From Mycobacterium sp. 1164985.4 (GTDB taxonomy: Bacteria > Actinomycetota > Actinomycetes > Mycobacteriales > Mycobacteriaceae), in the NCBI RefSeq assembly GCF_001668575.1, contig NZ_LZMD01000046.1, positions 186,001-250,000 of the forward strand: a stretch of DNA of 64,000 nucleotides, in the 5' to 3' direction. Below, in pieces: positions 1-64,000 of the stretch. How positions within the stretch are numbered: the first letter of the stretch is position 1; each line of letters opens with the position of its first letter. Under the pieces are notes generated by a model. It was not told the DNA's origin and ran no database searches. It worked only from the letters and a program-made list of their open reading frames with translations. The translations under genes were made by a program, and so were the position numbers.

Positions 1-275
1 ACCAGCACTTCGATGTCCCCGAGCGCCTCGACCGACTGCGCGACGAAGGTTTTCACCGAGTTGGGGTCGGTGACGTCGAGGTGGAACCCGACGGCCTCGC
101 CGCCGTCGGCGTTGATCTTGCCGACGATGTCTTCGAGCTTCTCGACGCGGCGAGCGCCGAGTGCAACGGGAAAGCCGCGCGCGGCCATCTCGATTGCCGT
201 CGCCTCGCCGATTCCGGAGGAGGCGCCCGCAACGATGACGGGGCGCCGTTCGGGCAGGGGGTCGAACCGGGGCAT
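1..275 (-). CDS. Short-chain dehydrogenase/reductase, N-terminal part
   Basis: The first 91 residues are visible; the gene runs off the left edge, so the C-terminus and the catalytic Tyr-x-x-x-Lys are outside the window. The visible part is an NAD(P)-binding Rossmann fold with the classical SDR glycine motif GASSGIG at about residues 17-23 and an LDVTD segment typical of the loop after beta-4. The start codon (ATG, 275-273) overlaps the TGA of the upstream cyp123 by one base (TGATG), so the two are probably translationally coupled. By synteny with M. tuberculosis Rv0765c this is an oxidoreductase associated with the P450; its substrate is not known. Confidence 0.85.
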   Translation of the reverse strand, partial: MPRFDPLPERRPVIVAGASSGIGEATAIEMAARGFPVALGARRVEKLEDIVGKINADGGEAVGFHLDVTDPNSVKTFVAQSVEALGDIEVL

Positions 276-1483
276 CAGACAGTCTCCACAGTGATCGGAA
301 GGTGAGCGAATCCGCGGACATTGCTCGAATGGACGCGGACGGCGCTGGCCTCGTCCACCTCGTATCCGCGGATTCGCTTGAACAACTCGGTCAGCGCGAC
401 CCTCGCCTCCATACGCGCCAGGTGCGCGCCGAGGCAGAAGTGGGCACCGCTACCGAAACTCATGAGCTTGGAACCGATTTCGCGACCGATCACGAATCGG
501 TCGGGATCATCGAACACCCGTTCGTCGCGGTGCGCCGATCCGGGCAGCAACAGCAGGACATCACCGTCGGGGATGGTGGTGTCGTACAACGTCAGCTCAC
601 CCGCGACGGTCCGCGCGAGGATCTGGCTGGAGGTGTCGTATCGCAGCGTCTCCTCGACCCAGAGCGGCACCCGATCCAGGTCGGCGTAGACGGGCGTCAC
701 CTGGTCCGGGTTCTTGTGACCCCAGAACGCCGCGTTCGCAAGCAGTTTCGTGGTGGTCTCGTTACCGGCTATCACCATCAGGAACATGAAGCCCAGGATC
801 TCGTCGTCGGTGAGCCGATCGCCGTCGATCTCGGCCTCGAGCAGCGCGGTGGTCAAGTCGTCGGTGGGCTTCTTACGGCGCTCGGCCACCATGCCCTGGT
901 AATAGACGATCAAGTTGATCGACGCCTCGACCGCCGAGGGCGGCACATCGGTGACGCCTTCGTCCCGGTGCATCACGCCGTCGGCCCAGGCGCGTACCTG
1001 CGTGCGATCCGCTTCGGGCACACCCATCAGTTCCGAGATGACGTCCATCGGAAGCTTGCCGGCGAACTCGTCGACGTAGTCGACTGTTTCGTCCGAGCGC
1101 GCCTTGTCCAACATGGTGTCGAGGTGCTGCACAGCGATCTCGGTGACCCGTGGTTCCAGCTCCCGAATTCGTCGCGGCGTGAAGCCCTTCGACACCAGGG
1201 TGCGCAGCCGCAGATGGTCCGGGTCGTCCATCGCGAGGAAGGACATGGTCTTCGACGCATGCGGTCCGCGCGACGCCGGATCCAGCGACACCCCGAACTT
1301 GTTCGACAACGTCGTGCTGTTGCGAAAGCCCTGTAGGACATCCTGGTGCCGCGACAGCGCCCAGAAGCCGAGCTCGTCGTTGCGGTACAGCGGCGCCTCG
1401 TCGCGCAACCGCTTGTAATACGGATACGGATCCTCGTGGAAGTCGTAGTCGTAAGGATCAAGCACGATTTCGCTGACGGTCAC
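275..1483 (-). CDS. cyp123: Cytochrome P450 CYP123 family
   Basis: Haem-thiolate monooxygenase of 402 residues, the same length as M. tuberculosis CYP123 (Rv0766c) and very close to it from memory (for example LVLDPYDYDFHEDPYPYY near the N-terminus). Visible P450 motifs are the I-helix AGNETT, the K-helix ExxR in EETLR, and the haem loop FGSGAHFCLG with the proximal cysteine at about residue 350. I chose the GTG at 1483: it leaves 22 bases after the TetR gene, whereas an in-frame ATG at 1540 would add an Arg/Lys-rich extension overlapping that gene. The order tetR-cyp123-SDR on one strand suggests one transcript controlled by the TetR protein. The physiological substrate of CYP123 is unknown; in M. 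tuberculosis it lies beside cyp51, which would fall just outside this window. Confidence 0.93.
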   Translation of the reverse strand: MTVSEIVLDPYDYDFHEDPYPYYKRLRDEAPLYRNDELGFWALSRHQDVLQGFRNSTTLSNKFGVSLDPASRGPHASKTMSFLAMDDPDHLRLRTLVSKGFTPRRIRELEPRVTEIAVQHLDTMLDKARSDETVDYVDEFAGKLPMDVISELMGVPEADRTQVRAWADGVMHRDEGVTDVPPSAVEASINLIVYYQGMVAERRKKPTDDLTTALLEAEIDGDRLTDDEILGFMFLMVIAGNETTTKLLANAAFWGHKNPDQVTPVYADLDRVPLWVEETLRYDTSSQILARTVAGELTLYDTTIPDGDVLLLLPGSAHRDERVFDDPDRFVIGREIGSKLMSFGSGAHFCLGAHLARMEARVALTELFKRIRGYEVDEASAVRVHSSNVRGFAHLPITVETV

Positions 1484-1505
1484 TGCTCGTCTCCGGCGCT
1501 TCTGT

Positions 1506-2114
1506 TCATTGATCCTCTCCGAGGATGAGGCCGACGACATAGCTGAGCCGGTCGGCGATCTGGTGATAGGTGAAGACCCCGCTGCCCGCGTTGACCAGTG
1601 CTCCGAAGAACGTCATCTCGAGCGCGGCCAACGCTCGCGGGTCGGCCTCGGGACCCATGGCCGACCGGATACGGCGGTGGATCTCGGTGCCGATGCGGTC
1701 GCGCACCGCACGCACCGCCGCATCGCTGCCACTCAGAAGCGCCGTCGTGCACGCCGCGGCGACCTCCGGTTCGTCGGCGACCATCAGCGCCATGGCCCGC
1801 AATGTCTTCTCGACGCGGGCGACCCTGCTCTCGTTCACGTCGGTGAAATACGGGACCTGGCGCATCAGGTCCAGGTACACCTCGGCGATCAGATGGTTCT
1901 TCGACGAGAAGTAGGTGTACGCGGTGGCGGGCGCGACCTTGGCTCGGGCGGCCACGGCACGCACGGTCAGATCGGCATACGAGGATTCGCGCAGCATCTC
2001 GACGCCGGCGCCGAGCACCTTGCGGAACGTCTCCTCCTGGCGGCGATTCCGCGGTGTCTCGCCGGTACTCGCAGACATCGAGGTTGTGACCGCAACCACG
2101 GGTTCGCTGGACAC
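1506..2114 (-). CDS. TetR-family repressor of the cyp123 / aldA divergent locus
   Basis: TetR regulator of 202 residues (Rv0767c-like). The N-terminal helix-turn-helix is recognisable at about residues 25-70 (LTVRAVAARAKVAPATAYTYFSSK), followed by an all-helical ligand domain. The GTG at 2114 is preceded by a -10-like TAACTT at 2126-2121 with a six-base gap, the arrangement of a leaderless mRNA, so I prefer it over the internal ATG at 2078. The palindrome TGGACACCTGTCCA (2108-2121) covers this start and a second copy lies before the divergent aldA; both are probable operators, so the protein likely represses itself, cyp123 and the aldA operon. Confidence 0.88.
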   Translation of the reverse strand: MSSEPVVAVTTSMSASTGETPRNRRQEETFRKVLGAGVEMLRESSYADLTVRAVAARAKVAPATAYTYFSSKNHLIAEVYLDLMRQVPYFTDVNESRVARVEKTLRAMALMVADEPEVAAACTTALLSGSDAAVRAVRDRIGTEIHRRIRSAMGPEADPRALAALEMTFFGALVNAGSGVFTYHQIADRLSYVVGLILGEDQ

Positions 2115-2231
2115 CTGTCCAAGTTATCGGACCATCCTTACGGTCCGCAAGTACGCAGCTAGAGAACCATATGCTTGCCAGTCGCCAGGCCGGGCGACTA
2201 TCGTTCGGTCCATCTATTCGGACAGTTGTCC
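2108..2231. promoter_or_regulatory. Divergent promoter region with two copies of palindrome GGACAnnTGTCC
   Basis: TGGACACCTGTCCA at 2108-2121 is a perfect 14-bp palindrome over the tetR start; GGACAGTTGTCC at 2220-2231 repeats it 23 bases before the aldA start. For tetR the inferred elements are TTGCGG (2150-2145), 18 bases, TAACTT (2126-2121). For aldA they are TTGCCA (2175-2180), 18 bases, TATCGT (2199-2204), which puts the second palindrome just after the expected transcription start. Binding of a TetR dimer at the two sites would block both directions. An additional weaker dyad, CGGACC/GGTCCG, lies at about 2128-2147. Confidence 0.7.
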
Positions 2232-2253
2232 AGCAATGGTGAACGGAGACGGC

Positions 2254-3720
2254 ATGGCGGTGCTGGCGAATCGGGAAAGTCTGCTGCTCATCGACGGCAA
2301 GCTCGTCGCGGGCGGCGGCGGGTCGTTCGAGACCGTCAACCCGGCGACGGAGGATGTGCTCGGAGTCGCGGCCGACGCCACAGCCGACGACATGGGCCGC
2401 GCGATCGACGCGGCCCGCCGGGCGTTCGACGAAACCGACTGGTCGACCAACACCGAGCTGCGGGTGCGTTGCCTGCGTCAACTGCAAGCGGTGCTCAAGG
2501 AGCACATCGAGGAGCTGCGCGAGATCACGATCGCCGAGGTGGGCGCGCCTCGGATGTTGACGTCGGCGGCGCAACTCGAGGGGCCGGTCGAGGACCTGAG
2601 TTTCTGCGCCGACACCGCCGAGTCCTACCAGTGGGTCACCGATCTGGGGGAAGCGTCGCCGATGGGCATCAAGACCCGTCGCCGTATCGCCCGTGAGGCA
2701 GTCGGTGTCGTCGGCGCCATCACACCGTGGAACTTCCCGCACCAGATCAACCTGGCCAAGCTCGGCCCGGCGTTGGCCGCGGGCAACACCATCGTGCTCA
2801 AGCCGGCGCCGGACACCCCGTGGTGCGCCGCCGCGGTCGGGGAGTTGATCGCCGAGCACACCGATATCCCGCCGGGTGTCGTCAACATCGTCACCTCCAG
2901 CGACCACGGGGTCGGTGCGCTGTTGTCGAGAGACCCTCGGGTGGACATGGTTTCGTTCACCGGGTCGACGGCTACCGGGCGCAGTGTGATGGCCGACGGT
3001 GCCGCCACGATCAAGAAGGTGTTCCTCGAGCTCGGCGGCAAGTCGGCGTTTCTCGTGCTCGACGACGCCGATCTCGCCGGTGCCTGTTCGATGTCGGCGT
3101 TCACCGCGTCGATGCACGCGGGGCAGGGCTGCGCCATCACCACCCGACTGGTGGTGCCGCGGGCCCGCTACGACGAGGCGGTCGAGGCCGCTGCGGCGAC
3201 GATGGGTGGGCTGAGACCGGGCGACCCCCAGGACGCCGGAACCATCTGTGGCCCACTCATTTCCGCCCGCCAGCGCGATCGCGTCCAGGGTTACCTCGAC
3301 TCGGCGATCGATGAGGGCGGCAAGTTCGCCGTCGGCGGCGGCAGGCCGGCCGACCGTGACACCGGATTCTTCATCGAACCCACGGTTATCGCGGGACTTG
3401 ACAACAGCGCCAAGGTCTCGCGTGAGGAGATCTTCGGGCCGGTGCTGACGGTGATCGCCCATGACGGTGACGACGACGCGGTCCGCATCGCCAACGATTC
3501 GGCCTACGGCCTTTCCGGCACTGTGTTCTCGGCCGACGAAGAACGCGCGAACCGGGTCGCGGCGCGGATGCGTGTCGGCACCGTCAACATCAACGGCGGC
3601 GTCTGGTACTCGGCGGACATGCCCTTCGGCGGATACAAGCAGTCCGGAATCGGTCGGGAGATGGGGCTGGCCGGATTCGAGGAATACCTGGAGATCAAGG
3701 CGATCGCCACGGCGGTTTGA
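2254..3720 (+). CDS. aldA: Aldehyde dehydrogenase (NAD(P)+)
   Basis: Soluble ALDH-superfamily enzyme of 488 residues, close to the 489 of M. tuberculosis AldA (Rv0768). It oxidises an aldehyde to the acid through a thiohemiacetal. The substrate-binding segment TPWNFP, the general-base Glu259 in LELGGKS and the nucleophile Cys293 in GQGC are present. The glycine-rich FTGSTATG lies between. The ATG at 2254 has GGAG five bases upstream; an in-frame ATG at 2236 is a less likely alternative. It is the first gene of a run of five on the plus strand (aldA, SDR, hydroxyacid dehydrogenase, CMD, unknown), which reads as a catabolic or detoxification operon under the divergent TetR. The substrate cannot be deduced. 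Confidence 0.93.
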   Translation: MAVLANRESLLLIDGKLVAGGGGSFETVNPATEDVLGVAADATADDMGRAIDAARRAFDETDWSTNTELRVRCLRQLQAVLKEHIEELREITIAEVGAPRMLTSAAQLEGPVEDLSFCADTAESYQWVTDLGEASPMGIKTRRRIAREAVGVVGAITPWNFPHQINLAKLGPALAAGNTIVLKPAPDTPWCAAAVGELIAEHTDIPPGVVNIVTSSDHGVGALLSRDPRVDMVSFTGSTATGRSVMADGAATIKKVFLELGGKSAFLVLDDADLAGACSMSAFTASMHAGQGCAITTRLVVPRARYDEAVEAAAATMGGLRPGDPQDAGTICGPLISARQRDRVQGYLDSAIDEGGKFAVGGGRPADRDTGFFIEPTVIAGLDNSAKVSREEIFGPVLTVIAHDGDDDAVRIANDSAYGLSGTVFSADEERANRVAARMRVGTVNINGGVWYSADMPFGGYKQSGIGREMGLAGFEEYLEIKAIATAV

Positions 3721-3724
3721 CCCC

Positions 3725-3786
3725 GCCGAACGTGGTTCACCAGCACGCGGAAGTCCGCAAAAACGTGCATCAACGCCACGCTCGGC
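3725..3786. repeat. Nested inverted repeat between aldA and the SDR gene
   Basis: Outer arms GCCGAACGTGG (3725-3735) and CCACGCTCGGC (3776-3786) pair at 10 of 11 positions. Inside lies a smaller stem, GCACG/CGTGC, enclosing GCGGA-AG-TCCGC (3747-3758). It sits directly after the aldA stop codon and could act as a partial terminator or an mRNA-stability stem inside the operon. There is no U-tract. Confidence 0.4.
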
Positions 3787-3804
3787 AGAGGAGAGGATAG
3801 GTAC

Positions 3805-4557
3805 ATGGGGCAGTTCAACGACAAGGTCGCGATCGTCACCGGCGCAGGCGGCGGCATCGGACAGGCGTACGCCGAGGCGTTGGCCCGCGAGGGCGCCGCC
3901 GTGGTGGTCGCCGACATCAACACCGAGGGTGCGCAGAAGGTTGCCGACGGAATCAAGGGTGAGGGCGGTAACGCGCTGGCCGTGCGGGTCGACGTATCCG
4001 ACCCTGAATCGGCCAAGGAGATGGCGGCGCAGACGCTTTCGGAGTTCGGGGGCATCGACTACCTGGTGAACAACGCCGCGATCTTCGGCGGCATGAAGCT
4101 CGACTTCCTGATCACCGTTGACTGGGACTACTACAAGAAGTTCATGAGCGTGAACATGGACGGCGCCCTGGTCTGCACCCGAGCGGTGTACAAGAAGATG
4201 GCCAAGCGCGGCGGCGGGGCCATCGTCAATCAGTCCTCGACCGCGGCGTGGCTCTACTCGAATTTCTATGGACTGGCCAAGGTCGGCGTCAACGGGTTGA
4301 CCCAGCAACTTGCCACCGAGCTGGGCGGGCAGAACATCAGGGTCAACGCCATCGCGCCGGGACCGATCGACACCGAGGCCAACCGGACCACCACGCCTCA
4401 GGAGATCGTCGCCGACATCGTCAAGGGAATTCCGTTGTCTCGCATGGGACAGCCGGAGGACCTGGTCGGCATGTGCCTGTTCCTGTTGTCCGATCAGGCG
4501 AAGTGGATAACCGGACAGATCTTCAACGTCGACGGCGGACAGATCATTCGGTCATGA
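3805..4557 (+). CDS. SDR-family oxidoreductase
   Basis: Classical short-chain dehydrogenase of 250 residues (Rv0769-like, 248). The cofactor motif TGAGGGIG is at residues 12-19, NNAA follows beta-4, and the catalytic pair is Tyr155/Lys159 in YGLAK, preceded by the SSTAAW serine segment. The acidic Asp after beta-2 (VVADIN) favours NAD(H) over NADP(H). An AGGAGAGG ribosome site lies about ten bases before the ATG. Its stop overlaps the next start (ATGA). It probably interconverts an alcohol and a carbonyl in the same pathway as the aldehyde dehydrogenase; the substrate is unknown. Confidence 0.92.
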   Translation: MGQFNDKVAIVTGAGGGIGQAYAEALAREGAAVVVADINTEGAQKVADGIKGEGGNALAVRVDVSDPESAKEMAAQTLSEFGGIDYLVNNAAIFGGMKLDFLITVDWDYYKKFMSVNMDGALVCTRAVYKKMAKRGGGAIVNQSSTAAWLYSNFYGLAKVGVNGLTQQLATELGGQNIRVNAIAPGPIDTEANRTTTPQEIVADIVKGIPLSRMGQPEDLVGMCLFLLSDQAKWITGQIFNVDGGQIIRS

Positions 4558-5405
4558 GTGAACAAACCAAGCTCGGCTACATCGGCCTCGGCAACCAAGG
4601 CGCTCCGATGGCGAAGCGTCTGGTCGACTGGCCCGGTGGTCTGGTCGTGTTCGACGTGCGCACCGAGGCGATGACGCCGTTGGTGGAGTTGGGGGCCAGC
4701 CCGGCGGGGGATGTCGCCGAAGTTTGTGAGGCAGACGTCATCAGCGTCACCGTGCTCAACGACGAGCAGGTGCGCGACGTCGTCGGTCGGCTCGCCGAAC
4801 ACGCGAAACCAGGTACCGTCATCGCGATCCACTCGACCATCGAGCCCAGCACGGCACCGGAATTGGCAGAACAATTGCGCCCGAGGGGTATTCATATCGT
4901 CGACGCGCCGGTCAGCGGGGGCGCGGGAGCCGCCGACAAGGGTGAGCTGGCAGTGATGGTCGGCGCCGACGACGAGGCCTACGCCGCGGTCAAGCCAGTC
5001 TTCAAACAGTGGGCCTCGCTGGTGGTCCGCGCGGGCGAGCCCGGCGCGGGCACCCGGATGAAGCTGGCCCGCAACATGCTGACGTTCATCGGATTCGCCG
5101 CGGCCTGCGAGGCGCAGGTGCTCGCCGAGGCCGCGGGCATCGACCTGCAGAAGCTGGGACGCGTGGTGCGGCACAGTGATGCGCAGAGCGGTGGACCCGG
5201 TGCCATCATGTACCGCGACGACACCAAACCGCTAGCCGCGGACCACTTCCTGCACGACATGTTCGTTCACACCCGCGGTCTCGGCGAGAAGGATTTGCGC
5301 TTGGCGCTCGCATTGGGCAAGGCCACCGATGTCGAACTTCCACTGGCCGAAGTCGCGCTGCGGAATCTCGCCGCCGGACTCGGCGTGCCACACACGAAGG
5401 AGTGA
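4554..5405 (+). CDS. Beta-hydroxyacid dehydrogenase (3-hydroxyisobutyrate dehydrogenase type)
   Basis: 283 residues, Rv0770-like. The N-terminal NAD-binding motif GLGNQG is at residues 11-16. The family's substrate signature DAPVSGG is at about residues 119-125, and the catalytic-lysine helix is in the KLARNML region at about residue 175. Members oxidise beta-hydroxyacids or reduce tartronate semialdehyde-type compounds with NAD(P). The ATG overlaps the SDR stop (ATGA) and its own TGA overlaps the next GTG. That makes it translationally coupled on both sides. The substrate is not predictable from sequence. Confidence 0.9.
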   Translation: MSEQTKLGYIGLGNQGAPMAKRLVDWPGGLVVFDVRTEAMTPLVELGASPAGDVAEVCEADVISVTVLNDEQVRDVVGRLAEHAKPGTVIAIHSTIEPSTAPELAEQLRPRGIHIVDAPVSGGAGAADKGELAVMVGADDEAYAAVKPVFKQWASLVVRAGEPGAGTRMKLARNMLTFIGFAAACEAQVLAEAAGIDLQKLGRVVRHSDAQSGGPGAIMYRDDTKPLAADHFLHDMFVHTRGLGEKDLRLALALGKATDVELPLAEVALRNLAAGLGVPHTKE

Positions 5406-5863
5406 GTCTGATGGACGAATTGCGCCGCAAGGGCCTCGAGAAGATGAACGAGGTCTACGGCTGGGAGATGCCGAACATCGAGGGTGACCCGTACTTCGAC
5501 CTCACCGTCGACCACCTCTTCGGCACCATCTGGACACGTCCGGGCCTGTCCATGCGGGACAAGCGAATCATGACGCTGACCGCAGTGACCGCCGTGGGGA
5601 ACTCCGACCTCGCCGAGATCCAGGCCAACGCCGCGCTGGCCAACGGTGAGATGACCGAGCAGGAGCTCAAGGAGATGGCGGTCTTCTTGACCCACTACCT
5701 CGGGTTCCCTTTGGGCTCGAAGCTGGACGGTGCGGTCAGCAAGGTCATCAAGAACCGCCAAAAGGGCAAAGGCGGGGACACGGCCGCAGAAAGACGAGCG
5801 AACGTCAACGCCGCGGTGAAGATGCATTCCGGCGGGACGGTGCACGACGAGCATGACAAGTAG
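5402..5863 (+). CDS. Carboxymuconolactone decarboxylase (CMD) family protein
   Basis: About 150 residues (Rv0771-like). The CMD fold is recognisable from FGTIWTRPGLSMRDKRIMTLTAVTAVG and the later AALANGEMTEQEL helix. There is no cysteine at all, so it cannot be an AhpD-type peroxidase, which needs a CxxC pair; a decarboxylase or lactone-acting role, or a purely structural role, remains. GTG at 5402 overlaps the preceding stop (GTGA); ATG at 5411 is the alternative start and matches the usual mycobacterial N-terminus MDELRRKG. The C-terminal 40 residues are basic and look disordered. Confidence 0.85.
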   Translation: MSLMDELRRKGLEKMNEVYGWEMPNIEGDPYFDLTVDHLFGTIWTRPGLSMRDKRIMTLTAVTAVGNSDLAEIQANAALANGEMTEQELKEMAVFLTHYLGFPLGSKLDGAVSKVIKNRQKGKGGDTAAERRANVNAAVKMHSGGTVHDEHDK

Positions 5864-7079
5864 GTACTCATCGCTGTCGCGTGAGCAGCTCGCGGTCCTG
5901 GTGCGCGAGCTGCTGCTGATCGGTCAGCTGATCGACCGCTCCGGAATGGCCTGGATCATCAGCCATTTCGGTCGCGAGGAGATGCTGCAGGTCGCGATCG
6001 AGGAGTGGATGGGCGCCAGCCCGATCTACACCAAGCGGATGCAGAAGGCCTTGAACTACGAGGGCACCGATGTCATCACGATATTCAAGGGTCTGCAGCT
6101 CGACATCGGGGCGCCACCGCAGTTCATGGATTTCCGCTACACCGTCCACGACCGCTGGCACGGTGAATTTCATCTCGACCACTGCGGCGCGCTGTTGGAC
6201 GTCGAACCGATGGGCGAAGAGTACGTGCGCGGCATGTGCCACGACATCGAGGACCCGACGTTCGACGCGACGGCCGTGGCGACCAACCGCCGAGCCCAGA
6301 TCCGCCCGATCCACCGCCCGCCGCGCACACCCGCCGACCGGCACCCGCATTGTGCGTGGACCGTGATCATCGACGAGTCCTACCCCGCGGTGGAGGACCA
6401 CCCGGTACTCGAGGTCGTCGCCCGGACACGTGCCGCCCGAACCGAACTCGACCCCATCGACACCGGTGACCAAGGTCAGTCGGACTACTCCGGACCGTTG
6501 GTCTCGGACTTCGACTTCGGCGCGTTCTCGCATTCGGCGCTGGTGCGCATCGCCGACGAGGTGTGTCTGCAGATGCACCTGCTCAACCTGTCGTATGTCA
6601 TCGCCGTCGGGAAGCGGGCCGGTACGAACACCGAACTGGCGACCGAGATCTGCACCAAACAACTGATCGGGCTGGCCGGTATCGCGGCCGAACGCATCCA
6701 CCGCGCGCTGAAGTTGCCCGGCGGAATCGAGGGCGCGGTGCGCACGCTCGAGTTGCATCCGATGCTCAACCCCGTGTCCTACGTCGACGCCGAATTCGGG
6801 CCGGACACCGTGCATCTGCGGCGTTCACCCGCTCACGAAGACGGAGCCTGGATCTCGCTGGTGTCGCCACGGGAGCGGCGCCCGCTGCAGGCGATCGTCG
6901 CCGCGGTGGACAAGCGCCTCGATGTCGAGGTGAACGGATCGGCGCAGGAGTTGACCGCGCGCGTCATCGAAACCGACACCGAGGCCAAGGAGTTCTCCGA
7001 GGTGTCGGTTGTCAGGGTCAGCGGCGGATCGACGTGGGAGTTCGAAGACCGCAAATCGCTGCCGCTGACGGTGCTCTGA
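5853..7079 (+). CDS. Conserved protein of unknown function with HxDHC motif
   Basis: 408 residues; I do not recognise a named family. It overlaps the CMD stop by 11 bases and shares codon use with its neighbours, so it is a real, coupled member of the operon. Near residues 107-135 it has a dense Cys/His/Asp cluster (FHLDHCG, then MCHDIEDPTFDA) that looks like a metal or thiol active site. This is followed by a basic, Pro-rich stretch (RAQIRPIHRPPRTPADRHPH). A hydrophobic helix-rich middle contains LRxADEVCLQMHLL and TKQLIGLAGIAAERIHRAL. No signal peptide or clear membrane span is seen. Its place after an ALDH/SDR/hydroxyacid dehydrogenase/CMD set suggests an enzyme of the same pathway. Confidence 0.8.
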   Translation: MTSRYSSLSREQLAVLVRELLLIGQLIDRSGMAWIISHFGREEMLQVAIEEWMGASPIYTKRMQKALNYEGTDVITIFKGLQLDIGAPPQFMDFRYTVHDRWHGEFHLDHCGALLDVEPMGEEYVRGMCHDIEDPTFDATAVATNRRAQIRPIHRPPRTPADRHPHCAWTVIIDESYPAVEDHPVLEVVARTRAARTELDPIDTGDQGQSDYSGPLVSDFDFGAFSHSALVRIADEVCLQMHLLNLSYVIAVGKRAGTNTELATEICTKQLIGLAGIAAERIHRALKLPGGIEGAVRTLELHPMLNPVSYVDAEFGPDTVHLRRSPAHEDGAWISLVSPRERRPLQAIVAAVDKRLDVEVNGSAQELTARVIETDTEAKEFSEVSVVRVSGGSTWEFEDRKSLPLTVL

Positions 7080-7090
7080 TCCGAGCACTC

Positions 7091-7591
7091 TCACAGCCCC
7101 AGTCGGCCCAGCTCCTCGTACTCTGCGCCGAGTGCGCGCATCCGGGCCGCGATGGCCGCCAGATCGCGGTGGCAGCGTTCGATGACCTCGGCGACCTCGC
7201 CGGCGCCCTTGCTGACCACCGGCCACAGCATCCGGTCGCCTTCCTGGGTCGCGGGGACCGTCGCCGCGGCATCGACGACCCACTGCCGCACGGCGTCCAG
7301 CTCACGGCGACCGGCGCGCACCACGTCCGCCGACCGGTTTACTTCCGCCGCGAGTCGGCGGTCCAACTCGGCCATCGCGCCGAGAGTCCTTGCCTGGCGC
7401 GCGTTTTGGTCGCGATAACCCTCGGCGCCCGAACCCGTCCAATCTGATCCCGGCCCTGCCGCCTCCACCTCGGCGCGTAGGGACTCGAAGAGGGCGCTGT
7501 TGTCCAGCCCGGCGCCGTCCTGCGGGGTGCCCTCACCGAACGTGGCGCGGGCCCGCGACCACGTCGAAAGGAAGGCGTCGACGACACTCAC
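7091..7591 (-). CDS. EspA/EspE-like type VII secretion-associated protein
   Basis: 166 residues, mostly helical. It has a GSDWTGSGAEGYRDQN segment at about residues 48-63, resembling the W-x-G turn and Y/N motif of EspA/EspE and WXG100-type proteins, followed by long helices (LDRRLAAEVNRSADVVRAGRRELDAVRQWV). This is characteristic of mycobacterial ESX substrates or secretion-associated proteins. No ESX core gene is nearby, so it is an isolated copy. It ends 11 bases from the convergent stop of the plus-strand operon. The family call rests on pattern only. Confidence 0.6.
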   Translation of the reverse strand: MSVVDAFLSTWSRARATFGEGTPQDGAGLDNSALFESLRAEVEAAGPGSDWTGSGAEGYRDQNARQARTLGAMAELDRRLAAEVNRSADVVRAGRRELDAVRQWVVDAAATVPATQEGDRMLWPVVSKGAGEVAEVIERCHRDLAAIAARMRALGAEYEELGRLGL

Positions 7592-7642
7592 GACGGTGAG
7601 TTTACGGGCCGGCCGACGGCCGACTGAGCACTAATTCTGTCC

Positions 7643-8251
7643 TCAGCGCGCCGTCGTGGGGGCCGCCACGGAGGCGCCGACCCAGCGCCGCAGATAGTCC
7701 CGCAGTTCCGCGCCGCGACGCGACGGACGTCCCGGGTCGATGATGAACGACTGAATGATCCGCAACAGGTGCTCGGCCAACTCGTCGAGGTCGTCGTCGG
7801 CGAAGCCCAGCGCGGCCCACTCCACGTCGAAGCGCCGCAGCATCGAGTTGGCGAACTCCAGAGCGACGTCCGAGGTGACCGTCTGGCTGAAGGCGCTGGC
7901 CCGCGCGGGCATCAGCAGCAGGCCCATGTGCTTGTCCCGGGGCAGCCATTCGAGCGCGGTGGCAATACCCTCGGCGACCGCCTCCTGTGGGTCGGTCAGC
8001 CCCTGCAGATGATCGGCCAACCGGTCCAGAAAGCCGGTGGCCGCGCGCTGCGCCGACGCCTGCAGCAGCGCATCGGTGCTGGGAAAGTACCGGTAGACGG
8101 TCTGCCGGGTGACTCCGAGCGTGCGTGCGACGTCGGTGATGGAGAACTCCGCACCGCGGGCGTCGATCGCCTTGCCCGCGGCGTCGAGGATGCGGGCGAC
8201 CGCCTCCTCATCCGTCGACGGCGCCGAGCCCGACCAGCCGTGGGTGCGCAC
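7643..8251 (-). CDS. TetR-family transcriptional regulator
   Basis: 202 residues with an N-terminal helix-turn-helix at about residues 18-62 (FSITDVARTLGVTRQTVYRYFPSTDALL) and a helical ligand-binding domain. It lies 26 bases downstream of the CYP125-type P450 on the same strand, so the two are probably cotranscribed from the promoter at 9544-9581, where an inverted repeat is a candidate operator for this protein. Confidence 0.88.
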   Translation of the reverse strand: MRTHGWSGSAPSTDEEAVARILDAAGKAIDARGAEFSITDVARTLGVTRQTVYRYFPSTDALLQASAQRAATGFLDRLADHLQGLTDPQEAVAEGIATALEWLPRDKHMGLLLMPARASAFSQTVTSDVALEFANSMLRRFDVEWAALGFADDDLDELAEHLLRIIQSFIIDPGRPSRRGAELRDYLRRWVGASVAAPTTAR

Positions 8252-8277
8252 GGCGAAATCCTACTCAGCCGGCCTGG

Positions 8278-9546
8278 TCAACCCGTGTAGGAGACCTGCA
8301 GGTCCTTGACGCCGTTGATCCAGCCCGACCGAAGACGTTGTGGTTCACCAAGTTTGGTGATGTCGGGAATCTGGTCGGCGATCTCGTCGAAGATCAATTT
8401 GATCTCCATGCGGGCCAGGTTCGCGCCGATGCAGTAGTGGGCGCCGTTGCCGCCGAACCCGAGATGGGGGTTGGGGTCACGCAGGATGTCGAACCGGAAG
8501 GGCTGGTCGAACACCTCTTCGTCATAATTGGCCGAGCTGTAGAACAGCCCCACCCGCTGCCCTTCCCGGATGGTGACGCCGCCGAGTTCGGTGTCGGCGA
8601 GCGCTGTCCGCTGGAAGCAGTGCACCGGGGTGGCCCAGCGCACGATCTCGTCGGCGGCGGTTGCCGGCCTGTCGCGCTTGAACAGCTCCCACTGATCCGG
8701 ATTCTCGAAGAAGGCGTTCATGCCGTGGGTCATCGCATTGCGGGTCGTCTCATTCCCGGCGACCGCCAACAGGATGACGAAGAACGCGAACTCCACATCG
8801 TCGAGCGACTCCCCGTCGATATCGGCCTCGATGAGGCGGGTCACGATGTCGTCAGCCGGACAACGACGGCGCTCCTCGGCCATCGTGTAGGCGTACCCCA
8901 TCAGCTCCGCGTTGGCGGCGGTCGGATCGCTGTCGAAGTCGGGGTCGTCGGTGTTCATGATGGCGTTGGTCCAGTGGAACAACTTCTCGCGATCGGCCTC
9001 GGGGACTCCGATGAGATCGGCGATCGCCAAAAGCGGCAGGCGCATCGCGACGTCGTCGACGAAGTTGCCGCTGCCCTTTTCCCTTGCCGCGGCGACGATC
9101 TCACGCGCGGCTGTCGCCAGCCGTTCCTCGAGCGTCGCGATCGCCCGCGGGGTGAACAAGCGCGACACCAGCTTCCGCAACCGGGTGTGCTCCGGCGCAT
9201 CGTGGTTGATCAGCAGCGCCTTGGTGAGCTCGAGCTGTTCGGAGGTGACTCCTTCGGGCAGTCGCATCACCGCACCCTTGCGGTTGGTCGACCACAGCTC
9301 GCCGTTGCGCGAGATCACCTTGATGTCCTCGTGCCGGCTGATCACCCAGTAACCGCCGTCGTCGAAGATCGACTCTGGCTGCTCGTTCCACCACACCGGC
9401 GCGGTCTTGCGCAGCTGGGCGAACTCCGCGACGGGGATCCCGCGCAGCAGCACCTCGGGGTCGGTGAAGTCGTATCCCCGGGGCAGGCGCATCGCGTCTT
9501 GGGGACCGGCACCGTCGGGTCCGAACGGGCATGTGGCCTGGCTCAT
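8278..9546 (-). CDS. CYP125-family cytochrome P450 (steroid C26/27 hydroxylase type)
   Basis: 422 residues. The protein resembles mycobacterial CYP125A1 throughout: PRGYDFTDPEVLLRGIPVAEFAQLRKTAPVWWNEQ, the I-helix AVAGNETTRN, ADEIVRWATPVxxFQRTAL, and the haem loop FGGNGAHYCIG with cysteine at about residue 372. CYP125 enzymes oxidise the terminal side-chain carbon of cholest-4-en-3-one. This copy is outside the cholesterol regulon and has its own TetR, so it is likely a paralogue with a different steroid or lipid substrate. I chose the ATG at 9546, which has a -10-like TATGGT seven bases upstream; an in-frame alternative at 9573 would add nine residues. Confidence 0.85.
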   Translation of the reverse strand: MSQATCPFGPDGAGPQDAMRLPRGYDFTDPEVLLRGIPVAEFAQLRKTAPVWWNEQPESIFDDGGYWVISRHEDIKVISRNGELWSTNRKGAVMRLPEGVTSEQLELTKALLINHDAPEHTRLRKLVSRLFTPRAIATLEERLATAAREIVAAAREKGSGNFVDDVAMRLPLLAIADLIGVPEADREKLFHWTNAIMNTDDPDFDSDPTAANAELMGYAYTMAEERRRCPADDIVTRLIEADIDGESLDDVEFAFFVILLAVAGNETTRNAMTHGMNAFFENPDQWELFKRDRPATAADEIVRWATPVHCFQRTALADTELGGVTIREGQRVGLFYSSANYDEEVFDQPFRFDILRDPNPHLGFGGNGAHYCIGANLARMEIKLIFDEIADQIPDITKLGEPQRLRSGWINGVKDLQVSYTG

Positions 9547-9581
9547 ACACTCGACCATACAATGTCGTGTCAAGTGTATGG
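9544..9581 (-). promoter_or_regulatory. Leaderless promoter and overlapping inverted repeat for the CYP125-type operon
   Basis: On the minus strand TATGGT (9559-9554) stands seven bases before the ATG. Two overlapping dyads cover the promoter: CCATACA (9555-9561) with TGTATGG (9575-9581), and CATACACT (9544-9551) with AGTGTATG (9573-9580). The left CCATACA arm overlaps the -10 and the right arm falls where a -35 would be. The downstream TetR protein is the obvious candidate ligand. Confidence 0.5.
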
Positions 9582-9647
9582 CCTAACTATCGCCGCGGTC
9601 AGCGGGCGGGCGATGCGTCGTCGTCGAACCGAGATCGGCTGTGCAGT

Positions 9648-9653
9648 TAGGGT
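9648..9653 (+). promoter_or_regulatory. -10 element of purD (leaderless)
   Basis: TAGGGT eight bases before the GTG start, too close for a 5' untranslated region; transcription would begin at or within a base or two of the start codon. No strong -35 is seen. Confidence 0.5.
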
Positions 9654-9661
9654 GAGCAGTT

Positions 9662-10930
9662 GTGCGAGTCCTGGTAATCGGATCCGGTGCCCGTGAACAT
9701 GCGTTGCTGCTGGCGCTGCGGCGTGACCCCGAGGTCGAGAGTCTGGCGATCGCGCCGGGCAATGCGGGTACCGCCGGGATCGCCGACCAGTACGACGTCG
9801 ACATCACCTCCGGGGAGGCGGTCGCCGACCTGGCGCGCAAGCTCGAGTCCGACCTCGTTGTCGTCGGACCGGAGGTGCCGTTGGTGCTCGGTGTCGCCGA
9901 CGCGGTGCGCAGCGCCGAGATCGCCTGTTTCGGGCCGACGAAGGATGCGGCCCGCATCGAGGGTTCGAAGTCGTTCGCCAAGGACGTGATGACGGCCGCC
10001 GGTGTGCGCACCGCTAGAAGCGAGGTCGTCGACAACCCCGCACGCCTGGATGCCGCGCTCGACCGGTTCGGCCCGCCCGGCGGTGAATCCGCGTGGGTAG
10101 TCAAGGACGACGGTCTGGCCGCGGGCAAGGGTGTGGTGGTGACCACCGACCGTGACGCCGCGCGTTCGCATGCCGCGGGCCTGCTCGACGCGGGACATCC
10201 CGTGCTGCTCGAGTCGTTCCTCGACGGACCCGAGGTGTCGCTGTTCTGCGTCGTCGACGGCGAGACCGTGGTGCCTCTGTTACCGGCTCAGGACTTCAAG
10301 CGGGTCGGTGACAACGACACGGGCCCCAACACCGGAGGGATGGGCGCCTACGCGCCACTGCCGTGGCTGCCCGACGGCGTCGTAACCCAGATCGTCGACG
10401 ATGTGGTGAAACCCGTTGCCGCCGAACTCGTTGCGCGCGGCAGCTCGTTCTCGGGACTGCTGTACGTCGGGCTGGCGATCACATCGCAGGGGCCGGCGGT
10501 GGTCGAATTCAACTGCCGCTTCGGCGATCCGGAGACGCAGTCGGTGCTGGCTCTGCTGGAGACCCCGTTGGGACGGCTGCTGTATGCGGCCGCAACCGGC
10601 CGCCTCGCCGACGAGCCCGCGCTGCAGTGGCGCGACGGCGCCGCGGTGACCGTCGTACTGGCGGCGGAGAACTATCCGGGTCGTCCACGGGTCGGCGACG
10701 TGATCACCGGGTCCGAGGCCGACGGCGTCTTGCACGCAGGGACCAGTCGTCGCGACGACGGTGCCGTGGTCTCATCGGGCGGACGTGTGCTGTCCATCGT
10801 GGGCGCCGGCGCCGACCTGTCGGCGGCGCGCGACGCCGCGTATGCGTTGATCAAGTCGATTCGGCTGCCGGGCAGTCACTTTCGCAGTGACATCGCCCTG
10901 GCCGCGGCGGAAGGTCGCATCGCCCTCTAA
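9662..10930 (+). CDS. purD: Phosphoribosylamine-glycine ligase (GAR synthetase)
   Basis: Cytoplasmic enzyme of 422 residues, the usual actinobacterial length. It makes glycinamide ribonucleotide from phosphoribosylamine, glycine and ATP, the second step of purine synthesis. Visible elements are the N-terminal GSGAREHAL, the ATP-grasp domain with [11 protein letters not shown], the conserved NTGGMGAY, and [12 protein letters not shown] for metal binding. Its stop overlaps the stop of the convergent esterase by four bases. It is not in an operon with other pur genes. Confidence 0.97.
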
Positions 10931-11748
10931 GCGGTCAGCAGCGGTGCCAGCCAGGCCAGCTCGCCGGGCAGCTGCGAGCTCCAGAAGCCGGCGTCGTGCC
11001 CACCGGGCGAAAACCCGCCTGCGGGCGGATTCGGCAGCTGCGCGATGAACTCTTTCGTCGCCGAATAGAACGGATCGCCGGTCCCGCAATCGATCCGGAT
11101 CGGAATCGATCCCAGCGCGGGGAGCCCCCAGACACTGTTGGCCGCATAGTCTTCCGCGCTGTCGAATGCACCGGGCGCGGCGGCGCCGGAGGACGTCCAC
11201 AGCGCCGGGCTGACCGCGCAGATCGCGGCTGTGCGGGCGGGCCCGAGCCGCGCGCCGAGCAGCAGCGCCCCGTAGCCGCCCATCGACCAGCCGAGGAAAC
11301 CGACGCGCGAGGTGTCCAGGCCCTGCGAACCCAGCAACGGGATCAGCTCGTCGAGCACCATCGCGCCGGAGTCCTCGCCGTCGGCCCGCTTGTGCCAGTA
11401 ACTTCCGCCGCCGTCGACCGCGACGACAGCGAAGGGCGGCAGGCCCGCGGACACGGCCTCGGCCAGCCCCTGTTCCACACCGCCGGCCATCACACCCGCG
11501 GCGTCCTGCCCCTTGCCGTGCAGGGCGATGACCGGACGCAGCGGCGTGCTCTGCCCCGGCGGCCGCGCGATCGCCCAGTTGGTCGTCTGCCCTCCGCGTG
11601 CCGCGGAGACGAACGACCCGTCGACGTAAGTGGGTGCCGCGGGCGCGGCGGGAACCGCGGGTGCCATCCGCAGCGCTGCCGCACCGGCCGCCGCGCCGAC
11701 ACCGAGGCGCAGAAGCGATCGGCGACTCAGCTCGGGCATGGCGGCCAT
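10927..11748 (-). CDS. Exported alpha/beta-hydrolase (esterase), Tat-type signal
   Basis: 273 residues, corresponding to the Rv0774c position. The N-terminus carries a twin-arginine motif (SRRSLLRLG) followed by a hydrophobic Ala-rich stretch and a Pro/Ala cleavage region, so it is probably exported by Tat. The mature part is an alpha/beta-hydrolase of the esterase D/antigen-85-like type, with HGKGQD for the oxyanion region, nucleophile Ser155 in GWSMGG, and a late GGHDAGFW that supplies the His. ATG at 11739 is an alternative start. It is convergent with purD, sharing four bases at the stops, and divergent from a TetR gene that may control it. Confidence 0.85.
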
Positions 11749-11876
11749 GATGCCATCGGCGCTTCATCACCGCCGAGCGGCGGTCGCCCGTCGCACCAGA
11801 AACGCCAGCCCCGACTTCGTGAGTAAAGCCTGACGATTAGCCGAAAGCGCGATGGGAGGGCCGCCCGACTGGCAGC

Positions 11877-12506
11877 ATGCTAAAGGTGACGGCAGCGGTC
11901 ACTCCCAAGGGAGAGCGTCGACGATTTGCGCTGGTCAGCGCTGCCGCCGATCTGCTGTGCGAGGGCGGCTTCGACGCGGTCCGGCATCGCGCCGTGGCGC
12001 GCCGCGCCGGCCTCCCGCTGGCGTCGACGACGTACTACTTCTCCTCGCTGGACGATCTGATCGCCAAGGCCGTCGAATACGTCGGTGAGCGCGAGGCCGA
12101 GCAATTGCGCGCCAGGGTTGCGATGCTCTCGCGGCGCCGGCGGGGCGCGGAATCGACCGCCGACATCTTGGTCGATCTGTTGGTCGACGATGTGGCGGGG
12201 CAGCGGGTCAGCGAGCAGTTGATCTCGCGCTACGAGAGGTACATCGCGTGCGCGCGCCACCCGGGACTGCGCGAGATCCAACGGCGGATCATGCGACAGC
12301 GCACCGACGCGGTGATCGAGGTCATCGAACGTTCGGGTCGCTCGGTGCGGGCCGAGTACCTCACCGCGTTGGTCAACGCCGTCGACGGTGCGGTGGTGGC
12401 TGCGCTCGTCGCCGAGGGCGACGGCCCTCGCGCAACAGCACGCGCGACCTTGATCGACGTGATAGACGTGTTGGCACCAATCGATGAGCGAGTGGCGCAG
12501 GTGTAA
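11877..12506 (+). CDS. TetR-family transcriptional regulator
   Basis: 209 residues (Rv0775-like). The helix-turn-helix is at about residues 30-70 (FDAVRHRAVARRAGLPLASTTYYFSSLDDLI), with an all-helical C-terminal domain containing ISRYERYIACARHPGLREI. GGAGG lies about 20 bases before the ATG. It is divergent from the exported esterase and precedes an amino acid permease, from which it is separated by the 32-bp tandem repeat. Confidence 0.88.
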   Translation: MLKVTAAVTPKGERRRFALVSAAADLLCEGGFDAVRHRAVARRAGLPLASTTYYFSSLDDLIAKAVEYVGEREAEQLRARVAMLSRRRRGAESTADILVDLLVDDVAGQRVSEQLISRYERYIACARHPGLREIQRRIMRQRTDAVIEVIERSGRSVRAEYLTALVNAVDGAVVAALVAEGDGPRATARATLIDVIDVLAPIDERVAQV

Positions 12507-12518
12507 GTGCCACCAGGA

Positions 12519-12612
12519 GGGCACCGATGAGCGCTTGCGCGAAGAGCAAAGGGCACCGATGAGCGCTTGCGCGAAGAGCAAAGGGCACCGATGAGCGCTT
12601 GCGCGAAGAGCA
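12519..12612. repeat. 32-bp tandem direct repeat, 2.9 copies
   Basis: Copies at 12519-12550 and 12551-12582 are identical over 32 bases; the third, 12583-12612, matches 30 bases and then runs into the permease start. The unit begins GGGCACCGATGAGCGC. Because 32 is not a multiple of three, each copy shifts frame, which is exactly what lets each internal ATG-to-TGA mini-ORF end in an ATGA overlap with the next. The layout resembles mycobacterial interspersed repetitive units (MIRUs). Confidence 0.85.
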
Positions 12613-12620
12613 GACGATGA
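12527..12620 (+). other. Three ATGA-coupled mini-ORFs leading into the permease
   Basis: Within the tandem repeat are three consecutive short frames: MSACAKSKGHR (12527-12562), the same again (12559-12594), and MSACAKSRR (12591-12620). Each stop overlaps the next start as ATGA, and the last overlaps the permease ATG at 12617. A ribosome could pass from frame to frame by termination-reinitiation. Whether the peptides are made is unknown. Confidence 0.55.
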
Positions 12621-14038
12621 TGAGTACGCCGACGGACAAGCAGCCAGAGCTTCGGCGGGTCATGGGTCCGGGGTTGTTGCTGCTGTTCATCGTCGGCGAC
12701 ATCCTCGGCACCGGTGTCTACGCGCTGACGGGCCAGGTCGCCGGCGAGGTGGGCGGCGCGGCATGGTTGCCGTTCCTTCTCGCATTCGCCATCGCCACCA
12801 TCACGGCGTTCTCGTATCTGGAACTCGTCACCAAATACCCGCAGGCGGCCGGGGCTGCGCTGTACGCGCACAAGGCTTTCGGGATCCAGTTCTTCACCTT
12901 CCTCGTCGCCTTCGTGGTGATGTGCTCCGGCATCACGTCGGCGTCGACCGCGTCGCAAGCGTTCGCCGCCAACATGATCAAGGGTCTCGGCCTGGACTGG
13001 GGCAAGGCGGGTGTCGCCGTCATCGCGCTGCTGTTCATGGCCGTCTTGGCCGCGATCAACCTGCGCGGTGTGAGCGAGAGCGTCAAGCTCAACGTCGGCC
13101 TGACCATCATCGAGATCACCGGCCTGCTGCTGGTGATCTTCGTCGGTTTATGGGCATTGACCCAGGGCGGTGACCACGACTTCTCCCGCATCGTGATGTT
13201 CGAAAGTGGTGAGGAGCGAAGCACATTCGTCGCGATCACCGCGGCGACGTCGCTCGCCTTCTTCGCCATGGTCGGCTTCGAGGACTCGGTCAACATGGCC
13301 GAGGAGACCAAGGACCCGGTCCGGATCTTCCCGAAGGTGTTGTTGACCGGGCTGAGCATCGCCGGACTCGTCTACATCCTGGTGTCGATCATCGCGGTGG
13401 CCCTGGTGCCGATCGGCGAGCTCAAGGCCAGCAGCACCCCGTTGGTGAGCGTGGTGGAGGCCGCGGCACCGGGGCTGCCGATCGATGAGCTATTCCCGTT
13501 CATCACGATGTTCGCGGTATCCAACACCGCGCTGATCAACATGCTGATGGCCAGCCGGCTGATCTACGGCATGGCTCGGCAACGGGTGCTGCCGCCGGTT
13601 CTCGGCTCGGTGCACCGAACCCGCCACACCCCCTGGGTGGCAATCATTTTCACGACCGTGATCGCGTTCGGTCTGATCTTCTACGTGTCGGCCTTCGCGA
13701 GCAGCAAGGCGGTGTCGGTTCTCGGCGGCACCACGTCGCTTCTGCTGTTGGCGGTGTTCGCGATGGTCAACGTGGCGGTGCTGGTGCTGCGTCGCGACGT
13801 TCAGAAGGACGGTGCGCATTTCCGGACGCCCACGTTGCTACCCATTCTCGGTTTCATCACATCGCTGTATCTGGTGACACCGCTGTCGGGCCGCCCGGGA
13901 ACGCAGTATCTGCTCGCCGGAATCCTGATCGTGATCGGCATCGTGCTGTTCCTCGTCACCATGGTGATCAACAAGCGACTCGGCATCACCGACGCCGGGA
14001 TCACCGATCCGACTCAGCTGGCTCAGACGCCGGACTGA
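12617..14038 (+). CDS. APC-family amino acid permease
   Basis: 473-residue integral membrane protein with about 12 hydrophobic segments, an amino acid/polyamine/organocation-superfamily secondary transporter. The first helix has the family's unwound glycine motif (GDILGTGVYALTG), and GFEDSVNMAEETKDP after helix 6 is the conserved loop of cationic/neutral amino acid permeases. The start is ATG 12617 (or the adjacent ATG 12620), coupled to the last mini-ORF of the repeat. It abuts the convergent DUF429 gene with no spacer. Substrate is not predictable. Confidence 0.88.
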   Translation: MMSTPTDKQPELRRVMGPGLLLLFIVGDILGTGVYALTGQVAGEVGGAAWLPFLLAFAIATITAFSYLELVTKYPQAAGAALYAHKAFGIQFFTFLVAFVVMCSGITSASTASQAFAANMIKGLGLDWGKAGVAVIALLFMAVLAAINLRGVSESVKLNVGLTIIEITGLLLVIFVGLWALTQGGDHDFSRIVMFESGEERSTFVAITAATSLAFFAMVGFEDSVNMAEETKDPVRIFPKVLLTGLSIAGLVYILVSIIAVALVPIGELKASSTPLVSVVEAAAPGLPIDELFPFITMFAVSNTALINMLMASRLIYGMARQRVLPPVLGSVHRTRHTPWVAIIFTTVIAFGLIFYVSAFASSKAVSVLGGTTSLLLLAVFAMVNVAVLVLRRDVQKDGAHFRTPTLLPILGFITSLYLVTPLSGRPGTQYLLAGILIVIGIVLFLVTMVINKRLGITDAGITDPTQLAQTPD

Positions 14039-14902
14039 CTAGCCGCCCAACTGTCGGCGTATCTCGGTGAGTTCGCGTTGCGCCCGCTCGATCAGAAGCT
14101 GAACCTGCTCCAGGCGCGGCAGCACGTCGCCGGGCCCGGGGGCCGACACCGGGCGACCGCGAGGGGCGGGCGTCAGCCCGGGTGGCAACGCGGGTGTGAC
14201 GATGTAGCCGTCGTCGCGGTCGCCGTAGATCATGACGTCCTCGCGTCGCCGTTCGAAGTACAGCGCGACGTACGCGCAGAGCACGGCGTCGACGGGATCC
14301 TCGCAGGCGTTGAGCTGGAAGGCCCGGGCACCGGCTTCGATCCGCTTGCGGAGTTCGAGCCACGCCGGACTGCTCCGGACGCGAAGTCGCGGGTTGGCGT
14401 CGTTCAACCCCTCGATCAGCTCCACCATCTTGAGCAGTTCGTCCTTGCGTTTGACGACATCCTTTGCCCGCCGCTTGTACTTGAGCGTCTTGCCGAGTTT
14501 GAACAGCGCAATCGTCGCGGCATGCGGGTAGACCTCGATCGCGCGGCGGTCGGCGCGTGACTGCGGGTCGGTGTCCAGGTACAGCCGCTCGCAGAGGACC
14601 TCGGCGCGGGGCGGGTCGAAGAGCGGGTTACCGGTGTTCGCGGGCTGCGCGGTCGCCTCGAACGGCGCGAAATCCCGGTTGTACAGCGTCTCCCCGAGCC
14701 GGTAACCGGTCGGATTCCTGACGATGAGCGGTGCGTCGATGGCGACGACGCAGGGGCCGTCGACATACGGCGCGACGGCCGCCGCGATATCGTCGTCGCT
14801 GACCGCCGTGCCGACCTGCACGAGCCGTCCGTCGCCGTCCAGAACGGCCACACCGGTTTGGTTTCCTTCCGCCCAGGCGAGATCGAGCCCAACGAAGTAC
14901 AT
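14039..14902 (-). CDS. DUF429 family protein
   Basis: 287 residues (Rv0776c position). It starts with FVGLDLAWAEGNQTGVAVLDGDG, the DUF429 signature of an RNase H/actin-like fold with an acidic residue on the first strand. AIDAPLI, the ERxYLDTDPQ region and NACEDPVDAVLCAYVA follow, all typical acidic positions of that fold. The C-terminus is Pro/Gly-rich and then helical (LLIERAQRELTEIRRQL). I chose the ATG at 14902, matching the conserved N-terminus; the frame stays open further upstream but would overlap purB. A nuclease-like role is suggested by fold only. Confidence 0.8.
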   Translation of the reverse strand: MYFVGLDLAWAEGNQTGVAVLDGDGRLVQVGTAVSDDDIAAAVAPYVDGPCVVAIDAPLIVRNPTGYRLGETLYNRDFAPFEATAQPANTGNPLFDPPRAEVLCERLYLDTDPQSRADRRAIEVYPHAATIALFKLGKTLKYKRRAKDVVKRKDELLKMVELIEGLNDANPRLRVRSSPAWLELRKRIEAGARAFQLNACEDPVDAVLCAYVALYFERRREDVMIYGDRDDGYIVTPALPPGLTPAPRGRPVSAPGPGDVLPRLEQVQLLIERAQRELTEIRRQLGG

Positions 14903-14928
14903 GGGACCAGCCTGCACTACCCGAGTCG

Positions 14929-14934
14929 TAAGCT
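14929..14934 (+). promoter_or_regulatory. -10 element of purB (leaderless)
   Basis: TAAGCT ends eight bases before the GTG at 14943. The spacing fits a leaderless transcript and supports 14943 over the in-frame GTG at 14937. Confidence 0.5.
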
Positions 14935-14942
14935 GAGTGTTT

Positions 14943-16361
14943 GTGACGATCCCCAACGTGCTGGCCACTCGGTACGCCAGCGAGGAAATGGTGGCGATCT
15001 GGTCACCGGAAGCCAAGGTCATCGCGGAGCGCAGGCTCTGGCTGGCGGTACTGCGCGCCCAGGCGGAACTAGGGGTCGACGTGCCCGCCGGAGTGGTCGA
15101 CGACTACGAGCGGGTGCTCGAACAGGTCGACCTCGAGTCGATCGCGGCACGGGAACGCGTGCTGCGCCACGACGTCAAGGCGCGCATCGAGGAGTTCAAC
15201 GCCCTGGCGGGCCACGAACACGTCCACAAGGGTATGACCAGTCGCGACCTGACCGAGAACGTCGAACAGCTGCAGATCCGGCGCTCGCTCGAACTCGTGC
15301 ACTCCCATGCGGTGGCGGTGGTGGCCCGGCTCGCCGAACGCGCGGTGCTGTATCGCGACCTGGTGATGGCCGGCCGCAGCCACAACGTCGCGGCGCAGGC
15401 CACCACGCTGGGTAAGCGGTTCGCCTCGGCGGCCGAAGAGCTGTTGATCGCGCTGCAGCGGCTGCGCTCGTTGATCGACCGTTACCCGCTGCGCGGTGTC
15501 AAGGGCCCGATGGGCACCGCTCAGGACATGCTGGACCTGTTCGGCGGCGACGCGTCGCGGCTGGCCGAGCTCGAGCGTCGGGTCGCCGAATTCCTGGGTT
15601 TCACCGAGATTTTCACCAGCGTGGGGCAGGTGTATCCGCGCTCGCTGGACCACGACGTCGTCTCCGCGCTGGTGCAGGTCGGCGCGGGTCCGTCGTCGCT
15701 GGCACACACCATCCGGCTGATGGCCGGCCACGAACTGGTCACCGAGGGCTTCGCACCCGGACAGGTGGGCTCGTCCGCGATGCCGCACAAGATGAACACC
15801 CGCTCGTGTGAGCGGGTGAACGGGCTGCAGGTGGTGCTGCGCGGCTACGGCTCGATGGCCGCCGAACTCGCTGGCGCGCAATGGAACGAGGGCGACGTGT
15901 TCTGTTCGGTGGTGCGCCGCGTCGCGCTGCCGGACGCGTTCTTCGCCGTCGACGGGCAGATCGAGACGTTCCTGACCGTGCTCGACGAGTTCGGCGCCTA
16001 CCCCGCGGTGATCCAGCGCGAGCTCGACCGCTACCTGCCCTTCCTGGCGACGACGCGAATCCTGATCGCCGCGGTCCGAGCCGGGGTGGGCCGAGAGACC
16101 GCGCACGAGTTGATCAAGGAACACGCCGTCGCGGTGGCGTTGGCGATGCGCGAAAAGGGCCAGGAGCCCGACCTTCTGGACAGGTTGGCGGGCGATTCCC
16201 GGCTGCCGCTGGACCGGCCCGCGCTCGATGCGGCGCTCGCCGACAAGCAGGCTTTCACCGGCGCGGCAGGCGACCAGGTGGACCGCGTGGTCGAAGCGGT
16301 CGACGAGTTGGTGAGCCGCTATCCCGAAGCGGCCAAATACACTTCGGGTGCCATCTTGTGA
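14943..16361 (+). CDS. purB: Adenylosuccinate lyase
   Basis: 472 residues, equal to M. tuberculosis PurB. It splits SAICAR to AICAR and adenylosuccinate to AMP, releasing fumarate. Fumarase/ASL-superfamily features seen: [18 protein letters not shown], and the flexible signature loop [10 protein letters not shown] with the catalytic serine pair. [13 protein letters not shown] carries the conserved substrate-binding residues. The GTG at 14943 gives an N-terminus of [13 protein letters not shown]. The stop overlaps the cyp126 GTG start (GTGA), so the P450 is cotranscribed. Confidence 0.97.
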
Positions 16362-17602
16362 CGCTGGCCGGGATCGACTTCACCGATCTGGACAACTTCG
16401 CGAACGGGTTTCCGCACGAACTGTTCGCGCTGCATCGGCGCGAGGCTCCGGTGTACTGGCATGAGCCGACCGAGCACACGCCCGACGGTGAGGGGTTCTG
16501 GTCCGTGGCCACCTACGCCGAAACGCTTGCGGTGTTTCGTGATCCGGAGATCTTCTCATCTGTGACGGGTGGACCCCGGCCCTACGGTGGCACGCTGCTG
16601 CAGGACCTGGCGATCGCGGGTCAGGTGCTGAACATGATGGACGACCCACGACATTCGCAGATCCGCCGCTTGGTCAGTTCGGGCCTCACACCGCGGATGA
16701 TTCGCCGGGTGGAGGATGATCTGCGCGCGCGTGCGCGGCGGTTGTTGGATGCCGTCGAACCCGGGGTGCCCTTCGATTTCCTGGTCGACGTGGCGGCCGA
16801 GCTACCGATGCAGATGATCTGCATCCTGTTGGGAGTTCCGGAGTCCGAACGGCATTGGCTGTTTCAGGCGATCGAGCCGCAGTTCGACTTCGGCGGTTCG
16901 CGGAAGGCCTCGGTTGGCCAGCTCACCGAGGAAGAGGCCGGTTCGCGAATGTATGCCTATGGTCAGGAGTTGATCGCGGCGAAACGCGCGTCGCCGACCG
17001 ACGACATGTTGTCGGTGGTCGCGAACGCGTGCATGGATGACACCGTGGACGACGGTGCGCTCGCTCCGCCCGTCCTTTCGGAAATGGAGCTCTACCTGTT
17101 CTTCAGTTTGTTGTTCAGCGCGGGCGCGGAGACGACGCGCAACGCGGTCGCCGGCGGGCTGCTCGCATTGATCGAGAACCCGGATTCGCTGAGGGCTCTG
17201 CGCGACGATCTGACGTCGCTACCATCGGCGGTCGAGGAGATGGTGCGCTGGTCGTCGCCGTCACCGTCCAAGCGGCGCACCGCAACTCGGGACGTGACGC
17301 TGGGGGGATGTCAGATCGAGACCGGTCAGAAAGTGCAGATCTGGGAGGGTTCGGCCAACCGCGACGAGGCCGTGTTCGCCGACGCCGACGTGTTCGACAT
17401 CGCCCGCAAACCGAATCCGCACCTCGGCTTCGGCCAGGGTGTGCACTACTGCCTCGGGGCCAACCTGGCGCGGCTCGAACTGCGTGTGCTGTTCGAGGAG
17501 CTGCTGACGCGGTTCTCCGATGCCCGGCTCGTCAAGCCCGTCGAATGGACGCGCAGTAACCGGCACACCGGCATCCGGCATCTCGTCGTCGAGCTGCGGT
17601 GA
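16358..17602 (+). CDS. cyp126: Cytochrome P450 CYP126 family
   Basis: 414 residues, the same as M. tuberculosis CYP126 (Rv0778). I-helix SAGAETTRN, ExxR in [10 protein letters not shown], haem loop [10 protein letters not shown] with cysteine at residue 365. The GTG start overlaps the purB stop. The coupling of a P450 to purB is conserved in mycobacteria; the natural substrate of CYP126 is not established. Confidence 0.93.
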
Positions 17603-17612
17603 GCGGCGGGCG

Positions 17613-18578
17613 GTGAGGCCCGACGCGTTCGCGTTCGTAATGGCGACCGGCATCGTGTCGATCGCCGCGGCCGACCACTGCTACAACTACATCAGCGGTG
17701 CGCTGGCCGTGTTGGCCGTTCTCGGGCTGCTGGTTCTCATTGTCGTAGGAGCGATCTCGTGGTCCCGACAGCGCCTGGATCTGTCGGATCCGGACGTCAC
17801 GATCGGGCTGTTCACGTTCGTTGCGGCCTGCGCGGTGCTCGACAGCCGGCTGATGTCGATCTCGGCGGTGTTGTGGACATTGGCCGCGCCGGCGGCGATG
17901 GTGTGGCTGGCGTTGGTGGTGCTGACGGCGCGCAACTTCGCCCGTCGGACGTGGACGGCGTTACAGCGACGGGCGCGAGGAGCATGGGAACTGTGCAGCG
18001 TCGGCACCTCGGGTCTGGCGATCGTCGCGGTGGCGCTCGCCCACGACACGGGGTGGCATGTGCTGTTGATGGCCGGTGTGGCGATCTGGGTGTCGGCCCT
18101 TGCGTTATATGCCGTCATGACCACGCTGATTCTGGCGCGAGCCTTTTCGGCGCGGCTGGATCCCAGCGGGTTCGAGCCCGACGCGTGGATCTTGATGGGC
18201 GGGCTCGCGATCGCCACGCTGGCCGGTGATCACATCCATCGGGCCGGCATCGACGGCGTTCGTACGGTAACGATCACGACGTGGTGCCTGGCATCGCTGT
18301 GGATTCCGCCGCTGGTGTACTTCGGTGTCCGTCACATCGAACGCGCGGAGGCGCGGCGTTTCGCCGGGGTGTGGTGGGCGATGGTCTTCCCGTTGGGCAT
18401 GTATTCGGCGGCTACCCACGCCATGGCGATCGAGACCGGATGGTCTGCGCTGCCCACGATTTCGCAGGTCTTCTTTTGGATCGCATTTGCTGCCTGGATC
18501 GTTGTGTCGATCGGAGCGGTGTTGCGGTTGAGGACCGTCGGCGTGCGCGACCTACTCTCGGGGCATGGACACCGATGA
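17613..18578 (+). CDS. TDT/TehA-like membrane transporter (SLAC1 family)
   Basis: 321-residue polytopic membrane protein with about ten hydrophobic segments. The N-terminal PDAFAFVMATGIVSIAA is the signature of the tellurite-resistance/dicarboxylate transporter (TDT, SLAC1-like) family, and the later WWAMVFPLGMYSAATHAM is its conserved C-terminal motif. GTG at 17613 has a purine-rich site (GGCGGG) before it and follows cyp126 by ten bases, so it is probably in the purB operon. Likely an anion, malate or sulfite channel or exporter; which one cannot be told from sequence. Its last bases overlap the start of the DUF1707 gene. Confidence 0.82.
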   Translation: MRPDAFAFVMATGIVSIAAADHCYNYISGALAVLAVLGLLVLIVVGAISWSRQRLDLSDPDVTIGLFTFVAACAVLDSRLMSISAVLWTLAAPAAMVWLALVVLTARNFARRTWTALQRRARGAWELCSVGTSGLAIVAVALAHDTGWHVLLMAGVAIWVSALALYAVMTTLILARAFSARLDPSGFEPDAWILMGGLAIATLAGDHIHRAGIDGVRTVTITTWCLASLWIPPLVYFGVRHIERAEARRFAGVWWAMVFPLGMYSAATHAMAIETGWSALPTISQVFFWIAFAAWIVVSIGAVLRLRTVGVRDLLSGHGHR

Positions 18579-19143
18579 CGCGAACATGCGGGTTTCGGAC
18601 GTAGACCGCGAGCACGTGAGGCAGCAGCTCGAACGTGCGGTCGGCCAAGGCATGCTCACGCTCGACGAGTTCAGCGAGCGGTTCGACGTCGTACTGGCCG
18701 CGCGCACCCGCGGAGAATTGCGCCAGGTGTTGGCCGACTTGCCCTCGACGGATGCGCTGCGACCGGTGGCGCCTGGTGGCAGCGAACCGATACGCGGCCG
18801 GATGTCGTCGATCTCGCGGCGGGGACCGTGGGCGGTGCCGTCGCGCATCGATCTGAACACCAGGATGTGTGACACGACGCTCGACTTCACATCGGCGAAG
18901 CTGCAGGGGTCCACCGTCATGCTGGACATCGACGACTACTTCAGCTCGACGGAACTGATCCTGCCCGACGGCGCGACCGTCGACCTCACCGGCGTCGAGA
19001 CGTTCGCGGGCAGCACCACGCTGAAGGTGCCGCACGGTCCCGCGTCGGATCGGCTACACCTCGTGGTGCGCGGCCGGGTGCGGTTCGGGTCGGTGACGGC
19101 GCGGTATCCGTTCGGCCACACCTTGCGGCGCATGCTCGGATGA
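18565..19143 (+). CDS. DUF1707 protein with LiaF-like C-terminal domain
   Basis: 192 residues. Residues 8-60 are a DUF1707 (SHOCT-like) domain: MRVSDVDREHVRQQLERAVGQGMLTLDEFSERFDVVLAARTRGELRQVLADLP. The C-terminal half is a beta-rich domain (LILPDGATVDLTGVETFAGSTTLKVP) of the cell-wall-active antibiotic response (LiaF/DUF2154) type. TACTCT (18553-18558) lies six bases before the ATG, consistent with a leaderless promoter inside the transporter gene. The 3' end overlaps the convergent DUF559 gene by 90 bases. Role probably linked to envelope stress; unproven. Confidence 0.8.
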   Translation: MDTDDANMRVSDVDREHVRQQLERAVGQGMLTLDEFSERFDVVLAARTRGELRQVLADLPSTDALRPVAPGGSEPIRGRMSSISRRGPWAVPSRIDLNTRMCDTTLDFTSAKLQGSTVMLDIDDYFSSTELILPDGATVDLTGVETFAGSTTLKVPHGPASDRLHLVVRGRVRFGSVTARYPFGHTLRRMLG

Positions 19144-20004
19144 CGGACTCTGGCCCGTCGCGGCGGAGATCTCGGCGATCACCCGCTGCGGATACGCCGT
19201 GAGGTCAAGCCAGGTGAAGCGCAACACCTTCCAGCCGTGCAGGGCGATGATGTTCTGACGGTTACGGTCGATCTGGAACACGTCGCTGTCGGTGTGAAAC
19301 GCCCAGCCGTCGACCTCGATCGCGACCTTCGCCGCCAGGAAGGCGACGTCGACCCTGTAGCCGGCGACGGGGTGGTTCGTCTTCCAGCCGGTGAACCCGG
19401 CGTCGCGTAGGAGCTTGACGAGAAGCCGCTCGGCCTGGGAACGCGCACCGTTCTGGGCGCCACGCAGGAGTCGCCGGGCGGCGGGTGAACCGTGTCGACC
19501 CTTGTTACGCAGATGCGCACGCCACAGTTGGGCGAGCTCGACGTGACGCTGCAGGGCGGTGTCCATCAGTTTCGGCCCGCCACCGCGGCGGACCGCGGCT
19601 TCGACGACCGTCAGCGGCAACGCCGTGACTTGCAGCCCGTCGCGCTCGACGACGTCGCGGGGCGACAGGTCGCGCCTTCGCGCATTCATGCCCGGCCTCG
19701 GCCGGAAGTTGCTCACCCTCGGGACGGTGACTTCGACGACCTCGGGAGCGAACTTCGTGATCCCGTGCCACCACGCCGCCGCCAGTCCGCTGGCCGCTGC
19801 TCGCGGACCGAACGACCAAACCGAAGCCCTGATACGCGCGGCGTCGCTGAACGGACGATCGTTTACGAAGAAGACGCCAGGCGAGCATCGCCGCCAGTGG
19901 CCCGAGCGCACGCGGCGGTTCACCGCATGCCTACTGAGGCCGCACTGTCGCGCTTGCGCCAGCGTGATCACACCGTCGTGACGCCGGAGATGGTCGTCGA
20001 GCAT
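19054..20004 (-). CDS. AbiEi-like winged helix plus DUF559 endonuclease-fold protein
   Basis: 316 residues. Residues 1-45 resemble the AbiEi antitoxin N-terminal winged helix (LDDHLRRHDGVITLAQARQCGLSRHAVNRRVRSGHWRR). Residues about 190-290 form a DUF559/Vsr-like nuclease fold with an RDAGF segment, VDVAFLAAKVAIEVDGWAFH (candidate Asp and Glu ligands), RNRQN and GWKVLRFTW. No partner toxin gene (AbiEii) is adjacent, so it is a solitary copy. The last ~30 residues are encoded opposite the DUF1707 gene and may be read-through with no function. ATG at 20004 begins at the domain start; the open frame extends further upstream but without homology. Confidence 0.75.
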   Translation of the reverse strand: MLDDHLRRHDGVITLAQARQCGLSRHAVNRRVRSGHWRRCSPGVFFVNDRPFSDAARIRASVWSFGPRAAASGLAAAWWHGITKFAPEVVEVTVPRVSNFRPRPGMNARRRDLSPRDVVERDGLQVTALPLTVVEAAVRRGGGPKLMDTALQRHVELAQLWRAHLRNKGRHGSPAARRLLRGAQNGARSQAERLLVKLLRDAGFTGWKTNHPVAGYRVDVAFLAAKVAIEVDGWAFHTDSDVFQIDRNRQNIIALHGWKVLRFTWLDLTAYPQRVIAEISAATGQSPSSEHAPQGVAERIPRRHRPEPHPAAHHEV

Positions 20005-20047
20005 GCTCTTTTTCGACGCATCGGCGCCTGCGAATGGTTCCCTCCAT

Positions 20048-20100
20048 GCGATTTGTGCACATTCGCGAGCGGTGAGCGCTCCCGGATGTGCACAAATCGC
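20048..20100. terminator. Long-loop perfect inverted repeat (15-bp arms)
   Basis: Arms GCGATTTGTGCACAT (20048-20062) and ATGTGCACAAATCGC (20086-20100) are perfectly complementary around a 23-base loop. It lies five bases after the stop of the minus-strand membrane protein, the position of a transcription terminator, and no U-tract follows. It belongs to a set of similar elements in this window (29370-29429, 51057-51113). Confidence 0.55.
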
Positions 20101-20105
20101 GGAGA

Positions 20106-20723
20106 TTAGAGGCGGCGGGCGACGCCCGAGGAGCGCAACTCGAGCGCGGCGAGTCCGCGGATCGCGTCGTGGTCGTGCATCCGCCACGCCCCGACAGGGT
20201 CGGCGTGGACCGCGACCAGCTTCGCCAGCGGCCGATTGGCCAGTGCCCGCAGCGCCAACAGTTGCTCGCCCGCGGGTGTGCGGGCCAGTGTGAGCGCCGT
20301 CCACTTGCGGCGGAAGAACCGCAGCCGCAGGTACAGCCACGGCATCGCGACGAACAGGATCGGCGGCGCGGCCACCGCCAACGCCAGCACCCAGGCCAGC
20401 CACGACGCCGTGGTATCGAGGCTGTGGCCGGCGCCGGCGATGTCGAGCGCGGCCTCGCTGGCTGCCCGCAGCGGCTTGCTCAGCGCGTCGCCGATCAGCG
20501 GGAAGGAGTCGGTGCGCTCACCCGCGGAGTCGAGGTTGTCGGCCACGCCGTTGGCGCCGGTCTCCACCTGGCGGCCCACGGTGGCGATGGTCGAGACCGC
20601 CGAGTGCACCGCCATGCCGACCAGCACCCACACCGTGGTCCAGACGACCACGACGGCGTCGCTGACGAGCTGGGCCATGATGCGCGACGGTGTCGTGGCA
20701 TAGGGGATAAACCGCGAAGTCAT
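20106..20723 (-). CDS. Conserved membrane protein (Rv0779c-like)
   Basis: 205 residues with two predicted membrane helices: about 20-40 (LVSDAVVVVWTTVWVLVGMAV) and about 107-132 (WLAWVLALAVAAPPILFVAMPWLYL). Between them is a polar, probably extracytoplasmic segment, and after the second helix a basic cytoplasmic tail (LRFFRRKW). Same position and length class as Rv0779c, divergent from purC. Function unknown. Confidence 0.8.
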   Translation of the reverse strand: MTSRFIPYATTPSRIMAQLVSDAVVVVWTTVWVLVGMAVHSAVSTIATVGRQVETGANGVADNLDSAGERTDSFPLIGDALSKPLRAASEAALDIAGAGHSLDTTASWLAWVLALAVAAPPILFVAMPWLYLRLRFFRRKWTALTLARTPAGEQLLALRALANRPLAKLVAVHADPVGAWRMHDHDAIRGLAALELRSSGVARRL

Positions 20724-20742
20724 GGCAGTAGATGCTGCCCGA

Positions 20743-20748
20743 TAGGCT
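20743..20748 (+). promoter_or_regulatory. -10 element of purC (leaderless)
   Basis: TAGGCT six bases before the ATG at 20755. Confidence 0.55.
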
Positions 20749-20754
20749 GGCCCG

Positions 20755-21654
20755 ATGCGCCCCGCTCTGTCCGACTACGAATATCTGGCCAGCGGCAAGG
20801 TTCGCGAACTGTATCGCGTGGACGACGAGACGCTACTCTTCGTGGCCAGCGACCGTATCTCCGCCTACGACTACATCCTCGACTCGCAGATCCCCGATAA
20901 GGGCCGCATCCTCACCGCGATGAGCGTGTTCTTCTTCGACCTGCTGAGTCGGACCGCGGGCACACCCAACCATCTCGCCGGTCCTCCCGACGACGAGCGC
21001 ATTCCCGCCGAGGTGCTGGGCCGCTCGCTGGTGGTACAGGAACTCGAGATGTTGCCGGTGGAGGCGGTGGCCCGCGGCTACCTCACCGGTTCGGGGCTCA
21101 TCGACTACCAGAAGACCGGAGCGGTGTGCGGTATCGCGCTTCCCGCCGGGCTGGTCGAGGCGAGCAAGTTCGACGAGCCGCTGTTCACCCCGGCGACGAA
21201 AGCCGAACTGGGAGAACACGATGAGAACATCTCGTTCGACGCCGTGGTCGAGCTGATCGGTTCGCAGCGCGCCGAGCAGCTGCGGGACCGGACGCTGGAG
21301 ACCTATCGCCGCGGGGCCGAACACGCGCTGACCAAAGGGATCATCGTCGCCGACACCAAATTCGAGTTCGGTGTCGACAAGGACGGCGAACTGCGACTCG
21401 CCGACGAGGTGTTCACCCCCGACTCCAGCAGGTACTGGCGCGCCGACGACTGGAAAGAAGGCGTCGTGCAACAGAGCTTCGACAAGCAATTCGTCCGCAA
21501 TTGGCTCACGGGTCCGGAGTCGGGATGGGACCGCGCCGGCGGCGCAGCTCCGCCACCGCTGCCCCCAGACGTCGTGCAGGCCACCCGTTCCCGTTACATC
21601 GAGGCGTACGAACGTATTTCCGGGCTGAGTTTCGACGATTGGATCGGGGCATGA
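20755..21654 (+). CDS. purC: SAICAR synthetase
   Basis: 299 residues. Joins CAIR and aspartate with ATP to give SAICAR. Recognised by [27 protein letters not shown] (ATP site) and [10 protein letters not shown], and by [10 protein letters not shown] with [14 protein letters not shown] near the C-terminus. The stop overlaps the oligopeptidase start (ATGA), so ptrB is cotranscribed. Confidence 0.97.
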
Positions 21655-23756
21655 ATCCGCCGGTGGCCAAGCGCGTCGACACCAAACGTGAACACCACGG
21701 CGACGTCTTCTGTGACCCCTACGAGTGGCTGCGCGACAAGAACGATCCCGATGTGATCGCGTATCTCGAGGCGGAGAACGCCTACACCGAGCACGTCACC
21801 GACCACCTCGCACCACTACGACAGGCCATCTTCGACGAGATCAAGGCCCGCACCAAGGAAACCGACCTGTCGGTGCCGACCAGGCGCGACGCGTGGTGGT
21901 ACTACGGCCGCAGCTTTGAGGGCAAGCAGTACAGCGTGCACTGCCGTTGCCCGGTCGCCGATCCGGACGACTGGACACCTCCGGTGCTCGACGAGAACAC
22001 CGAGATCCCGGGCGAGCAGGTGCTGCTCGACGAGAACGTCGAGGCCGAGGGCCACGAATTCTTCTCGCTGGGCGCCGCTTCGGTCAGCCTCGACGGCAAC
22101 ATCCTGGCCTACTCGGTGGACGTCAAGGGCGACGAGCGGTACACCCTGCGGTTCAAGGACTTACGCACCGGTGAGCTATACGAGGACACCATCGTCGGTA
22201 TCGGCCCCGGTGCGACCTGGGCGGCCGACAACCGCACCGTCTACTACTCGACAGTCGACGAGGCCTGGCGTCCTGACACCATCTGGCGCCATCGACTTGG
22301 CTCGGGCCTGCCCGCGCAGAGGGTCTATCACGAACCCGACGAACGGTATTGGCTCGGCGTCGGCCGGACGCGCAGCGATAAATACGTCATGATCGCTGCT
22401 GGAAGCGCCGTGACCTCCGAGGTGCGCTACGCCGATGCGACCGACCCGGAGGCCGAGTTCGCCGTTGTGTGGCCGCGCCGCGACTTCGTCGAGTACTCCG
22501 TCGAGCACGCCGTCGTGGGTGGTGAGGACCGGTTCCTCATCCTGCACAACGACGGTGCGGTGAACTTCACCCTGGTGGAGGCGCCGGTCAGCGATCCGAC
22601 CGCGATCCGCACGCTGATCGCGCACCGCGACGACGTCCGCCTCGATTCGGTCGACGCGTTCGAAAAGCACCTCGTCGTCAGCTATCGCAGTGAGGCGCTG
22701 CCGAGAATCCAGCTGTGGCCCCTGTATCCGAGCGGCGAGTACGGCCACCCCGAGGACTTCACGTTCGAGTCTGAGTTGACGTCGGCGGGCCTGAGCGCCA
22801 ACCCCAATTGGAGCGCTCCCAAACTGCGCATCGGCGCCACCTCGTACACAACACCCGTACGCATCTACGACGTCGATCTCGCCACCGGCGATCGGACGCT
22901 GCTGCGCGAGCAGCCCGTCCTCGGCGACTACCGGCCCGAAGACTATGTCGAGCGTCGCGATTGGGCGATCGCGCGCGACGGTGTGCGGGTACCGATCTCG
23001 ATCGTTCACAAGATCGGGCTGCAGTATCCGGCGCCCACGCTGCTGTACGGATACGGCGCCTACGAGGCTTGCGAAGACCCGCGGTTCTCGATCGCGCGGC
23101 TCTCGCTGCTCGACCGCGGGATGGTGTTCGCGGTGGCCCACGTGCGGGGCGGCGGCGAGCTCGGCCGGCCGTGGTACGAGCACGGCAAGATGCTCGAGAA
23201 GAAGAACAGCTTCACCGACTTCGTAGACGTCGCAGCGCATCTCGTGCAGACCGACATCACCCGTCCTGAGAACCTGGTGGCGTACGGCGGCAGCGCAGGC
23301 GGTCTGCTGGTCGGCGCGGTGGCCAACATGGCGCCGGAGCTGTTCGCCGGCATCCTCGCTGTGGTGCCGTTCGTCGATCCCCTCACCACGATCCTCGACC
23401 CCTCGCTGCCGTTGACTGTCACCGAATGGGACGAGTGGGGAAACCCGTTGGAGAACAAGGACGTCTACGAGTACATGAGGTCCTACTCGCCGTACGAGAA
23501 CGTCGAAGCCAAGGACTACCCGCGAATTCTCGCGATGACGTCGTTGAACGACACCCGCGTGTACTACGTCGAGCCGGCGAAATGGATTGCCGCCCTGCGC
23601 CACACCAAGACCGACAACCATCCCGTGCTGTTGAAGACCGAGATGAATGCCGGCCATGGCGGTATCAGCGGACGCTATGAACGCTGGAAGGAAACCGCAT
23701 TCCAGTACGCCTGGCTACTGGACGCTGCCCACGCCGATCACGAGCGCCGCCCCTAG
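21651..23756 (+). CDS. ptrB: Oligopeptidase B (prolyl oligopeptidase family S9A)
   Basis: 701 residues. Cytosolic serine peptidase cleaving short peptides after Arg/Lys. The N-terminal two-thirds is the beta-propeller ([23 protein letters not shown] at its start). The C-terminal catalytic domain has Ser548 in GGSAGG, Asp634 in LNDTRV and His669 in AGHGG, the complete triad. In M. tuberculosis this gene is annotated as two pieces, ptrBa and ptrBb; here the frame is continuous. The ATG overlaps the purC stop; the last 42 bases overlap the convergent DoxX gene. Confidence 0.95.
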
Positions 23757-24164
23757 AAAGACGATCTGCTCGGCGGTACGCAGATCCAGCCGGGTCGTCA
23801 TCGACTTCGGCGGGTTCGGCATCCGTGACGCGTAGATGTTGGCCGGGAACATCGCGATCATCAACACGAAGAGGCAGAGGGCCGCGGTTACCCGGGTGGG
23901 CGGATAGAGCAGGCCGACCGCGCCGGCGATCTCGAGCACCCCGGTGAGGGTCACCAGCGACGCCGGGGCGGGCAATCGCGGCGGCACGATCGCGATCATG
24001 TCGCGGCGCAGCGGATTGACGAAGTGGGCGAACCCGGTGACCACGAACATCGCGGCCAGCCCGACGGCGACGGCGGACGGCCAGCTGTCCACGTATTCCA
24101 CGCCCAGCCAGCCGACCAGCCGTGCGCCGAGCGTCCCCAGTATCAGCGTGACGATGACGGCCAT
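23715..24164 (-). CDS. DoxX-family membrane protein
   Basis: 149 residues with four predicted membrane helices, the DoxX layout (AVGLAAMFVVTGFAHFVNPLRRDMIAIVPP, then GVLEIAGAVGLLYPP). Such proteins are linked to thiol and redox homeostasis or quinone reduction but this copy's role is unknown. The ATG has GGAG seven bases before it. Transcription is probably from the strong promoter TTGACA-17-TACCGT in the divergent region. The 3' end overlaps ptrB by 42 bases. Confidence 0.85.
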   Translation of the reverse strand: MAVIVTLILGTLGARLVGWLGVEYVDSWPSAVAVGLAAMFVVTGFAHFVNPLRRDMIAIVPPRLPAPASLVTLTGVLEIAGAVGLLYPPTRVTAALCLFVLMIAMFPANIYASRMPNPPKSMTTRLDLRTAEQIVFLGAALVIGVGSVQ

Positions 24165-24174
24165 GATTCACTCC

Positions 24175-24241
24175 AATCTTGACAGTGACAAGTTCCAACG
24201 GTAGGCAAGAAACTAGGCACTGTCAAGATTTCCGGTACGAT
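24175..24241. promoter_or_regulatory. Divergent DoxX/TetR promoter with 13-bp inverted repeat
   Basis: AATCTTGACAGTG (24175-24187) and CACTGTCAAGATT (24218-24230) are perfect 13-bp arms around 30 bases. On the minus strand the right arm supplies TTGACA (24226-24221), followed by exactly 17 bases and TACCGT (24203-24198) for doxX. For the TetR gene, TACGAT (24236-24241) lies six bases before the ATG and the right arm falls in its spacer. A repressor bound to the arms would block both. Confidence 0.7.
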
Positions 24242-24247
24242 GCCCGA

Positions 24248-24805
24248 ATGAGCAGGACGTCCTATCACCACGGCGACCTGAAGGCCGTCATCCTCGCCGA
24301 AGCGGCAAGCCTGGTGGCCGAACGGGGTGCCGACGGAATCTCGCTGCGCGAACTCGCGCGGGTAGCGGGGGTGTCGCACGCCGCGCCCGCGCACCACTTC
24401 ACCGATCGCCGTGGGTTGTTCACCGCGCTGGCCGCCGAGGGCTGGCGCATGCTCGCCGCGGCGCTGTCCGAGGCCGGCCCGGAATTCATCGACGCCGCAC
24501 TGGCATACGTGCGCTTCGCGCTCGACCACCCCGGCCACTACGCGGTCATGTTCGACCGGGCGCTCGTCGACCCGGACAACGCGGAGCTGAAAGCCGCCCA
24601 GGATGCGGCGGGGGCGGAACTGCGGCAGGGTGTCGGCACCCTCGACGATCCGCGCGCCGCGCAGGACCCTCAGGCCGCCGCGTTGGCGGCCTGGTCTCTG
24701 GTACACGGATTTTCGCTGCTGTGGCTGAACAAGGCGATCGACGCCGACGGCGATGCGCTGGCGACCGTGCACCGGGTCGCGGGCATGCTGTTCGAGACCG
24801 GGTAA
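24248..24805 (+). CDS. TetR-family transcriptional regulator
   Basis: 185 residues starting MSRTSYHHGDLK. The HTH is at about residues 22-58 (ISLRELARVAGVSHAAPAHHFTDRRGL), and the C-terminal part resembles the WHG-type TetR ligand domain (YVRFALDHPGHYAVMFDRALVDP). Leaderless start from TACGAT. It probably represses the divergent doxX gene and itself through the inverted repeat 24175-24230. The next gene, a glutathione peroxidase homologue, starts ten bases after its stop but has its own -10. Confidence 0.88.
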   Translation: MSRTSYHHGDLKAVILAEAASLVAERGADGISLRELARVAGVSHAAPAHHFTDRRGLFTALAAEGWRMLAAALSEAGPEFIDAALAYVRFALDHPGHYAVMFDRALVDPDNAELKAAQDAAGAELRQGVGTLDDPRAAQDPQAAALAAWSLVHGFSLLWLNKAIDADGDALATVHRVAGMLFETG

Positions 24806-24814
24806 CGTGCGGGC

Positions 24815-25312
24815 ATGACCGACACTCCGCTGACCGATATCGCTGTGACCACGCTCGACGGCCGCCAGACCACGCTCGGCGAGCTGGCCGACGGCGCCGC
24901 ACTGGTGGTCAACGTCGCCTCGAAATGCGGTCTCACACCGCAGTACACAGCGCTCGAACAGTTGGCCAAGGATTACCGAGACCGCGGGCTCACGGTCGTC
25001 GGCGTGCCGTGCAACCAGTTCATGGGTCAAGAGCCCGGCACGGCCGAGGAAATTCAGGAGTTCTGTTCGACGACGTACGGCGTGACGTTCCCGTTGCTCG
25101 CCAAGACCGATGTCAACGGCGCCGACCGGCATCCGCTGTATGCCGAGCTGACGAAGACACCCGACGACGGCGGCGAGGCCGGCGACATCCAGTGGAACTT
25201 CGAGAAGTTCCTGCTCGCGCCGGGCGGCAAGGTCGTCAAGCGGTTCCGGCCCCGCACCGAGCCCGACGCACCCGAGGTGATCGCGGCCATCGAAGACGTC
25301 CTGCCGCGCTAG
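24815..25312 (+). CDS. Glutathione peroxidase-family thiol peroxidase
   Basis: 165 residues. NVASKCGLTPQYTALE holds the peroxidatic Cys38; VPCNQFMGQEPG and WNFEKFL complete the catalytic Cys/Gln/Trp/Asn set. The family in bacteria without glutathione generally uses thioredoxin or mycoredoxin. TAACGT (24803-24808) stands six bases before the ATG, a probable leaderless promoter within the end of the TetR gene, so it can be expressed independently. Next to a DoxX-like gene it suggests an oxidative-stress locus. Confidence 0.92.
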   Translation: MTDTPLTDIAVTTLDGRQTTLGELADGAALVVNVASKCGLTPQYTALEQLAKDYRDRGLTVVGVPCNQFMGQEPGTAEEIQEFCSTTYGVTFPLLAKTDVNGADRHPLYAELTKTPDDGGEAGDIQWNFEKFLLAPGGKVVKRFRPRTEPDAPEVIAAIEDVLPR

Positions 25313-25376
25313 CCCGTCGGCTGCCTGACGTCGTAATGGCATCCGCCGCTTGGCCCGTCCCGCTAACGTGGCGGCC

Positions 25377-27014
25377 ATGGCAGATGCTGACGTCATCGTC
25401 GTGGGAGCCGGGCTGGCGGGTCTGGTGGCGGCCTGCGAACTCGTCGAACGCGGCCGACGCGTACTGATCGTCGACCAGGAGAACGCCAACAACATCGGCG
25501 GTCAGGCGTTCTGGTCGTTCGGCGGGCTCTTCTTCGTAGACAGCCCGGAGCAACGGCGGATGGGCATCCGCGACAGCCATGAGTTGGCGTTGCAGGACTG
25601 GCTGGGCTCAGCGGGATTCGACCGCCCGGAGGATCACTGGCCGCGGCAGTGGGCTCATGCCTACGTCGATTTCGCCGCGGGGGAGAAGCGCGGTTGGCTG
25701 CGCGAGCGCGGCCTGCAGACGTTCCCGCTCGTCGGGTGGGCCGAACGCGGTGGATACGACGCGCGCGGACACGGCAACTCGGTGCCGCGGTTCCACATCA
25801 CCTGGGGCACCGGCCCGGCGATCGTCGACATCTTCGCGCGCCGCCTCACCGGGCGAGCCCGGTATGCGCACCGGCACAGGGTCGACGAGCTCATCGTCGA
25901 GAACGGCGCCGTCGTCGGCGTGCGCGGAACGGTGCTCGAGCCGTCTGGCGTGGCCCGAGGTGTCGCCACGTCGCGAGAGCCCGTCGGAGAGTTCGAGTTT
26001 CGCGCACAAGCGGTGATCGTCGCCAGTGGCGGCATCGGCGGCAACCACGACCTGGTGCGGCAGAACTGGCCCAAGCGGATGGGCCGGGTACCCGAACAGT
26101 TGCTGTCCGGTGTGCCCGCACATGTCGACGGTCGAATGATCGGCATCACCGAGGCTGCGGGGGCACGCGTGATCAACAGCGACCGCATGTGGCACTACAC
26201 CGAGGGCATCACCAACTACGATCCCATCTGGCCGCTGCACGGCATCCGCATCCTGCCCGGGCCGTCGTCATTGTGGTTGGACGCCAACGGCAATCGCCTG
26301 CCGTCCCCGTTGTACCCGGGTTTCGACACGCTCGGCACGCTGGAGCACATCGCGCAGACGGGCCAGGACTACACATGGTTCATCCTCAACGCCCGGATCA
26401 TCGCCAAGGAGTTCGCGCTCTCGGGTCAGGAGCAGAACCCGGACCTGACCGGTCGCAGCATCCGCGACGTGTTGTCGCGGGTCCGCCCCGGGGCGCCGGC
26501 ACCGGTGCAGGCGTTCGTCGACCGCGGCGTCGACTTCGTCAGCGCGGATTCGTTGCGTGATCTGGTCTCGTCAATGAATGCCGTCCCGGACGTGCTGCCG
26601 CTGGACTACGCGACGGTCGAGGCCGAGGTCACCGCGCGTGACCGGGAGGTCGCCAACAAGTTCACCAAGGACATGCAGATCGCCTCGATCCGCGTCGCAC
26701 GCAACTATCTCGGTGACCGGGTGAGCCGTGTCGTCGCGCCGCACCGGCTGACCGACCCCAAGGCCGGACCGCTGATCGCGGTGAAGCTGCACATCCTGAC
26801 GCGAAAGTCGTTGGGCGGATTGGAAACCGACCTCGACGCCCGCGTGCTCAAATCCGACGGAAGCGCGTTCGACGGGCTATACGCCGCAGGCGAGGCGGCG
26901 GGATTCGGCGGCGGCGGCGTGCACGGCTACCGATCGCTGGAGGGCACCTTCCTCGGCGGCTGCGTGTTCTCCGGACGGGCCGCGGGCCGCGCCGCCGCGC
27001 GCGATACGGCCTGA
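25377..27014 (+). CDS. FAD-binding dehydrogenase (fumarate reductase / KstD-like fold)
   Basis: 545 residues (Rv0785-like). N-terminal FAD motif VIVVGAGLAGLVAACE at residues 6-21, then ADP-binding DQE. A C-terminal return to FAD appears as FDGLYAAGEAAGFGGGGVHGYRSLEGTFLGGCVFSGR, typical of flavoprotein subunit/3-ketosteroid dehydrogenase-like proteins. TAACGT (25364-25369) is seven bases before the ATG. The substrate is unknown; steroid or other small-molecule desaturation is possible. Confidence 0.88.
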   Translation: MADADVIVVGAGLAGLVAACELVERGRRVLIVDQENANNIGGQAFWSFGGLFFVDSPEQRRMGIRDSHELALQDWLGSAGFDRPEDHWPRQWAHAYVDFAAGEKRGWLRERGLQTFPLVGWAERGGYDARGHGNSVPRFHITWGTGPAIVDIFARRLTGRARYAHRHRVDELIVENGAVVGVRGTVLEPSGVARGVATSREPVGEFEFRAQAVIVASGGIGGNHDLVRQNWPKRMGRVPEQLLSGVPAHVDGRMIGITEAAGARVINSDRMWHYTEGITNYDPIWPLHGIRILPGPSSLWLDANGNRLPSPLYPGFDTLGTLEHIAQTGQDYTWFILNARIIAKEFALSGQEQNPDLTGRSIRDVLSRVRPGAPAPVQAFVDRGVDFVSADSLRDLVSSMNAVPDVLPLDYATVEAEVTARDREVANKFTKDMQIASIRVARNYLGDRVSRVVAPHRLTDPKAGPLIAVKLHILTRKSLGGLETDLDARVLKSDGSAFDGLYAAGEAAGFGGGGVHGYRSLEGTFLGGCVFSGRAAGRAAARDTA

Positions 27015-27015
27015 T

Positions 27016-27669
27016 TCAGAATTCCGTGCCGTTCTCCGGTTCGAGCACCTGGAAGTCGGTGTCGGTCATCTCCGTCAGGCGACCGTAGAAGATCCCGCGA
27101 GCACTCGGGTCGATGATGCCCTGGTGGATGGGCACCGCATGCGTCGGCGCCACCGCGCGCAGGTAGTCCACCGCCTCGGAGATCTTCATCCAGGGCGCCG
27201 CGGCGGGCGTGGCGAGCACGTCGACGGGTTCGCCGGGCGCGAACAGTGCGTCGCCGGGATGCATGAGCCGGGCTCGATGGGTGCCGTCGTCCACGAGGTA
27301 GGAGATGTTGTCGATGACCGGAATCTCAGGGTGGATGACCGCGTGCTTGCCGCCGACCCCGCGTACGGTGAGGTGATCGATGGTGAGGACGTCGCCGACG
27401 CTGACCGCGCGCCACGGCTCGCCCAGCTGTGCGGCGGTCTGCGGGTCGGCGTACAGGGCGGCCTGCGGGTTGGCCTCGAGCAGCGCGGGCAGCCGGTCGG
27501 TGTCGGCGTGGTCGGGGTGCTGATGGGTGATCAGGATCGCCGACAGGCCGGTGATGCCTTCGAATCCGTGCGAAAAAACACCCGGGTCGAACAGGATCGT
27601 CGCTTCACCACCGGATTCGCCCTTGAAATTGGCCAGTAAGCATGAATGTCCGAAATGGGTCAATTGCAT
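27016..27669 (-). CDS. MBL-fold metal-dependent hydrolase
   Basis: 217 residues (Rv0786c-like), UlaG/RNase Z-like metallo-beta-lactamase fold. THQHPDHAD supplies the HxHxDH zinc motif at about residues 49-55; further ligands are in the HPGDALFAP and PTHAVPIHQG segments. ATG at 27669 matches MQLTHFGHSCLL, a conserved opening; the frame continues upstream without homology. Convergent with the flavoprotein by a one-base gap, divergent from an exported protein. Substrate unknown. Confidence 0.88.
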   Translation of the reverse strand: MQLTHFGHSCLLANFKGESGGEATILFDPGVFSHGFEGITGLSAILITHQHPDHADTDRLPALLEANPQAALYADPQTAAQLGEPWRAVSVGDVLTIDHLTVRGVGGKHAVIHPEIPVIDNISYLVDDGTHRARLMHPGDALFAPGEPVDVLATPAAAPWMKISEAVDYLRAVAPTHAVPIHQGIIDPSARGIFYGRLTEMTDTDFQVLEPENGTEF

Positions 27670-27715
27670 GCCTATATTGTGGCGGCGCAGGCCGTCTTCA
27701 GGGGGTACTTGAGTC

Positions 27716-28393
27716 GTGCGATTGGTGCTTGCGGTGGCCCTCGCGACGTTCGGCCTGGCGTTGACCGCCGGCCCCGTACCCGCCCCGTCATCGCGGGCGG
27801 TGCCGGGCGTGTGCCCGCCGATCTGCGACGCGATACCCGACGTCGCGTGGCCGCAATCCGACGCGCTTCCCCTGTTTCCGGTGTACCGCTGGCCGGGGCT
27901 GGCGGGTCTGGCCGTCAACGCGCCGGCGCCGCGGTTCATGTTCGAGGAGCTCTGCGCCAGCCCGCCGCTGCCGGGCGACCCGCGCGACTACGTTGTGGCG
28001 TCCCGTGCGCAGGTCAACAATCCCGCTGGTCAGTGGCAGTTGCGGGCGCAGGTGCTGCACTGGCGCGGCGATGTCGCGTACAACGGCCCGCTCACAACGT
28101 CGGTGCTCGATTCGGCGCAGAGTCGTCTGCGAACGTGTCAGCTGACCGCCCCGTTGGTGTCGCCGTCGATCACGACGGCCGAACCCGACCGGATGGCGGC
28201 GGTTATCAGCGTCGCCGGCCAGAGAGTGGTGCGCCAGTACCTGCTGGCCCACCCGACCAGCGGCAGCATCGTCGAGCTCGCGCTGTGGTCGACGCTACCT
28301 CTGCAGGTGCCTTGGCCCGCAGTGTCGGACGCGCAGGTTCTCGACGCGCTGGCGAGCCCGTTGTGCGAGGCCTACCTCGGTTCGTGCCGGTGA
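27716..28393 (+). CDS. Exported conserved mycobacterial protein
   Basis: 225 residues with an N-terminal signal peptide (LVLAVALATFGLALTAGPVPAP) and a mature part with several cysteines (CPPICDAIP, LCASPP, CQLT, LCEAYLGSC) that could form disulfides in the envelope. It sits at the Rv0787 position before purS. I do not recognise a domain. GTG start at 27716. Confidence 0.75.
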   Translation: MRLVLAVALATFGLALTAGPVPAPSSRAVPGVCPPICDAIPDVAWPQSDALPLFPVYRWPGLAGLAVNAPAPRFMFEELCASPPLPGDPRDYVVASRAQVNNPAGQWQLRAQVLHWRGDVAYNGPLTTSVLDSAQSRLRTCQLTAPLVSPSITTAEPDRMAAVISVAGQRVVRQYLLAHPTSGSIVELALWSTLPLQVPWPAVSDAQVLDALASPLCEAYLGSCR

Positions 28394-28416
28394 GTCGCGC
28401 GCGCTCCAACCGCCGG

Positions 28417-28422
28417 TACAGT
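28417..28422 (+). promoter_or_regulatory. -10 element of purS-purQ (leaderless)
   Basis: TACAGT six bases before the GTG at 28429. Confidence 0.5.
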
Positions 28423-28428
28423 TGACGC

Positions 28429-28668
28429 GTGGCAAGGGTGGTGGTGCACGTGATGCCCAAGGCGGAGATCCTCGATCCGCAGGGGCAGGCGATCGTCGGC
28501 GCGTTGGGTCGTCTGGGCTTCAACGGCGTCTCAGATGTACGGCAGGGCAAGCGTTTTGAGCTCGAGGTCGATGACAGCATCGACGACGCCACCCTGGCCG
28601 AGATCGCGGAGTCGCTGCTGGCGAACACCGTGATCGAGGACTGGTCGGTGAGTAGGGAGCAACCATGA
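28429..28668 (+). CDS. purS: FGAM synthase, PurS subunit
   Basis: 79 residues, the standard length. Small structural subunit that bridges PurQ and PurL in formylglycinamidine ribonucleotide synthase. Starts [21 protein letters not shown] and contains [18 protein letters not shown]. Its stop overlaps the purQ ATG by four bases. Confidence 0.95.
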
Positions 28669-29342
28669 CCGCTCGTGTGGGCGTCATCACATTTCCGGGC
28701 ACGCTCGACGACGTCGATGCGGCGCGCGCGGTCCGACTGGCGGGCGCCGAGGCCGTTCCGCTGTGGCACGCCGACGCCGACCTGAAGAACGTCGACGCCG
28801 TCGTGGTGCCCGGCGGCTTTTCCTACGGCGACTATCTGCGCGCGGGCGCGATCGCCAAATTCGCGCCGGTGATGGGTGAGGTTGTCCGCGGTGCCGAGCG
28901 TGGTATGCCAGTGTTGGGCATTTGCAACGGTTTTCAGGTGCTGTGCGAGGCCGGTCTGCTGCCGGGCGCGTTGACCCGCAACGTCGGGCTGCATTTCGTG
29001 TGCCGCGACATCTGGCTGGAGGTGGCGTCGAACACCTCGGCGTGGACGACGCGATTCGAGAAGGGCGCCGATCTACTGATCCCGCTGAAGTCCGGCGAGG
29101 GCCGTTATGTCGCTAGCGACCAGGTGCTCGACGAACTCGAGGGTGAAGGCCGGGTGGTGTTCCGCTATCGCGACAACCCCAACGGCTCCCAGCGCAACAT
29201 CGCGGGCATCAGCTCGGCCAACGGCCGCGTCGTCGGCCTGATGCCGCACCCCGAGCACGCCACGGAGGCGCTCACCGGACCATCCGACGACGGCCTCGGC
29301 CTGTTCTACTCCGCGCTGGACGCGGTGCTGACACCCGCCTGA
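28665..29342 (+). CDS. purQ: FGAM synthase, PurQ glutaminase subunit
   Basis: 225 residues. Class I amidotransferase that hydrolyses glutamine and passes ammonia to PurL. Nucleophile Cys87 in [12 protein letters not shown], His/Glu in MPHPEHA. Coupled to purS (ATGA); purL is about 4.9 kb downstream in the same direction, separated by the encapsulin and pepC genes. Followed by a long-loop inverted repeat at 29370-29429. Confidence 0.97.
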
Positions 29343-29369
29343 CGTCATCACATGCGCGCTCGGCGGCCA

Positions 29370-29429
29370 GCGAGCGTGCGCAAAGCGTCGAAATTCCGCG
29401 GCGTGTCGTGTGCAAACACGCACGCTCGC
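29370..29429. terminator. Long-loop inverted repeat between convergent purQ and encapsulin genes
   Basis: GCGAGCGTGCG (29370-29380) and CGCACGCTCGC (29419-29429), perfect 11-bp arms, 38-base loop, in the 97-base gap between convergent stops. Position suggests a bidirectional terminator; no U-tract. Confidence 0.5.
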
Positions 29430-29439
29430 GTCATAAGGG

Positions 29440-30237
29440 CTAGGGCGTCAGGGCGACCGAGGCTTCGGCGGTGTAGCACAGGAACGTCAGCGTCTCCTCC
29501 AGATACAGCTGGACGGAGCCCGCATCGTGCGACAAGTAGCCGATCGACACGTCCGTGCCCAGCTGCAGGTCGAAATCGCCGCCACGCGTTGACAATACGA
29601 ACGCGCCGTCGATCGCCGGCGCCCAGATGATCTCGCCGTCGACCAGCCGGTTGAGGTGCTCGCGGATCGGATAGCCGTGCTGTGTCGTCTCGCTGACCTT
29701 GGTGTACACATCGGCCGACAGGAGCACCGAGTACGGTCCGTCGACACCGCTGAGCCGCAACTCCGACAACGCCTGGGAGATGACGTCGGGGATGTCGCGC
29801 TCGTCGTCGGGCAGTGCGAGCGCGGTGTTCGAACTGCAGGCCCGGATGCCTTCGATCGCCGCCGCCTCGTACCCCTCGAAGATCGCGCGGTCCTCGGCGA
29901 ACGCCAGTTTCATTGCGGCGTCCTTGACCGGGTCCCAATCCGAATCCTGCGAACCACGTTCCACATCGTCGATTGCTGTGCGAGACACCGTGAACGGCAC
30001 GCGCAACCGGACCAACGGCTTGGCCTCCCGCAGATGCGCCACCACACCGTCGCCGGGCGGTGTCACGTCGCGCAGATGGCCCGTGCTGACCGCGGCGGTG
30101 GTCGGTCCGCCGGGCTCGCTGACATCGACCACGCGCCGACCAGCGATGTGGCGCTTGAACGTTCGTGCCGCTTCGAGTTCGATCTCGGCCCACGCCTCCT
30201 GAGTGATCGGTGCCAGATCGCGGTACAGGTTGTTCAT
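29440..30237 (-). CDS. enc: Encapsulin shell protein (Cfp29/linocin family)
   Basis: 265 residues, identical in length to M. tuberculosis encapsulin (Rv0798c). HK97-fold capsid-like protein that self-assembles into a nanocompartment. Recognised by MNNLYRDLAPITQEAWAEIELEA at the start, SDWDPVKDAAMKLAFAEDRAIFEGY, and SIGYLSHDAGSVQLYLEETLTF near the end. The ATG overlaps the stop of the cargo peroxidase gene by one base (TGATG). Confidence 0.96.
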   Translation of the reverse strand: MNNLYRDLAPITQEAWAEIELEAARTFKRHIAGRRVVDVSEPGGPTTAAVSTGHLRDVTPPGDGVVAHLREAKPLVRLRVPFTVSRTAIDDVERGSQDSDWDPVKDAAMKLAFAEDRAIFEGYEAAAIEGIRACSSNTALALPDDERDIPDVISQALSELRLSGVDGPYSVLLSADVYTKVSETTQHGYPIREHLNRLVDGEIIWAPAIDGAFVLSTRGGDFDLQLGTDVSIGYLSHDAGSVQLYLEETLTFLCYTAEASVALTP

Positions 30238-31271
30238 CAGCGGGTTCCTTTCAGGCTGCCGATGCCGAGCGAGCCCTCGTACTCGGCGGGAGTTGTCACG
30301 GTCGCCGTCGGTGCGCCGTCATCGTCTGCGACCGAACCGGGCAGTGGGGGAGGATCGTCGAGGAAGTCGACGGTCGGAGTGAAGAACATGCTGCCGGTCA
30401 ACGCGGTCGAGAAGTCCAGGATGCGATCGGTGTTCCCCGGCGGGTCGCCGATGAACATGTTGTCGAGCATCCGTTCGGTGACCGACGGCGTGCGCGAATA
30501 GCCGATGTAATAGGTGCCGAACTCGCCCTTGCCGATCTCGCCGAAGGGCATGTTGTGTCGGATGATCTTCAGTTCGTTGCCGTCGTCGTCCTCGATCACG
30601 TTGAGCGCGACATGCGAATTGGCCGGTTTGACGGCGTCGTCGAGCTCGATGTCGTCGAGCTTGGTGCGGCCGATGACCCGCTCCTGCTCTTCCACCGACA
30701 GCGAGTTCCACGCCGCCATGTTGTGCACGTACTTCTGCACGTGCACGTAGCAACCGCCCGCGAAAACGGGATCCTCGTCGGCAATCTGGGTGGCCGCGCG
30801 GGCGAGCGGACCGTCCGGGTTCTCGGTACCGTCGACGAAACCCATCAGGTCACGGTTGTCGAAGAACTTGAAACCGTGAGTCTCGTCGACGATGGTGATC
30901 GCGCCTTCCATGGCCTCGACCAGTTTGGTGGCCAGTTCGAAACACACGTCCATCGATTCGGCGCGGATGTGGAACAGCAGGTCGCCCTCGGTGGCCGGCG
31001 CGTGGTGACGGTCGCCGCGAATCTCGACGAACGGATGCAGTTCGGCCGGCCGCGGACCGCTGAACAGCCGGTCCCAGACGTCCGAACCGATCGACGTCAC
31101 CGCCGACAGCCGCTTGGCCGGATCGCGGAATCCGATGGCCCGCACCAGCCCCGAGATGTCCGGAAGCGCATCGTGCACGGTCGCCTCCCCGCCGTCGACG
31201 ATGGTCGCCACCAGGAAGACCGCCGCAGGCGTCAACGGTTCGAGCACCGGTTGCGGTTGAATCTCGGGCAC
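30237..31271 (-). CDS. dyp: DyP-type peroxidase, encapsulin cargo
   Basis: 344 residues. Haem peroxidase of the dye-decolorising family: GFVDGTENP (distal Asp/Arg region) and proximal His at about residue 239 in KIIRHNMPFGE. The last residues GSLGIGSLKGTR match the encapsulin targeting peptide of actinobacterial cargo, after a flexible Pro/Asp/Ala linker. The GTG start has TAGGGT six bases before it, so the two-gene cargo-shell transcript is probably leaderless. Confidence 0.95.
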   Translation of the reverse strand: MPEIQPQPVLEPLTPAAVFLVATIVDGGEATVHDALPDISGLVRAIGFRDPAKRLSAVTSIGSDVWDRLFSGPRPAELHPFVEIRGDRHHAPATEGDLLFHIRAESMDVCFELATKLVEAMEGAITIVDETHGFKFFDNRDLMGFVDGTENPDGPLARAATQIADEDPVFAGGCYVHVQKYVHNMAAWNSLSVEEQERVIGRTKLDDIELDDAVKPANSHVALNVIEDDDGNELKIIRHNMPFGEIGKGEFGTYYIGYSRTPSVTERMLDNMFIGDPPGNTDRILDFSTALTGSMFFTPTVDFLDDPPPLPGSVADDDGAPTATVTTPAEYEGSLGIGSLKGTR

Positions 31272-31277
31272 AACAGG

Positions 31278-31283
31278 ACCCTA
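31278..31283 (-). promoter_or_regulatory. -10 element of the DyP-encapsulin operon
   Basis: TAGGGT on the minus strand, six bases before the GTG start at 31271. Confidence 0.45.
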
Positions 31284-31321
31284 TCGCCAAACGATCTTGA
31301 ATCACCCGCAAAGATGAAGAG

Positions 31322-32581
31322 ATGGCAGCTAGCCCCCAGAGCCTGTGCGAGTTCATCGACGCGTCCCCGTCGCCATACCACGCCTGCGAAACGGCGGCGG
31401 CCCGCCTGCGCGACGCGGGTTTTCGCGAGCTCGCCGAAGCCGACACATGGCCCACCCACGGCGACTTCTTCGTCCTGCGAGCCGGATCGCTGATCGCCTG
31501 GCGGACGAAACCGGCCAGACGAAACGCGTCGTTCCGCATCGTCGGCGCCCACACCGACAGCCCGAACCTGCGCGTCAAACAGTACCCCGACCGGTTCGTC
31601 TCGGGATGGCGCGTCGTCGCGCTCGCGCCGTACGGCGGTGCGTGGCTGAACTCGTGGCTGGACCGCGACCTCGGCATCAGCGGGCGGCTGTCGGTGCTCA
31701 CCGGCAGCGGGTTGGAGCATCGGCTCATCCGCATCGACGAACCGATCCTGCGGGTGCCGCAGCTGGCCATCCACCTCGCCGAGGACCGCAAGGCCGTCGA
31801 GCTCAATCCGCAGCGCCACGTCAACGCGGTGTGGGGTGCGGGCAGCGGACCCCGCTCCTTCTCCGCCTTCGTCGCCGAGCGTGCCGGGGTGGCCACCGAC
31901 GACGTGCTGGGCGCCGATCTGATGACACACGATCTGACACCGTCGCGGCTCGTCGGCGCTGACGGCGACCTGGTCAGCGCGCCACGGTTGGACAACCAGG
32001 CGACCTGCTACGCCGGGCTGGAAGCGTTCCTGGCGGCCGACCCCGGCGCGCACACACCGGTGCTGGTCCTGTTCGACCACGAAGAGGTCGGCTCACAGTC
32101 CGATCATGGCGCCCAGTCCGATCTGCTGTTGACCGTCCTCGAGCGCATCACGCTCAGCGAGGGCGGCGGCCGCGAGGACTTCCTGCGTCGGCTGCCCGGC
32201 TCCATGGTGGCGTCCGGCGACATGGCCCATGCCACGCATCCGAACTACCCGGACCGTCACGAGCCGGGGCACCTCATCGAGGTCAACGCCGGTCCGGTGC
32301 TCAAGGTGCAGCCGAACCTGCGGTACGCCACCGACGGACGCACCGCAGCCGCGTTCGCGTTGGCGTGCGCGCAGGCCGGGGTCCCGTTGCAGCGCTACGA
32401 ACACCGCGCCGATCTGCCGTGCGGGTCGACGGTCGGACCGATGACGGCGGCCCGCACCGGAATCCCGACCGTCGACGTGGGCGCACCGCAGCTGGCCATG
32501 CATTCGGCGCGCGAGGTGATGGGCGCCGAGGACGTCGTCGCTTACGCCGCGGCGTTGGCGGCGTTCCTGTCGCCGCGCTGA
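31322..32581 (+). CDS. pepC: M18-family aminopeptidase
   Basis: 419 residues (Rv0800-like). Zinc aminopeptidase of the aspartyl-aminopeptidase type. Metal and catalytic segments: [30 protein letters not shown], and MHSARE at the end. Cytoplasmic, no signal peptide. Divergent from the DyP gene across 50 bases. Confidence 0.93.
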
Positions 32582-32596
32582 TCTAGGGTCGGCGCC

Positions 32597-32953
32597 ATGA
32601 CCCTCGCCATGGTGAACGTCACCTTCGACAGCACCGACCCCGACCGGCTCGCCGAGTGGTGGGCCCGCGCCCTTGGTGGGCAGGTAAACCCGTTGGCACC
32701 AGGATTTTTCGTCACCGTCTCCCGTCCCGACGGCGGTCCCGGTCTCGGCTTCCAGAAGGTCGACGACCCAACGCCGGGCAAGAACCGCGTCCACCTCGAC
32801 TTCGGCTCCACCGACGCCGAGGCCGAGGTCAAGCGGCTGGTCGAACTCGGCGCCACCGAAACGGGACGGCACAGCATGGGCGAGTTCGGCTGGGTGGTGC
32901 TCGCCGACCCGGACGGCAACGCATTCTGCATCGGTTCCGCCGACCATCCCTGA
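32597..32953 (+). CDS. VOC-family (glyoxalase/dioxygenase fold) protein
   Basis: 118 residues (Rv0801-like), a single VOC module pair: NVTFDSTDPDRLAEWWARALGG at the start, then DPTPGKNRVHLDF and GWVVLADPDGNAFCI. Similar to the glyoxalase-like 'PhnB/bleomycin' group. TAGGGT (32584-32589) is seven bases before the ATG, a likely leaderless promoter right after pepC. Substrate unknown. Confidence 0.85.
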   Translation: MTLAMVNVTFDSTDPDRLAEWWARALGGQVNPLAPGFFVTVSRPDGGPGLGFQKVDDPTPGKNRVHLDFGSTDAEAEVKRLVELGATETGRHSMGEFGWVVLADPDGNAFCIGSADHP

Positions 32954-33007
32954 CCGATCCGGTCCGTCGCCGGGTAGCGATACCGAACCGCTGGAAAGAT
33001 CGCCCGC

Positions 33008-34216
33008 GTGCTGCTCTCACTGATCGCCGTCTCGGCGGTGCTGGCCGCGTGGGCGCTGGGTGCCAAGCGCCTCGAGCAATGGCGGCTGACTGCGCCGATG
33101 GTCCTGGTGCTCGCGGGCATCGCGGTCGGCTTCACCACCAGCGACGGGCTCGCCGATTCGCTGAACACCGAGGTGGCTCAGCACACCGCCGAAATCATCT
33201 TGGCGATCCTGCTTTTCGTCGACGCGACCGACATCCGCGGCGGCCTGTTCGGCAGGGACCCGCGCGCCGCGATGCGGCTGCTGTTCATCGCGCTGCCGCT
33301 GAGTTTGGCCGCTGCGCTCGTCCTGGGCCTGTGGTTGCTGCCCGAACTGCCTTGGGCGGTGCTGCTGGTCCTCGCGTGTGTGGTGGTGCCGACGGACTTC
33401 GCGCCCGCGGCGTCGATTCTGCGCGACGAGCGGGTGCCCGAACGGGTGCGCGATGTGCTCAACGTCGAAGCCGGCTACAACGACGGCATCATCTCGCCGC
33501 TGTTCATCTTCGCCCTCGCCGTGGTGGGGGACCGGTCGCACGCCTCGACGCCCATGGAGGCGTTGGCGTCGGCCCTGCCCCAGGCGATCAAGGCCATCCT
33601 CGTGGGCGTTGCCGTCGGCGCCGCGCTGGCCCTACTCACCAACCTCGCCGAACGCCACGGCGCGATGACCGACCGCAGCAAGCGGCTGATTCTGGTCGCC
33701 GCACCGATGCTCGCCTTCGGGCTGAGCCTGGCCGTGGACGGCAACGGATTCGTCGCCGCGTTCGTCTGCGGTATCGCGTTCCACTACTTGCGGCGGTCGC
33801 CGGCACTGCAGGCCGAACTGGCCTTGGTCGACGACATCGGATACCTGCTCACCATCGTGATGTGGTTCGTCGTCGGCGCCACCGCGGTGCTGGCGCTCAC
33901 GCTGGGCATCAGCTGGTCGTTGGTGCTGTACTGCTTGCTGGCGTTGACGGTCGTGCGGCTGGTGCCGGTCGTGATCGCGCTGTTCGGCTCGCCGTTCACC
34001 TGGCCGGAGCGGCTGCTGGTGGGCTGGCTCGGCCCGCGCGGCACCACTTCGATCGTGTTCGGTCTGCTGGCGTTCAACGTGCTGCTCGGCGAGGCGGAAC
34101 GGGAAGTGCTGATGGCCGTCGTCGTCGTCGTCCTCGGCAGCGTCGTGCTGCACGGCGCCACCGCACCCGCCGCCGCCCACGCGTTTCGCAGGTCACAACC
34201 TAGAATGGCCTCGTGA
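33008..34216 (+). CDS. Sodium/proton antiporter (CPA1, NhaP-type)
   Basis: 402-residue membrane protein with about 12 hydrophobic segments. The family's ion-site motif appears as [15 protein letters not shown], followed by [10 protein letters not shown], matching the CPA1 ND motif region. [16 protein letters not shown] is the conserved C-terminal signature. GTG start. Its stop overlaps purL (GTGA); purL also has its own -10 inside the antiporter's 3' end. Confidence 0.88.
34201..34206 (+). promoter_or_regulatory. -10 element of purL (leaderless)
   Basis: TAGAAT six bases before the GTG at 34213, inside the end of the antiporter gene. Confidence 0.5.
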
Positions 34217-36510
34217 CGTCGGAGCTAACCCACACCCTCGACACCGTCGACAGAGCCGCCGCCACTCCCGACCACCCCCAGCCGTTCCGCGAACTCGGCC
34301 TCAAGGACGACGAGTACCAGCGGATCCGCGAGATCCTGGGTCGCAGGCCCACCGACGCCGAACTGGCGATGTACTCGGTGATGTGGAGTGAGCACTGCTC
34401 GTACAAGTCGTCGAAGGTGCACTTGCGGTACTTCGGCGAGACCACCACCGAGGCGATGCGCAAGACGATGCTGGCCGGCATCGGAGAGAACGCCGGCGTG
34501 GTCGACATCGGTGACGGTTGGGCCGCCACCTTCAAGGTCGAGTCGCACAACCACCCGTCCTACATCGAGCCCTACCAGGGGGCCGCGACCGGCGTCGGCG
34601 GCATCGTGCGCGACATCATGGCCATGGGGGCGCGCCCGGTGGCGGTGATGGACCAGTTGCGGTTCGGTGCGGCCGACGCGCCCGACACCCGCCGAGTCGT
34701 CGACGGGGTGGTGCGCGGAATCGGCGGCTACGGCAATTCCCTGGGGCTGCCGAACATCGGCGGCGAGACCGTGTTCGACGCGTCCTACGGCGGCAACCCG
34801 TTGGTCAACGCGCTCTGCGTCGGGGTGCTACGCAAGGAGGATCTGCACCTGGCGTTCGCCTCCGGCACCGGTAACAAGATCATCCTGTTCGGCGCGCGCA
34901 CCGGTCTGGATGGCATCGGCGGCGTGAGCGTGCTGGCCAGCGAGACGTTCGGCGGCGACGAGGGCGGCTCGGCCGGCCGCAAGAAGCTGCCCAGCGTCCA
35001 GGTGGGTGACCCGTTCATGGAGAAGGTGCTCATCGAGTGCTGCCTGGAGCTGTACGCCGCCGACCTGGTCGTCGGCATCCAAGACCTCGGTGGAGCCGGA
35101 CTCTCCTGTGCCACATCGGAACTCGCGTCCGCTGGCGACGGCGGCATGCGCATCGAGCTGAACGCCGTCCCGTTGCGGGCGGCGAACATGACACCCGCCG
35201 AGATCCTATCGAGCGAGTCGCAGGAGCGCATGTGCGCGGTCGTCACGCCCGAAAACGTCGAGAAGTTCATGGCCGTCTGCCGCAAGTGGGAGGTGCTGGC
35301 CACGGTCATCGGCGAGGTGACCGACGGCGACCGGCTCCAGATCACCTGGCACGGCGAGACGGTCGTCGACGTGCCGCCGCGCACCGTCGCCCATGAGGGT
35401 CCGGTCTACGAGCGTCCGGTGCAGCGGCCCGAGACGCAGGATGCGCTCAACGCCGACACCTCCGCCAAGTTGCCGCGGCCGTCGACGGGCGACGAGCTCA
35501 AATCCACTTTGCTTGCGCTGCTTGGCAGTCCGCACCTGTGCAGTCGCGCGTTCATCACCGAGCAGTATGACCGCTATGTGCGCGGCAACACCGTGCTGGC
35601 CGAGGACGCCGACGGCGGCCTGCTGCGGGTGGACGAGGCCACCGGCCGCGGTATCGCGATCTCGACCGACGCGTCGGGTCGCTACACCGCGCTCGACCCG
35701 TACACCGGGGCACAGTTGGCTCTGGCCGAGGCGTATCGCAACGTCGCGGTCACCGGAGCCACACCGGTCGCGGTGACGAACTGCCTGAACTTCGGCTCAC
35801 CGGAGGACCCCGGCGTGATGTGGCAGTTCAGCCAGGCCGTGCGTGGGCTGGCCGACGGCGCTGCGGCACTGGGCATTCCGGTCACCGGCGGCAACGTGAG
35901 CTTCTACAACCAGACCGGCACCACCGCGATCCTGCCGACCCCGGTCGTCGGCGTGCTCGGTGTGATCGACGACGTCAGACGGCGCATTCCGACCGGATTC
36001 GGCGACGAGCCCGGTGAGACGTTGATGCTGCTGGGCGAGACCGGCGACGAACTGGACGGATCGATCTGGGCCCAGGTCACCGCCGACCACCTGGGCGGGG
36101 TACCGCCGAGGGTGGACCTGGCGCGCGAGAAGTTGCTCGCCGAGGTGCTGACCGCCGCATCGCGCGACGGCCTGGTCTCCGCCGCGCACGACCTGTCCGA
36201 GGGCGGGCTGATCCAGGCCGTGGTCGAGGCCGCGCTGCGCGGCGAAACCGGTTGCCGCATCGTGCTTCCCGAGGGTCTAGATCCTTTCGTCGCGCTGTTC
36301 TCCGAGTCGGCGGGCCGGGTGCTCGTCGCGGTGCCGCGCACCGAGGAGAGCCGCTTCCGCGCGATGTGCGAGGCCCGCGGCCTGCCCGCTACCCGCATCG
36401 GCGTGGTGGACCAGGCCAGCAACGCAGTCGAGGTCCAGGGCCTGTTCACCGTCACTTTGGAGGACCTGCGCAGCATGTCGGAAAGCGTGCTGCCCGGGTT
36501 GTTCGGGTGA
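34213..36510 (+). CDS. purL: FGAM synthase, PurL catalytic subunit
   Basis: 765 residues, the small-type PurL that works with separate PurS and PurQ. Two AIRS-like halves: [12 protein letters not shown] and [29 protein letters not shown] in the first, [16 protein letters not shown] and [10 protein letters not shown] in the second. ATP-dependent amidation of FGAR to FGAM. Its stop overlaps the start of the alpha/beta-hydrolase gene (GTGA). Confidence 0.97.
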
Positions 36511-38231
36511 GTGAGCCGACCCGACAACGACACCCCCTCTACGTCTGGGCGTGGAGCCTGGTCCGCCTCGACTTCGTCGGAATCGCGTTCAGTGCGCTGC
36601 TCTTCTGCCTGTCACTGACCCCGTCCCTGCTGCCGCGCGACTGGCTGTTCGCCGGGCTCATCGGCGGCATCAACGCCGCCATCGGCTACGGCATCGGCGT
36701 TTTCGTCGCAAAGATGTTGCGCCGCTTCGTGTTGCGGCGCCGTGCCTGGTGGCCGCCGTCGAGGCGCGTGCTGTGGACGGCCGAGGCCGTGACGGTGCTG
36801 CTCGCGCTCACGGCGTGCGTTCTGATGGTGATCCCCGCCGCGGCGTGGCAGCGCCAGGTATCGGCGGTGATGGGGCTGGAGGGCCCCACCACGCTCGGGT
36901 ATCTGCGCACGCTGGTGCTCGCGGCGTTCGTCGGCGCTGTCTGTGTGGCCACCGCGCGAGTGCTGCTCGACATCATCAAGACGATGGCCCGGTACTTCAT
37001 CCGGCGGTGGCACCTGCACGACGAGGTGGCGTTGTTCATCGGCACTGCGATCGTCGTGGTGCTCGCCATCACGCTGATCAACGGTGTCCTGGTCCGCGGT
37101 TTCCTCGCCGGTGCCAACCGGGTGTTCCAGCCGCAGAACACCACGACCAGGGCCGGTATCGTTCAACCGCTTGAGCCCGAAAGGTCAGGTAGCCCAGAGT
37201 CGTTCGCGGCGTGGGACACCCTTGGCTATCAAGGCCGCAATTTCGTCGCGACCGGTCCGCACGCCGACGAGCTCACCGAAATCAACGGCGCGCCCGCCAG
37301 GGAACCGATCCGGGTGTACGTCGGACTGCAGACCGCCGATACCGACGAGCAGCGAATGGCGGTGCTGCTCAGCGAACTCGAGCGCACCGGCGCCTTCGAA
37401 CGCAAACTGCTGGTGATCATCCCCACCACCGGCACCGGCTGGGTCAACCCCGTGGCGGCCCGGTCGCTGGAGATGATGTACAACGGCGACACCGCGCTGG
37501 TCGCTTCGCAGTACTCGTTTTTGCCGAGCTGGATCTCGTTCCTGGGCGACCAGCAGAAGTCGATGGAATCCGGGCGGATGATGATCGACGCGGTTCACCA
37601 ACGCTGGGAACGACTTCCGGAGGACCGACGGCCCAAACTCGTGTTGTACGGGGAGAGCCTGGGCTCGATGGCCGGCCAGGGCGCCTTCGAGTGGCTGCCC
37701 GACATCTCCCGGATGGGCTTCTCGTCGGTGCTGTGGGTGGGCCCGCCGAACGCCAGCCCGCTGTGGAGGGCCATCACCGAACGCCGCGATCCTGGAACCC
37801 CGGAAGTCGAACCGCGCTACGACAACGGTCGCACCGTGCGCTTCTCCCAAGGCACCGATCCGCGCGAGATCGCGAAGGTGACCGCGAAGCCATGGGAGGG
37901 CACGCGCGTGCTGTTCATGCAGCACCCGTCCGATCCGATCGTGTGGTGGTCGCCCGACCTCCTGTTCACCCGGCCGGACTGGCTACGCGAACCGCCCGGG
38001 CGCGACCGCACCGCGTCGATGAGGTGGTACCCGATCGTCACGTTCGGACAAGTGGCCGCCGATATGACGAACGCGAGCTCGGTGCCGGACGGGCACGGCC
38101 ACAACTACGGCGATCTGGTCCTCGACGGGTGGGCCGCCGTCGCACCTCCACAGGGCTGGACGCACGAGGACACCGAGCGGATCCGCACTGCACTGACCAA
38201 GACTCAGTCCGAGGACGGGCCCGAATACTGA
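36507..38231 (+). CDS. Membrane alpha/beta-hydrolase (Abhydrolase_9 type)
   Basis: 574 residues. Four to five hydrophobic segments fill the first ~230 residues ([26 protein letters not shown] and later). A soluble hydrolase domain follows: [17 protein letters not shown], nucleophile Ser in [15 protein letters not shown] for the acid, and a late His in GHGHNYG. This is the membrane-anchored hydrolase family named for DUF2319/Abhydrolase_9, common in mycobacteria. GTG start overlaps the purL stop; its TGA overlaps the next ATG. Probably lipid-directed; unproven. Confidence 0.85.
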
Positions 38232-38854
38232 TGGCCTGGCCGAGGTTTCGCGCCGTCGCCATCGCGGCCGCCCTGGTCGCGTGGAGTTCCGTCGCGCCGC
38301 GCGTGCGGTTCCACCCGGTGTGGAACGCCGCCCTGGGGGCCGTCCTCTACGCGCTCGTGCGTCCCCCGCTGGGGCTGCGACCTCCGGCCCTGTGGTCCGG
38401 CTTGCGCTACGGCCTCGCCGCTGCGGCTCCGATCGCGCTCGGAGTGGCCGTCGCGACGGCGATCCCGCCGGTACGACAGGGAATGGCCGCGCGTGACCTG
38501 CCCGACCATCCCCTGCGATGGATGGCGTGCGACATCCCGATCGGCACCGTCTGGCCCGAAGAGGTCGCCTACCGGGCGTTGTTGGGTCACGCCGCCGAGT
38601 CCGCGTTCCCGCCCGTCGGCGGACGGCTGCTGCAGTCGGTGGCGTTCGGCTTGTGGCACATCATGGACGCCCGCATCACCCGCAACCCGGTATTGGGCAC
38701 GGTCGTGTTCACCGGTGTCGCAGGATGGATGTTCGGGTGGCTGCACGCGCGGTCGGGCAGCGTGATCGCACCGATGTTGGCGCACCTGGCCGCCAACGAA
38801 GCCGCGGCATTGGCGGCCCTGACCGTTCAGCGGCGCATAGAGTCCCAAGCATGA
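38231..38854 (+). CDS. CPBP-family intramembrane protease homologue
   Basis: 207 residues, Rv0804-like. Multi-helix membrane protein with [11 protein letters not shown] (the EExxxR motif) and [11 protein letters not shown] (FxxxH) and a third His in [10 protein letters not shown], the three motifs of CAAX-protease/bacteriocin-processing (ABI) proteins. Joined to the upstream hydrolase by TGATG and to the downstream SDR by ATGA. Confidence 0.87.
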
Positions 38855-39642
38855 GCACATCCGGACGCGCCCATTCGCGAACTTTCGTCGTGACCGGTGC
38901 GGCATCGGGCATCGGCATGGCCACCGTGCAGCGGTTGCTGGCCGAGGGCGGCACCGTGATCGGTGCGGACGTGGCCGAGCCGCACGAGAACCCCGGCGAC
39001 GGTTTCGAGTTCATCCGTACCGACGTCACCGACGAGGCCGCAGTGGGTTCGTTGTTCGCCGTCGTGGGTGGGCGCCTCGACGGTGTCGTACACGCTGCGG
39101 GGGTGGCGGGCGGCGGGCCGGTACACCTGCTCGACCGCGCCGAGTGGGACCGCGTCATCGGGGTCAACCTCACCGGGACGTTCCTGGTGGCCAAGGCCGC
39201 GCTGGCCAAGATGATCGAGCAGCCGCGGGTGGACGGTGAACGCGGGTCGATCGTCACCCTGGCCAGCATCGAGGGGCTGGAGGGCACGGCAGGAGGCAGC
39301 AGTTACAACGCGGCGAAGGGCGGCGTCGTGCTACTGACCAAGAACATCGCACTCGATTACGGTCCCAGCGGTATCCGGGCGAACGCCATCTGCCCCGGCT
39401 TCGTCGACACCCCGATGCTGCACAGCGTGATGGGTCTCGAGGGCATGGAAGGGCCGCTGCAGTCGATCACCGAGGAGCATGCGCTGCAGCGCCGCGGCAG
39501 GCCCGACGAGATCGCCTCGGTGGCAGCATTTCTCGTATCACCCGATGCGTCGTTCGTGACCGGCCAGGCGATCGCGGTCGACGGCGGCTACACCGCCGGA
39601 CGCGACCACGGCGTGGTGAAGCTGTTCGGCTTCCCTGACTGA
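38851..39642 (+). CDS. SDR-family oxidoreductase
   Basis: 263 residues; TGAASGIG at residues 15-22, [10 protein letters not shown] for the catalytic Ser, Tyr152/Lys156 in [15 protein letters not shown] after beta-2 indicates NAD preference. Final gene of the purL-hydrolase-CPBP-SDR chain, each overlapping the next by one to four bases. Substrate unknown. Confidence 0.9.
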
Positions 39643-39647
39643 GGTGC

Positions 39648-40883
39648 TCACGGGTTGATCGTGAGCTCGCCGATCTGGCGGCCCCACACGTACTCGATGA
39701 ACAGCGGCTGGCCGAATTCGAGGTGGTTGTACGGGGCGATGCTGGCGCCGGTGTCCATCACCAGATACGGCGCCGGATACAGGTCGCGGGTGATGTCCTG
39801 CCAGCACCCCGGTCGGCCCTCCGGCCCACCCGTCGCGTTGACCCGCGGCAGGTTGTCGGGGTAGATGTACGGATTGCCTGCGCCGGCCAGGATGCCGCCA
39901 CCGCCGGTCAGCGAGAATCCGTTGCCCCCCAGGGTTTTCGCGACTTTGGGCTGCACCTCGGCGTACTTGCGGATCGAGCAGAGGATCGCGGGGCTGTGGT
40001 AGTCGAGAAGTTCCGAGGTCGGCACCAGGTCGGCGGCGCCGCGCACGAGGTACGGTCCGGCGCGTTCGAAGGTATCGGCCGCCTCGTCGGCGAAGCCGAG
40101 CGCCGCGATCAGGGCGGCGTCGAGTTCGGCCTGGTGTTCGTTCAACGTGCGCGCCGACGTCACCGCGTCGCGCAAGCCGTCGAACAGGTCGCCAGAGGCC
40201 TCGGCGTACATCTCGGCGAGATCGGCCAACAGGCGGGTGTCGGTGCGAAGCGGCTGCATGCGCGGGTTGAGATCGTCGAGGATCCGGTTGCCGTTGATGA
40301 GCGACTCGCCGAAGGCGTCGCCACCCACGCCGTTGAGCGCCGCCGCCGTCGCCGCCAACGTCTGGTTCAACTTGATCGGGTCCACCTTCTCGGCGAGCGC
40401 GATCACCGTCTCGAACACGGTGTTGAACTCCGTCGTCACCGCCGATACCTCGATGACATCACCCGGCGAGATATGATGGGGGGAAGCGTCTTTGGGTGAC
40501 TCGAGCGAGATGTACTTGTTGCCGAACACCGTGGTGGCCCGAATCTCGGCCGTCACGTTCGCCGGAATGCGTTCCAGGTAGCGCGGATTGACGTCCAACG
40601 ACAGCTGCGCCCGCTGACCGTCGGTGGTGTCGACGTGGGTGATTGCGCCGACGCGCCCGATCTCGACGCCGTTGTAGGTCACCTTCGCTCCCCGCTCGAC
40701 GACGAGGCCTGCGCGAGGTGAAAGCAACAGCAGCTGCGTCTTACGGCTCAGGTCACCGCGGAACTGAAGGTAGAGAAGCGTCGCCGCCACCGTGGCGACG
40801 ACCAGCAGCACCGCACCGGCCACCTTGTACGGCGGCTTGTTGCGGTCGACAAACACTTTGAGACAGTAGATTATGGCCACCAC
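39648..40883 (-). CDS. Orphan Mce-family protein (MceA type)
   Basis: Up to 411 residues. One N-terminal membrane helix (VAGAVLLVVATVAATLLYLQF) and then the MlaD/MCE domain (LLSPRAGLVVERGAKVTYNGVEIGRVGAI). The C-terminal part matches MceA proteins of mce operons from memory, for example LPRVNATGGPEGRPGCWQDITRDLYPAPYLVMDTGASIAPYNH and the final VWGRQIGELTINP. There are no yrbE permease or mceB-F genes nearby. GTG 40883 overlaps the divergent gene; GTG 40856 is a possible later start. Likely an envelope lipid-binding protein. Confidence 0.88.
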   Translation of the reverse strand: MVAIIYCLKVFVDRNKPPYKVAGAVLLVVATVAATLLYLQFRGDLSRKTQLLLLSPRAGLVVERGAKVTYNGVEIGRVGAITHVDTTDGQRAQLSLDVNPRYLERIPANVTAEIRATTVFGNKYISLESPKDASPHHISPGDVIEVSAVTTEFNTVFETVIALAEKVDPIKLNQTLAATAAALNGVGGDAFGESLINGNRILDDLNPRMQPLRTDTRLLADLAEMYAEASGDLFDGLRDAVTSARTLNEHQAELDAALIAALGFADEAADTFERAGPYLVRGAADLVPTSELLDYHSPAILCSIRKYAEVQPKVAKTLGGNGFSLTGGGGILAGAGNPYIYPDNLPRVNATGGPEGRPGCWQDITRDLYPAPYLVMDTGASIAPYNHLEFGQPLFIEYVWGRQIGELTINP

Positions 40884-41313
40884 TCGAAGGGCCCGTACGG
40901 CCGATCCGGTGAAGACCCGTGCCGCGGTCGCGAAGCTGGTCGCATGGTTGCGCGACGAGTCTCAGGCTGAACCGTCACGCACCGAGGTCGCCGAAGCGGT
41001 GCGGTTGACCGCGCGCTCCCTCGCGGCGGTGGCGCCGGGCTCGAGCGTGGAGGTCCGTGTCCCGCCGTTCGTCGCTGTGCAGTGCATCGAGGGTCCGGCG
41101 CACCGCCGCGGTAACCCGCCCAACGTCGTGGAAACCGATCCGCGGACGTGGCTCTTATTGGCCACCGGCCTGACGACCATGACCGACGCCGCGGCGAGCG
41201 CAGCGCTGGTTCTGTCGGGCTCGCGCGCCGGCGAGATCGGCGACTGGCTGCCGCTCGTCGACCCGGGGCCGGCGCCGGTCATCGAAAGTACGGATAGTCC
41301 TGAACCCAGTTGA
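40873..41313 (+). CDS. Sterol carrier (SCP-2-like) family protein
   Basis: 146 residues, Rv0807 position. Matches the bacterial sterol-carrier family of about 130 residues seen before purF in mycobacteria: RAAVAKLVAWLRDES, VRVPPFVAVQCIEGPAHRRGNPPNVVETDPRTWLLLATG. Divergent from and overlapping an MceA-type gene by up to 11 bases, so the two may be regulated together. Its 3' end overlaps the pseudogene by 35 bases. Confidence 0.82.
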   Translation: MATTRRARTADPVKTRAAVAKLVAWLRDESQAEPSRTEVAEAVRLTARSLAAVAPGSSVEVRVPPFVAVQCIEGPAHRRGNPPNVVETDPRTWLLLATGLTTMTDAAASAALVLSGSRAGEIGDWLPLVDPGPAPVIESTDSPEPS

Positions 41314-42000
41314 AGCCACGGGTGCGCAGGGGGAAGACGTTCAGATCCATCCGCTGCAACGACATGACGACCGGCCTGCCGTCGAGGCGACCGTCGAGAC
41401 GCAGCTGGTCCTGGTTGAGCCGTTCGACGCTGAACGTGGCCGTCCCGGGCAGTTCGAGCTTGAGCGTCGTGTTGTCGAAAAGTGCTGGTGCCGAAACCAA
41501 CTCGCCGTCCATCCGCTGATACGTCAGTATCTCGGGCTCGTCGAAAACCACGCGCTGCCACCCTAGCTCGTCGGTGATCATCGGTGCCCGCGGCTTTTTG
41601 TCGAGCCGGAACTCGGTGACCGACCAGATGCCGTACGCATCGTGCTTGGCGCGTCCACCGCCGTAGGACTGCCAGCCATGCCAGCTCAACATCACGCAAC
41701 CGATCAGCACCCAGATTCCCAGCAGCGCCTGCACCTTCGCTGCGATCCGGTTGGCTCGTGGCGCATCGAACAACGACGGATATGTGACGGGCTCCACGCC
41801 CAGGAAGATTTCGTACGGGTAGGAACTGCCGACCTGAAGCCACAGCACCGAGGCGGGGCTGTGGTCACCGTACGGCTGTAGCAGGGCCGACAGCGACGGT
41901 GCCGGCATCTGCGTCGGGCCGCTTGGTCGCCACTGCCTGAGTCCACATGCACCACCGCGTCCACCCCGAACACGTGCCGGCCGACCCACTGTGCAATCGG
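41279..42000 (-). pseudogene. Decayed DoxX-like membrane protein gene
   Basis: Two reading frames carry parts of one protein. One frame (about 42000-41926) encodes IAQWVGRHVFGVDAVVHVDSGSGD. The next (from about 41914 to 41279) encodes QMPAPSLSALLQPYGDHSPASVLW then YEIFLG. After an apparent deletion it continues with the C-terminal domain GIWSVTEFRLDKKPRAP to RGFNWVQDYPYFR. The family as I know it has several membrane helices between these blocks; here they are missing and there is a frameshift at about 41914-41926. The N-terminus is also gone. Function is probably lost. Confidence 0.65.
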
Positions 42001-42249
42001 CGCGGAAGGCGATGCGAGTGCCCAGGTGCCACGGGCGCCGCTCAGCGTCGTCGGTGTGCTGGAGGCTCCCGCATCCGCCAACGGCCCCCTTGGTCGCGGT
42101 CACGGTCTGTCCACCCATCGTTGGCTCGGATGTTCGAGCCGCCACGATAGGGGTTGGGTCCAGGGCCGGAAAGCGAATAACCCGGCGACGTCGGCAGCAG
42201 CGTGTCCCACGACACGCTCCGCGGCTTCGTTTCCGGTCGCCGATACCCG

Positions 42250-42255
42250 TAGACT
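42250..42255 (+). promoter_or_regulatory. Possible -10 element of purF
   Basis: TAGACT, 38 bases before the GTG start; unlike the other pur genes this implies a ~30-base leader with GGAG at 42280-42283. Confidence 0.35.
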
Positions 42256-42293
42256 CGTGGCATCAGCCGTCCTCCCCCCGGAGCAGCCATATC

Positions 42294-43817
42294 GTGACCG
42301 GCGAACAGACCGATCCAGAACCCCGCGAAGAGTGTGGCGTATTCGGCGTCTGGGCGCCGGGTGAAGAAGTCGCCAAGCTCACCTACTACGGCTTGTACGC
42401 CCTGCAGCACCGCGGACAAGAAGCGGCGGGTATCGCTGTGGCCGACGGATCGCAGGTCCTGGTCTTCAAGGATCTGGGCCTGGTCAGCCAGGTGTTCGAC
42501 GAGCAGACACTGGCCGCGATGGAGGGCCACGTCGCGATCGGGCACTGCCGCTACTCCACCACCGGTTCGACAACCTGGGAGAACGCCCAGCCGGTGTTCC
42601 GCAACACCTCGGCCGGTACGGGCGTCGCGCTCGGGCACAACGGCAACCTCGTCAATGCGGCCGAACTGGCGGCCCGAGCGCGTGAGGCCGGACTGCTCGA
42701 CACCCGTGGGGCTCCCGCGGCGACCACCGACTCCGACATCCTCGGCGCGCTGTTGGCCCACGGTGCAGCCGATTCGACGCTCGAGCAGGCAGCGCTGGAA
42801 CTACTGCCCACCGTGCGCGGCGCGTTCTGCCTGACGTGGATGGACGAGAACACCCTGTACGCGGCCCGCGACCCGTACGGGGTGCGGCCGTTGGCGCTGG
42901 GGCGGTTGGACCGGGGCTGGGTCGTGGCGTCGGAGACCGCGGCGCTCGACATCGTCGGCGCCTCCTTCGTCCGCGACATCGAGCCCGGCGAGCTGCTCGC
43001 GATCGACGCGGACGGGGTGCGTTCCACCCGCTTCGCCAGCCCCGAGCCCAAAGGCTGCGTCTTCGAATACGTCTATCTCGCACGGCCGGACAGCACCCTG
43101 GCGGGCCGATCGGTACATGCGACGCGCGTCGACATCGGGCGGCGGCTGGCCAGGGAGATGCCGGTCGAGGCCGACCTCGTGATCGGCGTCCCGGAGTCGG
43201 GCACACCCGCCGCGGTGGGCTATGCGCAGGAGTCCGGAATTCCCTACGGCCAGGGCCTGATGAAGAACGCCTATGTCGGGCGCACGTTCATCCAGCCGTC
43301 GCAGACCATCCGCCAACTCGGCATCCGGCTCAAGCTCAACCCGCTCAAGGAAGTGATTCGCGGTAAGCGCCTGATCGTCGTCGACGACTCGATCGTGCGC
43401 GGCAATACCCAGCGCGCGCTGGTCCGGATGTTGCGGGAGGCCGGAGCGGTCGAGGTGCACGTCCGCATCGCATCCCCGCCCGTCAAGTGGCCGTGCTTCT
43501 ACGGCATCGACTTCGCCACACCGGCGGAGCTCATCGCCAACGCCGTCGACGACGAGGACGAGATGCTCGAGGCGGTGCGTCACGCCATCGGCGCCGACAC
43601 GCTCGGATACATCTCGAAGCAGGGCATGATCGCGGCCACCGAACAACCCGCGTCGCGCTTGTGCAGCGCGTGCTTCGACGGCAAGTACCCGATCGAGTTG
43701 CCAGGCGAATCGGCGTTGGGCAAGAACGTGATCGAGCACATGCTCTCGACCGCCGCCAAGAGCGGCATTCCGCTGCAGTCCGACAACGACAACGTCTCGG
43801 CGCTGCGCCGGCCCTGA
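42294..43817 (+). CDS. purF: Amidophosphoribosyltransferase
   Basis: 507 residues. First committed step: PRPP plus glutamine to phosphoribosylamine. The sequence after a 13-residue propeptide (VTGEQTDPEPREE) begins CGVFGVW, so Cys14 becomes the N-terminal nucleophile after cleavage, as in the Bacillus-type enzyme. NLVN, and the PRPP loop VVDDSIVRGNT are present. Late cysteines CSACFDGKYP with an earlier GCVFEY match the [4Fe-4S] cluster type. GTG start with GGAG ten bases upstream. Confidence 0.97.
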   Translation: MTGEQTDPEPREECGVFGVWAPGEEVAKLTYYGLYALQHRGQEAAGIAVADGSQVLVFKDLGLVSQVFDEQTLAAMEGHVAIGHCRYSTTGSTTWENAQPVFRNTSAGTGVALGHNGNLVNAAELAARAREAGLLDTRGAPAATTDSDILGALLAHGAADSTLEQAALELLPTVRGAFCLTWMDENTLYAARDPYGVRPLALGRLDRGWVVASETAALDIVGASFVRDIEPGELLAIDADGVRSTRFASPEPKGCVFEYVYLARPDSTLAGRSVHATRVDIGRRLAREMPVEADLVIGVPESGTPAAVGYAQESGIPYGQGLMKNAYVGRTFIQPSQTIRQLGIRLKLNPLKEVIRGKRLIVVDDSIVRGNTQRALVRMLREAGAVEVHVRIASPPVKWPCFYGIDFATPAELIANAVDDEDEMLEAVRHAIGADTLGYISKQGMIAATEQPASRLCSACFDGKYPIELPGESALGKNVIEHMLSTAAKSGIPLQSDNDNVSALRRP

Positions 43818-44774
43818 CTACCGCCCGACGTGCGCCCAGTGTGGGTCGGTCGGTAACGGACCCCGCTGCAACGCCCGCGCGACGGCGTCGCGGTAACCGG
43901 TGAGGCCGCCTGCCGGCGGGGCGATGACATCGTCGATGTCGTTGCCGGCCATCACTGCGTCGCATTCGAGCGACTCCACCAGCGGCCGCGCCAACCCCCC
44001 GGGCAGCGGTGTCACCAACCCGATCCACCAGCTCGCGATCGTCGGTGTGAGCCAAGGCAGTACGACCATGACGCGCCGTCGCCGCCCCGACACCTCGGCG
44101 TACACCTGCATGGCCTCGCCGTACTCCATCACGTCGGGGCCACCGATGTCCCAGGTGCGCGACGTCGGCACCGACGCCGTGGCGGCCTCCGCGAGATAGT
44201 GCAGAGCGTCGTCGATCGCGATCGGCTGGATTTTGTTGTGCACCCACTTCGGCGTGGTCATCGCCGGGAGGCGGTTGGTCAGGTGGCGGATCATCTCGAA
44301 CGACGCCGAACCCGCGCCGATCACGATTCCGGCCTGCAGGACCACGGTCTCGATGCCCGACCCGATCAGGATCTCGCCGACCTCAGTGCGCGATTGCAGG
44401 TGCGGGGAGAGGTCGACTCCCGAGGGGTGCAGCCCGCCCAGGTACACCACGCGCTTGACGCCCGCGTCGCGGGCGGCTTCGACGACGTTGCGGGCCGAGC
44501 GCGCCTCCTCTTCGACGAAGTTCGGGGAGGTGCCCATCGAGTGCACGAGGTAGTAGACGACATCGATGTCGGCGAACGCCTTACGCAGCGAGTCGGTGTC
44601 GCCGAGATCGCCGCGTGTCACCTCGACGCGGTCGCGCCAGGGCACGCCGTCGAGTTTGTCGGGGTTGCGGGCCAGCGCGCGCACGGCGTGACCCCGGTCG
44701 AGCAGTGCGGGCACCAGACGTCCGCCGATGTAGCCGGTCGCTCCCGTCACCAAGCAGCGAATATGGTCAGTCAC
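43818..44774 (-). CDS. NmrA/atypical SDR NAD(P)-binding protein
   Basis: 318 residues. N-terminal GATGYIGGRLVPALLDRGHAV is the atypical-SDR NAD(P) motif (GxxGxxG), followed by ARNPDKLDG. VVYLGGLHPSG and the absence of a standard YxxxK fit the NmrA-like/complex I assembly group. A GTG at 44774 is preferred; a TTG at 44807 would overlap the upstream cupin gene. Abuts the purF stop convergently. Function unknown. Confidence 0.8.
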   Translation of the reverse strand: MTDHIRCLVTGATGYIGGRLVPALLDRGHAVRALARNPDKLDGVPWRDRVEVTRGDLGDTDSLRKAFADIDVVYYLVHSMGTSPNFVEEEARSARNVVEAARDAGVKRVVYLGGLHPSGVDLSPHLQSRTEVGEILIGSGIETVVLQAGIVIGAGSASFEMIRHLTNRLPAMTTPKWVHNKIQPIAIDDALHYLAEAATASVPTSRTWDIGGPDVMEYGEAMQVYAEVSGRRRRVMVVLPWLTPTIASWWIGLVTPLPGGLARPLVESLECDAVMAGNDIDDVIAPPAGGLTGYRDAVARALQRGPLPTDPHWAHVGR

Positions 44775-44799
44775 CCCGCCGGGATCACCGGTTTCGGTG

Positions 44800-45243
44800 T
44801 CAGGCAAACCCGCAACCGGGATCGGGCATGTCCACCGACAGCGGAGTGCCCGCCGGTTTGATGAAGAGCACCCACATCACCAACGGCGTGGGCCCGAGGT
44901 TGCGGCCGATGTGCACGTTGCCCGGCCCGCTGGCCTCGGTGATGGGCGCCCCGGGCGGATAGACGCCGTCGGGCGCGCAACCGGCCGCGGCGTCGTGGGT
45001 CAGCGTGCCCTCGCGGATCAGCCCGTACACCCGGCCGTCGTGATAGTGCCAGCCGGTGCTGCCGCCGGGGGCGATGGTGATCTCGCGGGTGACGTAGTCG
45101 ACCCCGTCGACCGTCGACTCGGCAAGCGTCCTGGCCTCGACCCCAGACGACGGTGTCGCGGACGCGCTGGCCGATCCGAGCACCGCCAGCGCGAGCGCCG
45201 CGGACGCGCATATCGCCGTCGCGTCGCGGCGAACTGCTGTCAT
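44800..45243 (-). CDS. Exported cupin-domain protein
   Basis: 147 residues with a signal peptide (AICASAALALAVLGSASASATP) and one cupin barrel: TIAPGGSTGWHYHDGRVYGLIREG supplies the first metal motif (HYHD), and GNVHIGRNLG the second. Its start is divergent from purM across 107 bases. Exported small-molecule binding or stress role; not determined. Confidence 0.82.
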   Translation of the reverse strand: MTAVRRDATAICASAALALAVLGSASASATPSSGVEARTLAESTVDGVDYVTREITIAPGGSTGWHYHDGRVYGLIREGTLTHDAAAGCAPDGVYPPGAPITEASGPGNVHIGRNLGPTPLVMWVLFIKPAGTPLSVDMPDPGCGFA

Positions 45244-45336
45244 GAGCGGTCAGATTGTCACACTGCCGGGGCTCGCGCGACATCTCAGCTGGAGTGATAC
45301 CTTCCGAGGCGGTTACCGCGGCGCGGCGAACACCGG

Positions 45337-45342
45337 TAGCCT
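45337..45342 (+). promoter_or_regulatory. -10 element of purM (leaderless)
   Basis: TAGCCT eight bases before the ATG at 45351. Confidence 0.5.
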
Positions 45343-45350
45343 TTACCGCG

Positions 45351-46424
45351 ATGACCGAACGCGCCGAACCTGCCGGCATCTCCTACGCGTCGGCCGGGGT
45401 CGACATCGAAGCCGGTGACCGCGCCGTCGAACTCCTCAAACCGCTCGCCGAGAAGGCGACCAGGCCCGAGGTGCGCGGCGGCATCGGCGGATTTGCCGGA
45501 CTGTTCGCGCTGCGCGGCGGCTACCGGGAGCCGGTGCTCGCCTCCTCCACCGACGGAGTCGGCACCAAGCTGGCCGTGGCGCAGGCCATGGACAAACACG
45601 ACACGGTCGGGATCGACCTGGTCGCGATGGTGGTCGACGACCTCGTCGTCTGCGGCGCCGAACCGCTGTTCCTGCAGGACTACATCGCCGTCGGCCGCAC
45701 GGTCCCCGAACGGATCAGCGAGCTCGTGGCCGGCATCGCCAACGGATGCCTTCAGGCCGGTTGCGCGCTGCTCGGCGGTGAGACGGCCGAACATCCCGGT
45801 CTGATGGCTCCAGACCACTACGACATCTCGGCCACGGGCGTCGGCGTGGTGGAGGCCGACGACGTGCTCGGCCCGGATCGGGTCAAACCCGGCGACGTGC
45901 TGATCGCGATGGCCTCGACCGGTTTGCACTCCAACGGCTACTCGCTGGCGCGGAAGGTGTTGCTGGAGATCGACCGGATGAACCTGGCAGGCCACGTCGA
46001 GGAGTTCGGCCGCACGCTGGGCGAGGAGTTATTGGAGCCGACCCGCATCTATGCCAAGGATTGCTTGGCGCTGGCGGCCGAGACGCAGGTGCGGACGTTC
46101 TGCCACGTCACCGGCGGCGGGTTGGCCGGCAACCTCGAACGCGTGGTCCCGCACGGCCTGGTCGCCGAGATCGACCGCGGCACGTGGACTCCCGCGCCCG
46201 TGTTCGCGATGATCGGGCAGCGTGGCCGGGTCGAGCGCGCAGAGATGGAGCGGACCTTCAACATGGGTGTCGGCATGGTCGCGGTGGTCGCACCCGAGGA
46301 CACCGACCGCGCGTTGGCGATCCTGACCGCGCGCCACCTGAACTGCTGGACGCTGGGAACGGTCAAAAAGGGCGGTAAGGACGGCCCACGAGCCAGGCTC
46401 GTCGGGCAGCACCCGCGCTTCTAG
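45351..46424 (+). CDS. purM: Phosphoribosylformylglycinamidine cyclo-ligase (AIR synthetase)
   Basis: 357 residues. Closes FGAM to AIR with ATP. ISYASAGVDIEAGDRAVELLK, ASSTDGVGTKLAVA, GGETAEHPG and CHVTGGGLAGNLER are the conserved AIRS-family segments. About 1.5 kb after purF in the same direction but separated by two reverse genes, so separately promoted. Convergent with DUF3073 across three bases. Confidence 0.97.
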   Translation: MTERAEPAGISYASAGVDIEAGDRAVELLKPLAEKATRPEVRGGIGGFAGLFALRGGYREPVLASSTDGVGTKLAVAQAMDKHDTVGIDLVAMVVDDLVVCGAEPLFLQDYIAVGRTVPERISELVAGIANGCLQAGCALLGGETAEHPGLMAPDHYDISATGVGVVEADDVLGPDRVKPGDVLIAMASTGLHSNGYSLARKVLLEIDRMNLAGHVEEFGRTLGEELLEPTRIYAKDCLALAAETQVRTFCHVTGGGLAGNLERVVPHGLVAEIDRGTWTPAPVFAMIGQRGRVERAEMERTFNMGVGMVAVVAPEDTDRALAILTARHLNCWTLGTVKKGGKDGPRARLVGQHPRF

Positions 46425-46427
46425 AGG

Positions 46428-46607
46428 TCAGCGACGCCAGTCGTCCTCTTCGACCCAGTCGTCGGCCACCGCGTCGGTGCCCGCCAGGTCGTTATCGGAA
46501 GCGCCCGACAGCTCGCGCTGAAGCCGCTCGAAGTCGGTCTGCGGTGAGCTGTATTTGAGCTCACGAGCAACCTTGGTCTGCTTTGCCTTTGCCCGGCCGC
46601 GGCCCAT
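46428..46607 (-). CDS. DUF3073 small protein
   Basis: 59 residues, too small for many gene finders. Begins MGRGRAKAKQTKVARELKYS, the DUF3073 signature (Rv0810c-like, 60), with basic N-terminal and acidic C-terminal halves (DDWVEEDDW). A purine-rich site GAGGGGG precedes the ATG; GGGGG-T-CCCCC in the same place could form a short stem. Function unknown. Confidence 0.9.
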   Translation of the reverse strand: MGRGRAKAKQTKVARELKYSSPQTDFERLQRELSGASDNDLAGTDAVADDWVEEDDWRR

Positions 46608-46733
46608 GGGGGGACCCCCTCGCGCAATAACGGAGCGGCCCGATTAGCAGGCGGCTCCGATCTGATCTGTCTTTTATCGTCCTGCCAACACTTTACCGTG
46701 CCTGGCTGCGGTCTGCTGCCAGGCCCTCGGCGA

Positions 46734-47810
46734 TCAGCGGGTTCCGCCCCGCAGCTGTTCGACCGCGCGACGCCCCGCACCTGCGACGTCAGGCGGTGGC
46801 ATCGAATCGGCGTCGATACCGGCGGGCACGCCGTCAACGGTCAATTCGGTGTCCGCAGGCAGCCCGCGCTTGAGTAGCGCCAGCGCGATCGGCCCTTCGT
46901 CGACGTGGTCGACCACGGTGCCGAGGCGGCCGACCACCCGTCCGCCGGCGAGCACTTGGGCGCCGGTCGTCGGCCGGTCGGTCGATCCGTCGAGGTGCAG
47001 CAGGACCAGCATCCGGGGTGGTTTTCCCAGGTTGTGCACCCGCGCGACCGTCTCCTGGCCCCGGTAGCAGCCCTTGTCCAGGTGCACGGCGGGGCCGATC
47101 CAGCCCACCTCGTGCGGGATGGTCCGCTCATCGGTGTCCACGCCGAGGCGCGGTCGCACGGCGGCCACGCGGTGGGCTTCGTACGCCCAGACTCCGGCGG
47201 GCCGCACCGCGGCGTCAGTGAGCCGGCGCAGCCACGACTGCACCTGGTCGCGCGGAACGACGAGGTCGAGCTCGATCCCGTCGGTGTCGAGACGACGCAC
47301 GAACCCGCCGTCGGGGAGCGCGACCGCGGTCCGTTCGGCCGGTAGCGAACCGATGCCGAGCGCCTCGAGCACGGCGGGCTCGCCCGACCGCGGCCCGACC
47401 AGCGACAGCACCGCCAGGTCTGCCGGTGTTACCGCGACATCGGACCAGAACACCATCTTGCGCAAGTAGGTCACCAGCGGCTCGCCGCGCGAGGGTTCGG
47501 TGTCGAGATAGGTGACGTCGCCGAGTTCTGTTTGTACCCAGTGATCTTCGACACGACCCTGCCCGTCGAGGCTGAGATTCTCGGTGACGGCGCCGTCGGG
47601 AAGCTCACTCACGTGCTGGGTGGTGAGGCTGTGCAGCCACGTCTTGCGGTCAGCGCCCGTCAACGTGAGGACGGCGCGATGGGAACGGTCCACGACGACG
47701 GCCTCGTCGGCGGCCGCCCGCTGTTCGCCGAGCGGGTCGCCGTAATGCCAGACTGCGCCGGCGTCGGGTCCGGTGTCGGGGGCAGGCACAGCAGTCCCAG
47801 AGGGTGTCAC
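46734..47810 (-). CDS. ygfZ: YgfZ/GcvT folate-binding protein
   Basis: 358 residues (Rv0811c-like). GcvT-like fold with the KGCYRGQETVAR signature whose Cys is essential in YgfZ, a folate-dependent factor for iron-sulfur protein assembly. The N-terminal part has LTLTGADRKTWLHSLTTQHV. GTG start. Divergent from pabC across 52 bases. The next stretch, 46608-46733, holds only the DUF3073 upstream region. Confidence 0.92.
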   Translation of the reverse strand: MTPSGTAVPAPDTGPDAGAVWHYGDPLGEQRAAADEAVVVDRSHRAVLTLTGADRKTWLHSLTTQHVSELPDGAVTENLSLDGQGRVEDHWVQTELGDVTYLDTEPSRGEPLVTYLRKMVFWSDVAVTPADLAVLSLVGPRSGEPAVLEALGIGSLPAERTAVALPDGGFVRRLDTDGIELDLVVPRDQVQSWLRRLTDAAVRPAGVWAYEAHRVAAVRPRLGVDTDERTIPHEVGWIGPAVHLDKGCYRGQETVARVHNLGKPPRMLVLLHLDGSTDRPTTGAQVLAGGRVVGRLGTVVDHVDEGPIALALLKRGLPADTELTVDGVPAGIDADSMPPPDVAGAGRRAVEQLRGGTR

Positions 47811-47848
47811 AGGTCAACTCTACGTTCGGCGCCCGGCGGCCCCGCGGC

Positions 47849-47854
47849 TACGCT
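47849..47854 (+). promoter_or_regulatory. -10 element of pabC (leaderless)
   Basis: TACGCT eight bases before the ATG at 47863. Confidence 0.45.
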
Positions 47855-47862
47855 TTGGGCCC

Positions 47863-48750
47863 ATGGCTGGCGAACCCGGCGTCGTGGTGACGCTCGACGG
47901 GCAACTGCACGACCCGACGGCGCCCCTGCTACACGCCGACGACCTTGCGGCCGTCCGCGGCGACGGTGTCTTCGAGACGCTGTTGATCCGCGACGGGCGG
48001 CCATGCCTCCTCGAGGCGCACCTGTCCCGGCTCACGCAGTCCGCGCGGATGGTCGACCTCCCTGACCCCGACCTGCCGCGCTGGCGCTCGGCGGTGTCCG
48101 TCGCGGTGACGCAGTGGACCGCGACGACGCGGGAGGAAGGCGTGCTGCGGTTGGTCTACAGCCGCGGGCGGGAAAGCGGTTCGCCACCGACGGCGTTCGC
48201 CACGATCGGCGCACTGCCCGGGCGAGTGGGTGAAGTGCGTCGCAACGGCCTTGCGGCATTGACATTGGCGCGCGGGCTCTCCGCCGACGGCATCGACGCG
48301 ATGCCGTGGCTGCTGGCCGGTGCGAAGACGTTGTCCTATGCGGTGAACATGGCCGCGCTGCGGCACGCCGAGCGAAACGGGGCCGGTGACGTGATCTTCG
48401 TCGGCTCCGACGGTTTCATCCTCGAAGGGCCGCGTTCGACGGTGGTGATCGCGGCGGAGTCCGAGCCGGGCGCGGGCGACATCGCGTTCTTCACCCCTCC
48501 GCCGTGGTTTCCGATCTTACGCGGCACCACGCAGCAGGCGCTGTTCGAGGTCGCCAGGGACAAAGGATACGACTGCGATTACCGAGCGCTGCGGCCGGCG
48601 GATCTGATTACCGCGCAAGGTGTTTGGTTGGTGTCGAGCATCACACTGGCTGCGCGGGTGCACACCCTCGACGGGAAGCCGCTGTCGGCGAGCCCGTTGG
48701 CGGCCGAGTTCTCCGAACTCGTCGACGCCGCGATCGTGTGTGATCGCTGA
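47863..48750 (+). CDS. pabC: Aminodeoxychorismate lyase
   Basis: 295 residues. Class IV PLP aminotransferase fold. Lys155 in AGAKTLSYAVNM is the Schiff-base lysine. DDLAAVRGDGVFETLLIRDGRP and FILEGPRSTVVI are family segments. It converts aminodeoxychorismate to p-aminobenzoate for folate; branched-chain or D-amino acid transaminases share the fold, so the call depends on synteny with Rv0812. Divergent from a folate-binding YgfZ, an apt pairing. Confidence 0.85.
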   Translation: MAGEPGVVVTLDGQLHDPTAPLLHADDLAAVRGDGVFETLLIRDGRPCLLEAHLSRLTQSARMVDLPDPDLPRWRSAVSVAVTQWTATTREEGVLRLVYSRGRESGSPPTAFATIGALPGRVGEVRRNGLAALTLARGLSADGIDAMPWLLAGAKTLSYAVNMAALRHAERNGAGDVIFVGSDGFILEGPRSTVVIAAESEPGAGDIAFFTPPPWFPILRGTTQQALFEVARDKGYDCDYRALRPADLITAQGVWLVSSITLAARVHTLDGKPLSASPLAAEFSELVDAAIVCDR

Positions 48751-48773
48751 ACGCTGAACCGCCGGCAATTCGG

Positions 48774-48802
48774 TTGTCGCCTCTTGCGCGCGCGAGTACC
48801 GT
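48774..48802 (+). promoter_or_regulatory. Promoter after pabC: TTGTCG-17-TACCGT
   Basis: TTGTCG (48774-48779), 17 bases, TACCGT (48797-48802): near-consensus spacing. Transcription would start near 48809, giving an RNA that covers the structured region and possibly the binding lipoprotein gene. Confidence 0.55.
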
Positions 48803-48808
48803 CGCTCG

Positions 48809-48993
48809 TACACAGGAGAGGAGGTGGTCCGAGATTTTGAGTGACTTATGGACTTGTGAGGTGGCTGCGAGCTAGCAGCGCCGGGGATGAGCTGACGGCT
48901 CTTCGCGTACTGCGCGCGCTGGCGAATTCCCCGCAGCCACCCGGCCCCCGAGCCCCTCGGTTTTGTCCGCCAGGAACACACGGCTCGGGGGCC
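48809..48993 (+). ncRNA. Structured leader or small RNA of about 185 nt
   Basis: The 331 bases between pabC and the next gene are non-coding and highly folded. GGTGGCTGCG (48860-48869) pairs perfectly with CGCAGCCACC (48932-48941). Inside are CGGGGA with TCCCCG and the hairpin GAGC-TGACG-GCTC. A second stem GGCCCCCGAGCC (48943-48954) with GGCTCGGGGGCC (48982-48993) has 12 perfect pairs and a 27-base loop. A strong Shine-Dalgarno AGGAGG (48819-48824) opens it. This could be a riboswitch-like leader, an attenuator with the short peptide at 48837, or an independent sRNA. I do not recognise a named RNA family. Confidence 0.55.
48837..48875 (+). CDS. Possible 12-residue leader peptide
   Basis: TTG-initiated frame MSDLWTCEVAAS, 12 bases after AGGAGG, ending inside the first stem of the structured RNA. 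It contains Trp-Thr-Cys. Two other short frames overlap (GTG at 48824, six codons; ATG at 48848, three codons). No independent proof of translation. Confidence 0.3.
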   Translation: MSDLWTCEVAAS

Positions 48994-49081
48994 GTTCCAT
49001 GTCCGGTGGTCGATATCAAATGGCGGAATCGGTAGCGAACCGTTGCACGCCCGGACTGGCGCGTCACTGGTGCGCCGGGCG

Positions 49082-49939
49082 ATGATGCGCCCCATGCGCA
49101 TCGTCAGGAAGCTCGGCGTGCTGCTGGTCGCCCTCGCGACCGTGACGGCCTGCGCACCCACCGCCGAGCCCTACAGCGCGCCGCGCCCCCAGGACTGTCA
49201 GAGGGACAGGCTGGCGACCCTCTACAAGGGCGTGTTCACCTTCGGTACCGACCAGCCGGTGTACCCGCCGTGGTACATGGGCGACGACCCGGCCAGCGGC
49301 GAGGGGTTCGAATCCGCGCTTGCCTACGCCATCGCCGATCGGCTCGGCTACGCCCAGAGCGACGTGCGTTGGGTGCGGGTGCCGTTCAGTGAGGCCATCG
49401 CATCGGGCCCGAAGACGTTCGACGCCAACCTGAACCAGTTCTCCATCACCGAACAGCGCAGGGCCGCCGTCGACTTCACGACTCCCTACTTCGATGTGAA
49501 CCAGGCCGTCGTCACCGTCAGGGACTCACCCGCGGCGGGGGCGAAAAGCCTGGATGACCTCAAGGCACTACGGCTGGGCGCGCAGGTCGGCAGCACCAGC
49601 CACACTGCGGCGTTGGCAGTCGGGGGACAGAAGACGGTCGAGGTGTACAACACGACCGGCGATGCGAAGCTCGCGCTGAGCACCGGCGAGATCGACGCGC
49701 TGGTCGCCGATTTACCGACGGCGTTCACGGTCGCCAGCGAGCTGCGCAACGGAATGATGGTCGGCCAGTTGCCTGCCGACAACGACGCCGCGGAGCAGTT
49801 CGGTGTGGTGCTCGCCAAGCGCAGCGGGCTCACGGCCTGTGTGTCCTCGGCCGTCGACGCGCTGCGCGATGACGGCACGTTGGCGCAGTTGCGCAGCGAG
49901 TGGTTGGCCGAGGCGGGCAAGGCCCCGCAGCTGGCTTAG
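49082..49939 (+). CDS. Family 3 solute-binding lipoprotein (amino acid ABC type)
   Basis: 285 residues. Signal with lipobox (VALATVTAC, then APT), then a periplasmic-binding fold: GVFTFGTDQPVYPPWYM, GEGFESALAYAIADRLGY, NLNQFSITEQRRAAVDFTTPYFDV and LGAQVGSTSHTAAL, the family 3 (polar amino acid) pattern. No permease or ATPase genes are adjacent. ATG 49094 is an alternative start. It lies just after the structured RNA. Confidence 0.88.
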   Translation: MMRPMRIVRKLGVLLVALATVTACAPTAEPYSAPRPQDCQRDRLATLYKGVFTFGTDQPVYPPWYMGDDPASGEGFESALAYAIADRLGYAQSDVRWVRVPFSEAIASGPKTFDANLNQFSITEQRRAAVDFTTPYFDVNQAVVTVRDSPAAGAKSLDDLKALRLGAQVGSTSHTAALAVGGQKTVEVYNTTGDAKLALSTGEIDALVADLPTAFTVASELRNGMMVGQLPADNDAAEQFGVVLAKRSGLTACVSSAVDALRDDGTLAQLRSEWLAEAGKAPQLA

Positions 49940-49943
49940 CCGT

Positions 49944-50258
49944 CTAGCCGGCGGGGCCCGGAGCGAACGTGGCGCACGCCTGCATGGCCTCGTTCCAGAC
50001 GCCGGGGTCGACACCGGCGGGCGGCCCGGCTGGACCGGGCGCGGCGGGGACGCCGTGGTCGGTCAGACACTGCGCCAGCGACCCGTGGCCGGACGGCGTC
50101 TCCGGCGCGGTGGGCTGGGCGGGGGCCTCGGTGGTGTTGGTGGTGGTCTGCGCCGGCGTTCCCGTCGCCGTGGTCGGCTCCTCGGCAGGCGGTTCGGACG
50201 AGCAACCCGCCAGGGTTGCGGCCGCGGCGAGTCCCGCGGCGAACACGATCGCGCGCAT
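49944..50258 (-). CDS. Small lipoprotein
   Basis: 104 residues. Signal peptide RAIVFAAGLAAAATLAGC gives a lipidated Cys, then a Thr/Pro/Glu-rich linker and a conserved end (GSLAQCLTDHGVPAAP, GVWNEAMQACATFAP) with two further Cys. ATG overlaps the nitrobindin stop (TGATG). Function unknown. Confidence 0.75.
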   Translation of the reverse strand: MRAIVFAAGLAAAATLAGCSSEPPAEEPTTATGTPAQTTTNTTEAPAQPTAPETPSGHGSLAQCLTDHGVPAAPGPAGPPAGVDPGVWNEAMQACATFAPGPAG

Positions 50259-50887
50259 CAGCCGACGAACCTCGACAGTCGGGCGGACAGGTGGGGGACG
50301 AGGCCGCCGTCGGCGTCGACGCGTTCCTCGACGTAGGCGAGATCGCCACCCTCGATGATGCCGTACAGCCGTTTGGCGCCGCCGACCAGCATCCCGGACT
50401 TGCTGCGCGCCAACGCGTCGGTGACCAGCTCCCACGACGACTGGGTGAGGGGCCGGCCGTAGAACAGCTCGATGTATCCCGCGGAATGAGCCAGGAGCAG
50501 CTCGATGGCCTGCGACTCAGACGGGTCTGCGGGGTCGTTGACGAAGCGCCAGTAGCCCGACTCGCGCAGTGACGGCTGTTCGTAGTCGCCGGACTCGGTC
50601 AGCCGCCAGGAGCGAGCTTCCCAGATCAGGTAGTCCCCGCCGTCGTGCGAGACGACGATCTGTTGGCCGAAGCGGTAATCGCCGTCGCTTCCGCGGCCCT
50701 CGCCCTCACCGCGCCACACGCCGACCAGCGGCAGCAGGGCGAGCAGCGCGTCGTGGAGGTTCACCCCTTCGCGGAGATTGGCGGTATCGGCAGGTGCAGG
50801 CAGGTCGCCGAATACCGGAATGTTGCGCGCCGCGGTCGTTTTCGCGCGTTCAGCCGCGGCCGCTACAGCGTCGTCGCCGGATGTCAC
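50258..50887 (-). CDS. Nitrobindin-like haem-binding beta-barrel (Rv0813c type)
   Basis: 209 residues. [11 protein letters not shown] is the GxWxGxGxG signature of nitrobindin/THAP4-like ten-stranded barrels, with the candidate proximal His in [12 protein letters not shown] at the C-terminus. Family members bind ferric haem and may scavenge peroxynitrite/NO. GTG 50887 overlaps the stop of a small membrane protein gene (GTGA), giving a three-gene run with the lipoprotein. Confidence 0.87.
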
Positions 50888-50988
50888 GACTCGTCGGTGA
50901 TCAGCCGGTACAGCGCGTACAACGCGAACCAAGTGATCACCACGACGGCTGCCACCAGCAGGATCTCGTAGAACAACACCACGGCCAC
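50884..50988 (-). CDS. 34-residue membrane protein
   Basis: GTG-start frame encoding [16 protein letters not shown] then [18 protein letters not shown]: one membrane helix with an acidic tail. Its TGA overlaps the nitrobindin GTG (GTGA), the typical arrangement of coupled genes. Below the size limit of routine calling. The frame is also open further upstream. Confidence 0.5.
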
Positions 50989-51056
50989 GAGTCTAGTCGG
51001 CCGCGGAACGCCGAGCGCACCAGCCTCTGCATGGCCTCACGCACGGCCTCATGCAC

Positions 51057-51113
51057 CGAACGTGAGCTTGTGGGGGAGATGTGCGCGGATCATCGAGCAC
51101 AAGCTCACGTTCG
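51057..51113. terminator. Long-loop perfect inverted repeat (16-bp arms)
   Basis: CGAACGTGAGCTTGTG (51057-51072) and CACAAGCTCACGTTCG (51098-51113), perfect arms, 25-base loop, 12 bases after the end of the sulfur operon. Likely the operon's transcription end or an RNA-stabilising stem. Same class as 20048-20100. Confidence 0.6.
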
Positions 51114-51125
51114 AGCCAGCGGGTC

Positions 51126-51428
51126 TCAGGCGACCTTGACGTCGACCTCGTGGATACCGGCACCGGACGGCGCGACGACGGCGTCGCCGTTGCCGACCTT
51201 CGACAGCGCGCGCAGCGTCCACGTGCCCGGCGCCGCGAAGAACCGGAAGTCGCCGGTGGCCGACGCGACCACCTCGGCGGTGAATTCGTCGGAGCTGTCC
51301 AGCAGGCGCACGAACGCGCCGCCGACGGCCTGGCCCGATCCGTCAAGGACGCGGCCGGTGATCACCGTCTCCTTCTCGAGGTCGACGCTGGCGGGCAACG
51401 TCAGGCCTTGTTTCGGTGCAGAGCACAT
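51126..51428 (-). CDS. sseC: DUF1416 SseC-type protein
   Basis: 100 residues, equal to M. tuberculosis SseC2. CSAPKQGLTLPASVDLEKETVITGRVLD at the start; a beta-sandwich (transthyretin/CNA-B-like) fold. Always paired with the thiosulfate sulfurtransferase in actinobacteria. Starts one base after its stop. Probable accessory in sulfur transfer. Confidence 0.92.
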   Translation of the reverse strand: MCSAPKQGLTLPASVDLEKETVITGRVLDGSGQAVGGAFVRLLDSSDEFTAEVVASATGDFRFFAAPGTWTLRALSKVGNGDAVVAPSGAGIHEVDVKVA

Positions 51429-51429
51429 A

Positions 51430-52263
51430 TCAACTTCCCAACTCGATCGGGGCACCCACGAGGGAGCCGTATTCCGTCCAACTGCCGTCATAGTTCTTGA
51501 CGTTCTTGTGTCCGAGCAGTTCCTGCAGCACGAACCAGGTGTGCGACGAGCGTTCTCCGATGCGGCAGTACGCGATGGTCTCCTTCTCGCCGTCGAGACC
51601 GGCCTCGGCGTACAGCTTCGCCAGATCCTCGTCCGACTTGAAGGTCCCGTCGTCGTTGGCCGCCTTGCTCCACGGAACGTTGATGGCGCCGGGGATGTGC
51701 CCGGGCCGCTGGCTCTGCTCCTGGGGGAGGTGGGCCGGCGCGAGGATCTTTCCGGAGAACTCGTCGGGGGAGCGCACGTCGACGAGGTTCTTGTTGTTGA
51801 TCGCCGCGATCACCTCGTCGCGGAAGGCGCGGATGCTGTTGTCGGGCGCCTTGGCCGTGTAGCTGGTCGCGGGTCGCTTGACCTCGTCGGTCGACAGCGG
51901 GCGCCCGTCGAGCTCCCACTTCTTGCGGCCGCCGTCGAGCAGCTTCACGTCCTGATGCCCGTACAGCTTGAAGTACCAGTAGGCGTATGCGGCGAACCAG
52001 TTGTTGTTGCCGCCGTAGAGCACCACAGTGTCGTCGTTGCTGATGCCACGTTCGCTCAGCAGTTTCGAAAACTGTTGCTGGTCAACGAAATCACGACGGA
52101 CCGGATCCTGCAGGTCAGTCTTCCAGTCGATCTTCACGGCGCCCTCGATGTGGCCGCCGTCGTAGGCGCTGGTGTCCTCGTCAACCTCGACGAACACGAT
52201 GTTCGGCGCGTTGAGATTGCTCTCGGCCCAGTCGGCCGTGACCAGGACGTCGGAGCGTGCCAT
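51430..52263 (-). CDS. cysA: Thiosulfate sulfurtransferase (rhodanese), two-domain
   Basis: 277 residues, equal to M. tuberculosis CysA2. The catalytic Cys233 is in AYCRIGERS; the first, inactive rhodanese domain carries GHIEGAVKIDW. Transfers sulfane sulfur from thiosulfate to thiophilic acceptors. The name cysA here follows mycobacterial usage and is not the sulfate-transport ATPase. Confidence 0.94.
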   Translation of the reverse strand: MARSDVLVTADWAESNLNAPNIVFVEVDEDTSAYDGGHIEGAVKIDWKTDLQDPVRRDFVDQQQFSKLLSERGISNDDTVVLYGGNNNWFAAYAYWYFKLYGHQDVKLLDGGRKKWELDGRPLSTDEVKRPATSYTAKAPDNSIRAFRDEVIAAINNKNLVDVRSPDEFSGKILAPAHLPQEQSQRPGHIPGAINVPWSKAANDDGTFKSDEDLAKLYAEAGLDGEKETIAYCRIGERSSHTWFVLQELLGHKNVKNYDGSWTEYGSLVGAPIELGS

Positions 52264-52299
52264 TGATCAAAGTCCTTTCGTTGCTTCGGTTTTGAAGTT

Positions 52300-52791
52300 T
52301 TATGCGGGTGAGGATGCGCGCGCGCCCTTGCGGAAGCGCGCGACGAGCGGATAGAGCTGGCAGCCCAGGCAGATGCCGAAGGCCGCGTTCAGGAAGGCCG
52401 CCACCAGCGCGAACGCGGTGGCGATCAGTCCAACGAGAGACAGGCCGGCCGCGAAGCCGACCACACCGAGCACCGCGAACACGAGGCCGACGAGCTGGGC
52501 GAACTGCAGGGGCGCCACCGGTTCCTTCTCGGTGACTGGCCCCAGGCGTGGGGCGATGAGGCGCGCGAAGATCAGGCCGTAGGGATGGGAGCGCGGACCG
52601 CGCCAGGCTCCGACGGCGAAGACCATGGCCTGCGCGCCCAGCACGACCGCCGCGGCGACCGGGCTCACCGGCCACACCAGCAGCGTCGCCACCAGGACGG
52701 CGGTTGTCAGCCAGGCGGCGAATCGTGGGCCGCGCACATCCACCTGGTCGGCCGTCTTGTTCTGGGTTCTCGACATATTTGTCGTTGACAT
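52300..52791 (-). CDS. DUF4395 membrane protein
   Basis: 163 residues, about four membrane helices and a characteristic CLGCQLYPL near the end whose cysteines could shuttle thiols. SD AGGAG (52803-52799) is seven bases before the ATG at 52791. First main gene after the poly-Cys leader. DUF4395 often accompanies thioredoxin and rhodanese genes. Confidence 0.85.
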   Translation of the reverse strand: MSTTNMSRTQNKTADQVDVRGPRFAAWLTTAVLVATLLVWPVSPVAAAVVLGAQAMVFAVGAWRGPRSHPYGLIFARLIAPRLGPVTEKEPVAPLQFAQLVGLVFAVLGVVGFAAGLSLVGLIATAFALVAAFLNAAFGICLGCQLYPLVARFRKGARASSPA

Positions 52792-52796
52792 TCATG

Positions 52797-52918
52797 TGCT
52801 CCTGTTGCGGTCATCGGGTCGGGCTGGGCTGAGAAAGGAAAGACCACAGGGGGCCGTTCCCGAGTGCGGCGCGAAGAAAAGGCGCGGCTACTCAGCAGCT
52901 ACAACAACAACAGCAGCA
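52797..52918 (-). promoter_or_regulatory. Cysteine attenuator: poly-Cys tract complementary to the DUF4395 Shine-Dalgarno region
   Basis: On the mRNA, TGCTGCTGTTG (52918-52908) inside the six Cys codons is complementary at 10 of 11 positions to CAACAGGAGCA (52807-52797), which contains the AGGAG of DUF4395. Pairing would hide the ribosome site. A ribosome stalled on Cys codons would cover the tract and free the site. Confidence 0.7.
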
Positions 52919-52984
52919 ACCCGCGACGCGGCACAGATCGACTGCGCGGCGCTTGGTGAGCATCGGCTCGAGGCGGGCGGACAC
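52892..52984 (-). CDS. Poly-cysteine leader peptide (attenuator ORF)
   Basis: 30-residue frame from GTG 52984: MSARLEPMLTKRR at the start and GCCCCCCSC at the end, six consecutive Cys codons then Ser-Cys-stop. The GTG follows a -10 TAAGCT by seven bases, so the mRNA is leaderless and translation begins at its 5' end. ATG 52963 is an internal alternative. Short leaderless ORFs with cysteine runs before sulfur genes are known from mycobacteria and act as cysteine-sensing attenuators. Confidence 0.85.
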   Translation of the reverse strand: MSARLEPMLTKRRAVDLCRVAGCCCCCCSC

Positions 52985-52991
52985 GCCGGAC

Positions 52992-52997
52992 AGCTTA
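52992..52997 (-). promoter_or_regulatory. -10 element of the poly-Cys/DUF4395/cysA/sseC transcript
   Basis: TAAGCT seven bases before the GTG, with GGCTTG 17 bases further upstream as a weak -35. It gives an internal promoter after the thioredoxin gene. Confidence 0.5.
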
Positions 52998-53013
52998 CCA
53001 ATCGACACGGTGA

Positions 53014-53436
53014 TCAAGCCAACAGCGGTTCCAGCGCCGAGCGCAGGTCAGCGGCCTTGGGAACGCCGTGGGTCCGGTAGCGGGGCCGACCGTCGCGGTC
53101 GAACACGATGGTCGTGGGAAGCGACAGCACCGAAAGCCGCCGCGCGGCTTGCGGGTTGGCGTCCATGTCGATCTCGACGTGCGCCACCGCGGGCAATTCC
53201 GCGCAGACCTCGTCGACAACCCTGCGCACCGCGCCGCAGGGGCCACACCACTCGGCGGAGAAGTGCACGACGGTCGGTCCGGTCGACGACAAGCCGAGAT
53301 CGCTGGTGTCGACATTGGCCGCGTCCTCACTCGCCTTGAGCAGGCCTGATCGGAGCGCGAGCAGCCGACCGATCACGTACGCCACGCCCAGCGCGGCGAC
53401 GAGCACAGTAATCACCAACACCCATGAAGAGCTCAT
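53014..53436 (-). CDS. thiX: Membrane-anchored thioredoxin-like protein
   Basis: 140 residues (Rv0816c-like). N-terminal membrane helix (WVLVITVLVAALGVAYVIGRLLAL), then a thioredoxin domain with WCGPC at Cys64/Cys67 and the cis-Pro in SLPTTIV. Probably reduces disulfides or persulfides at the membrane. Its ATG overlaps the lmeA stop (ATGA), so it belongs to the lmeA transcript as well. Confidence 0.92.
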   Translation of the reverse strand: MSSSWVLVITVLVAALGVAYVIGRLLALRSGLLKASEDAANVDTSDLGLSSTGPTVVHFSAEWCGPCGAVRRVVDEVCAELPAVAHVEIDMDANPQAARRLSVLSLPTTIVFDRDGRPRYRTHGVPKAADLRSALEPLLA

Positions 53437-54248
53437 GACAGGTGGAACTCATCCAGCGCGACGGATACTCCCTCGGCGATGCCTTCGATGATGATGTCGG
53501 AGCCGCGCGCACCCTGCGCCGTCGGCGCCAGCCGGAACGGCAGCTTCTGACCGGGCACGATCCCGGTGAACGCGGCCAGCACGGCGTCCCTCTTGTCCCC
53601 GGGAACCTCCTGGTCGGCGGTGCCGGGGCCGGTCAGGACGCCGGTGGCCGTCATCACCAGCGTCGTCTGCTCCGGCCCGGCCATCTCGAGGTCCACCGCG
53701 ATACTCACCCTGTCGTGGAAATCGGCTTTGGCGGGCGTCCCGGTGAACACCACGCCCTTGTTACTGGAGATACCCGATTCCGTGGTGCCGCCGGTCGCGT
53801 CGTTGCTCTCCCGCGTCGGGGCCTCGACCAGCAGGTCCGGGATGTCCAGGTAGCGGCCCAGATGCGTCGAATCGACGATGATCCGACTCTCGGCCTTGCC
53901 GACCCGCAGCGTGGCGTCGGGCTGGACCAGCCACGAATCGCCGGGCAGGTCGATGTCGTGCAGGGTCGCTTCCAGCGAGGCCTTACCCACCACCCGGTTG
54001 TCGACGCCGTTAGCCCGGATCTCCACCTCGTCGTAGCGACTGTCTGCGGCCTGGGTGATGAACGGGAACCCGAGGATCGCCACCGAGGGATCGTTCTGCA
54101 GGTCAGCGGCGGTGCGCACGCTTCTGGCCAGCCTGTATTCGGCGTAGATCGCCGCGCCGAAGTCGGCCCCGACGGCGCAAACGGCCACCGCGAGCACCGT
54201 CGCCAACACCCCGATCAGCAGCTTGCGCACCCGCACATTCTGGCCCAC
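53433..54248 (-). CDS. lmeA: LmeA-type envelope lipid-binding protein (DUF2993)
   Basis: About 271 residues. Signal/anchor helix (KLLIGVLATVLAVAVCAVGADFGAAIYAEYRLAR) and the DUF2993 body (PSVAILGFPFITQAADSRYDEVEIRANGV, GRYLDIPDLLVEAPTRESNDATGGTTESGISS). LmeA is needed for the mannan chain of lipomannan/lipoarabinomannan in mycobacteria. GTG at 54248, 54236 or 54230 are all possible starts. Divergent from glnR. Confidence 0.87.
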   Translation of the reverse strand: MGQNVRVRKLLIGVLATVLAVAVCAVGADFGAAIYAEYRLARSVRTAADLQNDPSVAILGFPFITQAADSRYDEVEIRANGVDNRVVGKASLEATLHDIDLPGDSWLVQPDATLRVGKAESRIIVDSTHLGRYLDIPDLLVEAPTRESNDATGGTTESGISSNKGVVFTGTPAKADFHDRVSIAVDLEMAGPEQTTLVMTATGVLTGPGTADQEVPGDKRDAVLAAFTGIVPGQKLPFRLAPTAQGARGSDIIIEGIAEGVSVALDEFHLS

Positions 54249-54408
54249 GGCGGGGCCGTCGTACCGTTCGGCGCAGCTCTGGGGCGGGTTGCGGGTTATC
54301 GTTAGAAAACCATCGGCCCGGTAACGGGCGTATGTCGAGCATGAATCTGGGAAGTCACCGACCGACAAAGATGTCCAGGCGTGGTCCCTATGGCTGTTGG
54401 AGGGCCAG

Positions 54409-56081
<1,673 letters not shown>

Positions 56082-56093
56082 CTGGGAAACCGC

Positions 56094-56129
56094 GGTGAAC
56101 CAACTGAACGTGTTCACCGGTCGTTCACC
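56094..56129 (+). promoter_or_regulatory. PHO box upstream of pstS
   Basis: GTTCACC at 56112-56118 and 56123-56129, 11-base direct repeat, plus an inverted copy GGTGAAC at 56094-56100. This is the binding pattern of RegX3/PhoP-type phosphate regulators. Followed after 31 bases by the -10 TACCTT (56161-56166). Confidence 0.75.
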
Positions 56130-56204
56130 TGTCATCCGCGATCCGTTGACCGGCGCCGCATACCTTGCCTGGAGTTCAGGCGCTCCGATGCGAAAGTGGG
56201 ATCA

Positions 56205-57317
56205 GTGAACCTCAACCTCGGCAAGTCGACGTTTCTGACCACGTTGTCGGTGGGCGCGATCGCGGTGCTGACGCTGTCCGGGTGCGGAAGCGACAACAAC
56301 GTCGCCGTGCCGTCCGGCGACGGCTCGGCGTCCGCGGAATGTGGTGGTAAGAACTCCGTCACCGCCGAGGGTTCGACGGCCCAGCAGAACGCGATCGGCG
56401 AGTTCAACAAGGTCTGGGGTCAGCGATGCCCGGGCAAGAACCTGTCGTACAACCCCACCGGTTCGGGCGCGGGCCGCGAGCAGTTCATCGCCGGTCAGGT
56501 CGACTTCGCCGGGTCGGACTCCGCACTCTCGGGTCAACAGATCCAGCAGGCCGCACAGCGGTGCGAGGGCAACCCGGCGTGGAACCTGCCGCTGGTGTTC
56601 GGTCCGGTCGCCCTGGCCTACAACCTCGAGGGCGTCGACACACTGGTGCTCAACGCCGACCTGCTCGCCAAGATCTACCAGGGGCAGATCACCAGATGGA
56701 ACGACCCCGCGGTCGCGGCGCTCAACACCGGCACCCAGCTTCCCGATCTCGCCATCACGCCGATCTACCGCTCGGACTCCTCGGGCACCACCGACAACTT
56801 CCAGAAGTACCTCGCGGCCGCGGCGCCTCAGAGTTGGACCAAGGACGCCGGCAGCGAATTCCAGGGCGGCGCGGGTGAAGGCGCGCAGAAGTCCGCAGGA
56901 GTCATCCAGGCCGTGCAGGCCACCGACGGTGCGATCGGCTACGTGGAGAAGGGATTCGCCGATCAGGCCGCAATCCCGTTCGCCCAAATCGACAGCGGCG
57001 CAGGCGCGGTCGAGTTGACCGACGAGTCGGCCAGAAAGGCCATCGACGCCGCTGAATTCGCCGCAGCAGGCAACGACTTGGCGCTGAACCTGGATTCGTT
57101 GTACGGAACGAAGCAACCCGGTGCCTATCCGTTGGTGCTCGCCACATACGAAATCGTCTGCTCGAAGGGCTATGACCCCCAAACCTCCGCCGCCGTCAAA
57201 TCGTTTCTCACCATTGCCGCGAACGACGGCCAGCAGAACCTCTCGTCGGCGGGTTATGTGCCGCTCCCGGACCGCTTCAAGCAACGACTCCTGACATCCA
57301 TCCAGGCGATTGCCTAG
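56205..57317 (+). CDS. pstS: Phosphate-binding lipoprotein PstS
   Basis: 370 residues. Lipobox LTLSGC, then a phosphate-binding fold: TAEGSTAQQNAI (phosphate-binding TGSS-like), NPTGSGAGREQF, and SDSSGTTDNFQKYL. High-affinity binding component of the Pst importer on the outer face of the plasma membrane. GTG at 56205 (or 56196). The -10 TACCTT and PHO box lie upstream. Confidence 0.93.
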   Translation: MNLNLGKSTFLTTLSVGAIAVLTLSGCGSDNNVAVPSGDGSASAECGGKNSVTAEGSTAQQNAIGEFNKVWGQRCPGKNLSYNPTGSGAGREQFIAGQVDFAGSDSALSGQQIQQAAQRCEGNPAWNLPLVFGPVALAYNLEGVDTLVLNADLLAKIYQGQITRWNDPAVAALNTGTQLPDLAITPIYRSDSSGTTDNFQKYLAAAAPQSWTKDAGSEFQGGAGEGAQKSAGVIQAVQATDGAIGYVEKGFADQAAIPFAQIDSGAGAVELTDESARKAIDAAEFAAAGNDLALNLDSLYGTKQPGAYPLVLATYEIVCSKGYDPQTSAAVKSFLTIAANDGQQNLSSAGYVPLPDRFKQRLLTSIQAIA

Positions 57318-57365
57318 TTTCATGGCGCGCCGGCGCGGATACGGTGAGGATGGGTCCTGGGACCG

Positions 57366-58409
57366 ATGACCGATAGGCTCGAATTGACAATCCCCAATCC
57401 GTCCGACGCGGGATCGGGTGAAGCGCTCGCTTCCCCCTTTCCCGAGCCGACGCCGATCTCCATCAACCCGTCGAGGAACGCCAAAGAGCGTGTCGGCGAC
57501 CGCATCTTCCGCGGGTTGGCGCAGGGCTCGGGTGCCTTCATCGTCGCTCTGATCGCGGCGATCGGGGCGTTCCTGCTGTGGCGCGCGATTCCGGCGCTGG
57601 CGCGCAACCAGGAGAACTTCTTCCTCTACGGCGGCACGTGGAAGACCACCGACACGTCGGCGATGCATTTCGGCATCCTCGACCTGCTGCAGGTGACCGT
57701 GTTCGTGTCGATCTTCGCGCTCATCCTGGCGATGCCTGTGGCGCTTGGCATCGCGATCTTCTTGACTCAGTACGCCCCGCGACGGGTCGCCGGACCGCTG
57801 GCCTACATGGTCGACCTGCTGGCAGCCGTCCCGTCGATCATCTACGGCGTGTGGGGTCTGTACGTCCTCGCCCCGGTGCTGAAGCCGATTGCGTTGTGGC
57901 TGAACGAGAATCTCGGTTGGCTCTTCCTGTTCAAGACGGGAACGGCCTCGGTGTCGGGTGGTGGCACGATCTTCACCGCGGGAATCGTGCTTGCGGTCAT
58001 GATCCTGCCGATCATCACAGCCGTCACCCGTGAGGTGTTCGTTCAGACACCGCGAGGTCAGGTCGAGGCGGCACTCGCGTTGGGCGCCACTCGTTGGGAG
58101 GTGGTGCGCACGACCGTGCTGCCGTTCGGCATGTCCGGCTACATCAGCGGCGCCATGCTCGGCCTCGGCCGCGCGCTGGGTGAGACGATCGCGCTGCTGA
58201 TCATTTTGCGCGGAACGCAGCAGGCGTTCGGATGGTCGCTGTTCGACGGCGGGTATACGTTCGCTAGCCTGATCGCCGCTACGGCAAGCGAATTCAACGA
58301 CCAGTACAAGGCGGGCGCCTACATCGCGGCCGGCCTGGTGCTGTTCGTCCTGACGTTCGTGGTGAATTCGCTGGCGCGTGCCGCGGTGGCCGGGAAGGCG
58401 CAGAAATGA
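57366..58409 (+). CDS. pstC: Phosphate ABC transporter permease PstC
   Basis: 347 residues with about six membrane helices and the permease loop EAALALGATRWEVVRTTVLPFGMSGYISGAMLGLGRALGET. The stop overlaps pstA (ATGA). Confidence 0.95.
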   Translation: MTDRLELTIPNPSDAGSGEALASPFPEPTPISINPSRNAKERVGDRIFRGLAQGSGAFIVALIAAIGAFLLWRAIPALARNQENFFLYGGTWKTTDTSAMHFGILDLLQVTVFVSIFALILAMPVALGIAIFLTQYAPRRVAGPLAYMVDLLAAVPSIIYGVWGLYVLAPVLKPIALWLNENLGWLFLFKTGTASVSGGGTIFTAGIVLAVMILPIITAVTREVFVQTPRGQVEAALALGATRWEVVRTTVLPFGMSGYISGAMLGLGRALGETIALLIILRGTQQAFGWSLFDGGYTFASLIAATASEFNDQYKAGAYIAAGLVLFVLTFVVNSLARAAVAGKAQK

Positions 58410-59320
58410 CGTCGACGCTGGACCGTCCCGTCAAGGCGACCACCTTCCAAGGGGTGAGCCTACGGCGCAAGATGGCCGACAAACTCGCGACGGTTCTGGT
58501 CACGCTCAGCGTCCTCGTTGCGCTGGTGCCCTTGTTGTGGGTGCTGTACTCGGTGATCGTCAAGGGATTCCAAGCCCTGACGTCGCCGCAATGGTTCTGG
58601 CATTCACAAGCGGGCATGACGGCCTTTGCGGCCGGCGGCGGTGCGTACCACGCGATCGTGGGAACCCTGCTGCAGGGCCTGGTGTGCGCGGCGATCTCGA
58701 TACCGATCGGAGTGTTCGTCGGGATCTACCTCGTCGAGTACGGCGGTGGTACGCGTTTCGGCAAGATCACGACGTTCATGGTCGACATCCTCACCGGCGT
58801 ACCGTCGATCGTCGCCGCGCTGTTCATCTACGCGCTGTGGGTGGCGACGTTCGGGTTCCCCCGATCGGGCTTCGCGGTGTCGCTGGCCCTCGTGCTGCTG
58901 ATGATTCCGGTCATCGTGCGCGCTACCGAGGAGATGCTGCGCATCGTCCCGATGGATCTGCGGGAGGCCAGCTATGCGCTCGGTGTGCCGAAGTGGAAAA
59001 CCATTGTCCGCATTGTGATTCCGACGGCGTTGTCCGGCATCGTCACCGGGATCATGCTGGCGTTGGCGCGTGTCATGGGCGAAACGGCGCCGCTGCTGGT
59101 TTTGGTCGGTTACTCGCAGGCGATGAACTTCGACATGTTCGACGGCTTCATGGGTTCGCTGCCGGGCATGATGTACGACCAGACCTCGGCTGGTGCGGGC
59201 GCGAATCCCGTTCCCACCGACCGGCTATGGGGCGCCGCACTGACCCTGATCCTGCTGATCGCCGTGCTCAACGTCGGGGCGCGGTTTCTCGCGAAGATCT
59301 TCGCCCCCAAGAAGGTTTAG
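58406..59320 (+). CDS. pstA: Phosphate ABC transporter permease PstA
   Basis: 304 residues, about six membrane helices, permease loop REASYALGVPKWKTIVRIVIPTALSGIVTGIMLALARVMGETAPLL. Pairs with PstC to form the membrane channel. Confidence 0.95.
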   Translation: MTSTLDRPVKATTFQGVSLRRKMADKLATVLVTLSVLVALVPLLWVLYSVIVKGFQALTSPQWFWHSQAGMTAFAAGGGAYHAIVGTLLQGLVCAAISIPIGVFVGIYLVEYGGGTRFGKITTFMVDILTGVPSIVAALFIYALWVATFGFPRSGFAVSLALVLLMIPVIVRATEEMLRIVPMDLREASYALGVPKWKTIVRIVIPTALSGIVTGIMLALARVMGETAPLLVLVGYSQAMNFDMFDGFMGSLPGMMYDQTSAGAGANPVPTDRLWGAALTLILLIAVLNVGARFLAKIFAPKKV

Positions 59321-59329
59321 GAGCTTTCG

Positions 59330-60106
59330 ATGGCCAAGCGCTTGGATCTCAAGGACGTCAACATCTTCTACGGTGCGTTCCACGCCGTGGCCGATGTATC
59401 GCTGGCGGTTCCGCCCCGCAACGTGACCGCCTTCATCGGTCCGTCAGGCTGCGGGAAGTCGACGGTTTTGCGGACGCTCAATCGCATGCACGAGGTCATT
59501 CCGGGCGCGCGAGTCGAGGGCTCGGTGTTACTCGACGGTGAAGACATCTACGGTGCGGGGGTGGATCCCGTCGGCGTGCGCAAGACCATCGGGATGGTCT
59601 TCCAGCGGCCGAATCCGTTCCCCACCATGTCGATTCGCGACAACGTGGTCGCCGGTCTCAAGCTGCAGGGTGTGCGCAACAAGAAGACGCTCGACGAGGT
59701 GGCTGAACGCTCGCTGCGCGGCGCCAACCTGTGGAAAGAGGTCAAGGACCGGCTCGACAAGCCCGGCGGCGGCCTCTCCGGTGGTCAGCAGCAGCGCCTC
59801 TGCATCGCCCGCGCGATCGCGGTACAACCCGATGTGCTGCTGATGGACGAGCCGTGCTCCGCGCTCGACCCGATCTCCACGCTGGCCATCGAGGACCTGA
59901 TCGCGACCCTGAAGCAGGACTTCACGATCGTCATCGTCACCCACAACATGCAGCAGGCGGCGCGGGTCAGCGATCAGACGGCATTCTTCAACCTCGAGGC
60001 GACGGGAAAACCTGGTCGGCTCATCGAGATCGACGACACCGAGAAAATCTTCTCCAACCCGTCTCAGAAGGCCACGGAGGACTACATCTCCGGACGCTTC
60101 GGCTGA
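59330..60106 (+). CDS. pstB: Phosphate ABC transporter ATPase PstB
   Basis: 258 residues. Walker [11 protein letters not shown]-loop, signature LSGGQQQR, Walker [13 protein letters not shown], and [12 protein letters not shown]. Equivalent of M. tuberculosis phoT (Rv0820). Convergent with phoU across 19 bases with no terminator seen. Confidence 0.96.
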
Positions 60107-60125
60107 GGCTTTCACTCGCGCTGGG

Positions 60126-60794
60126 TCAGCGCGGCGCGGGGATGTCCTCCTCGGCGGGATGCTTGCCGGTGACCTGGAAGATCACCCGGCGAGCGACCTC
60201 GACCGCATGGTCGGCGAAGCGTTCGTAGAAGCGGCCGAGCAGCGTCACGTCGACCGCGGCGGCCACGCCGTGCTTCCACTCGCGGTCCATCAGGACGGTG
60301 AACAGGTGCCGATGTAGGTCGTCCATCGCGTCGTCCTCTTCGCCGATCCTGGCGGCCTTCTCCGGATCCCTGGTCACCAGCACTTCCTGCGCGCTGTTAC
60401 CGAGTTCGACCGCGAGACGGCCCATTTCGGCGAAGTATCCGTTCACCTCTTCGGGCAGCGCGTGCTGCGGATGGCGCCGTCGCGCGATTTTAGCGACGTG
60501 CAATGCAAGCGCGCCCATTCTGTCGACATCGGCGACGATCTGGATCGAACCGACAATCGCCCGGAGGTCGCCCGCCACCGGCGCCTGCAGCGCGAGCAGG
60601 ACGAACGCCGCCTCCTCGGCCCGTCCGCTCATCGCGGCGATCTGTTCGTGGTCGGTGATGACCTGTTCGGCCAACACCAAATCGGCCTGCAGCAGGGCCT
60701 GAGTCGCGCGCTCCATCGCCGCGCCCGCCAACCCGCACATCTCGCCGAGCTGGTTGGTCAAGGCCTCCAGCTGCTCGTGGTACGCAGTACGCAT
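60126..60794 (-). CDS. phoU: PhoU-type phosphate regulator
   Basis: 222 residues, two PhoU three-helix repeats ([38 protein letters not shown] first). Equivalent of phoY2 (Rv0821c). It restrains the SenX3-RegX3 system when phosphate is abundant. The ATG is six bases after TAGGGT (60806-60801), a leaderless promoter, with a PHO box 33 bases before the -10. Confidence 0.94.
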
Positions 60795-60839
60795 ACATCC
60801 ACCCTACGGGCATCGTCACCGAAACGGCATGAAGCGAGC

Positions 60840-60857
60840 GGTGAACGAAAGGTGAAC
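60840..60857 (-). promoter_or_regulatory. PHO box upstream of phoU
   Basis: On the minus strand GTTCACC (60857-60851), TTTC, GTTCACC (60846-60840): the same 11-base repeat as at pstS and nearly the same distance from its -10 (33 versus 31 bases). Confidence 0.7.
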
Positions 60858-60888
60858 CTCACCTGCCCAAACGCTGTGCTCGGCGGGC

Positions 60889-63036
60889 CTACTCGCAGGT
60901 GACGTCGGCGGCGTTGGTGACCGACAGGTCCTCCGGGAGTTCGGTCGGCGTGCTCTTGGTGCCGCGCACGACGTGTACTTGGACCGGGGATCCGCTCGGC
61001 TCGGGAGGCGTCACGTTGTGAAAGTCGCTACCCAAGACGACGCGGACGGTGTCGCCCATGCCCGAGATGCGCTCGATCTTGGCGTTGGCGAAGGAGGAGG
61101 CAACCGTCGCGGCCGCTTTTTCGTTGCCGGGCGAGAAGAACACCGTCGTCGAATCCAGCGGACCCGGGTAATCGTCGGGCGACGTGACGTTGAAGCCGTG
61201 GGTCTGCAGTTCGCTGGCTGCGGTCGCGGCGAGACCGTCCTCACCGGTGGAGTTCGAGACCTGGACCGTGATGTCGGCGGGGTCGGTGGTGATCGCGTCC
61301 ACGAGCTCACCCGAGGGTGCCGAATCGTGGGTCGGCGCGGCCGACTCGGGCTCGGTGGTCGACGACTCGGGTGTGCCGGGCACGGGGGTGTTGTCGGCGT
61401 TCTTCTCCTCAGGCAGAGGATCATCGTTGATGATCGCGTCGAAGATCGCCCGGGTGTCGTCCTCGCGGAGGTGCTCATTGCCGTACTCGTCCATGTAGCC
61501 CGTCGTCGGCACCGTCAGGAACGTGATGCGGCCCGCCGCGATGCCCTGGACCGACTGGCCCAACGTCACCAGATCCTTGGTGTCCATGTTGTCGACGAAA
61601 CTGTCGTTGATGAACATGTTGACCACGTTGTTGAGCTTCGACAGCGAGAAGAAGACTTCCTTGGAGATCATCGACCGCAGCAGCGACGACAAGAACAGCT
61701 GCTGGCGCTTGATGCGGCCGTAGTCGCCGTTGGTCTCGGTGGTCACCTGGCGGGCGCGCACATACTGAAGTGCGGTGTGCCCGTCGACGATCTGACGGCC
61801 CGCCTGGGGCAGCACCGTGCCGAGTTCGTAATCCTCCAGCGGGGTGGTGCTGCACACCTCGACGCCGCCGAGGGCGTCGACCATCTTCGAGAAACCTGCG
61901 AAATCGACTGCCATGAACCGGTTTATCGACAGCCCGGACATCTTCTGGATTACCTTGACCAGGCACTTGGGGCCGCCGACCGCATAGGCCGAGTTCAGCT
62001 TGTACTCGGTGTAGACCTCGTCGGCACCGTACATCGGCGAATCGGGGTCGGTGATCGGGCCGTAGTTGCCGGTCTGCGGGTCCCACGGTTCGCACTTCAT
62101 CGGCTCGATGGCGAGGTCACGCGGAAACGACACGGCGACAACACGTTCGCGATTCGCAGGGATGTTGACCAGCATCACGGTGTCCGACCGCGCGCCCGCG
62201 GCATCGTCGGTGGTGCCCGCGCCCATGTCGCTGTTCTCGCCGATGCGGCTGTCGACGCCGACGATCAGGAAGTTCTCGTCACCGAACTGCGCGTTGGGGT
62301 CGAGGATGTCGCGGGAATCGGGGTCCAGCGCCGAGATCCGGTTCAGCATGTTGTTCTTGGCCGACTGCCACTGCCAGGCCCCGCCGGTCAGCGCGAGCGC
62401 CAACACGGCGATCAGCGCGGCGACCGCGCGCCCGGCGATCAGCGTTCTGCGCCGGCGACGCCGGGAGGGTGCAGGCTTGCGCACGGTCGTCGAGTGCGCG
62501 GCGGGCACCCGGCTCGGCCTGCGGATGAGCGCGAGGTCGGGCAGCTCCGCATCGGCGTGCGCGACCGGCAGAACCTCGGTGTCGAAGTCGTTGGCGGCGC
62601 CGTCGGCGGAGATCTCCGGCTCGTCAGGGAGCTCCGATTCGGCGAACGTCGCGTCGTCCGGAATTGCCGGGTCGTCCGGCACCGGTGGTTCGTCCGGCAC
62701 CGCCGCAATGATCTCCGTGGGCGGTGCGGGCGGCTCTGGCGGCGGGACGGGTTCTGCGGGCTCGCGGCGGCGCCGTCGGCGCGGTTGCGGGGGTGCCGCG
62801 GTGTCGCCGTGCAGTTTGGCGATCAGGTCGGCGACGGTGACGCCGTCGGTGTGGTTACCGGTGGGCTCGGCCGCGGCCGGGTCCGACGGCTCGGGTTCGG
62901 CGGATCGGCGAGGGAACTGCGCACGCTCCCACGGGGCCGCTCCCGGAGCCCGGCGCTGGCTGCGGGTCAGCCACCGGTTGTCGTCCCCGCCCGTGGGGTC
63001 GGGAGGGCCAGGAGTGGCGTTATCGCCGTCACTCAT
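60889..63036 (-). CDS. LytR-CpsA-Psr family protein
   Basis: 715 residues (Rv0822c-like). A long cytoplasmic, Pro- and acid-rich N-terminus (about 1-200), one membrane helix at about 205-228 (GRAVAALIAVLALALTGGAW), an LCP domain at about 260-500 (VGVDSRIGENSD, SFPRDLAIE, YVRARQ with DYGRIKRQQ) and a LytR C-terminal domain at about 605-690 (ITVQVSNSTGEDGLAA). LCP proteins ligate arabinogalactan and related polymers to peptidoglycan. Confidence 0.93.
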   Translation of the reverse strand: MSDGDNATPGPPDPTGGDDNRWLTRSQRRAPGAAPWERAQFPRRSAEPEPSDPAAAEPTGNHTDGVTVADLIAKLHGDTAAPPQPRRRRRREPAEPVPPPEPPAPPTEIIAAVPDEPPVPDDPAIPDDATFAESELPDEPEISADGAANDFDTEVLPVAHADAELPDLALIRRPSRVPAAHSTTVRKPAPSRRRRRRTLIAGRAVAALIAVLALALTGGAWQWQSAKNNMLNRISALDPDSRDILDPNAQFGDENFLIVGVDSRIGENSDMGAGTTDDAAGARSDTVMLVNIPANRERVVAVSFPRDLAIEPMKCEPWDPQTGNYGPITDPDSPMYGADEVYTEYKLNSAYAVGGPKCLVKVIQKMSGLSINRFMAVDFAGFSKMVDALGGVEVCSTTPLEDYELGTVLPQAGRQIVDGHTALQYVRARQVTTETNGDYGRIKRQQLFLSSLLRSMISKEVFFSLSKLNNVVNMFINDSFVDNMDTKDLVTLGQSVQGIAAGRITFLTVPTTGYMDEYGNEHLREDDTRAIFDAIINDDPLPEEKNADNTPVPGTPESSTTEPESAAPTHDSAPSGELVDAITTDPADITVQVSNSTGEDGLAATAASELQTHGFNVTSPDDYPGPLDSTTVFFSPGNEKAAATVASSFANAKIERISGMGDTVRVVLGSDFHNVTPPEPSGSPVQVHVVRGTKSTPTELPEDLSVTNAADVTCE

Positions 63037-63190
63037 GTTCCTAGCGGCCTCCGACTCTCAACACGTGCAGCTCAGGGGCGAACACGGCGCCGCGCGCCAT
63101 TGCTACGGCACCTCGGTGACTCCGCGACGGGAGCGCATTGCAAACGAGACTCATATCGTACTGAGACATTCTCAGAGATGTGATGTCAGA

Positions 63191-63212
63191 GTCGTCTCAG
63201 GACGGAGACGAC
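63191..63212 (-). terminator. Hairpin after dusB
   Basis: GTCGTCTC (63191-63198) and GAGACGAC (63205-63212), perfect 8-bp arms with a six-base loop, 22 bases after the dusB stop; no U-tract. A second small stem CTGAGA-CAT-TCTCAG lies at 63161-63175. Confidence 0.5.
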
Positions 63213-63234
63213 TGGGAGACGGCTGATAGACGGC

Positions 63235-64000
63235 CTAACCTCCGGAGTGCATGACCTCGGCACCCGCGGGCACCGTGCAGTCGTCCGGGTCGGCCAACCA
63301 GCCCTCCGGCAGCGCGACCGACGCCGCCGAGCCCTGGCGGCCACGCGGACCCGTTGCGGCCTCGGGAAACGGCACATCGGCGTCGAGCCTGCCGAGCAGC
63401 TCCTCGAGCTCGGTGAGGGACTTGACCAGCGCCAACGACCGGCGCAGGTCGGCGCCGGCGGGAAATCCGTGCAGATACCAGGCCACGTGCTTGCGCATGT
63501 CGCGCATGCCCTTGTCCTCGCCGAAGTGCGCGGCCAGCAGCTCACCGTGGCGCAGGATGATCGACGCCACCTCACCGAGCGTGGGCGGCTCCGGCGCGGT
63601 ACTCCCGGTGAACGCCGCCGACAGTTCAGCGAACAACCAGGGTCGGCCGAGGCAGCCGCGACCGATGACCACGCCGTCGCACCCGGTGGCCGACATCATC
63701 GCCAACGCGTCGGAGGCCTCGAAGATGTCGCCGTTGCCCAGCACGGGCACGGCCGTCACATGCTCCTTGAGCGCTGCGATCTGCTCCCAGTCGGCCGTGC
63801 CGGAGTAGCGCTGGGCCGCTGTGCGGGCGTGCAAGGCGACCGCCGCGGCGCCTTCCTCGGCGGCGATCCGGCCGGCGTCGAGGTGGGTGCGGTGCTCGTC
63901 GTCGATGCCGATGCGGAACTTCACAGTCACGGGGATGTCCGTGCCTTCGGTGGCGCGTACCGCCGCGGCGACGATCTGGCCGAACAATCGGCGCTTGTAT
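63235..64000 (-). CDS. dusB: tRNA-dihydrouridine synthase DusB, C-terminal part
   Basis: About 255 residues visible; the N-terminus with the catalytic Cys lies beyond the right edge. VTVKFRIGIDDEHRTHLD, ALHARTAAQRYSGTADWEQIA, VPVLGNGDIFEASDAL and DGVVIGRGCLGRPWLF are the Dus FMN-barrel segments. Rv0823c equivalent. Ends before the hairpin at 63191. Confidence 0.93.
   Translation of the reverse strand, partial: YKRRLFGQIVAAAVRATEGTDIPVTVKFRIGIDDEHRTHLDAGRIAAEEGAAAVALHARTAAQRYSGTADWEQIAALKEHVTAVPVLGNGDIFEASDALAMMSATGCDGVVIGRGCLGRPWLFAELSAAFTGSTAPEPPTLGEVASIILRHGELLAAHFGEDKGMRDMRKHVAWYLHGFPAGADLRRSLALVKSLTELEELLGRLDADVPFPEAATGPRGRQGSAASVALPEGWLADPDDCTVPAGAEVMHSGG

Follow-up and report, generated by a model that had tools for sequence, protein, structure and literature searches.

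A poly-cysteine leader frame predicted to act as a cysteine-sensing translational attenuator of a mycobacterial DUF4395-cysA-sseC operon

The 64,000-nt stretch of Mycobacterium sp. DNA analysed here (the window) carries on its minus strand a leaderless-type upstream open reading frame (uORF) that ends in a run of cysteine codons and precedes a DUF4395-cysA-sseC operon. Our best explanation, to which we assign a probability of about 0.8, is that this frame is a cysteine-sensing translational attenuator of the operon. The sequence itself shows the frame with its promoter element, the complementarity, and the conservation of these features; folding and comparison predict the closed state (helix P4) and three further helices (P1-P3). 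With ample cysteine, the Cys codons would pair with CAACAGGAGCA to form P4, hiding the Shine-Dalgarno (SD) sequence of the next gene; when cysteine is low, a ribosome would stall on the Cys codons, thereby releasing the SD and presumably raising the expression of the operon. Codons 3-22 are predicted to fold into P1-P3, ending flush with P4 in the window leader. We infer from the models that P1-P3 likely keep the SD off the rest of the leader, making the Cys codons its main partner within the uORF, and that they likely reset the closed state once each ribosome departs.

This explanation would give a comparative footing to the cysteine attenuator reported from mycobacteria, in that the pairing between codons and SD is visible as selection across genera, and a switch described in one laboratory species should therefore be predictable for much of the family. 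The fold in the leader's codons, if true, would help to explain a peptide conservation far above what attenuation by a codon run needs, and it makes the choice between peptide and RNA testable.

The leader locus and its published relatives

The features of the locus are collected in Table 1. The first-pass annotation had described a GTG frame of 30 codons that begins seven bases past TAAGCT, ends in Gly-Cys6-Ser-Cys-stop and lies before DUF4395-cysA-sseC, and all of this was confirmed: the full frame reads VSARLEPMLTKRRAVDLCRVAGCCCCCCSC, starts with GTG at 52984 and stops with TGA at 52894-52892, which leaves a gap of 100 nt between its stop and the DUF4395 start. Judging from the promoter spacing, transcription would start at the uORF GTG. 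The DUF4395 start with good SD spacing is the ATG at 52791, 7 nt past AGGAG; the overlapping ATG at 52795 was rejected, as it opens a different frame. It should be noted that the names cysA and sseC were taken from the first-pass annotation and the literature, and that the match of the cysA-type protein to the NCBIfam mercaptopyruvate sulfurtransferase model falls under the cut-off.

Table 1. Features of the leader and operon, in coordinates of the window.
Feature	Position	Strand	Description	Basis
-10 element	52992..52997	-	TAAGCT, 7 nt before GTG; leaderless architecture	read from sequence
uORF	52892..52984	-	30 codons + TGA, VSARLEPMLTKRRAVDLCRVAG-C6-SC	read from sequence
Six Cys codons	52901..52918	-	first four (52918-52908) predicted to form the anti-SD side of P4	sequence and fold
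SD region	52797..52807	-	CAACAGGAGCA, core AGGAG 52803-52799, complementary to Cys codons	sequence and fold
Predicted three-helix RNA domain	52919..52978	-	codons 3-22	fold, third-base entropy, out-of-genus covariation, covariance-model hits
Helix P1	52978-52973 with 52924-52919	-		predicted
Helix P2	52969-52966 with 52961-52958	-		predicted
Helix P3	52952-52949 + 52947-52942 with 52936-52931 + 52929-52926	-		predicted
DUF4395 protein	52300..52791	-	first gene past the uORF	Pfam PF14340, E 1e-41
cysA-type sulfurtransferase	51430..52263	-	two rhodanese stretches	Pfam PF00581
sseC	51126..51428	-	DUF1416	Pfam PF07210, E 8e-43
Thioredoxin-like gene	53014..53436	-	just upstream, ends ahead of the uORF promoter	Pfam PF00085

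The genus sample comprised 224 DUF4395 loci (its named and unnamed sets overlap). A uORF precedes DUF4395 in 200 of them, giving 167 distinct leaders of which 166 were used; the other 24 have no uORF, and 23 of these, 22 of them distinct, were used. L227 (at a contig end), L099 (whose chosen start lay before the uORF stop) and L329 (in which no start was found) were dropped. Genus alignments were made with 64 representatives, from which the odd or decayed uORFs of L056, L190, L240, L243 and L246 were excluded, and the Cys-codon permutation and duplex tests, together with some residue counts, cover the first 111 loci (94 leaders). A TANNNT motif lies 6-7 nt upstream of the start in 166 of the 167 distinct leaders, in a sample whose locus filter prefers such starts, and the gene order Trx-(uORF)-DUF4395-cysA-sseC is found in 95 of the 104 loci with long flanks. 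Outside the genus, we analysed 60 loci from 59 of the 103 genomes that match a covariance model of the leader (R1, see below), spread across all 19 other genera with hits. Each of the 60 has a uORF (GTG start in 58, ATG in 2) with a -10 element 6-8 nt upstream, and in 58 the last eight residues include three or more Cys, compared with one or two in the remaining pair of loci (genus g18). Fifty-four of these uORFs lie before DUF4395-cysA and five directly before cysA, while one precedes DUF4395 in a stretch that lacks cysA.

The core idea of the first-pass annotation is right, but it is not new. The available part of Shell et al. (2015, PMC4633059) describes a uORF with clustered Cys codons before cysA2/Msmeg_5788, reports from ribosome profiling that it is occupied by ribosomes in M. 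smegmatis, and surmises that cysteine or redox status acts through it. The accessible text of a 2022 review (PMC9031893) credits Canestrari et al. (2020, doi 10.1111/mmi.14498) with attenuation by contiguous Cys codons in M. smegmatis, and that of a 2026 paper (PMC13236596) calls this mechanism translation attenuation; that poly-Cys uORFs are known in mycobacteria, as the annotation held, agrees with these portions of the literature, where they are cited as cysteine-dependent attenuators in M. smegmatis. Seliverstov (2005, PMC1262725), in the part available, reports that some mycobacterial cys operons are preceded by leader peptides containing Cys runs, found no conserved terminator hairpins, suggests Rho for these leaders, and proposes that in leuA the run of leucine codons forms a stem with the SD. 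Because the uORF was described in 2015, the attenuation is cited and the leuA stem dates from 2005, the mechanism that had been taken as novel is published in kind. The fold in codons 3-22, the spread beyond mycobacteria and the DUF4395 stubs described below are unmentioned in the searched portions of Shell et al. (2015) and of the literature citing Canestrari et al.; Canestrari et al. (2020) itself may contain some of them.

On sequence grounds, the window leader is a relative, by position and design, of the reported cysteine attenuator. It resembles the cysA2/Msmeg_5788 uORF, as described in the available part of PMC4633059, in position, leaderless type, C-terminal Cys cluster and location ahead of cysA2, a likeness judged by gene order and the published description. 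It also resembles the LEU element of actinobacterial leuA, a conserved RNA structure whose base is formed by direct pairing of a leader codon run with the downstream SD; the LEU element, however, has leucine codons and a pseudoknot and precedes leuA, and its authors doubted control by a leader peptide (PMC1262725, accessible part). The genome of the window has a second leaderless-type poly-Cys uORF (L122, contig C57, around 74556; VLSSQASMRRACCCCRTPRRA), which likewise starts with GTG, has TAAGTT 6 nt before this start, contains four Cys codons and precedes a ROK-family protein (PF00480). Its Cys run, in contrast, does not face the SD but, as judged by eye, occupies the loop of a hairpin with 8 bp (GGCGTGCG/CGCACGCC); by analogy, it may be of the Rv0485/Msmeg_0932 type of Fig. 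7B in Shell et al. A second match to the Cys pattern in this genome, L002, was rejected, as no leaderless poly-Cys frame was found around it.

Pairing of the cysteine codons with the Shine-Dalgarno region

The complementarity noted in the first-pass annotation holds: TGCTGCTGTTG (52918-52908) and CAACAGGAGCA (52807-52797) form 10 Watson-Crick pairs out of 11 with a single internal G/G mismatch, and the minimum-energy fold of the RNA from 52984 to 52770, a check that the annotation had proposed, includes the helix between Cys tract and SD. This RNA folds at -79.8 kcal/mol (z -1.69), a value that 9 of 200 shuffles matched or bettered. The SD core pairs with the tract at a probability of 0.78 in the window leader and of 0.23 when its spacer is shuffled; averaged over the 166 leaders, the figures are 0.465 for the native sequence, 0.161 for shuffled spacers and 0.206 when the 10 nt before the SD are shuffled. 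Of the 166 uORF leaders, 116 carry the motif CAACAG no more than 45 nt from the start and 50 are without it, compared with 0 of 23 loci without a uORF and 1 of 188 other SD-bearing starts collected mechanically from the same loci. For the 94 leaders of the duplex test, the duplex between tract and ribosome-binding site (RBS) has an energy of -19.8 kcal/mol versus -14.1 kcal/mol with shuffled RBS (p<=0.05 in 53). On the codon side, 164 of the 166 leaders use TGT for the third Cys (codon 25), although TGT makes up 21% of the Cys codons that long frames in the window use.

Outside the genus, the tract is mostly of the form CCCxC(C/R), with Pro, Ser, Thr, Leu, Phe or Arg codons interspersed, and the RBS often reads GCAGGAGCA. 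Here the SD pairs with the last uORF codons at 0.444, versus 0.200 after shuffling, and it does so more than in shuffles in 41 of 59 loci and 17 of 18 genera. With the genus of the window represented by 12 leaders, the tract/RBS duplex of a genus's own sequences beats swapped combinations weakly (-14.1 versus -13.5 kcal/mol, p 0.02, 19 genera).

Several results limit what the tract itself can tell. The mere presence of CAACAGGAG, which has a single copy in the window, says little, given an expectation of 0.36 copies and one or more copies in 34 of 100 shuffles. P4 displays no covariation beyond shuffles within the genus, and tract partners shifted by 3 columns remain paired in 67-75% of the cells. 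The choice of Cys codons was rejected as proof of pairing: redrawing them weakened the duplex significantly in 17 of 94 leaders and permuting them in 2 of 94. Because redrawn or permuted Cys codons seldom weaken the duplex, the case rests on the RBS side and codon 25. SD accessibility in the free state is barely distinctive (0.272 versus 0.289 in shuffled spacers), and RNAalifold, run on 114 full leaders without RIBOSUM scoring, gave a poor consensus. Judged on the sequences compared, the codon-SD pairing has good comparative support. The switch between Cys codons and SD that the first-pass annotation had put forward is upheld insofar as the pairing exceeds chance and is conserved, as seen in spacer shuffles, CAACAG and other genera, but as it stands it is too simple, given the permutation result, the modest opening of the SD in the stalling model and the fact that relocated uORFs do not pair with the cysA SD (both below).

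The annotation had also proposed that a stalled ribosome keeps the SD open. We modelled stalling with a mask that blocks all sequence as far as 15 nt from the first base of the codon on which the ribosome stalls. Median SD accessibility in this model goes from 0.21 in the free leader to 0.34-0.36 with the stalled ribosome, the SD staying mostly paired, and in the window leader from 0.20 to 0.34-0.41 when the tract is masked. For a ribosome that is terminating at the stop codon, the median accessibility is 0.34 and the value for the window leader 0.26. The mean gain by stalling is 0.088 versus 0.028 in shuffled spacers, and it exceeds that of the shuffles in 111 of the 166 leaders. The direction of the modelled opening therefore fits the proposal, but its size is modest. 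The 2020 Canestrari study reportedly states that stalling within the polycysteine tract lets the ribosome prevent the formation of RBS-sequestering structures.

The spacer has further recurrent elements. In L063, L069, L100, L207, L223 and L228 the complement of the tract, CAACAA, comes after the SD and not before it (AGGAGCACAACAA). A spacer hairpin, AGCUGCUGAG/CUCGGAGCAGC, is present in relatives, its AGCAGC half being missing from the window. An element CTCGGAGCAGC recurs (e.g., in L025, L055, L095 and L108) and could pair with the Ser-Cys-stop codons AGCTGCTGAG; the window lacks the AGCAGC half of this element too.

A predicted RNA domain within codons 3-22

The first-pass annotation had no counterpart to the conserved RNA fold predicted within codons 3-22. 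In the minimum-energy fold of the window leader, P1 ends at nucleotide 66 and P4 starts at nucleotide 67, and in the free leader the pairing probabilities are 0.98 for P1, 0.98 for P2 and 0.999 for P3, with the first four tract bases facing the RBS at 0.92. The corresponding means over the 166 leaders are 0.77, 0.92, 0.93 and 0.36, and P1 and a flush P4 start both exceed 0.5 in only 54 of them. The third bases of the codons follow the predicted helices: their entropy in the 64 representatives is 0.27 at 14 paired sites versus 1.17 at 7 unpaired sites (p 6e-4), the exceptions being the variable paired third bases of codons 11, 12 and 22. At codon 8, 12 NNG codons specifying ten residues are found, and the final G is kept in 165 of the 166 leaders; the third base of codon 21 is G in 163 of them. 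Within the genus, P1-P3 display no covariation beyond shuffles.

Comparison with synonymous recodings gives small average effects. Native codons 1-22 fold better than their recodings on average only (z -1.0; p<=0.05 in 33 of 166 leaders), and the stabilisation of P4 by P1-P3 is small (0.465 versus 0.446). The SD pairs with codons 1-22 at 0.031 in native leaders and at 0.095 after recoding, the native value being higher in only 16 of 166; since the native codons pair less with the SD than the recodings do, the models suggest that codons 1-22 insulate the SD.

Covariation is visible outside the genus, chiefly in P1. In an alignment fitted to the model, 8 pairs are changed on both sides (4.9 in shuffles, of which 0 of 500 were as high), with 45 cells of two-sided change (19.7 in shuffles); these shuffles ignore relatedness, and slid registers give 3-4 such pairs. 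A single P3 pair is disrupted in 49 of the 56 rows, and pairing in P1 stands at 79%. A test that is independent of the fitted alignment compares the second base of codon 4 with the third base of codon 21: the combinations are G/C in 24 loci, G/T in 3, A/C in 2 and A/T in 15 (p 4e-7), while 16 of the 60 loci carry other bases, and with one count per genus the p-value of this link is 0.053. Third-base entropy in the 60 loci is 0.53 at paired and 1.14 at unpaired sites (p 0.02). Judged from these 19 genera, the sequences suggest that the RNA of the leader frame is also selected to fold.

Model R1, which covers the region of codons 3-22, matches 384 of 396 genomes of the genus at E<=0.1, 118 of 201 genomes in 20 of 31 genera of the family at E<=0.01, and this locus alone in the window's own genome. 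A search of 52700-53060 against Rfam 15 gave no match at E<=1. Elsewhere in the window, 48810-49000 on the plus strand matches the actinobacterial sRNA Ms_IGR-5 in Rfam (RF02471, 159 bits).

Leaders next to cysA and alternative explanations

Among the long-flank loci, cysA lies downstream in 103 of 104 with a uORF and in 0 of 6 without one, and by gene order the uORF goes with cysA rather than with DUF4395. We picked 22 genomes in which the DUF4395 locus has no uORF or no DUF4395 was found. In 17 of them a uORF lies directly before cysA, 15 of these having the -10 element; four others have a DUF4395 copy in the cysA locus, and L266 has no uORF in the searched stretch. The cysA SD does not pair with the tract in the relocated leaders (0.01 or less in 17/17), and CAACAG, which might have been expected to be transferred to the cysA RBS, is missing within 45 nt of it in all 17. 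An AGGAG start persists between uORF and cysA in ten of the 17, with CAACAG in eight of these ten.

These loci bear on an alternative that we consider somewhat unlikely, namely that the uORF would act on polarity: it would gate entry into the next frame, whatever that frame encodes, and cysA would follow either because its translation is coupled to that of this frame or because Rho-dependent termination is escaped. The association with cysA, the leaders directly before it and the AGGAG starts kept in between are all in line with this possibility, as are the result that no terminator-like site is found in 52600-53200 and the suggestion of Rho for cys leaders made in 2005 (PMC1262725, accessible part). 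However, the SDs of the stubs pair with the tract at 0.48 or more in only 3 of 10 cases (in folds ending 30 nt past the stub start), the stubs may be recent relics, and in L258 the stub frame continues beyond the cysA start. A related and broader proposal, to which we give slightly less than even odds, is that the leader is double-coded throughout, with a covarying three-helix domain, found in 20 genera of the family, capping a codon-SD switch that gates whatever frame follows. If so, the RBS would outlive the DUF4395 gene because the switch controls entry into any following frame, and the regulator would be read and unfolded by the ribosome in a single pass because the helices cap the switch.

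Conservation of the peptide raises an explanation that is improbable in our judgement, in which the nascent chain E-x-x-L-T-(K/R)-R-R-(A/T)-V-D-L-C-R slows the ribosome or senses cysteine or redox, the RNA signal being secondary. The motif recurs in the 60 loci of 19 other genera; V15 is kept in 94/94 leaders of the genus and 60/60 outside it with the use of four codons, and D16 in 90/94 and 60/60 with two main codons. Such constancy with free synonymous choice fits selection on the amino acids, though it could also be a motif of the P3 loop. Against arrest by the peptide, residues 5, 7, 8 and 20 vary within the genus and residue 4 outside it, whereas most paired third bases are fixed, and codon 4, whose changes alter the residue, tracks a synonymous site in codon 21. 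Classical transcription attenuation through an intrinsic terminator in the spacer is very improbable: a consensus scan of 52600-53200 for a hairpin followed by a U-run found 0, and SD pairing beats shuffled sequence in nearly every other genus compared. We give still less credence to chance complementarity, on the argument that any TGY run fits an RCA-rich RBS; permuted Cys codons do pair about equally and slid partners mostly stay paired, but the distribution of CAACAG (116/166 versus 0/23 and 1/188) and the lower pairing of shuffled spacers argue against it.

The loci in which a uORF immediately precedes cysA amount to natural experiments that bear on the true target of the attenuator predicted here. 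The ten in which a stub lies in between are L252, L253, L258, L260, L264, L265, L267-L269 and L273. Most of their stub frames are short, and at least one is recognisable as a remnant of DUF4395: the stub of L269 has the DUF4395-like N-terminus VDARGPRFAA.
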